A program made the position numbers and the translations under genes. Below the pieces are notes generated by a model. That model was not told the DNA's origin. It searched no databases and was given only the letters and a program-made list of their open reading frames with translations. A stretch of DNA of 64,000 nt, taken from positions 868,001-932,000 of the forward strand of contig NZ_JUGF01000002.1 of assembly GCF_000799165.1 (NCBI RefSeq), in the 5' to 3' direction. How positions within the stretch are numbered: the first letter of the stretch is position 1; every line of letters starts with the position of its first letter. This document shows, piece by piece, positions 1 to 64,000 of the stretch. The stretch is from Methylotenera versatilis 7 (lineage in GTDB: Bacteria > Pseudomonadota > Gammaproteobacteria > Burkholderiales > Methylophilaceae).

Positions 1-1919
1 AATACCAATATATCGCCTACATCAATCACAATGTCGGGGCGCGGTAGAATGTCTTCCAGCATATTGGGTCGGCGTATGTGTTGCAACTCTACATTAAAGC
101 TGACGAAATCAATTTGATCTAGATGCATATTTGTCATAAAAGCTTCTTTGGTCACTTCAACGGAATGCAATCTAATTTGATGTGCTTCGGTGGCTTCAGT
201 GGAAAGGTCGGATATGCCATGAAAATAGCCTTGAAACATTTTGTAGCGCTCTTCGCGGAATAAACGAATACGCTTAACCACGCGATTTAATGGAATGCCC
301 AATAATACCAATGCATGTGAAGCCAACATTAAACTGCCCTCCAGCACCTCAGGCACGACTTCGGTGGCGCCGGCATCTCTAAACGCATCAATGTCTGCAT
401 CATCATAGGTGCGTACAATAACGGGTAAGTTTGGGTAATTTTCTTTTACGATGTGCAACACCTTCAATGATGCACGCATATCAGAATAACTAACGATAAG
501 GGCTTTAGCTCGCTCACTACCAGCGGCCTCCAGCACAAGGCGACGGCTTGCATCGCCATACATCACATGTTGCCCGGCTTGTGCTGCATCGTGTACGCGG
601 GTTGGATCAATATCCAGCGCGATAAAAGGGATGTTTTCCTCTTTTAAAAAACGACCCAAATATTGGCCGCTACGACCATAACCACAAATAATCACATGGT
701 CTTTAAGATTTTTGGTGACGCTGACAATTTCATCCACCACTTGTCCACTGTTGCGCGTGTAGCTTTTAACTAGCTTGCGTGCGATACGGCCATTGTATTG
801 AATGATAAACGGCGCGATTACCATGGATAAAAGTGAGGCTGCCAGTACCACTTGCAGCTCATCTCCGCCAATTAACTTTTGCTCTAAACCTAAGGCTAAA
901 ATCACAAAGCTAAACTCACCTGCTTGCGCTAATACAACACCTGTGCGGATGCCTACGCCTAATTCAAACCCAAACAATCGGCTTAAAACAGCGATAACTA
1001 TGCCTTTAAATAAGACAAAGCCGACCAATAATGCCAGCACTAAGCCAGCGTGACTAATGAGTTGATGGAAATCAAGCAACATGCCAACAGTAATAAAAAA
1101 CAGGCCGAGTAAGATGTCGCGGAAAGATGCAATGTCTGATTCTACTTGGTAGCGATAGCGTGTTTCAGAAATAAGCATGCCAGCGATGAAAGCGCCCAGT
1201 GCATACGATAAACCGGCCAATTTTGTGGCAAAAGCCAATAACAACGTGACCATTAGCACGTTCATGACAAATAATTCGCGCGAATGTTGTCGTGCAACGA
1301 TGCTAAACCAATAGCTCACAATGGTTTTGCCAAATTTAAACAATACAAATAGCAATACAACGGTTTTTATGAGTGATAAAGCTAAGGTTGTGCCAAAATC
1401 ACCTGATTGCGCACCAAGTGCGGGAATGAGCACCAAAATAGGAATAACGGCTAAATCTTGAAACAGCAGAATGCCGATACTTAAGCGACCGTGACGTGAA
1501 TTTAGGTCCACACGCTCAATTAATATTTTGGACACAATCGCAGTAGATGACATGGTTAATGCGCCACCAATGACAAACGCGGTTGGCAAACTTAATCCGG
1601 CCAGCCAGCCTGCCAATATCGCTACACCCATTGTAATAATGACTTGTGCGCCACCTAAGCCAAACAGGGTTTTGCGCATGGCATATAACTTGGGTAAGCT
1701 AAACTCTAAGCCAATACTAAACATTAAAAATACGATACCAAACTCGGCTACATGGCGACCACTGATGGTATCAGGCAGTAAATTGAGTGCGTAAGGGCCA
1801 AATACCACGCCGACAAAAAAATAGGCCAACAGGGCAGGCATGCGTAATGCGCGAAAAAGCGCAACAGCCAACACTGAGCTAGTGAGTAACAATAATACGT
1901 TGGGTAAGGAATCAAACAT
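1..1919 (-). CDS. KefB/KefC-type monovalent cation:proton antiporter with RCK domain, partial
   Basis: The gene reads leftward from an ATG at 1919 and runs off the left edge with no stop, so its C-terminus is missing. The first ~380 residues are a hydrophobic multi-span CPA2 antiporter domain (starting MFDSLPNVLLLLTSS). A Rossmann-type TrkA-N domain follows, with the nucleotide-binding motif GYGRSG, and then the start of a TrkA-C-like domain. Family members exchange K+ or Na+ for protons across the inner membrane, gated by nucleotide or glutathione binding at the RCK domain. It is divergent from kdsD, in the place where E. coli has the exchanger yrbG. Whether K+ or Na+ is transported cannot be told from sequence. 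Confidence 0.88.
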   Translation of the reverse strand, partial: MFDSLPNVLLLLTSSVLAVALFRALRMPALLAYFFVGVVFGPYALNLLPDTISGRHVAEFGIVFLMFSIGLEFSLPKLYAMRKTLFGLGGAQVIITMGVAILAGWLAGLSLPTAFVIGGALTMSSTAIVSKILIERVDLNSRHGRLSIGILLFQDLAVIPILVLIPALGAQSGDFGTTLALSLIKTVVLLFVLFKFGKTIVSYWFSIVARQHSRELFVMNVLMVTLLLAFATKLAGLSYALGAFIAGMLISETRYRYQVESDIASFRDILLGLFFITVGMLLDFHQLISHAGLVLALLVGFVLFKGIVIAVLSRLFGFELGVGIRTGVVLAQAGEFSFVILALGLEQKLIGGDELQVVLAASLLSMVIAPFIIQYNGRIARKLVKSYTRNSGQVVDEIVSVTKNLKDHVIICGYGRSGQYLGRFLKEENIPFIALDIDPTRVHDAAQAGQHVMYGDASRRLVLEAAGSERAKALIVSYSDMRASLKVLHIVKENYPNLPVIVRTYDDADIDAFRDAGATEVVPEVLEGSLMLASHALVLLGIPLNRVVKRIRLFREERYKMFQGYFHGISDLSTEATEAHQIRLHSVEVTKEAFMTNMHLDQIDFVSFNVELQHIRRPNMLEDILPRPDIVIDVGDILV

Positions 1920-2090
1920 TTAGCTTTTTATCAAATGGCTTTATTCATATTATTAAGAAAAACTAAGAACCTCTTTAGCACGGTTTATTTAATATAGTCA
2001 GGCAAAAATTGTGCCTACTTTTACTGTATTTACGCGAAAACAGGCTATTTTACTTTATTAGTCGCGATTTCCCTTTTATACTAACCAATT

Positions 2091-3110
2091 ATGTCACCTA
2101 CATTACTGCAATCAGACCGTGGTCACGCGCCGCAAGTATCTAATCAGCACACAACTTTGCAGCTAGCGCGCAATGTGCTGGCTATAGAAGCGCATGAGAT
2201 TACACTGTTGGCTAATCGCTTAGACGTTAATTTTGAAGCGGCGGTAAAACTTATTCTACAATGCAAAGGCCGTGTTGTGGTGAGCGGTATGGGTAAATCT
2301 GGACACATTGGTGGCAAGATTGCAGCCACCCTTGCCAGCACTGGCACGCCCGCATTTTTTATGCATCCAGCAGAGGCCAGCCATGGCGACCTTGGCATGA
2401 TTACCGATGGTGATGTGGTGATTGCGCTTTCAAATTCTGGCGAAAGCGATGAGCTACTAAATATTTTGCCTACCATCAAACGTTTGGGCGCAAAAGTAAT
2501 CAGTATTACAGGCGCACCTGATTCAACCTTGGCTAAAGAGTCAGATGTACATTTAAGTGCGGAAGTAACGCAAGAAGCCTGTCCGTTAGGCTTGTCGCCT
2601 ACAGCCAGTACAACAGCTGCATTGGCTTTGGGTGATGCGTTAGCGGTCTGTGTGTTAAATTGCCGTGATTTTACTGCTGAAGATTTCGCTCGCTCGCACC
2701 CCGGCGGAAGTATTGGCAGAAAACTGCTGACACGTGTAAAAGACGTGATGCGCGTTGGTGATGCCATTCCAGCTGTTGCTGCAGAAGCAATGTTGTCCGT
2801 TGCGCTGACTGAAATGACGCAAAAAGGACTTGGGCTAACTGCGGTTGTTGATGCCCACAATAAGCCGATTGGTGTTTTTACCGATGGCGATTTACGTCGT
2901 GCCTTTGCCAGCGGCACGCATGCAAATACCGCCAAAATAATGGATGTGATGCATACCAATCCGAACACAATTAGCCTGAATCAACTGGCGGTAGAAGCCG
3001 TTGAATTGATGGAAGTGAAAAAAATTAATGGCCTGCTAGTGATTGATGATGCAGGTAAACTTGTAGGTGCATTTAATATGCACGATTTATTGAAAGCGAA
3101 AGTAGTTTAA
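2091..3110 (+). CDS. kdsD: D-arabinose 5-phosphate isomerase KdsD
   Basis: This 339-residue protein of the KpsF/GutQ family interconverts ribulose 5-phosphate and arabinose 5-phosphate, the first step of KDO synthesis for lipopolysaccharide. An N-terminal SIS domain (about 45-185) carries the family stretch GMGKSGHIGGKIAATLAS and the downstream SHPGGSIGRKLL. Two CBS domains follow (about 215-335). The stop overlaps the start of kdsC by one base (TAATG), so the two are translationally coupled. It heads the LPS-export/rpoN cluster; the 170-bp gap before it probably holds divergent promoters. Confidence 0.95.
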   Translation: MSPTLLQSDRGHAPQVSNQHTTLQLARNVLAIEAHEITLLANRLDVNFEAAVKLILQCKGRVVVSGMGKSGHIGGKIAATLASTGTPAFFMHPAEASHGDLGMITDGDVVIALSNSGESDELLNILPTIKRLGAKVISITGAPDSTLAKESDVHLSAEVTQEACPLGLSPTASTTAALALGDALAVCVLNCRDFTAEDFARSHPGGSIGRKLLTRVKDVMRVGDAIPAVAAEAMLSVALTEMTQKGLGLTAVVDAHNKPIGVFTDGDLRRAFASGTHANTAKIMDVMHTNPNTISLNQLAVEAVELMEVKKINGLLVIDDAGKLVGAFNMHDLLKAKVV

Positions 3111-3673
3111 TGTCTGAATTTAATGTGTCTGGATTTGCCACCAATGTATCGCCTGAAGTTTTAGCGCGCGCAAAAAAAATTAAAGTCGTGATTTTTGATG
3201 TGGATGGTGTGATGACTGATGGCGGTTTGACTATTGGCGATGATGGCCAGGAATATAAAACCTTTAATTCACATGATGGTTTGGGTATGAAATTGCTCAA
3301 AAAAACTGGTGTGCAGATGGCGATTATTACCGGGCGCACTTCGGATGTGGTGAAAAAGCGTTCAGAAAGTACTGGTATTGCGCATTTTTATCAAGGCGTA
3401 GAAGACAAATTGGCCGCATTTAATGACTTAATCGCCAAGTTGAATATTACGGCTGAAGAAGCTGCATTTATGGGTGATGACGTAGTAGATGTGCCGCCAA
3501 TGTTGCGATGTGGACTGGCCGTAACCGTGCCAACTGCACCAGATTCAGTTAAGACGCGTGCGCATTACACCACGCAAAGAGGAGGCGGGCGTGGTGCTGT
3601 ACGCGAATTATGCGAGTTGGTTATGCAGGCACAAGGCACGTTGGACGAGCAAATGGCGCCGTTTTTTGCTTGA
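3110..3673 (+). CDS. kdsC: 3-deoxy-D-manno-octulosonate 8-phosphate phosphatase KdsC
   Basis: This 187-residue HAD-superfamily phosphatase of the C0 (capless) class releases phosphate from KDO 8-phosphate in LPS precursor synthesis. Visible motifs are DVDGVMTDG (nucleophile and acid/base aspartates, residues ~28-36), ITGRTS (motif II) and GDDVVDVP (motif IV metal ligands). Length is normal for the family. It starts inside the kdsD stop codon and is followed by lptC after 42 bases, the conserved proteobacterial order. Confidence 0.95.
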   Translation: MSEFNVSGFATNVSPEVLARAKKIKVVIFDVDGVMTDGGLTIGDDGQEYKTFNSHDGLGMKLLKKTGVQMAIITGRTSDVVKKRSESTGIAHFYQGVEDKLAAFNDLIAKLNITAEEAAFMGDDVVDVPPMLRCGLAVTVPTAPDSVKTRAHYTTQRGGGRGAVRELCELVMQAQGTLDEQMAPFFA

Positions 3674-3715
3674 TAATGCTTGTTAGTCACTTGATGATTA
3701 TCGTTAATCAATAGC

Positions 3716-4435
3716 ATGTTAACTCGTTCTGCTTTGTTTTTTCCGTTGGCGCTAGCTGTATTGCTGGCTTTGCTGACATTCTGGATTAACCAGACGGTAG
3801 AGCAACAAGGTCCCAAAATTGATGGTAGTAACAGGCATGATCCTGATTACACCATGCACAATTTTGTGACTACGCAAACAGATGTGTTAGGGAAAGTGAA
3901 ATATATATTGGCGGCAACGGAAATGGTGCATTATCCGGATGATGATAGCACCGTGTTGCAACGGCCGCGTTTTACGCAATATACGGCCGATAAGCCGTAC
4001 ACGCAAATTGAAGGTTTGCGTGGCTATATTTCGAGTAATGGTGAGCAAGTGGAATTGGTCGACAATGTTAAGGTGGTGCGCCAAGCGTTTGAGGGTAAGG
4101 GTGAAATGCAATTATTAACTGAAAAGTTATTGATTTTGCCCAAGCAGGATTTAGTGAAAACTGACGCGCCAGTAACGATTACACAAGCACCAAAAACCGT
4201 GATTACTGGTACTGGCATGATTTACGACAAAAAAGCGCAAACCATGACTTTGTTGAACCGGGTGAAAGTGCATTATGAGCGGCCGCCAAGTGCTCAGCCC
4301 AAAAATTTTAAGAGTAATAGCGCTTTAAAAACGCCTATAAAAACAACAGTTAATCCTGTAAAAACCAGTAAAATAAGCACCAAAAAATCGACTGATGTGA
4401 AAACCAAAGCAGCTCAAAATAAAGCAAAAAAGTAA
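3716..4435 (+). CDS. lptC: LPS export protein LptC with basic C-terminal tail
   Basis: LptC is the single-span inner-membrane component that takes LPS from LptBFG and passes it to LptA. The protein starts with an N-terminal membrane anchor (about residues 3-27, FFPLALAVLLALL) followed by a periplasmic beta-jellyroll region to about residue 190. The final ~45 residues are low complexity and very rich in Lys, Thr and Ser, making it 239 residues against ~190 in E. coli. Identity rests on the anchor, the fold-typical short beta segments and the position between kdsC and lptA. Confidence 0.88.
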   Translation: MLTRSALFFPLALAVLLALLTFWINQTVEQQGPKIDGSNRHDPDYTMHNFVTTQTDVLGKVKYILAATEMVHYPDDDSTVLQRPRFTQYTADKPYTQIEGLRGYISSNGEQVELVDNVKVVRQAFEGKGEMQLLTEKLLILPKQDLVKTDAPVTITQAPKTVITGTGMIYDKKAQTMTLLNRVKVHYERPPSAQPKNFKSNSALKTPIKTTVNPVKTSKISTKKSTDVKTKAAQNKAKK

Positions 4436-4463
4436 CAATTAAAAATGAAATCGCGGAGAAACA

Positions 4464-5147
4464 ATGAGTAATTTTATTCGCATCAGCGTATTTAAAAATA
4501 CGCTGAATAGTGCGTTAATGATGAGTCTTTGCTTAAGCTTGTTTGTCAGCTTAAATGCAATGGCGGAATCGGCAGACCGCGATAAGCCGATTGAGCTTGA
4601 AGCGGATACGGTGACGGTGAATGATGCTAAAAAAACCAGCACCTATACCGGCAGAGTGATTTTAACGCAGGGTACATTAATCATTCGCGCAGATAAGCTG
4701 ATTGTGCGTGAAGACAAAGAAGGATTTCAGCACAGTACATCAACTGGCAACCCTACTACTTTTAAACAAAAACGCGAGGGTAGAAATGAGTACATGGAAG
4801 GCGCCGGGCAACGTATTGAATATGACGGTCGCATGGACAAGGTGCAGTTGTATACGCGCGCATGGGTAAAACGTGGCGAAGATATCGTGCATGGCGATTA
4901 CATTAGTTATGATGCCAATGCTGAATATGCTGAAGTGATTGGTGGTGCGAAATCAGAAAGTGGCGGCCCATCAAGTGGACGTGTAAAAGCCATTATTCAG
5001 CCTAAAAACAAACCTGCGACTAATCCCGCTACTAATCCAACCGATAAGTCGTCTGGAATACAGATTAATACAAACCCGCCACCCAGCGTGGACAAAGCTT
5101 TAAGGTCTAGCACTAAACCTGAAGCTGAAACTAAATCAACAGAATAA
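4464..5147 (+). CDS. lptA: LPS transport periplasmic protein LptA
   Basis: LptA is the periplasmic OstA-like protein that polymerises into the LPS bridge from LptC to LptD. A signal peptide ends near MAESADRD (cleavage about residue 35), then an OstA domain includes the usual opening DKPIELEADTVTVND. The last ~50 residues are Pro/Asn/Lys/Ser-rich and probably disordered, extending the protein to 227 residues against 185 in E. coli. A ribosome site (GCGGAG) lies a few bases before the ATG. It sits directly between lptC and lptB. Confidence 0.92.
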   Translation: MSNFIRISVFKNTLNSALMMSLCLSLFVSLNAMAESADRDKPIELEADTVTVNDAKKTSTYTGRVILTQGTLIIRADKLIVREDKEGFQHSTSTGNPTTFKQKREGRNEYMEGAGQRIEYDGRMDKVQLYTRAWVKRGEDIVHGDYISYDANAEYAEVIGGAKSESGGPSSGRVKAIIQPKNKPATNPATNPTDKSSGIQINTNPPPSVDKALRSSTKPEAETKSTE

Positions 5148-5159
5148 AACCATCAGAAA

Positions 5160-5882
5160 ATGAGCGAACTCGTTGTAGAGCATCTACGAAAATCCTATAA
5201 AACACGCACGGTGGTACAAGATATATCGCTGCAGATTAACAGCGGCGAAGTAGTTGGTTTGCTTGGCCCAAATGGAGCGGGCAAGACGACTAGCTTTTAT
5301 ATGATTGTCGGGCTAGTGATGTTGGACGCAGGGCGTATTTTACTGAACGGTAACGATTTAAGCCGTATGCCGATTCATACCCGCGCTCGTATGGGGCTGG
5401 CTTATCTGCCGCAAGAGCCATCTATTTTTCGCAAGCTAACGGTAACCGAAAACATATTGGCCGTTCTAGAGTTACAAGATTTAACCGAAGAAGAAAGGCA
5501 TGCGCAGCTTGAGTCGTTGTTACAAGAGTTGCATATCGTACATATCCGCAATAGCACAGCAATTAGCTTGTCAGGTGGCGAGCGTCGTCGGGTTGAGATT
5601 GCACGCTGTCTAGCAACCAACCCCAGTTTTATTTTACTGGATGAGCCTTTTGCCGGCATTGACCCGATTGCCGTACTGGATATTCAAAAAATTATTCGTT
5701 TTTTAAGCAGTAAAAATATTGGCGTATTAATCACCGACCATAACGTGCGTGAGACTTTGGGTATCTGTGATCGTGCCTATATCGTCAATGACGGTACAGT
5801 GTTTGCGTCTGGTCATCCTGCCGAGATTGTGAATAATGAAGCGGTACGAGAAGTGTATCTAGGGAAAGATTTTAGGCTGTAG
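5160..5882 (+). CDS. lptB: LPS export ABC transporter ATPase LptB
   Basis: This 240-residue cytoplasmic ATPase powers LPS extraction by the LptBFG complex. All ABC motifs are intact: Walker [10 protein letters not shown] (about residue 35), signature [13 protein letters not shown] (about 139), Walker [14 protein letters not shown] and the H-loop ITDHNV. It follows lptA by 12 bases and precedes rpoN by 14 bases. LptF and LptG are not in the window, as is usual because they map elsewhere. Confidence 0.97.
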
Positions 5883-5896
5883 CCTCAAAGTATTAT

Positions 5897-7474
5897 ATGA
5901 AGCAAAATTTACAACTTAGAATTTCGCAGAATCTGGCATTAACGCCACAGTTGCAACAATCTATTCGCTTGCTGCAATTATCTAGCCTTGAACTAAACCA
6001 AGAGCTGGATGTGATTTTGCAGGAGAATCCGCTATTGGAGTTGGTTGACGGTGAAGATGGCGATGTAGATGCAGGCTTTGATGATAACGCTGTGCAACAG
6101 AATAATGATCATGACCCTTTGGATGCGGATGGTAAACAAGCCGCCGATGTTGATGAGCCGGATGCTTTTAACAGTTTAGATTATCAAGAAATCGGCAATG
6201 CTACCTCTCAAGAAAGTCCGGAGTCGAATGATGCGCCGCAGGAAATAACTAGCGCGGGAGAGGATTTTTCAGCAGCTGATTTTGATGATAATCACGAAGA
6301 GTATGGCAGTTCGAGTAACTGGGATGAAGGTGGGCGCCAGAATAATAGTGACGATGATGATGGTGACTACACGCGTCAAGAAATAGTTTCTGCAAGTTTG
6401 CGCGAGCATCTATTAAGCCAGCTTAAGTTAATGCCCTTGTCTGATCGTGATCAAACGCTGGTGCAGTTGCTGATTGATAGTATTAACGAGGATGGATATT
6501 TAGAAGAGTCGTTAGCCGACATGGCGGATTTACTGCCGCCTGAACTTGAAATTGAATTGTTAGAACTAGAAACTGCGCTTAAGTTGATTCAGCATTTAGA
6601 CCCACCAGGTTTGGGCGCTACTAATTTACAAGAATGTTTATTATTGCAGTTAAACGCGCTGCCAAAAGAAACCGAATTTCTAAACCTTGCCAAAGCTATT
6701 GTCCAACATCATTTGGCGGTATTGGCTAATAAGGATTTTGCTAAATTACGCAAGCTGCTAAGTTGTGATGATGTTGCTTTAAAAGGTGCTCAGACTTTAA
6801 TCAAGCAACAGAATCCGCGTCCGGGTAGTGATTTTGCGCAATTAAGTCGCGATCACTTTATCCAGCATGAAGTGCTGGTTAAAAAGGTAAAAGGCATTTG
6901 GATTGCTACATTAAATGATGGCGTGATTCCTAAGTTGCGTATTAACCAACTGTACGCCGATATATTGAAGCGCAATCGCGAAAACTCGAATCAATATTTG
7001 CAAACGCAAATGCAGGAAGCCAAATGGATGATTAAAAATATCCAGCAGCGTTTTTCAACCATCCTGCGCGTTAGCCAAGCCATTGTAGACCGTCAGCGCA
7101 ACTTCTTTGAGCATGGTGAAATTGCCATGCGTCCGTTAGTGTTGCGTGAAATTGCAGATGAACTTGAGTTGCACGAATCCACTATTTCGCGCGTGACGAC
7201 GCATAAGTACATGCTCACTCCGCGTGGCGTATTCGAGCTGAAATATTTCTTTGGCAGCCATGTATCAACCGATGCTGGCGGCTCGGCATCGGCCACTGCA
7301 ATTCGTGCGCTGATTAAACAATTAGTAGCTGAAGAGGCGCCTAAAAAACCCTTGTCAGATAACCAGATTACCGAGGTTTTGGCAAAACAAGGCATTATCG
7401 TTGCACGGCGTACTATCGCCAAATATCGTGAGTCTCTCAATATTCCGCCGGCGAATCTACGCAAATCGCTATAG
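5897..7474 (+). CDS. rpoN: RNA polymerase sigma-54 factor RpoN
   Basis: This 525-residue sigma-54 directs RNA polymerase to -24/-12 promoters that need AAA+ activators. Region I at the N-terminus is glutamine/leucine-rich (LQLRISQNLALTPQLQQS), region II (about 50-170) is strongly acidic and Asp/Asn-rich, and region III holds core- and DNA-binding parts. The RpoN box is near the C-terminus as ARRTIAKYRESLNIP. The acidic linker is longer than in E. coli (477 residues). It lies between lptB and hpf in the usual order. Confidence 0.97.
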   Translation: MKQNLQLRISQNLALTPQLQQSIRLLQLSSLELNQELDVILQENPLLELVDGEDGDVDAGFDDNAVQQNNDHDPLDADGKQAADVDEPDAFNSLDYQEIGNATSQESPESNDAPQEITSAGEDFSAADFDDNHEEYGSSSNWDEGGRQNNSDDDDGDYTRQEIVSASLREHLLSQLKLMPLSDRDQTLVQLLIDSINEDGYLEESLADMADLLPPELEIELLELETALKLIQHLDPPGLGATNLQECLLLQLNALPKETEFLNLAKAIVQHHLAVLANKDFAKLRKLLSCDDVALKGAQTLIKQQNPRPGSDFAQLSRDHFIQHEVLVKKVKGIWIATLNDGVIPKLRINQLYADILKRNRENSNQYLQTQMQEAKWMIKNIQQRFSTILRVSQAIVDRQRNFFEHGEIAMRPLVLREIADELELHESTISRVTTHKYMLTPRGVFELKYFFGSHVSTDAGGSASATAIRALIKQLVAEEAPKKPLSDNQITEVLAKQGIIVARRTIAKYRESLNIPPANLRKSL

Positions 7475-7632
7475 TCGTTTTTTACAAAAGCTTTACAAAA
7501 TATTCTGAACAAACTGCCCAAACCACCTCGCAAAAAATAACCAAAGGTGTACACTGAAATTGTTCGATGAGTAAAGAAGTGCTACTTATTGGCAAGCTTT
7601 ACTTAAAGAACAATTTCAATAAGGAGCAAGTC

Positions 7633-7995
7633 ATGAATTTACAATTAACTGGGCATCACTTAGAAATTACTCCTGCAATGCGTGAATATGTGCAAAGCAA
7701 ACTCGTTAGAATTCGCAATCACTTCGATCATGTGATTGACGTAAAAGTTACCATGAGTGTAGAAAAGCTCGCTCAAAAAGTAGAGGCTACATTACACGTA
7801 CCCGGCAATGATTTACATGCCGAGTGCATCGATGAGAATATGTATAGCGCGATTGATATGCTGACGGACAAACTAGACCGTCAAGTTCTCAAACACAAAG
7901 AAAAACAAGGCAGCCATCATAAAACCAATGGCGCTTTAAAACATCAAGATATAGGGCAACATCAAACGACTGACGAAAGTCAAACTCTTAACTAA
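7633..7995 (+). CDS. hpf: Ribosome hibernation promoting factor HPF
   Basis: A 120-residue HPF/YfiA-family protein that binds the 30S decoding region and helps silence ribosomes in stationary phase. The S30AE domain starts MNLQLTGHHLEITPAMREYV and spans about 100 residues, with a His/Gln-rich tail after it. I place the start at 7633 because AAGGAG stands at 7621-7626 just upstream; the frame stays open to 7567, but the extra 22 residues do not look like the family. In this genomic position HPF is typically co-regulated with rpoN and the regulatory PTS. Confidence 0.92.
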   Translation: MNLQLTGHHLEITPAMREYVQSKLVRIRNHFDHVIDVKVTMSVEKLAQKVEATLHVPGNDLHAECIDENMYSAIDMLTDKLDRQVLKHKEKQGSHHKTNGALKHQDIGQHQTTDESQTLN

Positions 7996-8129
7996 CTTAT
8001 CAATATTAAATTAAAGTTTCTAAGCCAGACGAGGTGCACATGAAAAATGACAGCACCGCATGTGTTTAAATGTAAGCGAAAATCTTTTATGAGCAACAAC
8101 GTATTGCAACGAAAGTTTAATTTTTAATC

Positions 8130-9128
8130 ATGGCTCAAATTAACGTAGCCGAGTTATTCAAGGAAACCCGCCTCAAGCTTAAACTCCGTTGGATTGCAGG
8201 GCTTGATGGCGGTAATAACCAACTTAATTCCGAAAAAGTCACTAAGCCATCTTTGGCTTTAATTGGACATCTTAATTTCGTGCATCCTAATCGGGTGCAG
8301 GTATTGGGGTGCGCTGAGATGGACTATTTAAACAGCCTGAGCATCATTGCGATGCAGCAGGCAATTACCAATTTATACGCAACCGATCTAGCTGCAGTCG
8401 TTGTTGCAAATGGTGAAAAACCACCTAAAGAATTGATTTCAGCGGCAAACAGCCACTGTATTCCATTATTCACCTCCACCATGCAAAGCCCGCAGTTAAT
8501 GGATTTATTAAGCCATTATTTGAAACTTGCCATGGCGGAAACCATTAGCTTGCACGGTGTTTTTATAGAGGTGCAAGGTTTTGGCGTGCTGATTAAAGGT
8601 AATGCAGCCATTGGTAAAAGCGAATTGGCGTTAGAGCTGATTACGCGCGGACATCGTTTGGTGGCCGATGATATTGTCGATTTTTTTAAAATATCGCCCG
8701 AACGGATTGAAGGTCGTTGCCCAGCACTATTACAAGATTTTCTAGAGGTGCGTGGACTGGGAATCCTGAATATTCGCGCACTTTTTGGTGATAATGCAGT
8801 GAAACCAACGAAACCGTTAGATCTGATTATTCAGTTGGAGTTTGCGGATGCGTTAAATCCACTCAAACTGGATAGGCTCAGTGCTAAAACTCAATATGAG
8901 CGAGTGTTAGATGTAGAGATTCCAAAAGTGAATATACCGATTGCCGCAGGCCGCAATATTGCGGTATTGCTCGAAGTCGCCGTGCGTAACCATATGCTTC
9001 TGTTAAGAGGCATTAATGCAACCAAACAATTTAGCCAGCGTCAAAGACAAATGATGCAAAAAGCCAGTTTAGAACAGACGGATCGTCAAATAGCAAATCC
9101 AAAATCAACAGGTAAGCAGGCAGAGTAA
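8130..9128 (+). CDS. hprK: HPr kinase/phosphorylase HprK
   Basis: HprK phosphorylates HPr on Ser46 with ATP or pyrophosphate and reverses this with phosphate. In proteobacteria it serves regulation, not sugar uptake. The 332-residue protein has the N-terminal domain (1-~130), a P-loop GNAAIGKS at residues 157-164 and the family signature EVRGLGILNIRALFG. The P-loop departs from the usual G-[DE]-S-G-x-G-K-S in its middle residues but keeps GxxxxGKS. Its stop overlaps the rapZ start (TAATG). Its target HPr, encoded at 10484, retains Ser46. Confidence 0.95.
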   Translation: MAQINVAELFKETRLKLKLRWIAGLDGGNNQLNSEKVTKPSLALIGHLNFVHPNRVQVLGCAEMDYLNSLSIIAMQQAITNLYATDLAAVVVANGEKPPKELISAANSHCIPLFTSTMQSPQLMDLLSHYLKLAMAETISLHGVFIEVQGFGVLIKGNAAIGKSELALELITRGHRLVADDIVDFFKISPERIEGRCPALLQDFLEVRGLGILNIRALFGDNAVKPTKPLDLIIQLEFADALNPLKLDRLSAKTQYERVLDVEIPKVNIPIAAGRNIAVLLEVAVRNHMLLLRGINATKQFSQRQRQMMQKASLEQTDRQIANPKSTGKQAE

Positions 9129-9988
9129 TGCAGATTATTATCGTGACAGGCCTTTCTGGCTCAGGCAAAAGCATTGTGCTGCGAGCACTAGAAGACAGCA
9201 GTTTTTATTGCATCGATAACTTGCCCGCCACTTTGTTGCCACAGATTTCGCAACATCTTAATGCGACCAATCACAGCAAAATCGCCATTAGTATCGATAG
9301 CCGCAGTGCCGCATTAGAGGCGCTGCCAAAGGCTATTGAGAGCCTGAAATCTGCTGGTAATCAAGTACAGGTTTGGTTTTTAGAGTCTGCCGTCGAAACC
9401 TTGGTAAAGCGTTTTTCTGAAACGCGCCGTAAGCATCCGTTAAGTAACGAAAGCACGACATTGCCTGAAAGTATTGCGAATGAACGTGAGTTGCTGGCCG
9501 GTGTTGCTGAGCTTGGCCATCACATCGATACTAGTAACTTAAGTGCCAACGCATTACGCAACCATATACGTGATTTGCTGAAGCAAGATAACTATAATGC
9601 TGGCGATGCAAGCAACAGGGGATTGGTTTTACTGTTTACTTCCTTCGGTTTTAAAAACGGTATTCCGCTAGACGCAGACTTTGTGTTTGATGTACGCAGT
9701 TTGCCAAACCCTCATTATGATGCTGATTTAAAGCCATTAACGGGCAAGGATGCCGCCGTGCAAATGTTTTTGGCAAAACAACCCGCAGTCGTTGAAATGC
9801 TGGCGGATATTCAGCATTATGTAGAAAAATGGCTACCTAGTTTTAATCAAGATCATCGTAGTTATTTAACGGTAGCAATTGGTTGCACAGGCGGACAACA
9901 TCGGTCTGTGTATTTTGTAGAGCAATTAAGCAGCTATTTTAAACAGCAGAAACAGCAAGTAATTATTCGGCACCGCGAGCTTGATTAG
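9128..9988 (+). CDS. rapZ: RNase adapter protein RapZ
   Basis: This 286-residue nucleotide-binding protein belongs to the RapZ/YvcJ family. In E. coli RapZ guides RNase E to the small RNA GlmZ and so tunes glucosamine-6-phosphate synthesis. Walker A is GLSGSGKS (residues 8-15); the C-terminal half carries IGCTGGQHRSVYFVE, the conserved phosphate-binding segment. It is translationally coupled to hprK and adjacent to PTS genes, as in many proteobacteria. Whether a GlmZ-like RNA exists in this organism cannot be seen here. Confidence 0.94.
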   Translation: MQIIIVTGLSGSGKSIVLRALEDSSFYCIDNLPATLLPQISQHLNATNHSKIAISIDSRSAALEALPKAIESLKSAGNQVQVWFLESAVETLVKRFSETRRKHPLSNESTTLPESIANERELLAGVAELGHHIDTSNLSANALRNHIRDLLKQDNYNAGDASNRGLVLLFTSFGFKNGIPLDADFVFDVRSLPNPHYDADLKPLTGKDAAVQMFLAKQPAVVEMLADIQHYVEKWLPSFNQDHRSYLTVAIGCTGGQHRSVYFVEQLSSYFKQQKQQVIIRHRELD

Positions 9989-10039
9989 CAATGATTGAAT
10001 GAACGCTTAGATTAACGCGTCAGAAAGTAGAAAAGTAAT

Positions 10040-10462
10040 ATGATTGGACTTTTAATTATTGCGCATGGCAATTTGGGTGAAAGCTTGATTCACTGTGCTA
10101 GCCATGTGCTGGGCAAACGCCCGCCACAATTGGAAGCTTTGGAAGTGGCAACCAATGATGACCCAAGTGTTTTGTTGCCGCAAGCACAGGAGTTGGTTAA
10201 AAAGCTGAATACTGGCGATGGTGTTTTGGTGTTGTCAGATATGTATGGCGCGACGCCATGCAATATGGTGCTTAAATTGCTAACGCCCGATGTGGTAGAA
10301 GGTGTGGCGGGAGTTAATCTGCCCATGTTGGTGCGCGTACTCAATTATCGAGAATGCGCCATCAAAATGTGCATGGAAAAAGCCATTAGTGGCGGGCGTG
10401 AAGGCGTGGTGCGCTTTACTGAGGTCAGTTGTGAACATTATCATGTAGCAAGTCGAAAATAA
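10040..10462 (+). CDS. PTS mannose-class EIIA component
   Basis: A 140-residue single-domain EIIA of the mannose/sorbose class, which receives phosphate from HPr. The active-site histidine is His9 in IIAHGNLG. No EIIB, EIIC or EIID follows, so it probably signals rather than transports sugar, as proposed for other incomplete betaproteobacterial PTS branches. It is followed by ptsH after 21 bases. Confidence 0.9.
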   Translation: MIGLLIIAHGNLGESLIHCASHVLGKRPPQLEALEVATNDDPSVLLPQAQELVKKLNTGDGVLVLSDMYGATPCNMVLKLLTPDVVEGVAGVNLPMLVRVLNYRECAIKMCMEKAISGGREGVVRFTEVSCEHYHVASRK

Positions 10463-10483
10463 TCAAAACCTAGTGAGAAAAAA

Positions 10484-10753
10484 ATGATTAAACAAGAAAT
10501 AACAATAATCAATAAACTGGGTTTGCACGCGCGTGCCAGCAGTAAATTAACCCAAACCGCCAGTCAGTTTGGCAGCGAAATTTGGGTAGAAAAAAACGGC
10601 CGTCGCGTAAATGCCAAAAGCATTATGGGTGTGATGATGCTGGCTGCTGGTAAAGGCTCAACCATTACTTTAGAAGCCGACGGCGCAGATGAAAGTATAG
10701 CAATCACTGCCTTGCAGACTTTAATTAATGACTACTTTGGCGAGGGTGAATAA
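10484..10753 (+). CDS. ptsH: Phosphocarrier protein HPr
   Basis: An 89-residue HPr. The phosphate-accepting His15 is in KLGLHARAS and the regulatory Ser46 in NAKSIMGVMML, which is the HprK target. It accepts phosphate from PtsI at His15 and passes it to the EIIA encoded upstream. Both residues are present, so histidine and serine phosphorylation should both be possible. Only two bases separate its stop from the ptsI start. Confidence 0.96.
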   Translation: MIKQEITIINKLGLHARASSKLTQTASQFGSEIWVEKNGRRVNAKSIMGVMMLAAGKGSTITLEADGADESIAITALQTLINDYFGEGE

Positions 10754-10755
10754 CC

Positions 10756-12534
10756 TTGCCGAAACAGGAAAACCAACAATCCAGTTTCAGTATTCACGGT
10801 ATTGGTGTATCCAGTGGTATCGCCATTGGGCGAGCACATCTGGTCTCTAATGCACTGCTTGAGGTGGTGCATTATCAGTTACCCAAGCATTTAATAGACG
10901 ATGAAATCGCACGTTTTAATACCGCAATTCATACGGTAAAAAAAGATTTAGAAGCGATCCGTGAGTCATTATCGAAAAATGCACCTGCTGAGATTGGTGC
11001 ATTTATCAACACGCATCTCATGATGCTGGCAGATAAATCGCTATCAGAGATTCCTAAAGAAATTATCCGCAAAGAGCAGTGTAACGCCGAGTGGGCTATT
11101 AAGCAGCAGATGGATGGCATTGTTGAGCAGTTTGATGCGATTGAAGATGAATACTTGCGTGAACGTAAGCAAGATGTCGTGCAAGTTGTAGAGCGTGTGA
11201 TTAAAGTTTTGTTGGGTCATCCCAATCAAGCGCCCAATCAATCGTCAACTAAACAACAGACTGTTAAGCAGCAAGAAAATGCCACTATTTTAGTGGCACA
11301 TGATATTTCGCCAGCAGATGCGATTCAATTTAAACAACACCATTTTGCGGCATTTATAACTGATGTTGGCGGGGCAACCTCACACACGGCGATCTTAGCG
11401 CGTAGCTTGAATATCCCGTCTATTCTAGCTTTGCAGCGTGCCCGGGATTTAATTAACGACAATGAGTTAATTATTGTAGACGGTAGTTTGGGTGTGGTGA
11501 TTGTTAACCCAAGCAAAGAAGTTCTGGCCGAATATAAGCTGCGCCAAGAGCAGTGGGAATTAGAGCAGCAAAAATTACAACGCATTAAAGCCACCAAAGC
11601 GGTGACGATTTGCGGCACAGTGGTTGAGTTGCACGCAAATATTGAGGTGCCAGAAGATGTGGTTGCAGTAAAAGCTTCTGGCGCAACGGGCATTGGTTTA
11701 TATCGCACTGAGTTTTTGTTTATGAACAAGCGTGGAATGCCTGATGAGGAAGAGCAGTTTCTGGCTTATAAGCAAGTGACAGAGGCCATGAAAGGCATGC
11801 CGGTCACCATTCGCACGCTAGATTTAGGCGCAGATAAACAGATGAATCCCGATACGGTGAGCAGTTGCGCTAACCCTGCGTTGGGCCTGCGCGCGGTGCG
11901 TTTATGCTTAAGTGAACCACAAATTTTTCTCACACAATTGCGTGCAATTCTACGTGCTTCGCATTTTGGACATATCAAAATATTAATTCCGATGCTGTCT
12001 ACTTTGTCGGAATTGCGCCAAACTAAATTGTTGCTAGAGCGCGCAAAAGAAAGTTTGCGCAAACAGGATATGCCTTTTGATGAAAATATTACATTAGGCG
12101 GTATGATTGAAGTGCCTGCAGCAGCGATTAATGCTGAAGCGTTCGCCAAGGAACTGGATTTTATGTCGATAGGCACTAACGATTTGATTCAATATACGCT
12201 GGCGATTGACCGTACGGATGATGCGGTAGCACATCTTTATAATGCGTTGCACCCAGCGGTGTTAAAGCTGATTTCAATGACGATTAAAGCAGGTGAAAGA
12301 TTAGGTAAGCCGGTTTCAGTATGCGGTGAAATGGCGGGTGACGCTAAATTAACGCAATTGTTAATTGGCATGGGTTTGCGCCAGTTTTCCATGCATCCCA
12401 GCAATATTTTAAGTGTTAAACAGCAAGTATTGCACAGTGAAGTGTCTGTTCTGAATCTTCACGCACGTAAAGTGTTAAACCATACGGATATTGAAAAAAT
12501 TGAACTAAAGGTTGCCCAGTTTAATCTGCATTAA
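10756..12534 (+). CDS. ptsI: Phosphoenolpyruvate-protein phosphotransferase, enzyme I
   Basis: This 592-residue enzyme autophosphorylates from PEP and phosphorylates HPr at His15. The N-terminal HPr-binding/phosphohistidine region contains GGATSHTAILAR with the active-site His; the C-terminal PEP-binding TIM barrel carries the GGMIEVPAA and VSVCGEMAGD signatures. The start is an uncommon TTG at 10756 placed two bases after ptsH, which suggests translational coupling. It ends the regulatory PTS block; no sugar-specific permease is encoded nearby. Confidence 0.95.
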   Translation: MPKQENQQSSFSIHGIGVSSGIAIGRAHLVSNALLEVVHYQLPKHLIDDEIARFNTAIHTVKKDLEAIRESLSKNAPAEIGAFINTHLMMLADKSLSEIPKEIIRKEQCNAEWAIKQQMDGIVEQFDAIEDEYLRERKQDVVQVVERVIKVLLGHPNQAPNQSSTKQQTVKQQENATILVAHDISPADAIQFKQHHFAAFITDVGGATSHTAILARSLNIPSILALQRARDLINDNELIIVDGSLGVVIVNPSKEVLAEYKLRQEQWELEQQKLQRIKATKAVTICGTVVELHANIEVPEDVVAVKASGATGIGLYRTEFLFMNKRGMPDEEEQFLAYKQVTEAMKGMPVTIRTLDLGADKQMNPDTVSSCANPALGLRAVRLCLSEPQIFLTQLRAILRASHFGHIKILIPMLSTLSELRQTKLLLERAKESLRKQDMPFDENITLGGMIEVPAAAINAEAFAKELDFMSIGTNDLIQYTLAIDRTDDAVAHLYNALHPAVLKLISMTIKAGERLGKPVSVCGEMAGDAKLTQLLIGMGLRQFSMHPSNILSVKQQVLHSEVSVLNLHARKVLNHTDIEKIELKVAQFNLH

Positions 12535-12553
12535 CCATTAATAGGAATCAAAT

Positions 12554-12910
12554 ATGTCCACAGAAGTTATTGTATCTGACCGCTTGCCGCCAAGTAATGA
12601 CGATAAAAATATTGCTACCGTGACCCACCTTGGCGGTACGGTTTTTTCTTTTATTCCTTCGCTGATCGTGTGGATTCTTAAAAAAGATGACAGTGCTTAT
12701 TTGAGTGATCAAGCCAAAGAAGCGCTGAACTTTCAAATTACCATGCTAATTGCCCAATTTGTTGCAGGCATTTTGGTGTGGGTATTAATCGGATTTATTT
12801 TGATTCCGCTTGTTTGGATATTCAACGTTGTTTTTTGCATAATCGCCGCCATATCTACCAGTAAGGGTGAAACATATCGTTACCCATTATGTTTAAGATT
12901 GATTAACTAG
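12554..12910 (+). CDS. DUF4870 domain membrane protein
   Basis: A 118-residue protein with a DUF4870-like layout: a soluble N-terminus, the segment ATVTHLGGTVFSFIPSLIVWILKKD, a conserved QAKEALNFQIT stretch, then two closely spaced membrane helices. AGGAA precedes the ATG. The biochemical role of the family is unknown. It follows ptsI by 19 bases and could be co-transcribed. Confidence 0.85.
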   Translation: MSTEVIVSDRLPPSNDDKNIATVTHLGGTVFSFIPSLIVWILKKDDSAYLSDQAKEALNFQITMLIAQFVAGILVWVLIGFILIPLVWIFNVVFCIIAAISTSKGETYRYPLCLRLIN

Positions 12911-12962
12911 TTTTAAAAACACTTAACACCAAAAGTGAAGCTAAAAAGTAAAGGAAGTATCC

Positions 12963-14990
12963 GTGTCAAATCCGTTGTTATATGTCGCTGGTTTACCCAA
13001 ATTTGATGAAGTCAAACCAGAGCACATCAGTCCTGCTATCGATAGTTTAATTGCAGAAGGTCGGGCTTTGGTTGAGCAGCTTGCTACCAGCACTGAGGTG
13101 CCTACGTGGGAAAATTTTGCACTGAAGCTGGAAGATCATAGTGAAAAGCTTGGTCGCGCCTGGAGTCAGGTTGGTCATATGAATGCGGTGGTAAACAGCC
13201 CTGAACTGCGCGAAGCCTACAATGAAAATTTAGCGAAGTTAACCGATTATGGTAGCGATATTTCACAAGATGAGCGCTTATATGCGAAATTTAAGGCAAT
13301 TCAATCGGGTGGTGATTTTGCAAAATTAACACCCACGCAGCAAACGATTATCAACCATGAAGTACGCGATTTTAAATTAGGCGGTGCTGAATTGCCTGCA
13401 AATGAAAAAGCCCGCTTCAAAGCTGTGAGTGAAGAGCTTTCTAAACTAGGCGCTAAGTTTGAAGAAAACATCCTAGACAACACCAACGATTTTAAATATA
13501 TCGTTGAAAATGTGGCTGACTTAGCAGGTTTGCCAGAAGATGCGATTGAAGCAGCCGCGGAATCTGCAAAAGCAGATGGTAAAGAGGGCTATCAATTCAG
13601 CCTGCACTTTCCATCCTACATGCCAGTTTTGCAATATGCCGACAATCGCGCTTTGCGCGAAACTTTATATCGTGCTTATGCCACGCGTGCGTCAGAACTC
13701 AGCAAACCCGAATGGGATAATACTGCACTGATTAGCGATATTCTAAAGCTCAAGCAGGAAGAAGCGCGTATGCTGGGTTTTAAAAACTATGCTGAGCTTT
13801 CACTCGCCACCAAAATGGCGGATACGCCAAAACAAGTTACCGACTTTTTAGACACGCTTGCCAAGCGCGCTAAACCTTATGCAGAAAAAGACATGCGGGA
13901 GCTTTTGGCTTATGCCAAGAAATTAGGTATTAACGATTTGCAAGCGTGGGATGTGGCTTATGTGAGTGAAAAGTTGCGTGAAGAAAAATATGCGTTCTCA
14001 GACCAGGAAGTGAAACAATACTTCCCAGAAAGCAAAGTGCTGGCTGGCTTATTCAAAGTAGTTGAAACCATATTTGGCGTACAAGTGCGCAAAGCTGAAG
14101 CGCCACTTTGGCATGCCGACGCTGCGTTTTATGCAATCTCAGATGCCCAAAACAAACCAATCGCCTACTTTTATCTGGATTTATATGCCCGCAACAACAA
14201 GCGTGGCGGTGCCTGGATGGATGAATGTATCACGCGCCGCAAAAAAGCTAACGGCATAGAATTGCCCGTGGCTTATTTAACCTGCAATTTCTCTGCACCG
14301 GTTGGTGGTAAGCCAGCCTTGTTCACGCATGATGAAGTCATCACCATGTTCCACGAATTCGGTCACGGCTTGCACCATATGCTCACGCAAGTGGACGATT
14401 ACAGTGTATCCGGTATTAAAGGCGTGGAATGGGATGCGGTGGAATTACCTAGCCAGTTTATGGAAAATTTCTGTTGGGAATGGGAAGTGCTGCGCCATAT
14501 GACCGCCCATGTAGAAACTGGCGCGCAATTACCACGCGAATTGTTCGACAAAATGGTTGCCGCCAAAAATTTCCAGGCTGGCATGCAAACCGTGCGTCAG
14601 ATTGAGTTCTCATTATTTGATATGCGTTTGCATGGCGAATTTGATCCCAATGGTAAGCAGACTGCTTTAGATTTAATCGAACAAGTGCGCGACGAAGTAG
14701 CTGTTGTAAGGCCGCCAAAATGGAATCGCTTTCCTAACAGCTTTAGCCATATTTTTGCAGGTGGCTACGCGGCAGGTTATTACAGTTACAAATGGGCAGA
14801 AGTATTATCTGCCGATGCCTATAGCCTGTTTGAAGAAATGGGCACACTATCGGTAGAAGCAGGCAGTCGCTTTAAAAATGAAGTGTTGGCCAAAGGCGGA
14901 AGTCGTCCAGCCATGGAATCATTTGTGGCGTTTAGAGGTAGAGAGCCGAGTTTGGATGCATTATTGCGTCACAATGGAATGACTACCTAA
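12963..14990 (+). CDS. prlC: Oligopeptidase A, M3 family zinc metallopeptidase
   Basis: This 675-residue cytoplasmic M3 peptidase degrades peptides, including cleaved signal peptides. The zinc site HEFGHGLHH is at residues 464-472, and the helical substrate channel forms the rest. The start is GTG at 12963, with AAAGGAAG shortly upstream. Length and motif match E. coli OpdA/PrlC closely. Confidence 0.95.
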   Translation: MSNPLLYVAGLPKFDEVKPEHISPAIDSLIAEGRALVEQLATSTEVPTWENFALKLEDHSEKLGRAWSQVGHMNAVVNSPELREAYNENLAKLTDYGSDISQDERLYAKFKAIQSGGDFAKLTPTQQTIINHEVRDFKLGGAELPANEKARFKAVSEELSKLGAKFEENILDNTNDFKYIVENVADLAGLPEDAIEAAAESAKADGKEGYQFSLHFPSYMPVLQYADNRALRETLYRAYATRASELSKPEWDNTALISDILKLKQEEARMLGFKNYAELSLATKMADTPKQVTDFLDTLAKRAKPYAEKDMRELLAYAKKLGINDLQAWDVAYVSEKLREEKYAFSDQEVKQYFPESKVLAGLFKVVETIFGVQVRKAEAPLWHADAAFYAISDAQNKPIAYFYLDLYARNNKRGGAWMDECITRRKKANGIELPVAYLTCNFSAPVGGKPALFTHDEVITMFHEFGHGLHHMLTQVDDYSVSGIKGVEWDAVELPSQFMENFCWEWEVLRHMTAHVETGAQLPRELFDKMVAAKNFQAGMQTVRQIEFSLFDMRLHGEFDPNGKQTALDLIEQVRDEVAVVRPPKWNRFPNSFSHIFAGGYAAGYYSYKWAEVLSADAYSLFEEMGTLSVEAGSRFKNEVLAKGGSRPAMESFVAFRGREPSLDALLRHNGMTT

Positions 14991-14994
14991 ACTT

Positions 14995-15024
14995 GTAGGG
15001 TGGGTTAACGTCGTGTAATCCACC
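14995..15024. repeat. GTAGGGTGGGTTA-type palindromic repeat, possible terminator
   Basis: An imperfect inverted repeat with GGTGG..TTA and TAA.CCACC arms follows the prlC stop by four bases and is followed by five T residues. Read rightward, it looks like an intrinsic terminator for prlC. The wording GTAGGGTGGGTTA resembles a dispersed element seen in many beta- and gammaproteobacterial genomes; that match is from memory. Confidence 0.55.
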
Positions 15025-15082
15025 TTTTTGTTTGCCTATTCCGCATCTGTAAAACAAATTATCATCATAGAAAAGTTCTAAT

Positions 15083-15742
15083 ATGCAAGCAAATTTCTGG
15101 CACCAAAAATGGGAGAAAAACCAGATAGGCTTTCATTTGCCTGCAGCCAATCCCTTACTGGTTAAACATTTTTTCGCACTTAATCTAAAACAAGGTTCAC
15201 GCATCTTTTTACCTTTGTGCGGTAAAAGTTTGGATATTGCTTGGTTATTGGCACAAGGTTATCAAATAGCAGGCGCGGAATTAAGTGCGATTGCGATTGA
15301 GGATTTATTTCGTAGCCTTAACTTAACGCCAAAAATCACTCAAAAAAATACAATAACGCATTACAGCGCACCTGATATTGATCTATTTGTTGGGGATATT
15401 TTTGATGTGACGCCCAGCATGCTAGGCAAAGTGGACGTGATATATGATAGGGCGGCATTGGTTGCTTTGCCAGTTGAAATGCGCAAAAAATATTCAGATC
15501 ATTTAATTAAGCTGACTCAACTAGCTCCGCAGTTATTGATTTGCTTTGAGTATGATGAAAGCCTGCATGCAGGACCACCATTTTCTGTTGGTGCCGATGA
15601 AGTGAAAACCCATTATCAGGCCCGCTATGACTTAACACTTTTAGCTAGTGAGCCAGTAGAAGGCGGTTTAAAAGGCACATGTCCAGCCACTGAACATGTG
15701 TGGTTGCTTAAGCCATTCGATTCAGTTGTTAACGCTGCTTAA
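15083..15742 (+). CDS. tpm: Thiopurine S-methyltransferase family protein
   Basis: A 219-residue SAM-dependent methyltransferase of the TPMT family, which in bacteria methylates thiopurines and selenium or tellurium oxyanions. The family opening is clear (FWHQKWEKNQIGFH), then a SAM-binding region around IFLPLCGKSLDIAWLLAQGY and the GDIFDVTP and YDRAALVALP segments. Its last 21 bases overlap the 3' end of the convergent HAD gene. The natural substrate here is unknown. Confidence 0.92.
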   Translation: MQANFWHQKWEKNQIGFHLPAANPLLVKHFFALNLKQGSRIFLPLCGKSLDIAWLLAQGYQIAGAELSAIAIEDLFRSLNLTPKITQKNTITHYSAPDIDLFVGDIFDVTPSMLGKVDVIYDRAALVALPVEMRKKYSDHLIKLTQLAPQLLICFEYDESLHAGPPFSVGADEVKTHYQARYDLTLLASEPVEGGLKGTCPATEHVWLLKPFDSVVNAA

Positions 15743-16363
15743 CCAATCCTTTAAGCTGATAACCACCTGATGGCAATGTGTTTTCACATGGTTACTTGGT
15801 TGCTGTAAATCTGGTACCACCACTACTTTTAAGCCTGCGGCAATTGCGGCACGGGCACCAGTTTCGCTGTCTTCAAATGCAATACATTCAGATACATTTA
15901 AGCCCAGTTTTTCGACGGCAAGCAGGTAAATATCAGGGTTAGGTTTGCCATGCATTACTTCTTGTCCGCTGGTCACATGACTGAAAAAATCCAATACACC
16001 TACTTGGCTTAAGCGGTGGTTAATATGATTAGTAGGTGAAGAGGATGCTACGCTGCAGATAATATTATTTGCCTGATAATATTGAAGTAAATCCAGCGCG
16101 CCAGGTTTTAGCGGAAAATGATGGTTATGCTCAGCTAGTCGTGCATCTAACCCTTGCATCACGCTGTTAAAATTTTCCACGCCGTTTAATTGCTCAATCA
16201 TCCTGCGCGTAGAATCAGGCCCTGCACGGCCAATCAGCTCTGCATATTCTGTTTGGGTATAGGTAATACCTATCTCGCGGGCGGCGGCGATGCAGGCTTG
16301 CATGATGACGCGCTCCGAATCAATCAGTAGCCCGTCCATATCAAATATTGCAGCTTTAATCAC
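15722..16363 (-). CDS. HAD-superfamily phosphatase, phosphoglucomutase/phosphatase-like
   Basis: A HAD subfamily IA hydrolase of about 213 residues. Motif I is FDMDGLLIDSE, the helical cap follows, then the SVASSSPT motif II region and AFEDSETGARAA motif IV. It probably dephosphorylates a small sugar phosphate. I prefer the GTG at 16363, which begins VIKAAIFDMDG as in homologues; the frame also offers an ATG at 16399, but that adds 12 atypical residues. It converges on and slightly overlaps tpm. Confidence 0.85.
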   Translation of the reverse strand: MIKAAIFDMDGLLIDSERVIMQACIAAAREIGITYTQTEYAELIGRAGPDSTRRMIEQLNGVENFNSVMQGLDARLAEHNHHFPLKPGALDLLQYYQANNIICSVASSSPTNHINHRLSQVGVLDFFSHVTSGQEVMHGKPNPDIYLLAVEKLGLNVSECIAFEDSETGARAAIAAGLKVVVVPDLQQPSNHVKTHCHQVVISLKDWLSSVNN

Positions 16364-16512
16364 TTTTTTTAATACCCAAAAAAGCCAGCACTTTAACATA
16401 AGCTAAACGATGTCTCTAACAAGCGGTTTATTAAATTAGTTAATACTAAAATGAAGCCAGTTTTTAACGCGTGTTAAAATGAAAAAACTGTTATTTATAT
16501 TGAGATAAGCCT

Positions 16513-17277
16513 GTGAAACTAGCAACTTGGAATGTCAACTCGCTGAATGTGCGTTTGCCGCATGTATTGGATTGGTTGCGGGAAAATCCTGTCGATGTCT
16601 TGTGTATTCAGGAAACCAAGCAGGAAGATAGCAAGTTCCCCTATGCTGAATTAGTCGCTGCCGGCTATCAATCCGTGCATGCGGGGCAAAAAACCTACAA
16701 TGGTGTGGCGATTCTAAGTCGCCACGACATGACTGATGTTGAGCGTGGTATTTTCAATTTTGAGGATGCGCAGCAACGGGTGATTAGCGCGACAATAAAC
16801 GATATTCGCGTTATTTGCGTGTATATCGTCAATGGTCAAGCAGTGGATTCAGACAAGTACGACTATAAAATGCGCTGGCTGGATGCATTAACGATTTGGC
16901 TTGCTGATGAACTCAAAAAATATCCCAATCTGGTGTTGTTAGGCGATTACAATATCGCGCCGGAAGATCGTGATTGCCATGATCCAGCCGCATGGGTGGG
17001 GCAGGTTCTGGTCAGCCCTAAAGAACGCGAAGCGTTTCAACGGTTAACCAATCTTGGGCTGCATGATAGTTTTAGATTGTTTGAGCAAGCTGAAAAAAGT
17101 TTTACCTGGTGGGATTACCGCATGATGGGGTTCAGGCGTAATTTTGGCATGCGGATTGACCATATTCTGGTCAGCGATGCGTTAAAACCACTTTGTCAAA
17201 CCTGCGTCATTGATAAGGCTCCACGCAAATTAGAACGCCCATCAGATCATACGCCTGTGATTTTAACGCTGGGTTAA
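16513..17277 (+). CDS. xth: Exodeoxyribonuclease III
   Basis: A 254-residue AP endonuclease and 3'-5' exonuclease of the ExoIII family, acting in base excision repair. Key motifs are ATWNVNSLNVR at the N-terminus, CIQETK (catalytic Glu), GDYNIAPEDRD (Asp/Asn) and PSDHTPVILTL (Asp-His pair). The start is GTG at 16513. Confidence 0.95.
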   Translation: MKLATWNVNSLNVRLPHVLDWLRENPVDVLCIQETKQEDSKFPYAELVAAGYQSVHAGQKTYNGVAILSRHDMTDVERGIFNFEDAQQRVISATINDIRVICVYIVNGQAVDSDKYDYKMRWLDALTIWLADELKKYPNLVLLGDYNIAPEDRDCHDPAAWVGQVLVSPKEREAFQRLTNLGLHDSFRLFEQAEKSFTWWDYRMMGFRRNFGMRIDHILVSDALKPLCQTCVIDKAPRKLERPSDHTPVILTLG

Positions 17278-17284
17278 GCTTAGT

Positions 17285-17560
17285 TTAACTGCTTTGATTT
17301 AAGTTTTTTACCTGCTGTAATATATTTATTCTGGTATCTTTATTGAGCGTACCTAATTCTAAAATAATCGCAGCTAAAACTTCATTTTCACAGTACATAT
17401 AAGCTGCTGGCACATTTAGCACGCGCGCCAATCTTTCTGCCATGTAAACATCGGGCGCATGCTTGCCACGCTCATATTGATTGATTCTTGGGCCAGCAGA
17501 AAACTCATCAATACCTGCCAGTACACCCAGCTTTTCCCCGCGCTTGACGCAATCTGATAG
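17285..17560 (-). pseudogene. Decayed XRE-family helix-turn-helix regulator
   Basis: On the minus strand an open stretch of about 91 codons reads GEKLGVLAGIDEFSAGPRINQYERGKHAPDV and on to VLNVPAAYMY, then a short C-terminal tail ending in TAA at 17285. This is an XRE/Cro-type HTH, but the first helices are missing: an in-frame TAG stands at 17561-17563 and there is no ATG, nor an upstream piece in another frame. I read it as a gene that lost its 5' end. It lies immediately downstream of ntrX. A non-canonical start cannot be wholly excluded. Confidence 0.6.
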
Positions 17561-17614
17561 CTACTATGTGTAAATTTAGTAACACTTTAAGCCAAAACAA
17601 TAACGTATAAATTC

Positions 17615-18883
17615 TTATCCTTTAATTTTAATGCCTAGCTGCTTTAATTTTCGGTACAAATGTGTGCGTTCCAAGCCAGAAATCTCGGCCAATTTACTCA
17701 TATTGTTATTGATGAGTTTCATGTGATATTGAAAGTAATAACGTTCAAAATCATCACGCGCTTCGCGTAAAGGTTGAATCAATTCAATTGGAAACGATGG
17801 CGAGTGACTGGTCTGATCTACTTCGCTAGTGGTAAATTGTTCCAGCACGCGGTTTACGTCGTTGAGGGTAATTTTATCCGTCAAACTACTTAACATGGCA
17901 TTTTGCACAACCGCTTCCAACTCGGCTAAATCGCCTGGCCATTCCGCATTTCTTAATGCGTTCAATGCGGCGATATCAAAGCTTTTGTAATCAGCACCAG
18001 ATGTTTCCACCAGCAAGCTAGCCATGGCGGTGGCCAAATCGGGAATATCCTCTTTGTGATCGTTCAGTGCCGGCACTTTTAACGTGCTTTGAGATAAAGT
18101 TTGCATCAAGGTGTAATCAAACTGTGCGTTATCAGTGAGTTGAGGCAAGCTGAATGCGCTGGCACAAACCACGCGTACTTGATATTTGTCTGCTTTGCTT
18201 AAAAGTAATTGCAGGCCTTTTTGCTCAGACTTGTTTAACGCAGAAACTTCATCAATGTACAGAACACCTTCTCGCGTTTGCTCTAAAATCTCTAGCGGTG
18301 CGCTGGCAAGTTTTTCATATTCAATTAAACTAAGCCAAGGCGTACCAGTGGTGTGTAAAAAACGTGCGCAAAGTTCTACGCTGCCGCCTTTTTTGCCGAT
18401 GAGTAGTAATGCATTTTTTGTACGGGATATTTGCTCTAAGCGCTGTTTTAGCTCATTAATGACTAAGCTTTTGCCAAAGCTGGCCAAGTTCATTTCCGTT
18501 TTTGGCAGGTTTTCTGCGTGTTTTAAGGCGGTGGCTACTGTTTTGAGTAATTTTTGTAGAGCAATTGGCTTCTCTAAAAAATCAAACGCGCCGATGCGGG
18601 TAGCCTCGACCGCAGTATCAATCGTGCCATGGCCAGACATCATCACTACTGGCATAGTTAACAGGCCAGCGTTGCCCCATTCCTTAAGCAAGCTGATGCC
18701 ATCGCAGTCAGGCATCCAAATGTCTAATAGAACTAAGTCTGGTCGTTGTTTTAAACGCGCGTCCCTGGCCGCCTGAGCATTGTCTGCCAGTGTAATGTGA
18801 TGGCCTTCGTCCTCTAAAATGTCTCTTAATAATTCGCGAATGCCTATTTCGTCATCCACCACTAAAATATGCCGTGATGTCAT
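17615..18883 (-). CDS. ntrX: NtrX-like response regulator with degenerate AAA+ domain
   Basis: A 422-residue protein whose N-terminal receiver domain is intact (Asp10/11, phospho-acceptor Asp54 in VLLDIWMPD, Lys105). A Fis-type HTH ends the protein (NMSKLAEISGLERTHLYRKLKQLG). The central domain aligns with sigma-54 activators but the Walker A site reads GKKGGSVE (163-170) and lacks the Gly-Lys-[Ser/Thr] core; the GAFTGA loop that contacts sigma-54 is absent; and Walker B is VLYIDE. It therefore probably binds DNA without remodelling sigma-54 holoenzyme. It follows ntrY directly. Confidence 0.88.
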   Translation of the reverse strand: MTSRHILVVDDEIGIRELLRDILEDEGHHITLADNAQAARDARLKQRPDLVLLDIWMPDCDGISLLKEWGNAGLLTMPVVMMSGHGTIDTAVEATRIGAFDFLEKPIALQKLLKTVATALKHAENLPKTEMNLASFGKSLVINELKQRLEQISRTKNALLLIGKKGGSVELCARFLHTTGTPWLSLIEYEKLASAPLEILEQTREGVLYIDEVSALNKSEQKGLQLLLSKADKYQVRVVCASAFSLPQLTDNAQFDYTLMQTLSQSTLKVPALNDHKEDIPDLATAMASLLVETSGADYKSFDIAALNALRNAEWPGDLAELEAVVQNAMLSSLTDKITLNDVNRVLEQFTTSEVDQTSHSPSFPIELIQPLREARDDFERYYFQYHMKLINNNMSKLAEISGLERTHLYRKLKQLGIKIKG

Positions 18884-18885
18884 GC

Positions 18886-21171
18886 TTAATTTTCCCTTAC
18901 TTGTTTTTTGCGTTTATTGTCATTCATGTTTTTACTTGTTGGCTTATGTGCGAGTTTGTCATCTGCTGGTTGTTTTTTAGTTTCCTGAATAATAGGCAGC
19001 AGAATCGTTACGCAGGCGCCACCAGAAGTACTATTTTCAATTTTAATTTGACCAGCATGCTCGTCTACCATTTTCTTGACAATGGCCAAGCCTAAGCCAG
19101 TACCATGCACTTTTGTGGTGACATAAGGCTCATAAGCGTGAGAGATTATTTTTGCGGGAAAACCTAGTCCATTGTCTTTAATCATCAGTTTAATCGTAGA
19201 TTCGTTAAAACTGGTTTGAACTAAAATTTCAGGATTTTGAATGGGTAAGGCCTCTTCAGATGTCACAAGTGCATCCTGTGCATTTTGCATTAAATTGTGT
19301 AATACCTGTCGCAGCATTGTTGCGTCACCCAAAATATCCGGCATGTTTGGCATTAAGTCATAAGTCATTTTAACGCTGGGATGGTCGTTCGTGTTTTCAT
19401 CACGACCATTCTCGTACAGCATCGATACATCTTTAATCAATGCATTGATGTTCAATTTGCTTAAATTTGCCGAAGGCGAGCGGGCATATTCACTGAATTC
19501 ATTCACCATGGTTTTCATGGCGCTTACCTGGTTAACAATGGTATCCGTGGCGCGTTGCAGCATGCTGGCGTCATCTGTATTTAATTTGCTGCTCAATTTG
19601 TGTTGCAAACGTTCGGCCGATAGCTGAATAGGCGTGAGTGGGTTTTTAATTTCATGTGCCAACCTGCGCGCAACTTCACCCCAAGCTGCATCACGCTGTG
19701 CTTGCACCATCGTAGTCACATCGTCAAATACCACCACAAAGCCATTATCATTGCTGCCAGCACTGGGGTTGTTAGGCAGGCGAGTGGCGCGAACCAGCAG
19801 TAATTGCTTGCCTTGCGGTTTAACGATTTCAATTTGGCGGGTGAGTTCCGTTTTTGCTAACTCATCTGTTTTGGTCAGTTCAAAGTGTGATTTCACCAAA
19901 CTAATAAATTCACCTAAAGAAATATTGCTTTCACTTATTTTAGTAAATTGCTGATTTTCAAACATCGCAAGATTCAAACCTAGAATCGTGCTGGCTGTCA
20001 GGTTAAAAGTGCGCAGTTCGCCTTTTTCATTAATCGCCAGAACGCCGGAAGATAAATGCGCCAGAATAGTCGCCAAATAGCTACGCGCCGCTTCTACGCG
20101 CACACGATTTCGCTCTGTGGCTTTGGTGGCATCATCTAACTGGCGTGTCATGCTGTTAAACGATTTCACCAATACACCCAACTCATCTTTACCATGCTCC
20201 GGCAACATGGTGCTGTAATCGCCGCTGGCAATAGCGCGCGTGCCTTCTGCTAATACGGTCAACGGTTGCGTGATGCGGCGGCTTAATACAAACGCAATTG
20301 CCAATGCTGATAACATCGCTAGCATCAGCACTAATGTCAGCGTCAGTGCAAAAACATCTTTAAGTGAATTGCGACTGTAAGACAGTTCCTGATAATCGCG
20401 ATAAACGTCTTGCACGGCCTCTGCAGTGTTAGATAATGATTTTGGCACAGGCTGCAATAATTGCAAAATGCGGGTTTCGCCGGCTAATTCTTGTACATTA
20501 ACAGGTGCTAATACACGCAAATATAAACCTTTGTTAGGGATAGGCTCAATTTTTCCATACACGCGATTTTGCGCTTGGCGTAGTTGTGGAATACTGGGTA
20601 ATTCTGGCAGGAAGCTATTCGGGTCGCCGCTTGAGACTGAAATAATACGGCCTTGCGGCGTCAGTAATGCAGCATCTTGAATACCCGATTTGTCGCGTAA
20701 ATCATTCAATAAGCTGTAGTGGCTGCGCGATGGCTGAAAAGCCAGTGTGAGTGCCATATTCTCTGCTTTTTCTTCCACATCCTGCAGCATGATATCTAAA
20801 GCGCGCTGGCCTAAACTTAGGCCGCCATCTAGCGCGGACTCTACTTTGACGTTAAACCATGATTCGATTGAGCGCGTTAAAAAGTTCACGCTCACCAAAT
20901 ATACAATCATGCCGGGAATAATCGCCATCAAGGCAAATGTGCCCAGTAAGCGCAAAGTCAAGCGACTACCCATCACCCCACTTTTGATTTTTTTGTACAA
21001 ATGCCACAGTTGAATGACAATCAGCACAATCAAAACACCAGCTAAAGCGATATTAAGGTAGAGCAGGATTTTGTAGTAATCGTTTGAGGCAGCAGTATTG
21101 GCACTGGCTAGCGAAAGTAAGTACAGCAGTACTACACCCAACGCCACACTTACAAATACAATATATCTCAT
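18886..21171 (-). CDS. ntrY: NtrY-like sensor histidine kinase
   Basis: A 761-residue membrane kinase. Two N-terminal hydrophobic segments and another near residue 75 lead to a periplasmic/extracytoplasmic sensor region, then a membrane helix near 280-300 and a HAMP linker (SRRITQPLTVLAEGTRAIASGDYS). A PAS-like domain follows (about 365-480), then HisKA with RRLAHEIKNPLTPIQLSAERL (catalytic His) and a HATPase domain with NLMQNAQDAL and GTGLGLAIVKKMVDEHAG. It is the expected partner of the NtrX-like regulator two bases downstream. The ligand is unknown. Confidence 0.93.
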   Translation of the reverse strand: MRYIVFVSVALGVVLLYLLSLASANTAASNDYYKILLYLNIALAGVLIVLIVIQLWHLYKKIKSGVMGSRLTLRLLGTFALMAIIPGMIVYLVSVNFLTRSIESWFNVKVESALDGGLSLGQRALDIMLQDVEEKAENMALTLAFQPSRSHYSLLNDLRDKSGIQDAALLTPQGRIISVSSGDPNSFLPELPSIPQLRQAQNRVYGKIEPIPNKGLYLRVLAPVNVQELAGETRILQLLQPVPKSLSNTAEAVQDVYRDYQELSYSRNSLKDVFALTLTLVLMLAMLSALAIAFVLSRRITQPLTVLAEGTRAIASGDYSTMLPEHGKDELGVLVKSFNSMTRQLDDATKATERNRVRVEAARSYLATILAHLSSGVLAINEKGELRTFNLTASTILGLNLAMFENQQFTKISESNISLGEFISLVKSHFELTKTDELAKTELTRQIEIVKPQGKQLLLVRATRLPNNPSAGSNDNGFVVVFDDVTTMVQAQRDAAWGEVARRLAHEIKNPLTPIQLSAERLQHKLSSKLNTDDASMLQRATDTIVNQVSAMKTMVNEFSEYARSPSANLSKLNINALIKDVSMLYENGRDENTNDHPSVKMTYDLMPNMPDILGDATMLRQVLHNLMQNAQDALVTSEEALPIQNPEILVQTSFNESTIKLMIKDNGLGFPAKIISHAYEPYVTTKVHGTGLGLAIVKKMVDEHAGQIKIENSTSGGACVTILLPIIQETKKQPADDKLAHKPTSKNMNDNKRKKQVREN

Positions 21172-21190
21172 CAGCTAATTTGCAACATCG

Positions 21191-21844
21191 TTATTTGAGA
21201 TCTTTAACACTCGACTCTTTAAGATTAATCAACTCTTTACTATTGGCCTCTTTTAAAGCCCATTCGTATTTTTGAGAGGTTAAGTTCCATTTTTCTGATC
21301 CAATTGCATCTACCTGAATCGCTTTCGGTAGTTTGGATTGATCTAAGCGCACCAATAAAGCGGCGTTATAAGCTTCACTTTTTTCGATGAGCGATTTATC
21401 CATCACTTTCCAATTGTTTATTTGCATAAGCGCATCTTTGGCTTCGTCCAGTGTTTCAAACGACTTTTGGTGTTCACCGTGATTCACCAAATATTGTCGG
21501 CTCAATGCATGGTAACTCAACGTAACGCTTCTGCTAACAGTGACGATTTCATCATCAAACCAATATTTCCATGGTTTAACCACTTGAAATTCAATTAAAA
21601 AATGTAGTGGTACGCCTTTATTAACAGCCTCTTCAATTGCATTATCAAAGTCGATATCAATATCGGCTGATAATGCGTAAGAATCATCTAATGGCTGCAA
21701 CTCAGCATAATTAATGTTAATGCTACTGGCCGCGAAGGCGACCGAAGCCGTATTTAACAATAAAAAAACAATACTGGAGCGCGCGTAGCGGCTAAATTTT
21801 TTGAGGTTAGGTTTTTTGAAGCAGTGCGTAAAAAAGACCATCAT
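21191..21844 (-). CDS. DUF4390 domain secreted protein
   Basis: A predicted exported protein of 217 residues from the ATG at 21844; an ATG at 21901 would add 19 residues within rsmB. The N-terminus has a basic stretch, then a hydrophobic core SIVFLLLNTASVAFA followed by the mature ASSININYAEL. The remainder fits DUF4390, a family of unknown function encoded beside ntrY-type kinases in betaproteobacteria. It overlaps the 3' end of rsmB and precedes ntrY, so it may work with the sensor kinase. Confidence 0.82.
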   Translation of the reverse strand: MMVFFTHCFKKPNLKKFSRYARSSIVFLLLNTASVAFAASSININYAELQPLDDSYALSADIDIDFDNAIEEAVNKGVPLHFLIEFQVVKPWKYWFDDEIVTVSRSVTLSYHALSRQYLVNHGEHQKSFETLDEAKDALMQINNWKVMDKSLIEKSEAYNAALLVRLDQSKLPKAIQVDAIGSEKWNLTSQKYEWALKEANSKELINLKESSVKDLK

Positions 21845-23102
21845 GTTGATGGTTTGGAATAAGTTGGCCCTGTTCAAGCTGAATGTTTTGATGGTTTTCA
21901 TTGTTCAGCGTTAATGGCAATTGAGTTGCATCATGGTTTTTCAGTAAAAAATTGTCAATTTGTTGTTGATTTTCTTCATTAAAAATCGAACAGGTCACAT
22001 AGAGTAATTTACCGCCTTTTGCTAATAATTGCCACAAGTTCGCCAAAATTAAGGACTGTTGCGCGCAAAACGATGCAATATCCGACTCACGACGCAACCA
22101 TTTAATATCCACATGCCGCCGCACAATGCCCGATGCGGTGCATGGGACATCGGCTAGAATACGTTCAAAAGGCTGGTCAGCTTGCCACTGAGCCGCATCG
22201 CCTAATTGCAAATCAGCATTTAAATTCAGTCGGTTTAAATTACTTTCCACGCGGTTTAAGCGGCTGGCATCATTATCTAGCGCGGTTAGCTTAATGTCTG
22301 CCAATTCCAAAATATGACCTGTTTTGCCACCAGGTGCGCAACAGGCATCTAATACCGTCATGCCGCTTTTCAAATCCAGTAAACCTGCTGCTAATTGCGC
22401 GCCATAATCTTGTACAGAAACCACACCATCTGCAAAACCTGGTATTTTTTCAACAGGAATTGGTTGCTCTAAAATCACCGCGTACTTACCCACTTGACTG
22501 GCTACAATATCTTGCCTTGCCAGTAATTGCACGTATTCTTTCGCACTGGTTTTTTGCACATTCACGCGTAACGTCATTGGCGGGTGCGCGTTACCTGTGG
22601 TCAAAATATTTTGCCATGTTGAAGGGTATTGCTTTTTAAGTTTATTAATCCACCACTGTGGATAGGAGTAAAGTGCGACTTCATTATTTTTTGTATCAGC
22701 TTGAACTTGCTGACTTAACACTATTTTCTGCCGTAAAAAATTGCGCAAAACACCATTCACCAAGCCTTTTGCCCAGCGCGGTTTTGCATAACTCGCGGCT
22801 TCAACTGCCTGATTTACCACTGTGAAATCATCCGCTTTATCATGTAGTAACTGGTAAATTGCCACCAGTAAAAGCGCAGTAATATGTTCATTACTTAAGG
22901 GTTTTTCAAGTAATTTAACTAAGTAAGCGTTTACTTCGCCATAAAAACGCAAGGTGCCGTAACTTAAATCTGCCGCCGCGCCGCGCTGTTGCGGCGTTGC
23001 ATTCGGGTAGCTGGAAAGTGCATCTGGCAACGCCAGGGTAAGATTGCGGCCAGATAAAACTTGAGAGATTGCAATCGCGGCGATTTGTTGGGAAATGTAC
23101 AA
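21807..23102 (-). CDS. rsmB: 16S rRNA m5C967 methyltransferase RsmB
   Basis: A 431-residue SAM-dependent RNA methyltransferase that makes 5-methylcytosine in helix 31 of 16S rRNA. An NusB-like RNA-binding domain occupies the first ~140 residues. The catalytic part has DACCAPGGKTGHIL (SAM site), DVPCTASGIVRR and VTCSIFNEEN, the last two bearing the paired active-site cysteines. It overlaps the DUF4390 gene, as commonly seen in this operon. Confidence 0.95.
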   Translation of the reverse strand: MYISQQIAAIAISQVLSGRNLTLALPDALSSYPNATPQQRGAAADLSYGTLRFYGEVNAYLVKLLEKPLSNEHITALLLVAIYQLLHDKADDFTVVNQAVEAASYAKPRWAKGLVNGVLRNFLRQKIVLSQQVQADTKNNEVALYSYPQWWINKLKKQYPSTWQNILTTGNAHPPMTLRVNVQKTSAKEYVQLLARQDIVASQVGKYAVILEQPIPVEKIPGFADGVVSVQDYGAQLAAGLLDLKSGMTVLDACCAPGGKTGHILELADIKLTALDNDASRLNRVESNLNRLNLNADLQLGDAAQWQADQPFERILADVPCTASGIVRRHVDIKWLRRESDIASFCAQQSLILANLWQLLAKGGKLLYVTCSIFNEENQQQIDNFLLKNHDATQLPLTLNNENHQNIQLEQGQLIPNHQHDGLFYALLQKT

Positions 23103-23205
23103 AGTGGCTTTCTTGATTAATACTTTAAATTAGGGCGTATGGATTTCATTGGGTATTAATCATACATGGGCAGTCATCAAGCATCTAAACGATCTGTGGA
23201 TTTAA

Positions 23206-24075
23206 TTAATAAGAATTGCTCATTGCCATCAATCTAGCAACGCGCTCTTCAGTTTTTGGATGTGTGCTAAACAAGCTGTCAAACGATACACCAGAAAGTG
23301 GGTTAATGATCATCATTTGCCCGGTTTCTGGATGCGCCTCTGCGGTTTCGTTAGGGATTTTATGCGCGTAGTTGTGAATTTTTTCTAACGCGCTGGCTAA
23401 GGCTTTTGGGTCTTTGCTAATTTGCGCGCCCATTTTGTCGGCCTCAAATTCGCGGCCGCGTGAAATGGCCATTTGAATAAGACTGGCAGCCAGTGGTGCC
23501 AAAAACATCATGAGTATGCCAATGATTGGGCTGCCACGTTCACCATCTCTATTCCCGCCGCCGAAGAACATACCGAACTGCGCGATTGAGGCGATTGCAC
23601 CAGCCATGGTGGCGGATATGGTTGAAATAAGTGTGTCGCGATGTTTGATATGTGCAAGTTCATGCGCCATCACGCCGCGCAATTCGCGCTCGTTTAAAAT
23701 TTGCATAATGCCGGCTGTAGCTGCTACAGCCGCATTTTCAGGATTGCGGCCCGTTGCAAATGCATTAGGCTGATTTTCGTTCATCACATACACTTTTGGC
23801 ATGGGTAGTTCAGCATTTTGCGCCAACTCTTTCACCATATTATAGTAATTGCGAAATTGTCCATTGCCATAATTATTATCGGGTGAAATTTCTTGCGCGC
23901 CATACATTTTTAGCACGGCTTTGTCCGAAAACCAATAAGCGTAAATATTCATGCCGGCAGCAAATAAAAGCGCGATTAGCATGCCTGTTCCGCCACCAAA
24001 TGCCGCACCCACTGTGCCAAATAAGGCAACAATGGCAGCCATTAAGATTGAGGTTTTTAACCAATTGCCAAACAT
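23206..24075 (-). CDS. htpX: Membrane zinc metalloprotease HtpX
   Basis: A 289-residue M48 protease that cleaves damaged membrane proteins. Two N-terminal helices are followed by the zinc site [10 protein letters not shown] and, further on, two more hydrophobic segments and the third ligand region [10 protein letters not shown]. Length matches the E. coli protein (293). The ATG is preceded by AGGAGA at ~24082. It lies between fmt and rsmB on the same strand. Confidence 0.95.
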
Positions 24076-24213
24076 ATGAATCTCCTAACGATTACAAATG
24101 CATTTTAAATAATATATGTAGATTGTGATTTAATAACTACTGCTAATATGCAGCCGACTTACTTTAAGTTCAAGCTGTGCGCATTAATTTAGCCAGAAAT
24201 GTTGCGTTGGTGG

Positions 24214-25146
24214 TTAACTAAAAAATTCGCCGATTTTTAGATGTTGGCCTTGCGCAAATTGTTGAGCAGTCTGGCGTTTTCCACCTGGCATTTGTAACTC
24301 ACTGATCTGTAAAGTTCCATCACCGCAAGAGACATTAATCCCACCTTCTAGGCTAACAATTTCGCCAGCGCTGTTTTTATTAATGTTGTTGACGATTGCT
24401 TTTGCAAACCAAATACGACAAGTCTCATTTCTGAATTGTGCAGTAGCGACAGGGAAAGGGTTAAAGCCGCGCACTTGGCGAGAAATTTCAATCGCACTTT
24501 TATGCCAATCGATTGCGGACTCGGCTTTTTCTAATTTGTGCGCGTAGGTGACCAAGCTTTCGTCTTGGATTGTGCTGGTTAATACACCATTTACAGCTAA
24601 ATTTTGCATCGCTTTAACCATTAACTCAGCACCAATTGTTGCGAGTTTGTCATGCAGGCTTTGCGTGGTGTCATTATCCGTAATCGGCACAATACCTTTG
24701 CTTATCATTGCGCCTGCATCTAAGGCTGGTACCACTTCCATAATGGTGACGCCAGTTTCTGTATCACCAGCTAAGAGTGCGCGATGAATCGGTGCCGCAC
24801 CGCGCCAACGCGGTAAAAGAGATGCATGTATGTTGTAACAACCAAGTTTAGGCATTTGCAGAACGCTGGTAGGAATAATCAAGCCATATGCGGCAACTAT
24901 CATAACGTCAGCTTGCGTTGCAGCAATTTGCGCCTGCACTTCAATTGGTTTGAGCGACGTGGGCTGGAAGATAGCCAGATTGTGGCTTAACGCCAGCTGT
25001 TTCACAGGGCTGGCTTTAAGCTGCATGCCACGTCCGGCAGGGCGGTCTGGTTGAGTCAGTACCATGACAATTTCATGTCCAGCATCAATTAAAGCCGCGA
25101 GAGCAGGGACTGCGAACTCAGGCGTTCCAGCAAAAATAATTTTCAT
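24214..25146 (-). CDS. fmt: Methionyl-tRNA formyltransferase
   Basis: A 310-residue enzyme that formylates initiator Met-tRNA using 10-formyl-THF. It begins MKIIFAGTPEFAVPALAAL; the catalytic region NIHASLLPRWRGAAPIHRALLAGDTETGVTIM contains the Asn-His-Asp set; the C-terminal tRNA-binding OB domain follows. It lies 14 bases after def, the standard pairing of formylation and deformylation genes. Confidence 0.96.
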   Translation of the reverse strand: MKIIFAGTPEFAVPALAALIDAGHEIVMVLTQPDRPAGRGMQLKASPVKQLALSHNLAIFQPTSLKPIEVQAQIAATQADVMIVAAYGLIIPTSVLQMPKLGCYNIHASLLPRWRGAAPIHRALLAGDTETGVTIMEVVPALDAGAMISKGIVPITDNDTTQSLHDKLATIGAELMVKAMQNLAVNGVLTSTIQDESLVTYAHKLEKAESAIDWHKSAIEISRQVRGFNPFPVATAQFRNETCRIWFAKAIVNNINKNSAGEIVSLEGGINVSCGDGTLQISELQMPGGKRQTAQQFAQGQHLKIGEFFS

Positions 25147-25160
25147 AGGGTTTTAAAGTA

Positions 25161-25661
25161 CTATCTATCGCGCAGCAATTTAACCATTTTGGTTTTAATG
25201 CGGTTGCGTTTTAAAGGCGATAAGTATTCTACAAATACTTTACCCAGCAGATGATCCATTTCATGTTGAATGCACACACTTAACAGGCCGTCAGCCACTA
25301 GTTTAAAAGGATTGCCTTGTTTATCCAGTGCTTCCACCGTGATTTTCTCGGCGCGGGTGACATTTTCATAAACGCCTGGTACGGATAAACAACCTTCTTC
25401 ATAATCTTGCGAGCCACTTTTTGCCACGATTTTAGGGTTAATAAATACTTGCAGCTGGTTTTGTTCCTTGCTGGTGTCAATCACAATGAGTTGAATGTGC
25501 TCGTTAACTTGAGTCGCTGCCAAGCCGATACCGGGTGCGTCATACATCGTATCTGCCATATCATCTATTAATAGGCGAATCTTCGCATTCACCTCTTTGA
25601 TTGGTTTGGCCACCGTATGTAAGCGCGGATCCGGGTAATTAAGTATATTCAGTAGTGCCAT
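25161..25661 (-). CDS. def: Peptide deformylase
   Basis: A 166-residue Fe/Zn enzyme that removes the formyl group from new proteins. All three motifs are present: [17 protein letters not shown] (metal Cys) and QHEMDHLLG (HExxH). It is the first gene of the leftward operon running through fmt toward ntrX; its promoter must lie in the 165-bp divergent gap before the LysM gene. Confidence 0.97.
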
Positions 25662-25826
25662 AATCGTTAAATATTAAAAGTGTTGCCTTATATCAACAGC
25701 CTGTTTTGTGAAAAGCTTCATTGTTTGCAAAAAGGCTTGATTGTTGAATGAATTACGTGATAAATTTAATGCAATTTCGCGGATGCAATTCCTTATTTTA
25801 GCCGCTATCTTGACCGAGGTCATGCA

Positions 25827-26894
25827 ATGAATAAACGCATTATAACGCTGCTTGTGCTTGCTTGCTTAAGCTTGAATGTAAATGCTGATGAAATTCAGCT
25901 ACAGAAAAACCATCCTGAACGCCATGTGGTGGTAAAAGGCGACACATTATGGGGCATTTCAGGCCAGTTCTTGAAAGATCCTTGGCAGTGGCCAAAAGTC
26001 TGGCGCATGAATCGCGAACAGATTAAAAATCCACATTTAATTTACCCTGGCGATGTGGTGGTGTTAGATACAAGTAGTGGTTCGCCGCAACTGAAATTAC
26101 TGCGTGAAACAGTGACGCTACAGCCGGGCATACGTGAAGAAGCGTTGGAAAAAGAAGCTATTTTTACGATTGCACCCAATGTGATTGAGCCTTTTTTAAG
26201 CCAGCCTTTGCTTATTGAAAATGGCAAATTGGATACTGCTCCGCGCATTATTGCAGGCCAAGATAACCGAGTTATTTTAAGTCCAGGTACCCGCGTTTAT
26301 GTTAATAATATTAACGACGGTGAAGGTACGCATTGGAATATTTACCGCCCAGGTGAAGTGCTGCGAGATCCTGATACCAATGAAGTGCTGGGCACAGAAG
26401 CGATTTATTTGGGTGATGTGGATATTGCACGGTTTGGTGAGCCGGCAACAGGCGATATTGTACGAGCTAAAGAAGAGATTTTCACTAAAGATCGACTGGT
26501 TGTTTCTCCTGACGAGTTTAAAAGTAGCTTTGTGCCGCATGCACCAGAGGCACAAATTTCAGGACGTATCATGCGTATTTATGGCGGCGTTGCTGAAGGC
26601 GGCCCCAATACGGTTGTCTCGATTAATCGCGGTAAAAATGATGGCTTGGAAGAAGGCCATGTTTTGGCCATTAGTCGTTATGGGCGAATTATCAAAGACC
26701 CGGAATATAAAAAGTCAGATATTGAAAAAGTATCCTCCCAAGACAAGCCAGCTTTGCAGCCGGGTCAAATTAAGCTGCCAGATGAGCGTGTTGGTTTAAT
26801 GATGATTTTTAGAACATTTGATCGTGTGTCTTATGGTCTTATCATGAATACGACAGATGCGATTTACACGGCAGACTCTGTCCATACGCCTTAA
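25827..26894 (+). CDS. Secreted LysM-domain protein
   Basis: A 355-residue exported protein: signal peptide ending about ALNVNA-DE (residues 1-21), then a LysM domain (VVVKGDTLWGISGQFLKDPWQWPKVWRMN ... IYPGDVVVL, split here by its own spacing) that binds peptidoglycan. The remaining ~260 residues have no motif I can name. A GAGG ribosome site stands before the ATG. Homologues of this architecture are regularly encoded just upstream of dprA in betaproteobacteria, and here dprA follows by 18 bases. Confidence 0.85.
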   Translation: MNKRIITLLVLACLSLNVNADEIQLQKNHPERHVVVKGDTLWGISGQFLKDPWQWPKVWRMNREQIKNPHLIYPGDVVVLDTSSGSPQLKLLRETVTLQPGIREEALEKEAIFTIAPNVIEPFLSQPLLIENGKLDTAPRIIAGQDNRVILSPGTRVYVNNINDGEGTHWNIYRPGEVLRDPDTNEVLGTEAIYLGDVDIARFGEPATGDIVRAKEEIFTKDRLVVSPDEFKSSFVPHAPEAQISGRIMRIYGGVAEGGPNTVVSINRGKNDGLEEGHVLAISRYGRIIKDPEYKKSDIEKVSSQDKPALQPGQIKLPDERVGLMMIFRTFDRVSYGLIMNTTDAIYTADSVHTP

Positions 26895-26912
26895 GAGTGT
26901 TGGCTATAAGTC

Positions 26913-28022
26913 ATGTTAACCAAGGACAACATTCAAGAAAATGATGTTGCTCTTTGGGTTTCTCTCCATTTTATCCATGGGCTAGGCAATGCAGGTATTT
27001 GCCAGCTGTTAGCAAAGTTTGGCTCACCAGAAGCGATTTTCAGTGCCAAAGTTCACCAGCTGCGCGAAGTAGTCGATGACGATGTTGCCCAGAAGATTTC
27101 AAGCGGAGTCGACGTGGAATTGATTCAACCCACGCTTGACTGGCTACACAAAGACGATACACACATCGTCACTCTTGCCGACGAAACTTACCCTCAATGT
27201 TTACTGGAAATCACTAATCCACCTGCAGTGCTCTATGCGATTGGTGATTTGCGCTGGCTCAATCATCCGTCTATCGCGATAGTTGGCAGCCGAAACAGCA
27301 CGCCACAGGGCGAGAAAAATGCAGAAGATTTTGCCGCCAGTCTGTGCAATTACGGTTTATGTGTGGTGAGTGGAATGGCATTGGGGATTGACGCAGCGGC
27401 GCATCGTGGTGCGATAAAAGCAAATGGCGCTACAATTGCAGTGGTCGGAACAGGCTTGGATATCGTGTATCCCGCTAGGCATCGCGATTTGGCGCATAAA
27501 ATTGCCGAACGAGGCTTGATTTTGTCAGAATTTCCATTAGGTACGCCCTCAAAAGCACAAAATTTCCCACGCAGAAATCGCATTATCAGCGGCTTAAGTT
27601 TGGGTTGCTTGGTTGTGGAGGCTAATGTGGATAGTGGCTCTTTGATTACCGCACGCATGGCCGCAGAGCAGGGGCGTGAAGTATTTGCCATCCCTGGCTC
27701 TATTCACTCTCCTGTTGCAAAAGGTTGTCATCAACTGATTAAGCATGGTGCGAAACTAGTTGAAAATACCGAAGATATTGTAGAAGAACTGAAAAATCTA
27801 CTGCCAGATATTAGCCCAATGGGGCTAACGGCAGAAACAGAGCGAAACGCATCGGAACCCAATACAGTTCTGGTTTGCATGGGTTTTGATGCAATTGATT
27901 TTGAAACGATATTAACCGTTTCTGGATTGACGACCGAGACACTTTCAGCCATGCTTATGGTAATGGAACTGGAAGGCAAAGTAACGACCTTGAGCGGTGG
28001 AAAATATCAACGTTTGATCTAA
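26913..28022 (+). CDS. dprA: DNA processing protein DprA
   Basis: A 369-residue single-stranded DNA-binding protein that loads RecA during natural transformation. The Rossmann-like core shows VGSRNSTPQGEKNAEDFA, SGMALGIDAAAHRGA and VVGTGLDIVYPARH; a short winged-helix-like domain ends the protein. An N-terminal helix-hairpin-like region is also present. Presence of dprA alone does not prove competence. Confidence 0.95.
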   Translation: MLTKDNIQENDVALWVSLHFIHGLGNAGICQLLAKFGSPEAIFSAKVHQLREVVDDDVAQKISSGVDVELIQPTLDWLHKDDTHIVTLADETYPQCLLEITNPPAVLYAIGDLRWLNHPSIAIVGSRNSTPQGEKNAEDFAASLCNYGLCVVSGMALGIDAAAHRGAIKANGATIAVVGTGLDIVYPARHRDLAHKIAERGLILSEFPLGTPSKAQNFPRRNRIISGLSLGCLVVEANVDSGSLITARMAAEQGREVFAIPGSIHSPVAKGCHQLIKHGAKLVENTEDIVEELKNLLPDISPMGLTAETERNASEPNTVLVCMGFDAIDFETILTVSGLTTETLSAMLMVMELEGKVTTLSGGKYQRLI

Positions 28023-28066
28023 ACACCAGCAATAAATAGATTCCAAATTGATAGCGAGGAGATGCT

Positions 28067-28525
28067 ATGTTTGAAGTGTTAGTGTTCATGTTTGAAAATT
28101 ATTTTTCGCATCATACAGCGCTGGATAGTGATGTGATGGAGCAGGAGCTTTCAGCTGCTGGATTTGACTCGTCTGATATTACTGGCGCGTTTGATTGGTA
28201 TGCAGAAATGAAATCAAGATTAACCGAACCTGCACCTCATTATGCTCATAAACACTCTGGCTTGCGTGTATTTTCCGATATGGAGCTAAAGAAAATCAAT
28301 ACTGAAAGTATCGGATTTATTTTATTTCTACAGCAGGCGAATGTGATTAACGATATGGAACGCGATTTAATCATTGATCGTGCAATGGCGCTGAAACAAC
28401 AAGTGATTACAGTAGAAGAGATGCGTTGGATTTCGATGATTGCGCTGTGGAACGAAGGTCGCGAAAAAGATTATTTATTTGTAGAAGATGCCTTATTTAA
28501 TCCGCGCGGATTGGCTATTCACTAA
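28067..28525 (+). CDS. smg: Smg/DUF494 family protein
   Basis: A 152-residue protein matching the Smg (DUF494) family, opening MFEVLVFMFENYF and including DMELKKINTESIGFILFLQQ. GAGGAG precedes the ATG by a short gap. The gene is normally found next to dprA and topA; its function is not established. It ends the rightward dprA operon, and a strong terminator follows. Confidence 0.9.
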   Translation: MFEVLVFMFENYFSHHTALDSDVMEQELSAAGFDSSDITGAFDWYAEMKSRLTEPAPHYAHKHSGLRVFSDMELKKINTESIGFILFLQQANVINDMERDLIIDRAMALKQQVITVEEMRWISMIALWNEGREKDYLFVEDALFNPRGLAIH

Positions 28526-28564
28526 TCAATTTAGCTTCTAAAGCTAATATAATGTTTTAAGATT

Positions 28565-28607
28565 AAAAAAAATGAGCAAGTTGAATATTCAATCTGCTCA
28601 TTTTTTT
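28565..28607. terminator. Bidirectional intrinsic terminator between smg and metF
   Basis: A 13-bp perfect stem, AAAAAAATGAGCA with TGCTCATTTTTTT, flanks a 16-base loop that itself contains the palindrome TTGAATATTCAA. T runs occur on both strands, so it can stop smg (rightward) and metF (leftward) transcripts. Confidence 0.9.
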
Positions 28608-28633
28608 CAGCTATATCAATATATTTTCTAGCG

Positions 28634-29470
28634 TTATTTTTTATCTAGATTCTCAATAATTTTAGAAATAATACCTGCCTGATTAAGCGTGTAGAAATGC
28701 AAGCTTGGCACTCCCCAGCTCAGTAAAGTTTCACATAGTTCACTCACCACATCTATACCTAACGCCCGTAAGGACGGCATATCATCTGCATAAGCTTCTA
28801 AACGCAAGCGCAGCCAACGTGGAATTTCTGCGCCGCAAATACCCGAAAATCGAGCTAATTGCGTGTAGTTATAAATGGGCATAATGCCTGGCACGATCGG
28901 TATCGTAATGCCATCTGCTTCACAACTGTCCACAAATCTAAAATATGCGTCTGCATTGTAAAAATACTGTGTAATGGCGGAATCTGCACCAGCGTCTACT
29001 TTGCGTTTAAAGTTGGCCATATCTTTGGCGGCCGATAAGGCTTCCGGATGAAATTCGGGATAGGCGGCAACTTCAAGATGAAACCAATCTCCCGCTTCTT
29101 GCCTGATAAAACTCACCAGTTCATTGGCATATTTAAAATCACCCACGCTGACTTCGCCAGATGGCACGTCACCGCGCAGAGTAACTAAACGCTTAATGCC
29201 TTTAGCTTTGTAAGCTGAGAGCAGAGTGCGAATCTCCTCTTTGCTGGATGAAATACAGGAAATATGCGGCGCTGCTTGGTAGCCCTCTGCTTGAATTTCA
29301 AACACGGTTTCTTTGGTGCGATCAGTTGTAGAGCCGCCAGCGCCAAAGGTGACTGAAAAGAATTCAGGGTTAAATTTGGCCAGTTGTGTGCGTGTTTCAC
29401 GCAAATTGGCAATGCCCTCCGCCGTTTTGGGCGGGAAAAACTCAAAACTTAATGGGATATTTTGCTTCAT
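28634..29470 (-). CDS. metF: 5,10-methylenetetrahydrofolate reductase
   Basis: A 278-residue flavoprotein that reduces methylene-THF to methyl-THF for methionine synthesis. It begins with SFEFFPPKTAEGIANL and includes SVTFGAGGSTTDRTKETV, HISCI and a DAGADSAITQYFYN stretch typical of MTHFR. It is the last gene of the metK-ahcY-metF group, linking folate one-carbon units to the methyl cycle. Confidence 0.95.
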   Translation of the reverse strand: MKQNIPLSFEFFPPKTAEGIANLRETRTQLAKFNPEFFSVTFGAGGSTTDRTKETVFEIQAEGYQAAPHISCISSSKEEIRTLLSAYKAKGIKRLVTLRGDVPSGEVSVGDFKYANELVSFIRQEAGDWFHLEVAAYPEFHPEALSAAKDMANFKRKVDAGADSAITQYFYNADAYFRFVDSCEADGITIPIVPGIMPIYNYTQLARFSGICGAEIPRWLRLRLEAYADDMPSLRALGIDVVSELCETLLSWGVPSLHFYTLNQAGIISKIIENLDKK

Positions 29471-29487
29471 CTTTTACGTTATCTTTA

Positions 29488-29832
29488 TTATTTTTTATCA
29501 ACCACAACTGCACTCAGTATCCACGAAATAATGCTGTAAACAATCGCACCAATAATGCCAGCAGTAATTGTTTTTACATCAAATCCCTGTAAAAAATAAC
29601 CCGCCAGCCAGAACATCAATCCATTAATCACGAAAATAAATAAACCCAACGTGAGAATAGTGACTGGTAGTGTGAGTATCAATAAAATGGGTTTAATCAA
29701 TATATTGGCTAAACCAATGACCGCTGCCGCAATGAGGGCATACATAAAGCTAGACACATGAATGCCTGGTACAAAGTACGCTACGGCTAATAAAGCCAAA
29801 GCATTTAACAACCATCCAATCAGTAATTTCAT
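29488..29832 (-). CDS. Phage holin family IV / YvlD-like membrane protein
   Basis: A 114-residue protein made almost entirely of four hydrophobic helices, with GLANILIKPILLILTLPVTILTLGLFIFVINGLMFWLAG in the middle (key residues NxxxKP). This fits the YvlD/phage holin-like family, of unknown role. It is tightly placed between ahcY and metF; homologues occupy the same slot in other betaproteobacteria. There is no sign of prophage around it, so the holin name is not evidence of lysis. Confidence 0.85.
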   Translation of the reverse strand: MKLLIGWLLNALALLAVAYFVPGIHVSSFMYALIAAAVIGLANILIKPILLILTLPVTILTLGLFIFVINGLMFWLAGYFLQGFDVKTITAGIIGAIVYSIISWILSAVVVDKK

Positions 29833-29872
29833 GTGTCTGCTTCCTTTTTCTTTAATTAAATAAATTTAAAAC

Positions 29873-31297
29873 TTAATAACGATAAGTATCAGGCTTAAAA
29901 GGACCATCTTGCGAAACGCCAATATAAGCTGCTTGTGTTTCAGATAATCTTGTTAGCTGCGCATTCAATTTTTTCAATTGTAATACAGCTACTTTCTCAT
30001 CCAAATGTTTAGGTAACACATAAACACCAACTGGATAATCCGCTTGACGCGTAAACAACTCAATTTGCGCAATAGTTTGATTAGCAAAGCTTGAGCTCAT
30101 CACGTATGAAGGGTGACCTGTACCGCAGCCTAAATTCACCAAACGACCTTTTGCCAATAGAATAATTTTTTTGCCATTTGGAAAAATCACGTGATCTACT
30201 TGTGGCTTGATTTCGTCCCATTCATATTTTTCAAGTGAAGCAACGTCAATCTCATTATCGAAATGGCCAATATTACACACAATCGCCTGATCTTTCATTT
30301 TTGCCATATGATCATGCGTAATCACGTGGTAATTGCCTGTTGCAGTGACAAAAATATCGCCATGCTCACAAGCATAATCCATTGTAACGACACGATAACC
30401 TTCCATCGCTGCTTGTAATGCGCAGATTGGATCAACTTCTGTTACCCATACTTGTGCGGATAAGGCACGCAATGCTTGCGCAGAGCCTTTACCTACATCA
30501 CCATAACCAGCCACTATCGCTACTTTACCTGCAACCATTACATCGGTCGCGCGTTTGATTGCATCCACTAAAGACTCACGACAGCCGTATAGATTGTCGA
30601 ATTTTGATTTTGTTACTGAGTCATTAACATTGATTGCAGGAAAAGCCAGTTTGCCTTCTTTATGCATCTGATACAAGCGATGCACGCCGGTGGTGGTTTC
30701 TTCCGTCACGCCAATAATTTTGGCCAAACGTGTTGAGTACCAAGTTGGGTCTGTTTTTAATTTGGCTTTAATTGCATCGAACAAGCAGATTTCTTCTTCT
30801 GAAGTTGGATTGGCAATCACAGATAAATCTTTTTCTGCGCGTGTACCAAGATGCAGCAATAATGTCGCATCGCCGCCATCATCCAGAATCATGTTGCTAT
30901 AGCCGCCATCAGTCCATTCAAAAATGCGGTGGGTATAATCCCAGTATTCAGTCAGTGTTTCGCCTTTTACCGCGAAAACTGGTGTGCCGCCAGCCGCAAT
31001 CGCAGCCGCAGCGTGGTCTTGGGTAGAGTAAATATTGCATGATGCCCAACGTACATCCGCGCCCAAATCTTTAAGCGTTTCAATCAGTACAGCAGTTTGA
31101 ATGGTCATGTGTAGCGAGCCAGTGATGCGCGCGCCTTTGAGTGGTTGTGCACTTGCGTACTCTTCGCGAATAGCCATTAAACCTGGCATTTCTGTTTCAG
31201 CGATAGCGATTTCTTTACGACCGAATGTAGCTAAATTAATATCAGCAATCACATAGTCTTGGGCTATATGTTTAAAATCTGTAGTCACAGTATTCAT
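29873..31297 (-). CDS. ahcY: S-adenosylhomocysteine hydrolase
   Basis: A 474-residue NAD-dependent enzyme that splits S-adenosylhomocysteine into adenosine and homocysteine, relieving product inhibition of methyltransferases. The NAD site is [14 protein letters not shown]; the catalytic region has [21 protein letters not shown], and the C-terminal NAD lid ends in KPDTYRY. Length includes the ~40-residue insertion usual in bacterial forms. A SAH riboswitch precedes it. Confidence 0.97.
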
Positions 31298-31361
31298 TTT
31301 TCAATTCCTTGAAGTGTGACCAGAAGGGAGGGGCTGAGAACGAACCGATAAAGTTTGCAAC

Positions 31362-31510
31362 TGTAACGGTTTTTGTTCACCCAAATCCCGTGTCTGGCAC
31401 GGTTTAAATTAGGTGAACGCCGTTACAAGTTAACCAATATTTTGACTTAACTTGTAAACCGAGCCTGGGGTTTGCATGAAACAAACCTCGCAACGTTCCT
31501 CGGTTATCAA
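31362..31510 (-). promoter_or_regulatory. S-adenosylhomocysteine (SAH) riboswitch
   Basis: Read on the minus strand, the leader opens with AACCGAGGAACGUUGCGAGG and closes the P1 stem with CCCAGGCUCGGUU (31505 to 31455), matching the SAH riboswitch core. GAACG near 31495 can pair with CGUUC at 31416-31420, the expected pseudoknot. The segment 31412-31426 (GTAACGGCGTTCACC in transcript sense) also pairs with a later GGTGAAC...CCGTTAC (31380-31363), giving an alternative hairpin that would compete with the pseudoknot. It stands between metK and ahcY; SAH binding is expected to raise ahcY expression. Confidence 0.93.
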
Positions 31511-31538
31511 TTACTACTAAAAATTAGGTTGCCATTAT

Positions 31539-31591
31539 AATGAAATCATTGCCCATGTAAAGAAATTGTTCCGCAAAGCAATGATTTCATT
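31539..31591. repeat. 14-bp perfect inverted repeat after metK
   Basis: AATGAAATCATTGC (31539-31552) and GCAATGATTTCATT (31578-31591) form perfect arms around 25 bases, directly after the metK stop. It could form a strong mRNA hairpin protecting or ending the metK transcript. The 3' side on the minus strand is only weakly T-rich, so it is not a classic intrinsic terminator. Confidence 0.65.
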
Positions 31592-31604
31592 CATAAAATT
31601 GGCA

Positions 31605-32768
31605 TTACAGACCTGCGGCAGCTTTTAATGCAGCTGCTTTATCTGTCGCTTCCCATGTAAACTCAGGTTCATCTCGACCAAAATGCCCATAAGCTGCCGT
31701 TTTTGTGTAGATTGGGCGTAGTAAATCTAACATCTTCACAATGCCTTTAGGACGTAAGTCAAAATGTTCACGTACTAATTGGGTTAATACTTCGTTCGAA
31801 ACTTTGCCTGTGCCATAAGTTTCTACCATCACAGAAGTGGGTTGTGCAACACCAATCGCGTAACTGACTTGCACCAAACAACGTGATGCCAAGCCGGCAG
31901 CCACAATGTTTTTTGCAACATAGCGACCAGCATAAGCCGCGCTACGGTCTACTTTTGAAGGATCTTTACCTGAGAAGGCGCCGCCGCCATGAGGTGCTGC
32001 ACCGCCGTATGTATCGACAATGATTTTACGGCCTGTTAAACCGCAATCGCCTTGTGGGCCACCGATGACAAAACGACCGGTTGGGTTCACTAAAAACTTG
32101 ATATCACCTTTGATTAACTCTTTAGGCAACATCGGTTTGATAATCTCTTCAATCGTCGCTTCACGAATATCTTCCAGACTGATTTCTGGCGAGTGTTGTG
32201 TAGATACCAGAACCGTATCAATTTTGTATGGTTTACCGTCTACATATTGCACGGTCACCTGTGATTTCGCATCAGGACGCAGCCATGGCAAACGGCCATC
32301 TTTACGTAATTGTGCTTGACGCTCCATTAGGCGGTGACTTAACCAAATCGGTAACGGCATGAGTTGTGGCGTTTCATCAACCGCATAACCAAACATTAAG
32401 CCTTGGTCGCCTGCACCTTGGTCTAATGGGTCGTCTTGTGCGCCATCTACACCTTGTGCGATGTCTGGCGATTGTTTGTCATAAGCAACTAATACGGCGC
32501 AACCTTTATAGTCGATACCGTATTCTGTATTGTCATAACCAATACGTTTAATCGTTTCACGTGCGACTTTAATATAATCAACGTTGGCTGTAGTGGTGAT
32601 TTCGCCTGCTAATACGACCAAGCCAGTATTAGCTAAAGTTTCAGCAGCCACTCGGGCGGTTGGATCTTGTTCTAAAATAGCATCTAAAATGCTGTCAGAT
32701 ACTTGGTCTGCGAGTTTGTCCGGATGGCCTTCAGAAACAGATTCTGAGGTAAAAAGGTATTCGTTCAT
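31605..32768 (-). CDS. metK: S-adenosylmethionine synthetase
   Basis: A 387-residue enzyme that makes SAM from methionine and ATP. Signature [12 protein letters not shown] and the P-loop-like [19 protein letters not shown] are intact, and it begins [22 protein letters not shown]. It heads the leftward methyl-cycle group; ahcY lies about 300 bases downstream, behind the SAH riboswitch. Confidence 0.97.
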
Positions 32769-32928
32769 GAGTGCGCCTTGAAAACTTAAATATTTATAAA
32801 AGAGAAAACAATATCGACTAAAGGCTAAAGCAAATATTGTTAATCACTGTTGGATTACGGATTGTACATGGTTAACCACTTGTAAACACTCAAATTTGGT
32901 AGAATATGAGTAACTAATTGAGGTAAAA

Positions 32929-33759
32929 ATGCTACTAAAGTTCACAAAAATGCAAGGTGCGGGTAATGATTTTGTCGTCATTGATGGCTATTCAGAAAGT
33001 ATCGCGCTTAGTTCCAGCCAAATCAAAAAAATAGCCAATCGCTATTTTGGCGTTGGTTGCGATCAATTATTGATGGTTGAAAAAAGCACATCAGCAGATG
33101 TGGATTTTAAATACCGTATTTTTAACGCAGATGGCGGGGAAGTGGAGCAGTGTGGCAACGGCGCACGTTGTTTTGCCAGATATGTCACTAAAAAAGGTTT
33201 AACGCAAAAGCAACACATTAAAGTTGAAACAGCTAGCGGCGTGATTGTGCTGCAATTACAATCAGATGGCCAAGTGACGGTGAATATGGGTGCCCCTGTT
33301 TTTGAGCCAGCACGTATTCCTTTTGCTGTGGAAAATCGGCAAGTGCAGTATGCATTGCAGTTACAGTCAGAAACAATCATGATTTCGGCCGTTTCAATGG
33401 GTAATCCACATGCAGTCACTTTGGTGGATGATGTAGAAACTGCAAATGTGGCGACCTTTGGACCACAAATTGAAGCGCATGCGAGTTTTCCACAACGGGT
33501 TAACGCGGGATTTATGCAAATTGTGAATCCGCATGAAATCAATCTGCGCGTGTACGAACGTGGTAGCGGCGAAACGCTTTCTTGCGGCACAGGTGCTTGC
33601 GCCGCAGCGGTCAGCGGTATTGCTTCGGGGCTTTTGCAATCACCAGTTTCGGTGAATACGCGTGGTGGAAAACTAAATATTGCCTGGCCTGGAGAAGCTG
33701 AGCCAGTGATGATGACTGGGCCGGCAGAGTTTGTGTTCGAAGGACAGGTTGAGATTTAA
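32929..33759 (+). CDS. dapF: Diaminopimelate epimerase
   Basis: A 276-residue cofactor-independent epimerase converting LL- to meso-diaminopimelate for lysine and peptidoglycan. Both active-site cysteines are present, in [10 protein letters not shown] and in [13 protein letters not shown]. The start reads [24 protein letters not shown] precedes the ATG. It opens the dapF-DUF484-xerC order conserved across proteobacteria. Confidence 0.96.
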
Positions 33760-33799
33760 GGTTTTTATTAAAGTTAATGGTTAATTTAGGGAATATTGC

Positions 33800-34465
33800 A
33801 TGTTAGAAGAAATAAATTTAGACGAAATCAAAGCCTATTTAAAAAATCACCCTGAATTTTTTGAAGAAAACGCTGCATTACTAGCGGATATTCACCTACC
33901 AAGCCCGCACGGTAACGGCACGATTTCATTGGCAGAGCGTCAGCAATTGGCGCAGCGTGACAAAATTAGCGCGCTTGAGGGCAGATTCTCTGAATTGGTT
34001 TTGAATGCACAACAAAATGATGCCTCTGCGAATAAAGTGCATGCTTTTAATGTGCGTTTGCACCAGGCAAAAAGTTTCGATGCGATTGAGCAGTTAATTA
34101 GTCATGATTTGCCTGAGCTTTTTGACTTAAGTGACACTTGTCTGCGCGTTTGGGTGCAGCCATTGGAGCAATCTAGCAAAGCAAATCTAGTGTTCAGCGA
34201 GACTTCTGAAATGATTAAAACCTGGGTTGCTGCATTGGCTAAACCTTATTGCGGTAAGCCGCCTGCGATTGTGGGGGAGGATTGGTTCATAGACCCATCC
34301 ATCACGCTTGCTATCATTCCCTTACGCCATGCGCAATTGTTTGGATTTCTAGCATTGGCTAGTGATAGCGAAAATCGTTTTTATGAAGGCATGGGCACAG
34401 ATTTCTTAAATAAGATAGGTGAACTTGTGAGCGCTGCATTATCAAGACAGCTTGATTTTGCATAA
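33800..34465 (+). CDS. DUF484 family protein
   Basis: A 221-residue protein of the DUF484 (YigA-like) family, with the N-terminal IKAYLKNHPEFFEENAALLADIHLPSPHGN (key motif HPEFF) and a C-terminal GAF-like part. Function is not known; it is nearly always encoded between dapF and xerC, as here. Confidence 0.9.
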   Translation: MLEEINLDEIKAYLKNHPEFFEENAALLADIHLPSPHGNGTISLAERQQLAQRDKISALEGRFSELVLNAQQNDASANKVHAFNVRLHQAKSFDAIEQLISHDLPELFDLSDTCLRVWVQPLEQSSKANLVFSETSEMIKTWVAALAKPYCGKPPAIVGEDWFIDPSITLAIIPLRHAQLFGFLALASDSENRFYEGMGTDFLNKIGELVSAALSRQLDFA

Positions 34466-34516
34466 TGGATACTACTGACTAAGATATTTTAGATTTGGCG
34501 CTGGTATAGAAAACCA

Positions 34517-35452
34517 ATGGCTGTTCAAAACTTAATGGAAATTTCTGAAGAAAAACCAGCTTCTAAAAGCTTGGTTGAGCAATATCTTGATTTTTTAAAT
34601 TTTGAGCGTGGTTTAAGTGCATTGACGCGGCAAAATTACGCCAGAGATTTGGCGCAATTGATTCAAGCAAGCGAACTGACCAAATTAAGCGAATTGCAAA
34701 ACACCCATATCAGGCGTTTTGTCGCGGGTTTACACAGCAAAGGCTTGGGTGGAAAAAGTATCGCCCGACTGTTATCTTGCTGGCGTGGATTTTTTAATTA
34801 TCTGATTCGTGATCATGGCTATACCCAAAACCCTGTATTAGGTTTGCGTGCGCCAAAATCGGCAAAAACTTTGCCGCAAGCTTTATCCATTGAGCAAACC
34901 GTTAAACTGGTGAATATTGAAGAAGATAGTGTATTAAGTGCCCGCGACCATGCCATCTTAGAGCTATTTTATTCGTCTGGTTTACGTTTGAGTGAGTTGG
35001 TTAATTTGAATATGAGCGCGCTGGATTTTGTAGAAGGCACGGTAACGGTAACAGGTAAAGGCAATAAAACGCGCATTGTGCCACTAGGTGATTTTGCCAT
35101 CAAAGCCATACAAAGCTGGTTGGCAGTACGCCCCAATGTGGTGAGTGAGCTAGCTGATAAACCTGTCTTTATTGGCTTGCAAGGCAAGCGGATTTCGGCA
35201 CGTAATATTCAATATCGCATCAAAGAGTGGGCGATCAAACAAGGTATTCATTCATCGGTGCATCCGCATATGCTGCGGCACAGTTTTGCTACACATGTGC
35301 TGCAATCCAGCGGAGATTTGCGCGCCGTACAGGAAATGCTTGGTCACGCCAACATTAGCACCACGCAAGTGTATACGCATTTAGATTTTCAGCACTTAAG
35401 CAAAATATATGATGCCGCGCATCCAAGAGCTAAAAAGAAACTCGCCAAATAA
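34517..35452 (+). CDS. xerC: Tyrosine recombinase XerC
   Basis: A 311-residue site-specific recombinase that resolves chromosome dimers at dif with XerD. The N-terminal SAM-like domain binds DNA (about 20-110). The catalytic domain shows SGLRLSELVNL (Arg), HMLRHSFATHVL (His, Arg), LGHANISTTQVYTHL (His and the nucleophile Tyr). Context after dapF and DUF484 identifies it as XerC rather than a phage integrase. The start is ATG at 34517. Confidence 0.95.
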   Translation: MAVQNLMEISEEKPASKSLVEQYLDFLNFERGLSALTRQNYARDLAQLIQASELTKLSELQNTHIRRFVAGLHSKGLGGKSIARLLSCWRGFFNYLIRDHGYTQNPVLGLRAPKSAKTLPQALSIEQTVKLVNIEEDSVLSARDHAILELFYSSGLRLSELVNLNMSALDFVEGTVTVTGKGNKTRIVPLGDFAIKAIQSWLAVRPNVVSELADKPVFIGLQGKRISARNIQYRIKEWAIKQGIHSSVHPHMLRHSFATHVLQSSGDLRAVQEMLGHANISTTQVYTHLDFQHLSKIYDAAHPRAKKKLAK

Positions 35453-35502
35453 TTAGCAATTAATTCAAATTTTATTTAAATTTTATTTAAATTTGCAGTT
35501 TA

Positions 35503-35540
35503 AATGTACGTTTAGCACCCAATATATATTAATGTACGTT
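35503..35540. repeat. Pair of AATGTACGTT direct repeats upstream of sodB
   Basis: AATGTACGTT occurs at 35503-35512 and again at 35531-35540, 28 bases apart, in a very AT-rich leader ahead of sodB. The spacing is near three helical turns, so they could be tandem binding sites on one face of the DNA. The regulator is unknown. Confidence 0.4.
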
Positions 35541-35587
35541 ATATAAATTAATAATCACAAACCATTAACCAATGTTAGGAAAACAAA

Positions 35588-36169
35588 ATGGAACATACAC
35601 TACCGGCTTTACCCTACGCTAGAAATGCGCTTGTACCGCATATTTCAGAAGAAACGCTGGATTTTCACTATGGCAAACATCACCAAACCTATGTGACCAA
35701 CTTGAATAATTTGATTAAAGGCACTGAGTTTGAAAACAGCAGTCTTGAAGAAATTATTAAAAAATCATCTGGCGGCATTTATAACAATTCTGCGCAAATT
35801 TGGAACCACACATTTTTTTGGAACAGCTTGAAGCCAAATGGCGGCGGCGCTCCTACAGGCGCATTAGCCGATGCAATCAACAAAAAATGGGGCAGTTTTG
35901 ATGAATTTAAGAAAGCTTTTCAGGCTTCAGCGGTTGGTAATTTCGGCTCTGGTTGGACATGGCTAGTTAAAAAGGCGGATGGCAGCGTGGATATCGTGAA
36001 CATGGGCGCAGCAGGTACGCCATTAACAACAGGCGACAAAGCACTGTTAACAATTGATGTGTGGGAACATGCATATTACATTGATTATCGCAACGCACGC
36101 CCTAAATTTGTAGAAGCGTTTTTGGCTTCGCTGGCCAATTGGGATTTCGCAGAAAAAAATTACGCTTAA
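35588..36169 (+). CDS. sodB: Iron superoxide dismutase
   Basis: A 193-residue Fe/Mn-type SOD that detoxifies cytoplasmic superoxide. The metal ligands are visible in [18 protein letters not shown] and [11 protein letters not shown]. The NNSAQIWNH context (Gln in the second-sphere position of iron enzymes) favours Fe over Mn. AGGAAA precedes the ATG. A terminator follows directly. Confidence 0.93.
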
Positions 36170-36204
36170 AATTTGTTGTAAGTTAATAATTAAGACATTG
36201 TATG

Positions 36205-36235
36205 AAAAAGCCCTTGGAGAACCTTGGGCTTTTTT
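36205..36235 (+). terminator. Intrinsic terminator after sodB
   Basis: AAAAAGCCC and GGGCTTTTTT arms surround a 12-base centre, followed by a T run, 35 bases after the sodB stop. Confidence 0.85.
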
Positions 36236-36330
36236 ATTTTTAGCCTGAAATTTATGTACAGTTTGTTACCTGGTGATTAATAAAATGATGGCGTATGTTA
36301 AGAAAATCTAAAGGAATCTAGTTTATTATA

Positions 36331-36358
36331 TTGACATAGTTAGTTAGCTAACTATAAT
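36331..36358 (+). promoter_or_regulatory. Sigma-70 promoter with embedded palindromic operator
   Basis: A consensus -35 TTGACA (36331-36336) and -10 TATAAT (36353-36358) are 16 bases apart. The spacer contains the perfect 14-bp palindrome TAGTTAGCTAACTA (36341-36354), overlapping the first bases of the -10. This layout suggests strong promotion held down by a dimeric repressor. It faces the SnoaL-like gene at 36452, leaving a leader of roughly 85 bases. Confidence 0.78.
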
Positions 36359-36451
36359 GATGCTAATCAATTTGGTTTTAAAGATTATTGAATTAAAGCC
36401 AATATTTTTTAGGGTTGTTATTTACACAGTTTAATTAGGAGAAATTTTAAA

Positions 36452-36910
36452 ATGAAAAACTTGTTAAGTAGTACATGTGTGTCTTTGCTATTAACTTTGG
36501 GGTTGTCGACTAGTGCAGTGGCTGGGGATAGCAACATTAAATCAATTGTTGAATCAGCAAACACAGCTTGGAATCAAGCGCTCAACACTGGCAATGCAAA
36601 AGCGTTGTCAAACCAATATGTAGAAAATGCAACACTATCTCCTGGAGATGGAAAGGTTCTGGTTGGCAGAACTGAAATTGAGAGTCTATTCAAGAGTTTT
36701 GTTGCAAATGGTGTGCACAACCATACGCTAGAAGTCGTTAATGTGGGCGGTTCTGGCAATATGATTTACCAAATATCTAAATGGAGTGCTAACGGAGCAG
36801 AGGCTAATGGCAAAGTGCCGGCTTTTGGTGGAATCACAACAAGTGTCTTGATTAAAGGTGCTGATGGTAAATGGCTAACGCAGTCACAAGTGTGGAACGT
36901 TGCTAATTAA
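36452..36910 (+). CDS. Secreted SnoaL-like/DUF4440 (NTF2-fold) protein
   Basis: A 152-residue exported protein. A signal peptide (LLSSTCVSLLLTLGLSTSAVA, cut before GDSNI) precedes an NTF2-like domain with NTAWNQALNTGNAKALSNQYVENATLSPGDG, typical of SgcJ/SnoaL-like proteins. These folds bind small ligands or act as enzymes; the substrate is unknown. GGAGAA precedes the ATG. It has its own repressor-type promoter and its own terminator, so it is a single-gene unit. Confidence 0.8.
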   Translation: MKNLLSSTCVSLLLTLGLSTSAVAGDSNIKSIVESANTAWNQALNTGNAKALSNQYVENATLSPGDGKVLVGRTEIESLFKSFVANGVHNHTLEVVNVGGSGNMIYQISKWSANGAEANGKVPAFGGITTSVLIKGADGKWLTQSQVWNVAN

Positions 36911-36940
36911 TTCGCTAATTAGGTCAATTTATGTGTGTTT

Positions 36941-36967
36941 AAAAGGCCGCTTTAGCGGCCTTTTTTT
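36941..36967 (+). terminator. Intrinsic terminator after the SnoaL-like gene
   Basis: AAAAGGCCGC and GCGGCCTTTT arms with a TTTA loop and a seven-T tail. Confidence 0.92.
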
Positions 36968-37012
36968 AAACTTAATTATTTTTTAACCTTATTTTCTGCT
37001 AGTATTGCAACT

Positions 37013-37321
37013 ATGTTGCATAGGATTTTTGTTCATTTAAGCTTAGTTGTGCTATTTGCTTTCACGCAAATGGGCATTGCAACGCATGAAATTAGTCATT
37101 TTGCCGATTTAACGCAACAAACACAGCAGGATAAAAATACTCCGAATCATCAATGTGAGCAGTGCATTAGTCATGCAGGTATTGATAATGGCTTGAGTTC
37201 GCAAGCTTATGTTTTTGTTTTACAGCAAGCAGTTTCAATTGCTGTAATTAGTCTAAAAGCCAATTTTTTCAACACCACCAGCCAGCATTACGCTGCGCGC
37301 GCGCCACCTCAAACCTCATAA
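37013..37321 (+). CDS. Small His/Cys protein, DUF2946/CopL-like
   Basis: A 102-residue protein with an N-terminal hydrophobic leader (LSLVVLFAFTQMGIA), a central HQCEQCISHAG motif with histidines and a Cys-x2-Cys pair, a second hydrophobic segment and the C-terminal ARAPP. This arrangement resembles DUF2946/CopL-type proteins that sit beside metal-transport genes. It lies 55 bases upstream of a ZnuD-like receptor, so a periplasmic metal-binding or sensing role is plausible. The family call is from pattern only. Confidence 0.65.
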   Translation: MLHRIFVHLSLVVLFAFTQMGIATHEISHFADLTQQTQQDKNTPNHQCEQCISHAGIDNGLSSQAYVFVLQQAVSIAVISLKANFFNTTSQHYAARAPPQTS

Positions 37322-37376
37322 ATATTCATGTTCCAGCAACTTGTTGCTGGCTATTACTATTTTTTGAGGAATTTCC

Positions 37377-39422
37377 ATGTACGACATCAATCAATCGCAA
37401 ATGCGTAAGGCATTTGCATGTAAACCTATTATTTTGGCGCTTGCAGCATTATTTACCAGCAATGCATTCGCTGAAGAAACCAATATTGAAATAGCGCCAG
37501 TGGCGATTACTGGCAATCCTTTAGGCGTCGATTCTGATGAGTTGATTGTGCCAGTGAGCGTGCTGAATGGGCGCGAACTAAGCCTTAGGCGTGAAGGCAC
37601 AATTGGCGAAACGTTAAATGGTATTCCTGGTGTGACGGCGACTCAATTTGGGCCGAATGCCTCACGTCCGGTGATTCGCGGTTTAGACGCAGAACGTGTG
37701 CGCATCATGCAAAACGGTGTCGGTATTTTAGATGCTTCATCGTTAAGTTTTGACCATGCCGTGAGTGTAGACCCGCTGATTATTGAACAAATTGATGTGG
37801 TGCGCGGACCAGCCGCACTACTATATGGCGGCAGTGCTGTTGGCGGCGTGGTGAATGCGATTGATCATCGTATTCCTAAAGAGCAGTTAGATGGAATTAC
37901 TGGACGTGCCGAAACACGTTTTGGTGGGCCGGATAATACGCGAAACGGTGCGGCGGTTGTAGACCTGGGTAATGGACAGTTTGCGATTCACGCGGATGTG
38001 TACAAGCGTAAAACGGATGATCTGGATATTGACGGTTTTGCTGTATCAAAACGTAAAAGTGAAGCGGATGGCACACCACGCGAAAATCGTGGCAAGCTGG
38101 TGAATAGTAGCTCAGACGGCGATGGCGGTGCTTTGGGTGCATCGCTGACATTTGATAACGGCTACGCTGGTATTTCGTATTCCACTATGAATAATAACTA
38201 TGGCACTGTGGCGGAAGAAGCTGTGCGCATTGATATGAAAAGTGACCGCTGGGATGTAGCGAGTGAGTTTACTGACTTGGGAAATGTGATTAATCGCGTG
38301 AAATTTCGCATGGCGCATACCGATTATGAACATGTCGAATTAGAAGATGGCGAAGTTGGTACGACTTTTAAAAATCGTGGCGTTGAAGGTTCATTTGAGG
38401 CTGGGCATGCGCCAATTCAAACCGGCTTAGGCAATTTGAACGGCGTTATTGGTTATCAGTTCAGCAATACTAATTTTGAAGCATTGGGCGAAGAGGCGTT
38501 TGTGCCGGGTGTTAACTCACAAAGTCATGCTTTATATCTGTATGAAGAGTTGCCGATAGGTAATAATGAAAAAACACAGCATAAAATCACTTTTGGCGGT
38601 CGTTTAGGCCATACATCGGTTGATTCAAAAGACAATGCCAATTTTGGCATAGGCCAAAATAACAGCTTTAATCCAAACAGCTTTGCGCTAGGTGGCTTGT
38701 ACAGTTTGAACGAGCAATGGTCGTTAACCGGCAATTTATCGCACAACGAGCGCGTGCCGAGTTATTTTGAGTTATATGCCAATGGCGCGCATATCGCGAC
38801 AGGTCAATTTGAGTTGGGTAATAGTAATTTTGATGTCGAAAAATCGAATGGTATCGATGCGCAGATTCGTTGGAAACAAGGTAAAAATTCATTCAGTCTA
38901 GGCGCTTATTACACACGATTTAATAATTTCATCGGGCTTTTTGATACGGGTGAAATTGAGCCAGTTGAGAATCTACCTGTGGCGCAATTCAGAGCGGTGC
39001 CAGCGGTATTCAAAGGGTTGGAGGCAGAAGGTAAATTCAACGTTGCCAATAATCTGGATTTAACGATTCGCGGTGATTATGTGCATGCTAAAGAAAAGCG
39101 TACAAATGAATATCTGCCACGTATCTCGCCGCTACGACTAGGCGCTGGCCTGCAATATCAGCTAAATCGCTTTAGTATCAGGCTGGATGCATTGCACGCC
39201 TTTAAACAAGACAATACAGCTGAAAATGAATTGGCAACCGATAGCTACACCAATGTGAGCGCTTTAGTGGCGTATAAATTGCCGACCAAGCTTAATCTGG
39301 AATTGTTTGCCAAAGCCAATAATCTGCTCAATGATGAGATTCGTGAGCATACATCGTTCTTAAAAGACATTTCGCCAGCAGGTCAGCGGTCACTGTTAAT
39401 TGGCTTGCGTGGGGATTTTTAA
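37377..39422 (+). CDS. TonB-dependent outer-membrane receptor, ZnuD-like
   Basis: A 681-residue outer-membrane receptor. Signal peptide ends near SNAFA-EE. The plug contains TIGETLNGIPGVTATQFGPNASRPVIRGL and DVVRGPAALLYGGSAVGGVVNAID (key words TIGETL, RPVIRGL, GGVVN). The 22-strand barrel ends LLIGLRGDF with a terminal Phe. The short plug and His/Asp-rich early barrel region resemble the zinc receptor ZnuD. With the upstream His/Cys protein, zinc uptake is the best guess, but no substrate can be proved from sequence. Confidence 0.82.
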   Translation: MYDINQSQMRKAFACKPIILALAALFTSNAFAEETNIEIAPVAITGNPLGVDSDELIVPVSVLNGRELSLRREGTIGETLNGIPGVTATQFGPNASRPVIRGLDAERVRIMQNGVGILDASSLSFDHAVSVDPLIIEQIDVVRGPAALLYGGSAVGGVVNAIDHRIPKEQLDGITGRAETRFGGPDNTRNGAAVVDLGNGQFAIHADVYKRKTDDLDIDGFAVSKRKSEADGTPRENRGKLVNSSSDGDGGALGASLTFDNGYAGISYSTMNNNYGTVAEEAVRIDMKSDRWDVASEFTDLGNVINRVKFRMAHTDYEHVELEDGEVGTTFKNRGVEGSFEAGHAPIQTGLGNLNGVIGYQFSNTNFEALGEEAFVPGVNSQSHALYLYEELPIGNNEKTQHKITFGGRLGHTSVDSKDNANFGIGQNNSFNPNSFALGGLYSLNEQWSLTGNLSHNERVPSYFELYANGAHIATGQFELGNSNFDVEKSNGIDAQIRWKQGKNSFSLGAYYTRFNNFIGLFDTGEIEPVENLPVAQFRAVPAVFKGLEAEGKFNVANNLDLTIRGDYVHAKEKRTNEYLPRISPLRLGAGLQYQLNRFSIRLDALHAFKQDNTAENELATDSYTNVSALVAYKLPTKLNLELFAKANNLLNDEIREHTSFLKDISPAGQRSLLIGLRGDF

Positions 39423-39500
39423 CGCTAGCTAACTGAACCAAATGATTTTTTAAAAAATCAATAAAGTAACTTCAATTAAGTTAGGGTAAATATAAGTCCA

Positions 39501-39617
39501 GTGAAATATATTGTATTAGGGTTGGTATTTTTTATTTCAGTAGCGGCAGGTTGGTTAACTTTATTAGAGTACAGAGATGACGGCTATGGTAACCATGGCT
39601 GGCATTTTAAAGAATAA
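39501..39617 (+). CDS. Candidate 38-residue single-span membrane protein
   Basis: A GTG-started frame encodes MKYIVLGLVFFISVAAGWLT then an acidic/aromatic tail ending GNHGWHFKE. It has one clear membrane helix followed by a short hydrophilic C-terminus. The ribosome site is weak and there is no homology I recognise, so it may not be translated. It fills the gap between the receptor gene and dgkA. Confidence 0.4.
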   Translation: MKYIVLGLVFFISVAAGWLTLLEYRDDGYGNHGWHFKE

Positions 39618-39655
39618 TTGCTGAAAATTATTTGGTACTGGATTGATATGAAAAC

Positions 39656-40072
39656 CTAGTTAATCAGGATTAAGCACCAAATAATCACTACATTTGCCAG
39701 TGCAATAAACACGGCCGCACTGCCAATATCTTTCGCGCGTTTGGCCAGTTCGTGGCGTTCGATGGAAACGCGATCAACAACGGCTTCAATTGCTGAATTC
39801 AATAACTCTACAATCAACACCAGTAAAACACTGCCTATCATTAAAGCACGATTTAAAGCCGCTTGTTCTAAATAAAATGCCAGTGGAATGAATATCGCTG
39901 CCAGTAACACTTCTTGCCTAAAAGCATCTTCATGTTTATATGCGGCTTTAAAGCCATCCAGTGAATAACCAAATGCATTGAACAGGCGGCGCAAACCGGT
40001 TTTGCCTTTAAAAGGACTTTCAGTATGCGCTTGGTTTGACGATTGGTTTGAATTAGTCGGGTCTATTTTCAT
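39656..40072 (-). CDS. dgkA: Diacylglycerol kinase DgkA
   Basis: A 138-residue integral membrane kinase that recycles diacylglycerol to phosphatidic acid. It shows three membrane helices and the family motif ELLNSAIEAVVDRVSIERHELAKRAKDIGSAAV (key part NSAIEAVVDR, KDIGSAAV). The N-terminal ~20 residues are a polar extension rich in Ser and Asn; the core matches E. coli DgkA (122). Confidence 0.94.
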   Translation of the reverse strand: MKIDPTNSNQSSNQAHTESPFKGKTGLRRLFNAFGYSLDGFKAAYKHEDAFRQEVLLAAIFIPLAFYLEQAALNRALMIGSVLLVLIVELLNSAIEAVVDRVSIERHELAKRAKDIGSAAVFIALANVVIIWCLILIN

Positions 40073-40166
40073 TGCGCAATAACATTCATTAAAATTAATC
40101 GGATTATTTTAACATGCGTTATCATATTGTTTTGTTTCAAGTTAATTAATCTAAAAAGGTTTGCAG

Positions 40167-40433
40167 ATGGCACGCACAGTACAATGTATTAAATTAGGTA
40201 AAGAGCTGGAGGGCATGGATTTTCCTCCTTATCCAGGTGAGTTGGGCAAACGTATTTATCAGCAAGTTTCTAAAGAAGCTTGGGCGGCATGGCTAAAACA
40301 ACAGACCATGCTAGTGAATGAAAATCGCCTTAGCTTGGCAGATCCGGCAGCGCGTAAATATTTAAGCGAGCAAACGGAGAAATACTTTTTTGGTGACGGT
40401 GCCGATACGGCGAGTGGTTATGTGCCGCAATAA
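40167..40433 (+). CDS. yggX: Oxidative damage protection / Fe(II)-trafficking protein YggX
   Basis: An 88-residue protein starting [27 protein letters not shown], the YggX family hallmark with its conserved Cys7. In enteric bacteria it protects iron-sulfur proteins from oxidants. I use the ATG at 40167; an in-frame TTG at 40161 would add two residues. It is followed by a strong terminator. Confidence 0.94.
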
Positions 40434-40475
40434 TATATGCCGCCCCAAAATAATTAATTGAGTAGGTGTAGCGTA

Positions 40476-40507
40476 AAAAAACCATACTAGTCTTAGTATG
40501 GTTTTTT
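40476..40507 (+). terminator. Intrinsic terminator after yggX
   Basis: AAAAAACCATACTA and TAGTATGGTTTTTT arms with a four-base loop form a nearly ideal, two-way terminator ahead of the marR control region. Confidence 0.92.
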
Positions 40508-40564
40508 GCTTTCTGAGGCGATAACTTTTTTTATTTAAATGGATTAGAAAATTATGAATAAGGT

Positions 40565-40605
40565 CAATTACATTTATACAAAATATATTTGTACAAATGT
40601 AATTG
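40565..40605. promoter_or_regulatory. 41-bp palindromic operator ahead of marR
   Basis: Two 18-base arms, CAATTACATTTATACAAA and TTTGTACAAATGTAATTG, are inverted around ATATA with a single mismatch. A possible -35 TTGTAC (40589-40594) lies inside the right arm with TACACT (40612-40617) as -10 at 17-base spacing. The site is 70 bases before marR, so autorepression by that regulator is the simplest reading. The length suggests two adjacent dimers. Confidence 0.75.
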
Positions 40606-40675
40606 GTGGCGTACACTCATTTTCAGTTTTGCGCGTTTTAATCGTATTAACTAACTTTTTACTTAACTTAAGAAT

Positions 40676-41179
40676 ATGACAGAAAAACCAGCACTTTTAG
40701 TAAATCAGGAATTACAGGCCAAATTAGCTAATGCTTCATTACAGCATTTTCGGGTGATTTTTAGCTCGGTTAAGAAACATTCAAGCGATACGGAGTCTGC
40801 TTGCGGCATTAGCAACTCTCAGCTTTGGGTGCTATACGAGTTGCATAAAGCGCCAGATTTAAAAGTGTCTGAGCTAGCAACTAACTTAGCGATTCATCAA
40901 TCGACAGCAAGTAACTTAATTGAAAAACTGGTTAAAAAAATGCTGATTGTCAAAAAGCGCGAAACAACGGATCAGCGCGTTGTGCGTCTGTCGCTCACAG
41001 AGCAGGGGTTGGCCATTATCAAAAACGCACCGCCATCACCTAGAGGCGTGTTACGAGACGCGCTTGATCGTTTAGATGCAGATGTGCTGGAAAATTTAAC
41101 GCAAAGCTTAGCCTTGCTGTCGCTGCAAATTAACAGCAAGGATGTTAATGCGGGCTTAATTCCATTGACCGATTTGTAG
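40676..41179 (+). CDS. MarR-family transcriptional regulator
   Basis: A 167-residue winged-helix regulator. The HTH is in LWVLYELHKAPDLKVSELATNLAIHQSTASNLIEKLVKK and the wing in RETTDQRVVRLSLTEQG (key residues DQR, RLTxxG). It lies between a long palindrome and the fructokinase-SPS-amylosucrase genes, all on the same strand, and so is a candidate regulator of sucrose metabolism and osmotic response. Related MarR proteins control ectoine genes in halotolerant methylotrophs; the link here is by analogy. Confidence 0.9.
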   Translation: MTEKPALLVNQELQAKLANASLQHFRVIFSSVKKHSSDTESACGISNSQLWVLYELHKAPDLKVSELATNLAIHQSTASNLIEKLVKKMLIVKKRETTDQRVVRLSLTEQGLAIIKNAPPSPRGVLRDALDRLDADVLENLTQSLALLSLQINSKDVNAGLIPLTDL

Positions 41180-41290
41180 CATTGAGTAGTTGAATCTGCT
41201 TTAAATACAAAGCATTAATAAGCATTAAATGGAGTGCAAGGCTCAAGCCATGCCTTAACCAATTCCATATCACTTAACAAAGGAACGACA

Positions 41291-42220
41291 TTGTCATTAA
41301 ATGAAATACATGCCAAGTCAAAAAAAGTCATTGGCGTATTTGGCGAAGTATTAGCGGATATTTTCCCTGATCAAACAGTTCTTGGTGGCGCACCATTTAA
41401 TGTGGCGCGCCATTTACAGGCATTTGGTATGCATCCGGTGATGATTACCAGAACTGGCCAAGACGCCTTGCGTAAACAGTTTTTGCAAGAAATGCAGCGA
41501 TTAAAAATGGATGTATCCGGCCTGCAAATCGATGCCAAGTATCCGACAGGGCAAGTCAAAGTAGAAATGAGCAGTGACGGGCATCAGTTTGATATATTGG
41601 AAGACCAGGCGTATGACCATATCCACGCCGGTATTACGCATATGGTGACCATGTCACTGAAGCCGGAAATGGTTTATTTTGGCACCCTGGCACAACGTAG
41701 TATGCCCTCTCGTCTGGCGCTGGATAAGTTTTTAGAAGATGGCAAATGCCCGCGCTTTCTAGACGTTAACCTGCGGGCGCCCTTTTACAATAAGCATATG
41801 ATAAAACGCTCTATTTTGCGCAGTGATATCGTTAAGATGAATGAAGTAGAGTTAGCTATTATTGCTAAGTATTTCAAAATGGATGCCGCAAGCCTGCATG
41901 ATAAAGCCAAACAATTAGCGACTGAATTTGGCATTAAACAAGTGATTGTCACCGCAGGTGCGCAAGGTGCCTGGGTGCTGGCAGATGAGAATATCATTGA
42001 AACCACAGCTGTATCTAGCATGCAAGCTCCATTTATAGACTCGGTTGGTGCAGGTGATGCATTTTCATCTGTCTGTATGGTAGCGAACATACTAAATTGG
42101 GATCATGCCACTATGATTAACCGTGCGAATGAATTTGCTGGTGCAGTTTGCAGCATTCGTGGCGGTGCGCCAACAGATACTGGTTTTTACACGCCTTTTG
42201 TTAATCATTGGAATCTATAG
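41291..42220 (+). CDS. Fructokinase, PfkB family
   Basis: A PfkB/ribokinase-family sugar kinase of about 309 residues that would phosphorylate fructose. It starts with VIGVFGEVLADIFPDQTVLGGAPFNVARHLQAFG and carries the catalytic signature DSVGAGDAFSSV (Asp base). I choose TTG at 41291, which has AAAGGA at 41279-41284; the frame is open to a GTG at 41234. It overlaps the SPS frame by 13 bases, so the two are probably translated together. Fructose released by amylosucrase is the expected substrate. Confidence 0.9.
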   Translation: MSLNEIHAKSKKVIGVFGEVLADIFPDQTVLGGAPFNVARHLQAFGMHPVMITRTGQDALRKQFLQEMQRLKMDVSGLQIDAKYPTGQVKVEMSSDGHQFDILEDQAYDHIHAGITHMVTMSLKPEMVYFGTLAQRSMPSRLALDKFLEDGKCPRFLDVNLRAPFYNKHMIKRSILRSDIVKMNEVELAIIAKYFKMDAASLHDKAKQLATEFGIKQVIVTAGAQGAWVLADENIIETTAVSSMQAPFIDSVGAGDAFSSVCMVANILNWDHATMINRANEFAGAVCSIRGGAPTDTGFYTPFVNHWNL

Positions 42221-44418
42221 TTAATCATAATTTGAATAAACAACAGGAAAAGTCTGAAAATCCTATTTACGTGCTGATGATTAGCATGCATGGATTGATT
42301 CGTGCGAATGATTTGGAGCTGGGGAAAGATGCCGATACAGGCGGACAGGTCACTTATGTGGTGGAATTGGCGCGTGCGCTGGCAAAACATAAAAGCGTGG
42401 ATAAAGTCGACCTGCTCACCAGATTAATTGAAGATAAGAACATTTCTGCGGAATATGCCGCAACAGAAGAACCACTGGACCCAGGCGCGCGCATTATACG
42501 ATTGCGCTGCGGGCCGAAACGCTATTTAAGAAAAGAAGTGTTGTGGCCACATTTAGATCAAGTGGTTGATAAAGCATTACATTTTCTAAGGCAGCAGGCC
42601 AGGATCCCCGATTTAATCCATACGCATTATGCGGATGCCGGCTATGTCGGGCAGCAATTATCATTGCTACTTGGTATACCGCAAATACATACTGGTCATT
42701 CACTTGGGCACCCTAAACGAGATCGTTTAATGGCAAGTGGCAGAAAAGCATCTGCCATTGAAAAGCAATTTAATTTTGAACGCCGCATTGCCATTGAAGA
42801 AGATATTATTCAGCATGCCTCATTGATTGTGACCAGCACCAAGCAAGAGATTGAGCAGCAATATGGCATGTACAATAATTTTAACCAATCACGTTTTAGC
42901 GTGATTCCGCCAGGCACGGATACGTCAAGATTCTTTCCGCCTGGTCGATTGAAACAAGAAACACCGATACAGCAAAAAATTGATGGTTATTTAGCGGACC
43001 CTGAAAAACCACTTATCTTTGCCATGAGCAGGCCAGATGATCGCAAAAACATACACGGTTTAATTGAAGCGTATGGCAATAGCCCGGCGTTGCAGGCGGC
43101 AGCTAATTTATTGATTGTGGCGGGCGAGCGCGAAGATATCAGAGGTTTAGAAGAATCGCAGCGAAAGGTCATGACGCAATTATTGTTCGATTTAGATCGC
43201 TATGATTTATGGGGGAAAGTGGCAATTCCAAAATTCGTCGCGCAAGAAGATGTGCCCGAATTGTATCGCTTGGCGGCAAGGCGTCGCGGCGTATTTGTTA
43301 ACCCGGCTTTTACAGAGCCGTTTGGCCTAACCTTGATTGAGGCCGCCGCAAGTGGTTTACCTTTCGTGGCGCCAGATGATGGCGGCCCGCGCGATATATT
43401 GGACAATTGCCGCAATGGGGTGATTGTAGATACGTTGGACAGTAGCGCGATTGCGGATGGTTTATTGTCCGTATTAGCAGATAAAAAACGCTGGCGCAAA
43501 TCGGCTACTAGTGGCTTGGCTGGAGTTTGGCGGCATTATAGTTGGGCTGCGCATGTGGATAAATATATGAAAGAAGTCAGCCGATTGTTACGTCGCGATC
43601 AAAAACGTTTGCGTCGTCAACAGGCTTTAAATTTAAACGCAGAAATCTCAAACACGGAAAAATCGCGTATACCGCTGGCCAGCATGGCGCTTATTAGTGA
43701 TATTGATAATACGCTGGTGGGTAATAAAAAATCGCTAAAAGATTTAACAGGCTGGATAGATAAGAATAAAGCGCGCTGTGTTTTTGGTGTAGCGACGGGG
43801 AGATCGCTTGAAAGTGCTGTGGAAATCCTTAAAAAAAATCAGGTTAACATACCGGATGTGCTGATTACTTCTGTCGGTTCTGAGATTCATTATGGTAAAA
43901 AATTAGTGCCAGATACTGGCTGGTCAGCGCATATTCGGTACATGTGGCGAAAAGATGCACTTGAAAAAGCGTTAGCCCATTTCCCGGGATTGACTTTACA
44001 AGCACCAGAGAATCAGCGTGAATTTAAATTAAGCTATATCGCAAAACCAGCGGTAATGCCGCCTTTGAGTGAAATTAAAAACCATCTGCGTCAATACAAC
44101 TTGCACGCTCAACTGATTTACTCACATGAGGAGTTTTTAGATATATTGCCGGTGCGCGCTTCTAAAGGTCATGCCGTTCGTTATCTGTCTTATAAATGGG
44201 GCCTGCCGCTGGAAAACTTTGTAGTGGCGGGAGATTCTGGTAACGATTTTGAAATGTTGATTGGCGATACGCGTGCGATTGTGGTGGGTAACTATAGTCA
44301 GGAGTTAGAAAGATTGCGCCACAGCGAGCATATCTATTTTGCCTCGCAACATTATGCGGCGGGTATTCTAGAAGGCCTGGCGCATTATGGCTTACAGGCT
44401 TCTATTGTGGTGAAATAA
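42208..44418 (+). CDS. sps: Sucrose-phosphate synthase with C-terminal phosphatase domain
   Basis: A 736-residue two-domain protein. Residues ~15-470 are a GT4 glycosyltransferase (DADTGGQVTYVVELARAL; SRPDDRKNIHGLIEAYG; donor-site EPFGLTLIEAAASGLPFVAP) transferring glucose from UDP-glucose to fructose 6-phosphate. Residues ~490-736 are a HAD domain (LISDIDNTLVGN; VVAGDSGNDFEML), like sucrose-phosphate phosphatase, so one protein may make free sucrose. Start codon uncertain: TTG at 42208 or TTG at 42232, both without a clear ribosome site, consistent with coupling to the upstream gene. Confidence 0.92.
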   Translation: MESIVNHNLNKQQEKSENPIYVLMISMHGLIRANDLELGKDADTGGQVTYVVELARALAKHKSVDKVDLLTRLIEDKNISAEYAATEEPLDPGARIIRLRCGPKRYLRKEVLWPHLDQVVDKALHFLRQQARIPDLIHTHYADAGYVGQQLSLLLGIPQIHTGHSLGHPKRDRLMASGRKASAIEKQFNFERRIAIEEDIIQHASLIVTSTKQEIEQQYGMYNNFNQSRFSVIPPGTDTSRFFPPGRLKQETPIQQKIDGYLADPEKPLIFAMSRPDDRKNIHGLIEAYGNSPALQAAANLLIVAGEREDIRGLEESQRKVMTQLLFDLDRYDLWGKVAIPKFVAQEDVPELYRLAARRRGVFVNPAFTEPFGLTLIEAAASGLPFVAPDDGGPRDILDNCRNGVIVDTLDSSAIADGLLSVLADKKRWRKSATSGLAGVWRHYSWAAHVDKYMKEVSRLLRRDQKRLRRQQALNLNAEISNTEKSRIPLASMALISDIDNTLVGNKKSLKDLTGWIDKNKARCVFGVATGRSLESAVEILKKNQVNIPDVLITSVGSEIHYGKKLVPDTGWSAHIRYMWRKDALEKALAHFPGLTLQAPENQREFKLSYIAKPAVMPPLSEIKNHLRQYNLHAQLIYSHEEFLDILPVRASKGHAVRYLSYKWGLPLENFVVAGDSGNDFEMLIGDTRAIVVGNYSQELERLRHSEHIYFASQHYAAGILEGLAHYGLQASIVVK

Positions 44419-44429
44419 GGCATAAGGCT

Positions 44430-46382
44430 ATGTATGAGCAAGTTTCACATTCGTTGTTAAACGACATTCTGACCGAAATTGAAGCGGAAATTAAAGATAA
44501 AAACCTGCAGTATTTTTATACGCGATTAGGTGCGAACTTTTATGCGATTTATTCGCTATTCCATCAATTGTACGGTCATCGTGACGACTTCAAATTACAA
44601 CTACATCAGTTAGTTAAAATACTCACGCGCTCATATATCGCACGCTCAGAAGATTTGCGTCAGCTTGATCTGGCGCGCGAAAAAAACCATAACTGGTTTT
44701 TAAGTCAGCAATGGGTAGGCTATGCAATTTATTGCAGAGAATTTTCCGGAAATCTAAAAGGCTTGGATAAAAGGCTGGGCTACCTGCAAGAGCTTGGTAT
44801 CAATATGCTGCACATCATGCCGATTTTAGATTGCCCCAAAGGTAAGAGTGACGGCGGATATGCGGTGCGCGACTTTAGAAATATCAATGCAGAAATCGGT
44901 ACGGTTGAAGATCTGGATGCGCTGGCAGTTAATCTTAAAAAACGCGATACATTGCTAGTGCTGGATGTGGTGGTGAATCACACGTCTGATGAACATGCTT
45001 GGGCGCTTCAAGCGATAGCAGGGGATAAAAAATACCAAGATTATTACTATGTTTTTGATGACCGTAGTATGCCCGATTTGTATGAGGAAACCATGCCTGA
45101 AGTATTCCCGGAAAATGCGCCGGGTAACTTTACATGGAACGCGGAAATGGGCAAATGGGTGATGACCGTTTTCAATGATTATCAGTGGGATTTAAATTAT
45201 CAAAACCCCGCCGTTTTTATTGAAATGGTAGACATCATTTTATATTGGGCTAATCACGGTGCGGATATTATCCGGCTGGATGCAGTTGCTTTTTTATGGA
45301 AGAAAATCGGCAGTACCTGCCAGAATGAGCGCGAAGCACACTGGATATTACAATTGATGAAAGATTGTTGCCAGGTAACCGCGCCCGGCGTCTTATTTAT
45401 TGCCGAGGCGATTGTTGCACCAATTGAAGTGATTAAGTATTTTGGCGAAGATGCGATTAACGCCAAAGAGTGCGAAATTGCTTATAACGCGACATTAATG
45501 GCGCTGCTGTGGGAGGCCGTAGCCACAAAAAATGCCCTGCTACTAAATCGTGCCATTAGGTCAATTCCAGATAAATTAGAACGTGCAACCTGGCTTAACT
45601 ATGTGCGCTGCCATGATGATATTGGCTTGGGATTTGATGATAATGACATTCGCCTCGCTGGGTATGACCCTGCATTGCACCGTCAGTTTTTACTGAATTA
45701 TTACACAGGGCAATCTGCAAGCTCTACCGCTAAGGGTATTGCCTTTGGTACTAATATTAAGAATGGCGATGCACGTATTGCAGGTTCGCTCGCCTCGCTG
45801 GCAGGATTAGAAGCGGCAATTGAACAAAATGATGCCGATGCAATTCAACGCAGTATTGACACCATCTTGCTACTACATGGCGTTATATTGGCTTTTGGTG
45901 GCATACCGTTGATTTATTATGGTGATGCGATTGGCACGTTAAACGATAGAGCGTATTTAAAGGATGAGTATAAAAAAAACGATAATCGCTGGATTCACCG
46001 CCAAATAATGAATTGGCAGCGAAGTGAGCTGCGCAACGAAAAAGGCACTGTTGAACAGCGCATCTTTTCTGGTCTAAAAAAGATGATTGTAACTAGAAAA
46101 GAAATTACCGCATTTGCAGATCATAATAATCGTGAGTTAATTGCATTGGATAATCCACACCTGTTTTGTTTTGTGCGGTTTGATGGTGCAGGAAGATATC
46201 CGCGCGTGCTAGTGATTTGTAACTTTGACCACGCAGAACAATCATGCGATATTGACGGTTTACGTAAGCTTGGCTTATTGTCACATGCTGTGGTAAAAAA
46301 TCTGCTTTCAGATGACATCATTGATTTATCCACTTCAATGTTAAGCATTCCGCCGCTTGGCATGTATTGGTTGGATACTTAA
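44430..46382 (+). CDS. ams: Amylosucrase, GH13 family
   Basis: A 650-residue GH13 enzyme that uses sucrose to extend alpha-1,4-glucan and releases fructose. The helical N-terminal domain, barrel and C-terminal beta domain are all there. Catalytic residues are visible: nucleophile Asp284 in IIRLDAVAFLW, acid/base Glu326 in LFIAEAIV, and the HDDIG motif near 395, in positions like those of Neisseria amylosucrase. Eleven bases after sps, it closes the sucrose operon and links sucrose to glycogen-like storage. Sucrose hydrolase is an alternative within the family. Confidence 0.9.
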   Translation: MYEQVSHSLLNDILTEIEAEIKDKNLQYFYTRLGANFYAIYSLFHQLYGHRDDFKLQLHQLVKILTRSYIARSEDLRQLDLAREKNHNWFLSQQWVGYAIYCREFSGNLKGLDKRLGYLQELGINMLHIMPILDCPKGKSDGGYAVRDFRNINAEIGTVEDLDALAVNLKKRDTLLVLDVVVNHTSDEHAWALQAIAGDKKYQDYYYVFDDRSMPDLYEETMPEVFPENAPGNFTWNAEMGKWVMTVFNDYQWDLNYQNPAVFIEMVDIILYWANHGADIIRLDAVAFLWKKIGSTCQNEREAHWILQLMKDCCQVTAPGVLFIAEAIVAPIEVIKYFGEDAINAKECEIAYNATLMALLWEAVATKNALLLNRAIRSIPDKLERATWLNYVRCHDDIGLGFDDNDIRLAGYDPALHRQFLLNYYTGQSASSTAKGIAFGTNIKNGDARIAGSLASLAGLEAAIEQNDADAIQRSIDTILLLHGVILAFGGIPLIYYGDAIGTLNDRAYLKDEYKKNDNRWIHRQIMNWQRSELRNEKGTVEQRIFSGLKKMIVTRKEITAFADHNNRELIALDNPHLFCFVRFDGAGRYPRVLVICNFDHAEQSCDIDGLRKLGLLSHAVVKNLLSDDIIDLSTSMLSIPPLGMYWLDT

Positions 46383-46454
46383 TTGTTTTAAGAAACAGAA
46401 CGTTTTTCACATTTCACAGCCGAAGCTGAAGTATTTATAAAAATAGGAACCTAC

Positions 46455-46976
46455 ATGAAGAAGCTACACACATTAATATTGTTTTTTTCTTACTCGACTT
46501 TATCAGTAGCCGGAAATAACCTTACTATCCCAGTCAACTTTATTGATGAATCCGCTGTTGGTGCAAAAGCTGGTCAAGTAGTGGTGACTGAATCTGAATA
46601 TGGATTGGTTTTTACACCTGATCTTGCAGGATTAAAACCTGGGTCATATGGTTTTCATGTGCATGAAAATCCCAGTTGTAATGCTCTGGAAAAAGACGGG
46701 CAAAAAGTAGCTGGTTTGGCCGCGGGTGGGCATTTGGATCCACAGAAAACAGCTAAACATGATTATCCTTGGGGTGATGGGCATCTAGGTGATTTGCCGC
46801 CACTCTTTGTGAATGCCGATGGCGTAGCTAATCAGCCAGTATTGGCACCACGACTTAAATTGACAGACTTATCAAAAAAATCACTCATGATTCACGCGGG
46901 TGGAGACAATCATTCCGATCATCCTAAACCATTGGGTGGTGGCGGGAAGCGCATGTTGTGTGGCGTGATTGAGTAA
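46455..46976 (+). CDS. sodC: Periplasmic Cu/Zn superoxide dismutase
   Basis: A 173-residue exported SodC. Signal peptide ([14 protein letters not shown]). Copper ligands in [10 protein letters not shown], zinc ligands and bridging His in [28 protein letters not shown], and the final His in [26 protein letters not shown]; the two disulfide cysteines are present. It detoxifies superoxide in the periplasm, complementing cytoplasmic SodB. Confidence 0.95.
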
Positions 46977-46988
46977 GCGTAAATAAAT

Positions 46989-47017
46989 AAAAAAGCACCT
47001 GATAAAGGTGCTTTTTT
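46989..47017 (+). terminator. Intrinsic terminator after sodC
   Basis: AAAAAAGCACCT and AGGTGCTTTTTT arms with a short GATAA loop; T runs on both strands allow use from either side. Confidence 0.9.
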
Positions 47018-47060
47018 ATTAAACAGCTCACTAACCTGAGATTGCCAGCAGAAATAACGC

Positions 47061-47768
47061 TTAAGGCTCTAAGGTCTCACGTTCCATTTCTTGCAGGCTG
47101 CTATGGCGAACATCTTTGCCTTTCACCATATACACCACATATTCAGCGATATTTTTAGCATGGTCGCCGATACGCTCAATCGCTTTTGCCACAAACAATA
47201 CTTCTAATGACATGGAAATCGTACGCGGATCTTCCAGCATGTACATCACCAATTGACGCATCGCGGCACGAAATTGCTCATCGACCAACTCATCCTGTTT
47301 TGCCACTTCTACCGTTTGGCTTACATCCAAGCGTGCAAATGCGTCTAATGATGTACGCAGCATTTCACGTACGATTTTAACCATCGCTTTGATTTCAGTA
47401 AAACGCGGCTTGTACATGCGATCTTCATCAAAAATACGTTGTGCGGTACGGGCAATTTTTGTCGCCTCATCACCAATACGTTCTAAATCGGTGATGGTTT
47501 TTACTATCATCATAACCATGCGTAAATCGCCTGCCGCCGGCTGACGGCGAGCGATAATATGGCTACAGTCCTCATCAATTTGCACTTCAAGGGTATTAAC
47601 GCGCGCATCGTTATCCATAACCTCTTTGGCGAGTTTAATATCTGCTTTGGTTAATGCTTCTAATGCGTTAACAATTTGCTGCTCAACCAAGCCGCCCATT
47701 TCAAGCACTTTAGCGCGAACGGATTCCAGTTCGGCATCGTATTGTTTAGAGGTATGTTCAAATTGCAT
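47061..47768 (-). CDS. phoU: Phosphate transport regulator PhoU
   Basis: A 235-residue all-helical protein that dampens PhoR signalling and the Pst transporter. Two tandem PhoU repeats contain the metal-binding E/D-rich motifs DLERIGDEATKIAR and AIERIGDHAKNIAEYV. It stands alone here, without pst genes next to it. Confidence 0.95.
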   Translation of the reverse strand: MQFEHTSKQYDAELESVRAKVLEMGGLVEQQIVNALEALTKADIKLAKEVMDNDARVNTLEVQIDEDCSHIIARRQPAAGDLRMVMMIVKTITDLERIGDEATKIARTAQRIFDEDRMYKPRFTEIKAMVKIVREMLRTSLDAFARLDVSQTVEVAKQDELVDEQFRAAMRQLVMYMLEDPRTISMSLEVLFVAKAIERIGDHAKNIAEYVVYMVKGKDVRHSSLQEMERETLEP

Positions 47769-47863
47769 GTCTGCTATCCTTATTCATTGCTAAATATTAT
47801 CCACGCTAATGGTAGTTAACAATTGTGACAGTAATATGATTGGATATTAATATATTAAAAGTA

Positions 47864-48523
47864 TTATTTTTTATAAGTCACAACACCGTCTGCCGTGGCT
47901 AAAAGCAATACATTCGCAGGGCGCGCAGCAAACAGACCGTTGGTTACTACACCTACAATTTGATTTACTTTGGCTTCAAAGGCAATCGGATCGCTAATAG
48001 TTAAACCATGCACATCTAAAATGAGGTTGCCGTTGTCCGTTGTGAAGTCACGCAATTGAGGCTGGCCACCTAATTTAACCAATTCACGCGCAACATGACT
48101 TTTAGCCATTGGCAGCACTTCTATTGGTAGTGGAAATTTGCCCAAAACCGGTACGTATTTGCTGGCATCGCAAATACAAATAAATTGTTTAGCCACGGCC
48201 GCCACGATTTTTTCGCGCGTTAATGCACCGCCGCCTCCTTTTAACATATGCAAATGTTCCGTAATTTCATCTGCGCCATCTACATAAATATCTAAACTAT
48301 CTACGCTGTTTAAATCAAATACTTCAATGCCATGGCCGCGTAAACGTTGTGCAGTGGCTTCACTGCTGGCTACGGCGCCATCAATTTTATGTTTAACCTT
48401 TGCTAATTCTTCAATAAAAAAGTTGGCGGTTGAGCCTGTACCCACACCAATAATGCCGCTTTTTACATATTCAACTGCTGCTTTTGCTACTTGTTGTTTT
48501 AATTCGTCTTGTGTGAATGCCAT
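47864..48523 (-). CDS. rpiA: Ribose-5-phosphate isomerase A
   Basis: A 219-residue isomerase linking ribose 5-phosphate and ribulose 5-phosphate. Motifs [27 protein letters not shown] and [14 protein letters not shown] include the catalytic Asp and Lys. In a methylotroph the product feeds the ribulose monophosphate cycle and, through KdsD, LPS synthesis. Confidence 0.96.
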
Positions 48524-48661
48524 TTTCGTAAATCCCTAATAATTTCTTTATAATACAAACAACTCACTATCATACACTGCGCTACTTAATTTCTAAATAG
48601 CGCGTTTTATAATAAAGATAATCCTAATAAACACACGTTTAGACATTACTAAAAACTGCGC

Positions 48662-50173
48662 ATGACGATAAATTACAGACAGAAAATAGAAAATTCCCAC
48701 GTTTACGATGTGGCTAAAAAAACACCATTAGAGTTTCAACCCAACTTATCTGCACGTATCCATAACCGTGTATTGCTAAAACGCGAGGATATGCAGCCTG
48801 TGTTCTCGTTCAAGTTGCGCGGTGCATACAACAAAATGGCGAGTTTGCCTGCGGAAGTGTTGGCGCGCGGTGTTATTGCGGCCAGTGCGGGAAACCATGC
48901 ACAAGGCGTTGCTTTGAGTGCACAAAAATTGGGTTGTCGCGCAGTGATTGTCATGCCGACTACTACGCCATTAATTAAGATTGATGCGGTTAAAAGTAGG
49001 GGCGCAGAAGTCGTGCTATTCGGTGATAGTTATTCCGACGCTTACGTGCATGCCTTAACCTTAGAGCAATCCGAAGGCCTCACTTTTGTGCATCCTTATG
49101 ACGACCCGGATGTGATTGCCGGGCAGGGTACGATTGCGATGGAGATTCTGCAAAGCCACCCGGAGCCAATAGAGGCTATTTTTTGCTGTGTGGGCGGTGG
49201 CGGTTTAATTGCGGGTATCGCAGCATATATAAAAGCGCTACGCCCGGAAATAAAAGTGATTGGTGTAGAGGCCAGTGATGCGGAAGCGATGTCAGAATCG
49301 CTTAAACAGGGCAAGCGCGTGATGTTGGATCAAGTGGGACTATTTGCTGATGGCGCGGCGGTTAAGCAGGTGGGCGAGCATACTTTTGAGTTGTGCCAAC
49401 AGTTTGTAGATGAAATGATTGTGGTCGATAACGATGCAATATGCGCGGCGGTAAAAGATGTGTTTGAAGATACACGCAGTATTTTAGAACCAGCGGGTGC
49501 ATTAGCCACGGCTGGCATTAAAGAATACGCCAAGCGCAATAATCTTACTGGCAAAACACTGGTTGCTATTGCTTCCGGCGCCAATATGAACTTTGACCGT
49601 TTACGTTTTATTGCGGAACGTGCAGAAATTGGTGAAAAGCGTGAGGCGGTATTGGCGGTGACGATACCTGAAAAGGCTGGCGCATTTAAGACATTCTGTC
49701 GCTTGCTGGGTGACCGCAATATCACTGAATTTAATTATCGTTATTCTGACCCGGTCGCGGCACATATTTTTGTGGGCGTGGCGATTGCTGACCCCCTTGA
49801 ATCTGTACAATTGGTGCAGGATTTACAGACACATGGCTTACCCGTATTGGACTTAACCGACAATGAAGTTGCAAAATTGCATTTGCGGCATTTGGTTGGT
49901 GGACATGCGCCTCAGGCGGAAAATGAAGTGTTGTATAGATTTGAATTTCCTGAGAAGCCAGGTGCACTTTTGAAATTTTTAGATACGATGGGGCACGATT
50001 GGAATATCAGTTTATTCCATTATCGCAATCATGGTGCCGATAATGGACGTGTACTTGTGGGCATGCAAGTACCGCCGAACCAATTACAGGAGTTTTCTAC
50101 ATTTTTACAGGCCTTGGATTATCCATACTGGGATGAGACGCAGAATCCTGCGTATAAGCTGTTTTTGGGGTAA
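48662..50173 (+). CDS. ilvA: Threonine dehydratase, biosynthetic
   Basis: A 503-residue PLP enzyme converting threonine to 2-oxobutanoate, the first step of isoleucine synthesis. The PLP lysine is in SFKLRGAYNKM (about residue 58), with SAGNHAQG and the CCVGGGGLIAGIA phosphate loop. Two ACT-like regulatory domains form the last ~170 residues, the basis of isoleucine feedback control. Length matches E. coli IlvA. Confidence 0.96.
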   Translation: MTINYRQKIENSHVYDVAKKTPLEFQPNLSARIHNRVLLKREDMQPVFSFKLRGAYNKMASLPAEVLARGVIAASAGNHAQGVALSAQKLGCRAVIVMPTTTPLIKIDAVKSRGAEVVLFGDSYSDAYVHALTLEQSEGLTFVHPYDDPDVIAGQGTIAMEILQSHPEPIEAIFCCVGGGGLIAGIAAYIKALRPEIKVIGVEASDAEAMSESLKQGKRVMLDQVGLFADGAAVKQVGEHTFELCQQFVDEMIVVDNDAICAAVKDVFEDTRSILEPAGALATAGIKEYAKRNNLTGKTLVAIASGANMNFDRLRFIAERAEIGEKREAVLAVTIPEKAGAFKTFCRLLGDRNITEFNYRYSDPVAAHIFVGVAIADPLESVQLVQDLQTHGLPVLDLTDNEVAKLHLRHLVGGHAPQAENEVLYRFEFPEKPGALLKFLDTMGHDWNISLFHYRNHGADNGRVLVGMQVPPNQLQEFSTFLQALDYPYWDETQNPAYKLFLG

Positions 50174-50279
50174 TCATTAGTGCGGACTTAATTGGTTCAA
50201 CCACCACCATATTGGTTGTATTCAGCCAGTTCTGGTTTTAGATAAAAATAAGCATTTGTTTTTATTGAGCTTTAAAGTA

Positions 50280-50295
50280 TATACTAATGAGTATA
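50280..50295. promoter_or_regulatory. Small palindrome TATACT-N4-AGTATA upstream of the beta-propeller gene
   Basis: TATACTAATGAGTATA forms 6-bp inverted arms with a four-base centre, 57 bases before the lipoprotein gene. It could be an operator or overlap the -10. Support is limited to symmetry and position. Confidence 0.35.
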
Positions 50296-50351
50296 GTTTT
50301 TGCTTGTTATTAATAGTGATACATACCTAAGTCAAATTTTGGAGATTTTGA

Positions 50352-51479
50352 ATGAAATTAACATCAGCCTTTAATAAAACGCGTATCAGCCTGATTCTCA
50401 TTGCTTTAATTGCGGGTGTTAGTGCCTGTAGCAAAGAGAAAGCGCCAGAGACCGAGTCTAAGTTAGATGAGCCCGCACAGGCGGCACCTGCTGGTTTAGC
50501 CTACGTAACCAGCCAGGATGCGGCTGTGAGTGTGATTGATTTAGCTACGTTGCAAGTGGTCAAGCAACTTGATATTAAAGCTGAATCGCCACGTGGCTTG
50601 GGTGTGACAGATGACGGTAAAAAATTGATTGTAGCTACACGTGAGAATGAAAGTGTTTCTGTGGTTGATACCGCTACCGGTGAAGTGTTACAGCAAATTA
50701 AAGTGGGTAAAAATCCGGAATTTGTACGTGTTAGTGGCAATTTTGCTTATGTCTCATCCGAGCCTAGTTCGAAAGGTGGGCCTCCGCCAAAACCGGGTGA
50801 AAAAGCTAAAGTAGAAGAAGATGACGACGATGATGATGAATTGATTCCAGCAAAAATTGCTGTGATCGACCTAACCAAAGGTGAAAAAGTACGCGAAATA
50901 ACTGGCGGACCGGAAACAGAAGGTATTGAATTTTCAGCTGATGGCAAACAACTCGTGATTACCAATGAAGCCGATAACACGGTGACAGTACATAATATTG
51001 AAACGGGTGAGTTGGTTAAAACGATCAAAACACATGAACTGGGTGACCGCCCACGTGGTATTAAAGTATCGCCAGATGGCACAACCTATTTGGCCACATT
51101 AGAATATGGCAACAAATTTATGGTGCTGGACAAAGACTATAATTTAGTGCGTACCGTAGATACGGCAGAAACACCTTACGGCATTGCTTATGACAAAAAA
51201 GGTGAGCGTATTTTTGTTGCCACCAATAAAGCTAAATTGCTACAAGTATTCGATGCAAAAACGTATGAAAAAATTAAAGAAATCCCAACAGGTAATCGCT
51301 GCTGGCACTTTAGTTTTACGCCAGACGACAAACAGATTCTGTTGGCTTGTGGAAAATCAGACGCAGTTTATGTGATTGATGCAGACAAGCTGGAAGTAAC
51401 CAAACAGATTGAAGTAAAAGGTATGCCTTGGGGTTTGGTGACTTATCCTAAAGCGATGGGCAGTTTAGATCAGCCTTAG
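50352..51479 (+). CDS. Lipoprotein beta-propeller (YVTN repeat) with acidic insertion
   Basis: A 375-residue exported protein. The leader ends in a lipobox-like VSAC (Cys26). The rest forms YVTN/cytochrome-D1-like blades with repeats such as SVIDLATLQVVKQL, SVVDTATGEVLQQI, TVHNIETGELVKTI and YVIDADKLEVTKQI. An insertion at about 136-166 joins a Pro/Gly/Lys stretch to a run of two Glu and six Asp. YVTN propellers often accompany periplasmic dehydrogenase or metal systems; no such gene is adjacent. Function unknown. TTTGGAGA precedes the ATG. Confidence 0.85.
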   Translation: MKLTSAFNKTRISLILIALIAGVSACSKEKAPETESKLDEPAQAAPAGLAYVTSQDAAVSVIDLATLQVVKQLDIKAESPRGLGVTDDGKKLIVATRENESVSVVDTATGEVLQQIKVGKNPEFVRVSGNFAYVSSEPSSKGGPPPKPGEKAKVEEDDDDDDELIPAKIAVIDLTKGEKVREITGGPETEGIEFSADGKQLVITNEADNTVTVHNIETGELVKTIKTHELGDRPRGIKVSPDGTTYLATLEYGNKFMVLDKDYNLVRTVDTAETPYGIAYDKKGERIFVATNKAKLLQVFDAKTYEKIKEIPTGNRCWHFSFTPDDKQILLACGKSDAVYVIDADKLEVTKQIEVKGMPWGLVTYPKAMGSLDQP

Positions 51480-51500
51480 TATTCATATTTTGCTTGATCA

Positions 51501-51530
51501 TTAAAAAGCCCGCGAATGCGGGCTTTTTAA
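51501..51530. terminator. Intrinsic terminator after the beta-propeller gene
   Basis: TTAAAAAGCCCGC and GCGGGCTTTTTAA form a perfect 13-bp palindromic stem around GAAT. Confidence 0.93.
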
Positions 51531-51583
51531 TTGGATTAGGATTTAATGTTTACTTAAGAATAAAACTCATCATCTTAATATGG

Positions 51584-52045
51584 TTAATCTTTTAACAAAT
51601 CCAAAATAAACAACCAATCTCTCGGATCTACTGGTGTAATCGATAGTCTATTCCCGCGTTGCAGAATCCGCATATCGGCTAACTTTGGCGTTTCGCGTAA
51701 TTCTTTGAGACTGAGCAGGCGTGTTTTTCGCACCAGCTTTACATCAACATTAAACCAGCGCGGTGTTTCTTGTGTGGCTTTCTCGTCAAAATACTTGTGA
51801 CCTTTGATAAATTGTAAGCGATCTGGATAAGCCAAACTACTGACTTCTGCGATACCTGCAATACCTGGCGTCTCGCAATTGGAGTGATAAAACAGTACAC
51901 CATCGCCAATCTGCATTTGGTCACGCATAAAATTACGCGCTTGGTAATTACGTACACCATACCAATCCACCGTTTGATTCGGCTTCGCTGCCAAATCGTC
52001 AATCGATACATCTGCAGGCTCTGACTTCATTAACCAATAACGCAT
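51584..52045 (-). CDS. EVE domain protein
   Basis: A 153-residue single EVE domain (PUA-like fold): MRYWLMKSEPADVSIDDL, then VDWYGVRNYQARNFMRDQMQIGDGVLFYHSN (key part WxGVRNYQARN). EVE domains are thought to recognise modified bases in DNA or RNA. Many betaproteobacteria keep a housekeeping copy near zapA and 6S RNA, as here, so this is not by itself a defence gene. Confidence 0.92.
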   Translation of the reverse strand: MRYWLMKSEPADVSIDDLAAKPNQTVDWYGVRNYQARNFMRDQMQIGDGVLFYHSNCETPGIAGIAEVSSLAYPDRLQFIKGHKYFDEKATQETPRWFNVDVKLVRKTRLLSLKELRETPKLADMRILQRGNRLSITPVDPRDWLFILDLLKD

Positions 52046-52125
52046 TGCAATCCATCTTTCTTAATTTAAAACGTAAACTATTAATTTTGGGTATGATAAT
52101 TGAAATTCATCAATTTGGAAGAAAC

Positions 52126-52485
52126 ATGGCACGAAACGTACTAGGCACAACTCTGCAAACCTGTAGTTTAGATCCTGTAACGGGTTTCACGCGTAACGGA
52201 TGTTGCGAAACAGGCCATGAGGATGAAGGCAGTCATACTGTTTGCGCACAAATGACAGATGAATTTTTAGCTTTTTCAATTTCCTGTGGTAACGATTTGA
52301 GCACACCAAGACCAGAGTATGGCTTTGAAGGTTTGGTTGCGGGTGACCGTTGGTGTGTCTGTGCAGCGCGTTGGTTAGAGGCCAGTGAAGCAGGTTTCGC
52401 ACCACCAGTGGTGTTAGAGGCTTGCCACGAAAAATGTCTGGAAATTGTCAGCTTGGCTGATTTAAAATATCACGAACTGCGCTAA
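52126..52485 (+). CDS. DUF2237 family protein
   Basis: A 119-residue protein matching DUF2237, with many conserved cysteines: QTCSLDPVTGFTRNGCCETG, HTVCAQMTDEFLAFS and WCVCAARWLEA. Function unknown. The ATG at 52126 has GGAAGAA upstream and begins MARNVLGT as in the family; the open frame reaches 52045 but that region overlaps the EVE gene's start. It is divergent from the EVE gene. Confidence 0.88.
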   Translation: MARNVLGTTLQTCSLDPVTGFTRNGCCETGHEDEGSHTVCAQMTDEFLAFSISCGNDLSTPRPEYGFEGLVAGDRWCVCAARWLEASEAGFAPPVVLEACHEKCLEIVSLADLKYHELR

Positions 52486-52555
52486 AAACTTGAGTTTAGA
52501 TACTCAGAATGGATTTTCACGCTCACAAAATTTTTAAAGAGTTGATGGTTTTGAG

Positions 52556-52642
52556 TTTTAAAGCGAAAGTTCAAGGCGTTTGAGCGCAGGCAGTACAAGT
52601 AGTACGCCAAGCGAAAAACAACGCGGAAATTTCGCTTTAAAA
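52556..52642. repeat. Large imperfect hairpin repeat
   Basis: The outer arms TTTTAAAGCGAAA (52556-52568) and TTTCGCTTTAAAA (52630-52642) are perfectly complementary; further in, GGCGTT can pair with AACGC, and AGTACAAGTAGTAC lies near the loop. The element fills most of the gap between DUF2237 and the 6S RNA candidate. It looks like a dispersed intergenic palindrome of the genome rather than a simple terminator, since no T tract follows the stem. Confidence 0.6.
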
Positions 52643-52649
52643 AACAAAA

Positions 52650-52852
52650 CCTATTTTCTGTGGTGTTGCCTGAGCCGTTATCCTGAACCAAAAAGGTCCA
52701 AGTGGTAACAACCTAAAGCGCATTAGGTACACTCGCCAAGGGTATCTTAAAAGATATCCCAATTTAGAGCGCTCTCACAGCGACTTGAATAGCTGAAACC
52801 TATAACGAAAACTAGTTCAAGGAATTTAAGACTCAAGCAACACCACAGAAAA
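52650..52852 (-). ncRNA. ssrS: 6S RNA (SsrS) candidate
   Basis: About 190 bases fold into one long, bulged hairpin. CTGTGGTGTTGCCTGAG (52658-52674) pairs with CTCAAGCAACACCACAG (52832-52848), and GGGTATCTT pairs with AAGATATCCC at the apex. The middle is a loosely paired bubble with short hairpins, the 6S architecture that mimics an open promoter. It lies directly downstream of zapA, the usual ssrS position. I give the zapA strand because of that synteny and a T-rich 3' flank, but GCCTGAGCCG and GTTCAAGG on the plus strand also resemble the E. coli RNA. The strand is therefore uncertain. Confidence 0.7.
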
Positions 52853-52935
52853 CAAGTTAAATGTTAAAACTAACTTGTGACGAACGGATGAATATAACTG
52901 ATTAAAACAGACTAGCTAATAATTGATCAACTGAT

Positions 52936-53241
52936 TTATAGCAACTTAGTTTGACCAGCTATTGCTTCATCGATTTGATTCTGCATGAGACTAATCCTAC
53001 GCTTATAATCGCCGATGTCAACATCGCCAGTCTTGGTGTGCAGTAATTCGTGCGATAAATTAAGGGCTGCCATAATCGCAATGCGTTCAATACCAATTAT
53101 TTTGCCGGTATCACGAATCTCGTGCATTTTCTTATCTAAATAACGCACGGCCTCAAGCAAACCTGCGCGCTCTTCATCAGTACATGCGACAGTGAATTCG
53201 CGTCCCATAATGGTTAAATCGATTGATTTTGCTTCACTCAT
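52936..53241 (-). CDS. zapA: Cell division protein ZapA
   Basis: A 101-residue FtsZ-associated protein that bundles FtsZ filaments. The N-terminal globular part reads IDLTIMGREFTVACTDEERAGLLEAVRYLDKKMHEI; the C-terminal half is a coiled coil. Its start overlaps the end of the upstream small coiled-coil gene by four bases. Confidence 0.94.
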   Translation of the reverse strand: MSEAKSIDLTIMGREFTVACTDEERAGLLEAVRYLDKKMHEIRDTGKIIGIERIAIMAALNLSHELLHTKTGDVDIGDYKRRISLMQNQIDEAIAGQTKLL

Positions 53242-53459
53242 AATGTTTCTTCATCAGAGGATGTCAAGTCAGCGGGCATTGTTGCAAGCAAGACTTCAAG
53301 TTTTTGACTCGCTAAAAGCATATTATTCTTTAAGGTATCTGAGTTTTGCTGTGCTTGGCATAGGTCGTTACGCAGTTGTGCATTCTCTTCGCGCAACGAT
53401 GTACACCAAGAAACGAGTTTATTGATTTTGTCTTCTAATCTTTTTAAATCTGCATCCAT
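53238..53459 (-). CDS. Small coiled-coil protein, TIGR02449-like, ZapB-like
   Basis: A 73-residue, almost wholly helical protein (LEDKINKLVSWCTSLREENAQLRNDLCQAQ) with heptad leucines. Proteins of this type are encoded immediately before zapA in many proteobacteria and resemble ZapB in size and structure. A role at the division ring is inferred from that pairing. Confidence 0.8.
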   Translation of the reverse strand: MDADLKRLEDKINKLVSWCTSLREENAQLRNDLCQAQQNSDTLKNNMLLASQKLEVLLATMPADLTSSDEETL

Positions 53460-53635
53460 GCCCCACTATAATTGAAAAAAATCATTATAGTCAATAGCTA
53501 ACGTTCATTATTCAAAGTAATTTAATATGTTTTAACACGCTTGTTGCGTAAACATTTAACTGGCTAGGCCAAGTACCTAGGCCGTAATTGAATAAATAAC
53601 AGGCACAATAAAATTAAAGATATAATTGCGCTTAG

Positions 53636-53875
53636 TTGATAGGTGCCTGAAGTTAATAATCAATTAACAAGGGTGAAACTGGGAAATAAGTGCGTTTGGT
53701 TTTAATTATTTAATACTAAAACAATGCTTATGCTGCCCCCGCAACGGTAAGTGAGTGTAGTTTTGCAAATGAAGCCACTGGGTGAATTTAACTTGGGAAG
53801 GCGCAAATCATTCCTCACAAGCCCGGAGACCGGCCTACAACAAACTCGTTAGGAAATACCGCGGGGTGACGGTAA
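53636..53875 (+). promoter_or_regulatory. Cobalamin riboswitch
   Basis: The leader of btuB has the cobalamin riboswitch elements in order: GGTGCC, AAGGGTGAAACTGGGAA, the CCCCGCAACGGTAA segment, GCCACTGGG, and the B12 box AAGCCCGGAGACCGGCC (53819-53835). The hairpin TACC...GGTA (53857-53874) shows GCGGGG in its loop, complementary to CCCCGC at 53737-53742; this is the expected kissing-loop contact. A second hairpin, CACGCGGGGTCGCGTG (53969-53984), stands just before the btuB ribosome site. B12 binding should repress the downstream genes. Confidence 0.95.
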
Positions 53876-54005
53876 TCAAGACACAATTTGCAGTCAAAAT
53901 TAGTATTAATTTTTTGCAACTTCGTTCTGATTTATTCAAACATTTCCGGTATTCCTCATTATAAAAAGCACGCGGGGTCGCGTGATAAACAGGGATATCA
54001 CCATC

Positions 54006-55901
54006 ATGAAACAATCTATTATCGCTAGTCTAGTAAGTGCTAGTTTAGCCAGTGTGGCATTTAATGCCTCTACATTTGCGGATGAAGCCGCTTCTTTAGA
54101 TGACACCATTGTCACGGCAAGCCGTACAAGCGAATCATTGAGCAAAACGCTTGCAGATGTTTCTGTCATTGACCGTGCTCAAATTGAGCGTGCTGGCCAG
54201 TCTTCTTTAGTCGAGATTTTACAGACTCAGCCTGGTATTGAAATTACTAACACTGGTGGAGCAGGTAAGAGTTCTGGTATTTTTATGCGAGGTACAAATA
54301 CTAGCCATGTATTGGTTTTAGTTGATGGCGTTAGATTTAATTCTGCAACAACTGGTACCACTGCATTTGAAAATTTGCCAGTTGCGCTGATTGATAGGAT
54401 AGAAATCTTACGTGGCCCAGCAGCAAGTTTATATGGCCAAGATGCCATTGGCGGCGTCATTCAAATTTTCACTAAAAAAGGTAGTGGTAAACCACAGTTT
54501 TATGCGAGTGTAGGCTATGGAACTTATGATACAAAAACAGCGGAAGCTGGTGTTCATGGCACAATTAATGATACTAGCTTTGCATTTGGTATCAGCAGTC
54601 AAGATACCGATGGATTTTCTGCACTAAAAACAAATAATCCAAATCTTAAAGATGATGATGGATATAGCAATTTATCCATCACCAGCTCACTATCGCATAA
54701 AATTTCTGAAGACGATGAAATCGGTTTACAGCTATTGCATAGTAAAGGAAAGACAAGATTTGATAATCGATATAATATTGATCCGTTTTCCCCTGCATTT
54801 GATCCCGCTTTTTCTGATTATGCTGAAATTACACAGCAGAGTTACTCGGTTTATACAAAAAACAAAATTACCTCTAACTGGACATCGACACTGAGGGTAG
54901 GGGAAGGTGATGATGAGACTGTAACCTATGCTGCGCTTGGTCCTTTTACATCTGAAAGCCGTAGTTTATTCAGAACAAAACAGCATCAATTAACTTGGCT
55001 TAACGACGTTAAACTACCTGTTGGAGTGTTAACGCTGGCATACGACAGGCTTGAGGAACGCGTTAAATCAACCACTGATTTCAAAGAAAACAGTAGGAAT
55101 AACGATGGTTATTTTGCAGGTTATTTAGCAGATTTAGGTAATCACACCATTCACTTAAACTATCGTAGCGATCACAACACGCGCTTTGGTACGAATGATA
55201 CTGGCGGTGTTTCATATGGATATCAACTAACTGATAGCTGGCGCGCAAGTGCAAGCTATGGCACCGCCTTTAGAGCGCCGACTTTTAATGATTTATATTA
55301 CCCGGATTTTTTTGGTTTTGCACAGGCGAACCCAAATTTAAAGCCTGAAAAGTCAGAAAGTATTGAAGCTAGTCTTCGTTATAACAGAGACAAAACAACT
55401 GCATCAGTTACTGTTTATCAAAATAAAATCAGGGATTTAATCGTATTCACTTCTATTCCTGAGAATGTGCGCAAAGCTGAAATCCAGGGCGTTACAGTTG
55501 CAGCATCTCAAGCTTGGGATAGCTGGCTATTACAAGGAAGTGTGGATATTCAATCACCAAGGGATGAAAGTACTGATAATTTATTAATACGTCGTGCAAA
55601 TAATCATGCATCCGCTAGCCTTGGCTATACCTTAGGTGATTGGCATTTCGGTGCAGAAGGCATTGCCTCATCAAAACGCTATAACGACACTGCTAATAAT
55701 ATATCTCTTGCTGGGTATACTATTTTTAATTTAACGACTGATTATCAAATTAACCAAGATTGGAAAATACAGGCGCGGTTAAACAATATGTTTGATAAGC
55801 AATATGCGCTTGCATATGATGGCAACCCTAGAACTGATGGATTTGCTTACGATACGCCAGGCTCAAACTTGTTTGTTAGTGTGCGCTGGCAACCTAAGTA
55901 A
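54006..55901 (+). CDS. btuB: TonB-dependent vitamin B12 receptor BtuB
   Basis: A 631-residue outer-membrane receptor. Signal peptide ends near STFA-DEAA; the TonB box region is DDTIVTASRT; the plug has SLVEILQTQPGIEITNTGGAGKSSGIFMRG and LRGPAASLYGQDAIGGVIQIFTKK; the barrel ends VSVRWQPK. I use the ATG at 54006, which follows AGGGAT; upstream codons to 53982 are part of the leader. The cobalamin riboswitch and the B12 genes downstream fix the substrate. Confidence 0.94.
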   Translation: MKQSIIASLVSASLASVAFNASTFADEAASLDDTIVTASRTSESLSKTLADVSVIDRAQIERAGQSSLVEILQTQPGIEITNTGGAGKSSGIFMRGTNTSHVLVLVDGVRFNSATTGTTAFENLPVALIDRIEILRGPAASLYGQDAIGGVIQIFTKKGSGKPQFYASVGYGTYDTKTAEAGVHGTINDTSFAFGISSQDTDGFSALKTNNPNLKDDDGYSNLSITSSLSHKISEDDEIGLQLLHSKGKTRFDNRYNIDPFSPAFDPAFSDYAEITQQSYSVYTKNKITSNWTSTLRVGEGDDETVTYAALGPFTSESRSLFRTKQHQLTWLNDVKLPVGVLTLAYDRLEERVKSTTDFKENSRNNDGYFAGYLADLGNHTIHLNYRSDHNTRFGTNDTGGVSYGYQLTDSWRASASYGTAFRAPTFNDLYYPDFFGFAQANPNLKPEKSESIEASLRYNRDKTTASVTVYQNKIRDLIVFTSIPENVRKAEIQGVTVAASQAWDSWLLQGSVDIQSPRDESTDNLLIRRANNHASASLGYTLGDWHFGAEGIASSKRYNDTANNISLAGYTIFNLTTDYQINQDWKIQARLNNMFDKQYALAYDGNPRTDGFAYDTPGSNLFVSVRWQPK

Positions 55902-55990
55902 TTGATTAAATGTGCTGATGATTGGTTAATCGCCAGCACATTTTTAACTGTATAATACGGCGATATTGATATGCAGTTTGGAGATTGATC

Positions 55991-56578
55991 ATGCAGAGTG
56001 TAAGTAAATTCTTTCTAAATAAGCATTTGGCCATTGCTGCTGTTATTGCATTTTTTATGCTACTAACACGCGGTAGTCATGTGTTGACGCACGTTTCTTT
56101 GCCTGATGCCAGTTTAGTATTATTTTTATTAGGTGGGTTGCTGTTAAAGCGTGCGGCTTGGTTTATTGCATTTTTTGTATTGGCAACGGTGATTGATTTT
56201 GGTGCCGCTGCGTTTGATCCTGTGCAAGGATTTTGCTTAACGGATGGCTATTGGGGTTTGATTCCTGCTTATGGGGCGATGTGGCTGGGCGGAGTTTGGT
56301 TGGCTAAACAAAAAGATGTATTTGCGGCCAAATCAAATGCTGTGTTGTCCTATGTTTTAGTCAGCTTAGGAACGACATTTGTTGCTTTTGTTATTTCTAC
56401 ACAAACCTATTATTTGTTTTCTGGACGATTTCCCGCTGAAGGTTTAATTGAGTCCATGCAACATGGCTGGGAATATTTGCCAAGCTGGATGGGGTTCTCA
56501 GCGATGTATTTTGCGTTTGTTTGGTTAAGCGTTGCACTTTGGCGCAGTGTTAAGCACATTGAGGTTTCAAAAGCCTAA
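55991..56578 (+). CDS. btuM: BtuM-type cobalamin transporter
   Basis: A 195-residue inner-membrane protein with six predicted helices, opening with LAIAAVIAFFMLLTRGSHVLTHVSLPDASLVLFLLGG. A single Cys in VQGFCLTDGYWG (Cys82 from this start) matches the position of the cobalt-coordinating, decyanating cysteine described for Thiobacillus BtuM, an ECF-type S-component that works without the usual ABC module. GGAG precedes the ATG at 55991. It directly follows btuB, and no BtuC, BtuD or BtuF gene is seen nearby, so it likely provides inner-membrane uptake. Confidence 0.87.
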   Translation: MQSVSKFFLNKHLAIAAVIAFFMLLTRGSHVLTHVSLPDASLVLFLLGGLLLKRAAWFIAFFVLATVIDFGAAAFDPVQGFCLTDGYWGLIPAYGAMWLGGVWLAKQKDVFAAKSNAVLSYVLVSLGTTFVAFVISTQTYYLFSGRFPAEGLIESMQHGWEYLPSWMGFSAMYFAFVWLSVALWRSVKHIEVSKA

Positions 56579-56597
56579 ATAACGATGGCTAATAAAC

Positions 56598-56627
56598 AAA
56601 GTCGCTTAATTTAAAGCGGCTTTTTTT
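56598..56627 (+). terminator. Terminator-like hairpin between btuM and bluB
   Basis: GTCGCTT and AAGCGGC arms (one G-U pair) followed by seven T residues, ending 10 bases before the bluB ATG. It probably ends or attenuates the btuB-btuM transcript. Confidence 0.8.
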
Positions 56628-56636
56628 ATATTTAAC

Positions 56637-57338
56637 ATGTCTAATTCTCACGCATATAGCCCAGCTGAACAGGCTGCAATTTATAAAGTCATTGCCGAAA
56701 GGCGTGACATGCGACACTTTCTGCCAACACCTGTTGCGCCAGAAATTTTGCAGAAAATTCTGCAAGCTGCGCACCACGCACCTAGTGTTGGTTTAATGCA
56801 GCCCTGGCGATTTATCCGTATTACTGATAATAAGTTACGCAAAAGCATTCATCAATTAGTTGATATTGAGCGCATTAAAACATCACAGGCAATCGGCGAA
56901 TTTGAAAATACGGCGACTGGATTTGTTAATAATGGGTTTGATGCCAAAAGCGCAGAATTTTTACGCTTAAAAGTAGAAGGCATTTTAGAGTGTGGCGAGT
57001 TGTTAATCGCTACGCTCTGTAACAACCGTGAGCAGCATATTTTTGGCCGCCGCACCATGCCTGAAATGGATATTGCATCGGTGAGTTGTGCGATTCAAAA
57101 TATGTGGCTTGCATCACGTGCAGAAGGATTGGGCATGGGCTGGGTGTCTATTTTTGATCCAATTCAGTTAGCACAACTACTACAGATACCTGAGGATGCA
57201 AAGCCTATAGCGGTGCTATGTTTGGGGCATGTAGCCAGTTTTTATAAAGCACCTATGCTAGTGGAAACAGGTTGGGCAAAAGAAAAAACCTTAAATGAAA
57301 TGCTAATGGAAAATAGCTGGCAAACGAATACGTTGTAA
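56637..57338 (+). CDS. bluB: 5,6-dimethylbenzimidazole synthase BluB
   Basis: A 233-residue flavin-destructase of the nitroreductase fold that turns FMNH2 and oxygen into dimethylbenzimidazole, the lower ligand of B12. Motifs: ERRDMRHFLP (FMN phosphate), HHAPSVGLMQPWRFI and AEGLGMGWVSIFDP. There is no clear ribosome site because a terminator-like hairpin fills the leader. CobT, encoded on the other strand at 59561, uses its product. Confidence 0.93.
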   Translation: MSNSHAYSPAEQAAIYKVIAERRDMRHFLPTPVAPEILQKILQAAHHAPSVGLMQPWRFIRITDNKLRKSIHQLVDIERIKTSQAIGEFENTATGFVNNGFDAKSAEFLRLKVEGILECGELLIATLCNNREQHIFGRRTMPEMDIASVSCAIQNMWLASRAEGLGMGWVSIFDPIQLAQLLQIPEDAKPIAVLCLGHVASFYKAPMLVETGWAKEKTLNEMLMENSWQTNTL

Positions 57339-57369
57339 ATTGATGGCTGGCAAAAACTGGACTTAATAA

Positions 57370-57924
57370 ATGAATAAAGTAACGCTGATTTTAGGTGGTG
57401 CACGCTCTGGTAAAAGTAGCTATGCTGAAAAGCTGGCGATTGAATCTGGCTTGCCAGTTACCTACATCGCCACTGCACAAGTTTACGATGATGAGTTCAA
57501 GCAGCGTGTTGCATTGCATCAGCAAAGTCGCCCAGCACATTGGAAAACGCTAGAAGTACATCATCATCTTGCAAATGCGCTGATTGAAGAAGCCAAACCA
57601 GATACTTGTGTGATTGTGGATTGTTTGACGTTATGGTTGGCGCAGTGTATTTGCCCTGATTGTGTGCCACCTGAGAATGTAAAAGATACGGCCAAGTTTT
57701 GGCAAGATGCACGCAAAGGTTTTCTGGATATTTTGCCAAAACTCAAAGGCACCATTATTTTAGTGAGCAACGAAGTTGGTATGGGAATCGTACCGCTAGG
57801 GGCGATTAACCGCCAGTTTCAAGATGAACAGGGCAGATTGAATCAATCAATTGCTCAACAGGCACATGAGGTTACGTTTATTGCAGCAGGCTTGCCGCTT
57901 AAATTGAAAAGCCATTTAAATTAA
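57370..57924 (+). CDS. cobU: Adenosylcobinamide kinase/guanylyltransferase CobU
   Basis: A 184-residue bifunctional enzyme (CobU/CobP) that phosphorylates adenosylcobinamide and attaches GMP. The P-loop is GGARSGKSSYAEKLA (residues 8-15), followed by VIVDCLTLWLAQ and VSNEVGMGIVP and the GAINRQFQDEQGRLNQ stretch. It lies 31 bases after bluB. Confidence 0.95.
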   Translation: MNKVTLILGGARSGKSSYAEKLAIESGLPVTYIATAQVYDDEFKQRVALHQQSRPAHWKTLEVHHHLANALIEEAKPDTCVIVDCLTLWLAQCICPDCVPPENVKDTAKFWQDARKGFLDILPKLKGTIILVSNEVGMGIVPLGAINRQFQDEQGRLNQSIAQQAHEVTFIAAGLPLKLKSHLN

Positions 57925-57946
57925 AAATGAGTCTTAAGGAAAAGGT

Positions 57947-58168
57947 ATGGAAACCAGCATATTTGAATTAAAAGGCGACTTTATCGCCTTGTGTGATTTG
58001 CTTAAAACAACTGGCATTGCCGATAGCGGCGGCCAGGGAAAAGCATTTGTCGCAGATGGAATTGTGACGGTGGACGGAGAAGTTGAATTACGTAAAACTG
58101 CAAAAATCCGCGCTGGGCAAACAGTGGAGTGTTTTGACCATCAAATTAGCGTAGTTGCAGCGACTTAA
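57947..58168 (+). CDS. S4-domain RNA-binding protein, YbcJ-like
   Basis: A 73-residue S4 domain: LCDLLKTTGIADSGGQGKAFVADGIVTVDGEVELRKTAKIRAGQTVE. YbcJ-like proteins bind RNA; the target is unknown. AAGGAAAAGG precedes the ATG. It is the last rightward gene, converging on cobC, and probably co-transcribed with cobU without a direct B12 role. Confidence 0.88.
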   Translation: METSIFELKGDFIALCDLLKTTGIADSGGQGKAFVADGIVTVDGEVELRKTAKIRAGQTVECFDHQISVVAAT

Positions 58169-58191
58169 CACTTAAATTGGCCCAATAATTC

Positions 58192-58785
58192 TTAAAGATT
58201 CACAAAGTTGATTTTAGGCACTGCGCCCAAGTTAACATCGCCAAATTCCAGTTGTGTGATGCTGCCGTAGTCAATATTAAAACGAAACAAACCCTTTAAC
58301 GGCATATTCAGCACATGAGCAAGCAGGGCGCGTATCATGCCGCCATGCGTCACAATCGCAATATTTCCTGCAGGATGACAGCTTAATATTTCATCCAGAA
58401 AATTAATCCCACGCACTTGTAATTGACTGAAGGTTTCACCGTTTGGTGGCGCAGTATGGGCATAGTTTTGCGCCCACACATCAAAAAAATCACGTGGAAT
58501 CGCATCCCAGGCATGCAGCTCCCAATCGCCAAAATGCAGCTCTTTGAGCCGATGGTCAATTATTGGGGCGCCGATATTAAGCGCGTTAGCTAGTTTTTCG
58601 CATCGCTGTAATGGGCTGCTGTAAGCGGCATCAAATATCATGCCATCCAGTTTTGTTTTGGTTTTTTCGCATTCCTGTATAAATGTTGACGCAACATCAA
58701 TATCACTTTGCCCATAGCAAATACCCGGCGCAATTTGCAGGCGCGTGTGGCGAATAAGCGTTAGCTTCACAGGTGCATTGACCAC
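58192..58785 (-). CDS. cobC: Histidine phosphatase, alpha-ribazole phosphatase CobC-like
   Basis: A 197-residue phosphoglycerate-mutase-like phosphatase. The active site is LIRHTR with the second His in IVTHGGMIRALLAH. In this setting it should remove phosphate from alpha-ribazole phosphate or adenosylcobalamin phosphate. It overlaps the end of cobS by 19 bases. Confidence 0.9.
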   Translation of the reverse strand: MVNAPVKLTLIRHTRLQIAPGICYGQSDIDVASTFIQECEKTKTKLDGMIFDAAYSSPLQRCEKLANALNIGAPIIDHRLKELHFGDWELHAWDAIPRDFFDVWAQNYAHTAPPNGETFSQLQVRGINFLDEILSCHPAGNIAIVTHGGMIRALLAHVLNMPLKGLFRFNIDYGSITQLEFGDVNLGAVPKINFVNL

Positions 58786-59561
58786 GCTAGTACGCCCATA
58801 TAAAAGGCCAATTCAGTGAGTTGTTGGGCTGCACCTAAAGTGTCGCCTGTATAACCACCCAAATTTTTCATAAGCTTTGCGCGCCACCATAACCATATGA
58901 TAAAACTAGGTAAAAGCGCCAGTAATATGAATTTAATAATGATTAATTGTGAGTGGTTACTCACAATTAATAAACCGAGAATACTGATCAATGGCAACAA
59001 GCCAAACGCTGTGGCAACGGCCAAATGTTGCATACTCAATTGTGTTGCAAGCGGCTTGGCTTTTCCTGCTGGTTTTGTATAAGTTAAAGTTGCCATCAAC
59101 AACACGCCCCATAATCTGCTTAGCGCATGACCAGCAATTAGTGCGAGCGGAATAAGAATTGGGTTTAAGTGACTGAGTGTTTGAAATTTAGCTATCAGCA
59201 TTAAGAATAAAGCGACTGCGCCGTAAGTGCCAAGCCTGGAGTCTTGCATAATAGTGAGTATTTGCTCACGTTCCCAACCTCCACCAATCCCATCTGCGCT
59301 ATCTGCTAAACCATCCTCATGAAATGCGCCGGTAAGGTAAATGGTTGCTGCCATACTGATTAATACGGCAATAACATGCGGAAAAACAAAGCTGGCGGCA
59401 TAAAAGAATGCGGCACTAAGAAACCCGACAATAATGCCAATAAGAGGGAAATACTTGGTTGAGTGATTTAAATCTGACTCTTGAAAGTTGGCAAAATCAG
59501 GCACTGGAATCCGTGTGAAAAATCCTAAAGCCAATAAAAAATATCGCCATTCTTTTTGCAT
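58767..59561 (-). CDS. cobS: Adenosylcobinamide-GDP ribazoletransferase CobS
   Basis: A 264-residue membrane enzyme (about six to seven helices) that joins alpha-ribazole to adenosylcobinamide-GDP, completing the coenzyme. Key segment TGAFHEDGLADSADGIGGG with the conserved acidic residues, and the GGYTGDTLGAAQQLTE stretch near the end. Its start overlaps the cobT stop by one base. Confidence 0.95.
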   Translation of the reverse strand: MQKEWRYFLLALGFFTRIPVPDFANFQESDLNHSTKYFPLIGIIVGFLSAAFFYAASFVFPHVIAVLISMAATIYLTGAFHEDGLADSADGIGGGWEREQILTIMQDSRLGTYGAVALFLMLIAKFQTLSHLNPILIPLALIAGHALSRLWGVLLMATLTYTKPAGKAKPLATQLSMQHLAVATAFGLLPLISILGLLIVSNHSQLIIIKFILLALLPSFIIWLWWRAKLMKNLGGYTGDTLGAAQQLTELAFYMGVLAWSMHL

Positions 59562-60685
59562 TAAGTGGCTCTTTCAGAAGTGTCTGCGTTTTGAGTTGCC
59601 AGTGAGATTTCATCTGTTGGCAGGCTTTCGCTAACGCCAGCACTAGAGAAGCTAGCCATTTCATTTAAAAAATTAACGGCGGCTTGAATAAGCGGGTAAG
59701 CCAGTGCGGCGCCAGATCCTTCACCCAGTCTTAAATTTAGATTAAGCAAAGGCTTTGCTTCTAAATAATCTAACATTTGGCGATGCGCGGTTTCATTGGA
59801 GCAATGTGCAAACACACAGTAATCCAGAATATTGGGCTGTAATTTATAAGCGACTAATAATGCAGCCGTTGCGATAAAGCCATCAATGATTAGCAGTGTT
59901 TTGTGTTCGGCAGCGCTTAACATTGCACCCGTTATCATGGCAATTTCAAAGCCGCCGAAAGTGGCTAGAACTTGCATTGCATCTTGTTTATTAAGAGCAT
60001 GCTGTTGAATTGCCTGCTTTAAAATGACCGTTTTATGGCTGACGCCTGCATCATCCAAACCTGTGCCACGGCCTACGCATTGCTCAATTGGTATTGCACA
60101 TAACACACTCATTAAGCAACTGGCGGAGGATGTGTTGCCGATACCCATTTCGCCAAAACCCAGCACATTACAACCGTTATCAATTTCTTTCTGCGCGATT
60201 GCCGCACCTTTAGTGATTGCTTGCTCACATTGCGCTAAACTCATGGCGGGTTCAGTTAAAAAATTGTGTGTTCCGAAATCTATTTTTGCATCGACTAGCG
60301 TGTTAATCACATTGGCATCAGCCGTAAAGGTGTGATTCACCCCAGCATCAATCACGCGCAATGTCATGTTATGTTGTTTTGCAAAAACATTAATTGCCGC
60401 GCCGCCCTGCAAAAAATTGATAACCATTTGCGCAGTCACGGCCTGTGGATAAGCGCTGACACCATGATTAGCAATGCCATGATCTGCCGCGAATACTAAT
60501 ATGGTCGGCTGATTTAATTGTGGTGTTAATGTGTTTTGGATTAATCCGATTTGCAATGCTAAATTTTCTAATTCACCTAGCGCGCCTAGTGGTTTGGTTT
60601 TTTGGTTGATTTTCTGCAATAAAGCAGGTTGCAGATTTAGTGATTCTAAGCTGCTACTGAGTGGTGGAATGTTAAAAATATTCAT
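59561..60685 (-). CDS. cobT: Nicotinate-nucleotide:dimethylbenzimidazole phosphoribosyltransferase CobT
   Basis: A 374-residue enzyme that activates the lower ligand to alpha-ribazole phosphate. It shows [46 protein letters not shown] and [15 protein letters not shown] with the catalytic Glu. It heads the leftward cobTSC set, which meets the rightward bluB-cobU genes; together these build the nucleotide loop from DMB and cobinamide. De novo corrin-ring genes are absent here. Confidence 0.95.
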
Positions 60686-60702
60686 GGCAATAAGTGTAAA
60701 GG

Positions 60703-60735
60703 AAAAACCCGTAAAACCTCACGGCCTTACGGGTT
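60703..60735 (-). terminator. Intrinsic terminator after the small lipoprotein gene
   Basis: On the minus strand AACCCGTAA and TTACGGGTT pair around 12 bases and are followed by TTTCC. It lies between the lipoprotein gene and cobT, about 20 bases before the cobT start, so it may separate the two transcripts. Confidence 0.75.
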
Positions 60736-60817
60736 AAATTTTAACCTAAAGCTTTTAATCTGATATTTGCTAATCTAACTTACAAGATAGCTTAATAATT
60801 GGTTTGTAAGCTTTAAA

Positions 60818-61105
60818 TTATTTTGCAGCCTCAGCTGCTGCATCTTTCGCTGCTTGTACGGCATCTACGGCTTCTTCTTTTGCTTCAGCCGCTGCTTCAG
60901 ATGTTGCAGCTGCCGCTTCATTTGCAGCATCAGTCACCGCTTCTTTTGTTTCTTCAGCTACAGCGCCAGCTGCTTCTTTAGTTGCGTCTACCGCTTCGCC
61001 AACTTCTTCTTTCATATTGTTTACAGCGTCATCTGATTTATTGCAGCCAGCCAGTAGTGTGAGTGCAAAAACACCCGCTAATAGTGCGCGTAAAAATGTA
61101 TTCAT
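60818..61105 (-). CDS. Small Ala/Glu-rich amphipathic lipoprotein
   Basis: A 95-residue predicted lipoprotein: leader LLAGVFALTLLAGC (lipobox LAGC, Cys21), then ~70 residues made almost only of Ala, Glu, Lys, Asp, Val and Thr in EAA/KEA repeats, predicted to be one long amphipathic helix or coiled coil. No enzyme motif. Such proteins resemble LEA/apolipoprotein-like repeats or Lpp-type structural lipoproteins; the role is unknown. Confidence 0.82.
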   Translation of the reverse strand: MNTFLRALLAGVFALTLLAGCNKSDDAVNNMKEEVGEAVDATKEAAGAVAEETKEAVTDAANEAAAATSEAAAEAKEEAVDAVQAAKDAAAEAAK

Positions 61106-61146
61106 GGTAAAACTCCCTTATTGATATTGTGTTGATGAAAAATAAA

Positions 61147-61647
61147 TTATTGCGGTGGAATACGTAACATTTGGCCCGGGTAAATTTTATCAGGATGGCT
61201 TAACATGGGTTTGTTCGCTTCAAAAATTTTCATATACGCATTTGCGTTACCGTAAAATTGTTTAGCTACTTTTGACAAAGTATCGCCACTCACAACGGTA
61301 TAAAATTGTGGCTCGGCTTCCGTTTCTTTCACGCCTAACTGATCCTGTACATGCTCAACCCCTTTTACGTTGCCACAGCATAATAAGATTTTCTCTTTGA
61401 TTTCTTGGGTGTCTGCCGTGCCTTGTACAATGACAGTACCAGATGCGCCATCAAAGCCAATGGTTAAATCCTGTGCTGCTAAATTCATTTTGGCAACATA
61501 TATTGCAATGGCGTTAGCAGCTGCTTTGTTTGCGGCATCTACATTTACCGGAGTAGGTGCTTGTTTTGCAGTCTCTTCAGCGGCCTTTGCTTCGCCAATG
61601 CCAAATAATTTTTCCCCAGCTTCTTTAATAAATGAAAACATTCCCAT
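61147..61647 (-). CDS. lysM: BON and LysM domain protein, YgaU/LysM-like
   Basis: A 166-residue protein starting MGMFSFIKEAGEKLFG, an N-terminal BON domain (LTIGFDGASGTVIVQGTADTQEIKEKI) and a C-terminal LysM domain (YTVVSGDTLSKVAKQFYGNANAYMKIFEAN). E. coli YgaU (Kbp) of the same architecture binds K+; the N-terminus here has no signal peptide, as in Kbp. GGAGTG precedes the ATG. Confidence 0.92.
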   Translation of the reverse strand: MGMFSFIKEAGEKLFGIGEAKAAEETAKQAPTPVNVDAANKAAANAIAIYVAKMNLAAQDLTIGFDGASGTVIVQGTADTQEIKEKILLCCGNVKGVEHVQDQLGVKETEAEPQFYTVVSGDTLSKVAKQFYGNANAYMKIFEANKPMLSHPDKIYPGQMLRIPPQ

Positions 61648-61818
61648 ATCGCACTCCTCTTAATTTTGTTGATGCAATTAAAACGTTAAAATAAACTTCA
61701 CTACTTGCTAATTACAGCAACATTTTAAACGTTGCTGATATCATCATAAAACAATTAACATAACTTAACATCCTGATGTTTGAATTTAATTGCAGCAGTG
61801 TGTGTAAATTTATGTGAA

Positions 61819-61830
61819 GTTTGCTATAAT
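61819..61830 (+). promoter_or_regulatory. Extended -10 promoter for tRNA-Phe
   Basis: TTTGCTATAAT (consensus TATAAT at 61825-61830 with TGC just upstream) lies 37 bases before the tRNA. No good -35 is seen. GCAAAC and GTTTGC between it and the tRNA could form a 5' leader hairpin. Confidence 0.6.
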
Positions 61831-61866
61831 GCGCGACTTGCAAACATTTACCGAAGTTTGCATGAG

Positions 61867-61942
<76 letters not shown>

Positions 61943-61950
61943 ACTAAATT

Positions 61951-61977
61951 AAGCTCACATTTATGTGGGCTTTTTTT
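61951..61977 (+). terminator. Intrinsic terminator after tRNA-Phe
   Basis: AAGCTCAC and GTGGGCTT arms (one T-G pair) with a six-base loop and seven T residues, nine bases after the tRNA. Confidence 0.88.
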
Positions 61978-62166
61978 ATTTCTGATTTTGTATACAGCAT
62001 GTCAGGGCTATACAGAGCACCTCTGGTACACATCTTTTTAACCTAGGCACCCAATAATCATCGAATTAGATACTACAACCGCTCTTAGCAATGGTGAATG
62101 CGTTTTAATGCATAGTTTTCATGTGTACAATACAAAATTAATTAGGTGTTAACCGTAAGAATTACC

Positions 62167-62490
62167 ATGAAAAATTATTCAGATATTGAAGCAGCAGATT
62201 TAGTCAGTTTAATGACACAGCCGAAAGTGATTCTAGTAGACGTACGCAATGATGATGAAGTGGCACGGGGTATTATTCCTGACGCTATTCATATTCAGCT
62301 ATCCATGTTGCCAGTCGAATATGAAAAGCTGGTGAATGCAAATGCTGTTGTATTTTACTGTCACAGTGGTGTACGTTCTGCTCATGCAGCCGATTTTGCC
62401 ACTAGTAAGGGTTTAAAAAACGTCCATAATTTGGTTGGTGGCGTAATTGCTTGGGGCAGGGCTGGCCATACTTTCGCTACTAAAAAATAA
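62167..62490 (+). CDS. Rhodanese-domain protein
   Basis: A 107-residue single rhodanese domain with LVDVRNDDEVARGIIPDAIHIQLSMLP and the active-site loop FYCHSGVRSAHAA, in which the Cys persulfide forms. It probably handles sulfane sulfur. I use the ATG at 62167; a GTG at 62146 would add seven residues. It is followed by tusA-like and dsrE-like genes on the same strand, a likely sulfur-relay group. Confidence 0.9.
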   Translation: MKNYSDIEAADLVSLMTQPKVILVDVRNDDEVARGIIPDAIHIQLSMLPVEYEKLVNANAVVFYCHSGVRSAHAADFATSKGLKNVHNLVGGVIAWGRAGHTFATKK

Positions 62491-62548
62491 TGTTCTAAAG
62501 GCTATGTTGTCGAAAAAGTGATTCATATAGAATCAATTAGGAATAAAA

Positions 62549-62782
62549 ATGGAATTTGATAAAGAATTAGACGCGCGTAACTTAAATTGCCCATTACCGA
62601 TTTTGCGCTGTAAAAAAGGCTTAAGTGAGATACAAGCCACGCAAACTCTGAAAGTTTTGGCTACAGATCCCGGCTCGGTTAAAGATTTTCAGGCATTTTG
62701 TAAACAAACAGGTCATGAGTTATTGCAGTTGGATGAAGCAGATGGATTGTTTACGTTTTATATTAAGAAACGCGTCGCTTAA
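62549..62782 (+). CDS. TusA/SirA-like sulfur carrier protein
   Basis: A 77-residue TusA-family protein. The active Cys is in LDARNLNCPLPILRCKKGL (CPxP motif). It carries persulfide sulfur for tRNA thiolation or other uses. It sits between the rhodanese and the DsrE-like gene, fitting a transfer chain. Confidence 0.93.
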   Translation: MEFDKELDARNLNCPLPILRCKKGLSEIQATQTLKVLATDPGSVKDFQAFCKQTGHELLQLDEADGLFTFYIKKRVA

Positions 62783-62806
62783 AAATTAGCGTTTTAATAT
62801 CTAATT

Positions 62807-63274
62807 GTGGCCAAAAAACTCGCATTAATCGCTTCTAAAGGCTCACTTGATTGGGCTTATCCGCCTTTTATCTTGGCCTCAACTGCTGCTGCATTAGATT
62901 ATGAAGTCGAAATTTTCTTCACTTTTTACGGTTTAACACTGCTTAAAAAAGATATCAGTGATTTAAAAGTATCACCACTGGGCAATCCTGCCATGCCAAT
63001 GCCGGTTCCTATGCCAAATTTTGTGCAAATGCTGCCCGGTATGGAGAGCATGGCTACTATGATGATGAAACAGAAGATTGCCGATAAGGGTGTGGCTTCA
63101 ATTGAAGACTTACGTACGGCTTGTTTGGAAAGTGGCGTTAAGTTGATTGCCTGTCAAATGACGGTCGATTTGTTTGATTTTAAACCTAGCGACTTTATTG
63201 ACGGCATTGAGTTCGGTGGCGCTGCTACGTTTTTTGAGTTTGCGGGCGAGTCAGATGTGAACTTGTTTATTTAA
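62807..63274 (+). CDS. DsrE/DsrF/DrsH-like (DsrE2-type) protein
   Basis: A 155-residue protein with KLALIASKGSLDWAYPPFILASTAAALDYEVEIFFTFYGLTLLKK, then a Met/Pro-rich middle and CQMTVDLFDFKPSDFIDGIEFGGAA with a conserved Cys. This matches the DsrE2-type family, many members of which bind or transfer sulfur. The start is GTG at 62807. It is the third gene of the sulfur-relay group. Confidence 0.9.
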   Translation: MAKKLALIASKGSLDWAYPPFILASTAAALDYEVEIFFTFYGLTLLKKDISDLKVSPLGNPAMPMPVPMPNFVQMLPGMESMATMMMKQKIADKGVASIEDLRTACLESGVKLIACQMTVDLFDFKPSDFIDGIEFGGAATFFEFAGESDVNLFI

Positions 63275-63343
63275 CCCATAAACCACTATTAATAAATCAG
63301 CCACACAGCTAAAGCAATCTAGCCTAAATCGTTTTAAGCAATA

Positions 63344-63544
63344 TTACTTTTTCTGCTCGGCCAGTTCCTGTAAATATTCTGCAATGTCCCATTCGCAACC
63401 AGCACACCCAGTAAGCGCGCCGGTTCTTCTTGAGATAGCTTCCTGATCTGCACCTTCATTAAACAGCCGCTTAATATCACGGCGTTTGGTGCCACTGCAA
63501 GAACACATCACATCTTCGTCGTCATTGTAGGTTTTGATGACCAT
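63344..63544 (-). CDS. BFD-like [2Fe-2S] protein
   Basis: A 66-residue protein with four cysteines arranged CSCSGTKRRDIKRLF and TGALTGCAGCEW, as in bacterioferritin-associated ferredoxin-like [2Fe-2S] domains. It may carry electrons to ferritin or act as a cluster-bound regulator. I use the ATG at 63544 (MVIKTYNDD); a GTG at 63565 would add seven residues. It converges on the sulfur-relay genes and follows valS. Confidence 0.85.
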   Translation of the reverse strand: MVIKTYNDDEDVMCSCSGTKRRDIKRLFNEGADQEAISRRTGALTGCAGCEWDIAEYLQELAEQKK

Positions 63545-63566
63545 TGGTGATTGCGGTGTTAACACA

Positions 63567-64000
63567 TTATTTAAGCTTGGTTAACTGTGCATTCAGTTTT
63601 TCCAAATTCGCACCAAACTCGGCTACGCGTGCTTTTTCTTGTTCCACTACAGCAGCTGGTGCACGTGCTACAAAGCTTTCGTTATTCAGTTTGCCATTGG
63701 CTTTACCAATTTCGGCTGCTAAACGTGCGATTTCTTTACCTAAACGTTCTTTTTCTGCAGCAACATCAATTTCTACTTTTAACATCAGTTTAAAGTCATC
63801 TACCAACATCACTGGCGCATCAGCCTCTGGTAAATCAGTCACAATCGTTACATCTTCCAGTTTAGCCAATGCTTTTAAATAAGGCGCATACAGCGCTAAT
63901 TTATCCGCGTCGCCAGCTGCAATCAACGGAACACGTGCCGCAGGTGAGATGCTCATTTCGCCGCGCAGGCTACGGCAGGCATCGACTGCTTGTTTTAACA
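63567..64000 (-). CDS. valS: Valyl-tRNA synthetase, C-terminal part
   Basis: The last ~144 residues of ValS, open to the right edge (the frame continues [20 protein letters not shown] through the edge). The sequence includes the [39 protein letters not shown] region and the coiled-coil arm that ends [10 protein letters not shown], which binds tRNA. The catalytic domain lies outside the window. Confidence 0.92.

Follow-up and report, generated by a model that had tools for sequence, protein, structure and literature searches.

The ntrX-like gene analysed here probably encodes a PlrPSR-type betaproteobacterial NtrYX response regulator that is controlled by phosphorylation, acts at sigma-70 promoters independently of sigma-54 and keeps a pseudo-AAA+ domain as a scaffold. 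The gene lies in a 64,000-nucleotide stretch of the Methylotenera versatilis 7 genome (the window); the nearest named loci, with a best identity of 89%, likewise point to Methylotenera. In the proposed mechanism, NtrY would phosphorylate Asp54 of the regulator, and a DUF4390 protein probably modulates NtrY in the periplasm. Phosphorylation of the receiver would govern how the protein dimerises and how its Fis-type helix-turn-helix (HTH) binds DNA, and the regulator would activate or repress ordinary sigma-70 promoters with neither ATP hydrolysis nor sigma-54 contact. The pseudo-ATPase shell and its lid would serve as a scaffold for spacing, dimer contacts or signal relay. The observations underlying this explanation are the sequence losses in the core, the occurrence of these losses across the order, the retention of NtrX in genomes with no detectable RpoN, the selection acting on the core, the predicted fold and the existence of AAA-less homologues. 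NtrX matters because it has been reported as putatively or candidate essential in several betaproteobacteria: according to the available parts of the sources, Tn-seq places ntrX of Azoarcus olearius among the putatively essential genes (PMC9769520), ntrX of Herbaspirillum is a candidate for essentiality (PMC5086560), and PlrR~P seems to be essential to Bordetella (PMC13001219). The features of the locus are as follows.

17615 to 18883, minus strand: ntrX-like response regulator (PlrR type), 422 aa (ORF, Pfam, NCBIfam, structure-database match)
18527 to 18874, minus strand: receiver domain, residues 4-119, with the phospho-acceptor Asp54 at 18722-18724 (Pfam)
18065 to 18478, minus strand: pseudo-AAA+ core, residues 136-273, PF14532 Sigma54_activ_2 (Pfam, alignment, predicted fold)
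18374 to 18397, minus strand: dead Walker A GKKGGSVE, residues 163-170, with Val169 replacing Lys (alignment)
18293 to 18298, minus strand: junction of the first deletion, GAFTGA insert missing, between residues 196 and 197 (exact point alignment-dependent)
18248 to 18262, minus strand: Walker B LYIDE, residues 208-212, Asp kept (alignment)
18185 to 18190, minus strand: junction of the second deletion, post-Walker B insert missing, between residues 232 and 233 (exact point alignment-dependent)
17813 to 18064, minus strand: AAA lid, residues 274-357 (AAA_lid_14 match at 275-357, Pfam, above cut-off)
17636 to 17755, minus strand: Fis-type HTH (HTH_8), residues 377-416 (Pfam, above cut-off)
18886 to 21171, minus strand: ntrY/plrS sensor kinase, 761 aa, HAMP-(PAS)-HisKA-HATPase, HEIKN at His506 (Pfam)
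21191 to 21901, minus strand: plrP-like DUF4390 gene, PF14334, start codon uncertain, ORF overlapping rsmB (Pfam)
21807 to 23102, minus strand: rsmB, 16S rRNA methyltransferase, conserved upstream neighbour (profile match, locus comparison)
5897 to 7474, plus strand: rpoN (sigma-54), complete with AID, CBD and DBD, given as context and outside the system (Pfam)

The two ends of the regulator are intact, as a sequence-only reading of the same DNA had proposed: the receiver (PF00072, residues 6-116) and the HTH were both matched above the Pfam cut-off, and Asp54 was invariant among 54 aligned sequences. The core in between was covered by PF14532, likewise above its cut-off, over its full profile (positions 1-138 of 138, 144.9 bits). 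The NtrX equivalog NF051870 was the best NCBIfam model, at 255.2 bits and thus below its cut-off of 600, and the best solved relative by sequence was Brucella NtrX (5m7n), which matched over the full length.

The same reading had held that Walker A has decayed to GKKGGSVE and that the GAFTGA segment is gone, and the alignment bears out both points: Val169 stands at the position of the Walker A Lys, and GAFTGA was not found within 17615-18883 when the regulator was aligned with the activators of its own genome and with relatives. The shortening of some 25 residues ahead of Walker B was measured at 23 residues, as the difference from the sigma-54 activators of the same genome in the spacing between the Walker A Lys and Walker B Asp positions. 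Further losses had gone unmentioned, namely, a second deletion of 10 residues between Walker B and beta-4, the loss of the arginine fingers (QFDYTLMQTL vs FREDLFHRL in an own-genome activator) and the loss of the sensor-II Arg, which is replaced in WPGDLAEL of the lid (residues 315-322; GNVRQL in an own-genome activator). Walker B (LYIDE) is therefore the sole ATPase motif left in the window's regulator. With the Walker A Lys, GAFTGA, the arginine fingers and the sensor-II Arg all missing, the view that this core has no working sigma-54 activator function is supported. The regulator would also have no ATPase activity; it may bind nucleotide weakly, because Walker B is intact here and 2 of 71 aligned relatives retain the Walker A Lys.

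These relatives were 71 full-length NtrX sequences of the same order, with the window included and 27 drawn from its family; they were aligned together with three own-genome activators and 29 gammaproteobacterial sequences. Two sequences truncated by contig ends (L022, L030) and the row of the window's own regulator (L009) were left out, and two of the five own-genome activators were dropped from the references, one as too short (L002) and one as unmatched by the patterns (L005). The gammaproteobacterial rows are best matches to the beta protein and hence biased towards it. A smaller alignment, used for the core-identity comparison, had misaligned GAFTGA columns, which were not used.

Both deletions were common to all 71 same-order sequences, and so they are not due to chance. 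The Walker A Lys and Walker B Asp positions lay 40-43 residues apart (median 42), as against 65 in the three own-genome activators and a median of 60 in the 29 gammaproteobacterial relatives; the distance from Walker B to beta-4 was 28-29 residues, as against 38 in the own-genome activators and a gammaproteobacterial median of 38. In true activators, the two inserts are the loops that reach sigma-54. The Walker B Asp was retained in 14 and the Glu in 50 of the 71 sequences; the triad of Walker A Lys and Walker B Asp-Glu occurred in none of them, and GAFTGA was absent at the aligned place in all, the lone loose-pattern match (L051) lying far downstream, near residue 253. Likewise, none of 77 full-length named relatives had the Walker A Lys. 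GAFTGA was missing in all 29 gammaproteobacterial rows, 23 of which kept the Walker A Lys, and it was missing in Brucella NtrX as aligned by sequence. Two sequences of a gammaproteobacterial family (L114 and L123, f53) had both inserts shortened and the Walker A Lys kept, apparently through an independent event.

A decay specific to the window was accordingly considered and rejected, as the aligned same-order sequences share the losses and GAFTGA is already missing in gammaproteobacteria and Brucella. The suggestion of a changed regulatory logic is supported only in part: action without sigma-54 agrees with the genomes described below in which RpoN is undetected (11 of 50, four of them with the pseudo-AAA form), but an organism-specific loss does not agree with deletions shared by 71 of 71 sequences.

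An NtrX match at E <= 1e-35 was present in 289 of 300 genomes of the order. All nine genomes of one family (f41) were without such a match, as were 2 of the 291 others. The best E-value was below 1e-78 in 203 of the 289 genomes, the high-score class given by long forms, and ranged from 1.3e-55 to 1.7e-39 in the remaining 86. Thirty-five of these 86 low-score genomes were read, and 34 encoded an AAA-less NtrX of approximately 210-300 residues that consists of receiver, linker and HTH; the ten coded families of the 34 also account for the other 51. The exception, G284 of the same family, had been suspected of AAA-domain loss from its E-value and was rejected as such, being a fast-evolving long form of 414 aa; the low-score class is an imperfect marker of AAA loss because of this diverged sequence. 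Its NtrX (L055, from a 1.4-Mb genome) had 34% identity, a long tree branch and core motifs beyond recognition. One genus (g48) holds both forms, long in G288 and short in three examined genomes.

A tree was built by a quick method from the C-terminal part of NtrY, the receiver and the HTH (95 rows, 530 columns; the HTH part was missing in 10 rows, where the pattern did not find it). The AAA-less state required three changes on this tree, two of them forced by starred branches. A single group of all 32 AAA-less rows was disfavoured on the quick tree (p-AU 0.022), a value that is only moderately low, for a group named from the trait itself and with 38 of 92 inner branches open. Loss of the AAA domain more than once is therefore favoured. 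The resulting series runs from NtrX proteins in which GAFTGA is missing (Brucella, gammaproteobacteria), through betaproteobacterial ones that lost both inserts along with the greater part of the ATP site, to some that then lost the domain.

The retained shell may be explained in several ways, of which a scaffold kept by selection is the preferred one. Synonymous sites were saturated in most pairs (for the core, 13 of 45 pairs were used, with a median dN/dS of 0.049; the pairs L088/L095 and L095/L105, equal in length and unaligned, were ignored), and the selection argument is hence carried by two close pairs, with a core dN/dS of 0.008 (L018/L020) and 0.032 (L011/L012; dN 0.0032, dS 0.099). 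A structure predicted from 54 sequences (mean pLDDT 83.6, pTM 0.59; blocks 141-270 at pLDDT 77-92) showed strands alternating with helices, as in an AAA+ core, followed by the lid. The FlrC AAA+ domain (6lua_A) superposed on the model over 214 residues (rmsd 2.3, Z 21.5); VIA-align rows were mostly receiver domains, and families other than those listed may also match. In Foldseek, Brucella NtrX filled the first six rows, followed by NtrC1, NtrC4 and LuxO, with VpsR and FleQ at ranks 12-18. As the predicted fold is retained and purifying selection is strong in the two close pairs, the pseudo-AAA shell would be a kept scaffold and not junk.

In an extended form of this explanation, ATPase function was retired stepwise, with GAFTGA lost first (the ATP site being largely preserved in Brucella and in most gammaproteobacterial rows read), then the inserts and the ATP site, then, more than once, the whole domain, and the shell took on a new sensing or switching role that does not involve ATP. 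We regard this form as rather doubtful; the new role, if true, would explain the strong selection on the shell. It is unlikely that the domain is roleless wreckage on its way to being lost, with the receiver and HTH alone of importance. Of the four parts compared, the core and lid indeed show the lowest conservation across families (median identity to the window's regulator 39% each, vs 74% for the receiver and 65% for the HTH, over 44 rows from other families), and outright deletion has removed the domain, probably in more than one event. However, the purifying selection within the genus pairs, the uniform insert lengths in 71 sequences, the confident predicted fold and the lack of a stop codon in any of the matches listed all argue against wreckage.

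Quite improbable, in our judgement, is an emptied AAA+ pocket that serves as a ligand or redox sensor, by analogy with VpsR and FleQ, which bind c-di-GMP, or with Cys172 and Cys240 as a switch. VpsR and FleQ do appear among the Foldseek matches, following NtrX, NtrC1, NtrC4 and LuxO. Cys172 (18368-18370) was found in 58 of 71 betaproteobacterial NtrX sequences and in 4 of 29 gammaproteobacterial relatives, and Cys240 (18164-18166) in 51 of 71 and 1 of 29, respectively. On the tree, the two cysteines did not co-vary significantly (median p 0.25, with pairs too few to reach 0.05), and the residues that relatives carry at these sites are mostly hydrophobic or small, so the cysteines may serve packing only.

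Independence from sigma-54, which forms part of the preferred explanation, was approached through genomes in which RpoN was undetected. Both Sigma54_DBD and Sigma54_CBD were without a match in 11 of 50 NtrX-bearing genomes, which were selected mostly for small size, so that this proportion should not be taken as a frequency estimate; the same search matched Sigma54_CBD in the window's genome. The 11 genomes are 98-100% complete and fall into six coded families, and in each of them NtrX adjoins an NtrY with HEIKN. Seven carry an AAA-less NtrX, and four (G063, G107, G111 and G249) carry the long pseudo-AAA form, with neither GxxGxGK in the core nor GAFTGA. Because RpoN was undetected there, NtrX in these genomes cannot act through sigma-54, a statement that concerns other families and is no proof for the window's genome, which has RpoN.

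As had been noted from the sequence, rpoN (5897-7474, plus strand) lies approximately 10.1 kb from the ntrX-like gene. A bearing of this nearness on the regulator is not supported, as the genome holds other, intact activators for RpoN: Sigma54_activat gave five strong matches elsewhere in the genome, and GxxGxGKE and GAFTGA were seen in four of these, the fifth being unmatched by the patterns used. A scan of the whole window with a -24/-12 consensus and up to two mismatches gave 16 sigma-54 promoter matches, with 16.4 expected by chance, and hence no signal. A persisting sigma-54 function, exerted by recruiting another bEBP or through a rebuilt contact, is very improbable even with RpoN and several true activators in the genome, as both inserts are gone and orthologues are retained in genomes with no detectable RpoN.

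The window's locus is an rsmB-plrP-ntrY-ntrX locus of the PlrPSR type. The regulator gene, with its receiver Asp and DNA-binding domain, adjoins the kinase gene, and the PF14334 gene and rsmB sit directly upstream of ntrY; relatives of rsmB, plrP and ntrY were present in all 52 named loci with full flanks (presence, and not order, was scored). NtrY had been called complete, which agrees with HAMP, HisKA and HATPase_c matches above the Pfam cut-offs and with HEIKN at His506; the PAS and NtrY_N matches were below theirs.

Several elements of this picture are known already, as far as the available parts of the literature extend: NtrX and NtrC proteins lacking GAFTGA and betaproteobacterial NtrX lacking AAA+ have been described, and the shortened domain is contained in PF14532 and 3co5. 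Among open-access publications, no title describing a pseudo-AAA NtrX intermediate was found, and the available passages of papers on Neisseria NtrX make no mention of the AAA+ core. Like the window's regulator, PF14532 and PDB 3co5 have a shortened core, 3co5_A matching profile positions 135-273; the source organism of 3co5 is, we presume, Neisseria gonorrhoeae. The name of PF14532 promises an interaction with sigma-54 that would not be expected of the window's sequence, and the Pfam label "Sigma-54 interaction domain" is misleading here.

Brucella NtrX (5m7n, 5m7o and 5m7p) resembles the window's regulator as its best full-length match, as one of its best fold matches and in having no GAFTGA. 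In the sequence alignment, however, it still has Walker A (GPSGAGKE) and Walker B together with the FREDLFHRL and WPGNLRQL segments, and its structure titles record crystals with ATP and with ADP, whereas the window's regulator has lost nearly all ATP-site motifs and both inserts. The available text of PMC10274813 describes bEBPs without GAFTGA (Rhodobacter capsulatus NtrC, Caulobacter NtrC and Vibrio cholerae VspR) that act at sigma-70 promoters, and also a Caulobacter NtrX without GAFTGA. These bEBPs are NtrC-like and lack the sigma-54 contact loop, as does the window's regulator; in contrast, the NtrC proteins of R. capsulatus and Caulobacter depend on binding or hydrolysing ATP (PMC10274813, available text), and the window's regulator has no Walker A Lys. 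Loss of GAFTGA alone does not imply independence from ATP, because R. capsulatus NtrC requires ATP binding at its sigma-70 promoters (PMC10274813, available text). Phosphorylated alphaproteobacterial NtrX recognises CAAN2-5TTG and is able to act as a repressor where this motif overlaps the start, as stated in the accessible portion of PMC9223101.

The Bordetella PlrPSR system, as presented in the available part of PMC13001219, shares with the window a consecutive run of rsmB, plrP (DUF4390), the kinase gene and the regulator gene, the HEIKN kinase and a regulator composed of receiver and DNA-binding domain. The authors propose that PlrP adds a third component to PlrSR, and Bordetella genetics alone indicate that PlrP limits the phosphatase activity of the kinase through the periplasmic domain. 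The same portion of the paper, citing Bonato 2016, states that betaproteobacterial NtrX "lack the AAA+ domain"; in the window, by contrast, a pseudo-AAA domain is present and folded in the model. Judged by sequence matches, the statement fits only part of the order, the larger high-score part of which includes long forms, every one of those read carrying a pseudo-AAA domain. Such living intermediates offer a way to test how an enhancer-dependent activator becomes an ordinary regulator and what purpose a dead AAA+ shell serves. In two metagenome bins whose titles, which may be wrong, name Bordetella parapertussis, NtrX (L213 and L221) was of the long form, with 54% and 52% identity, respectively.
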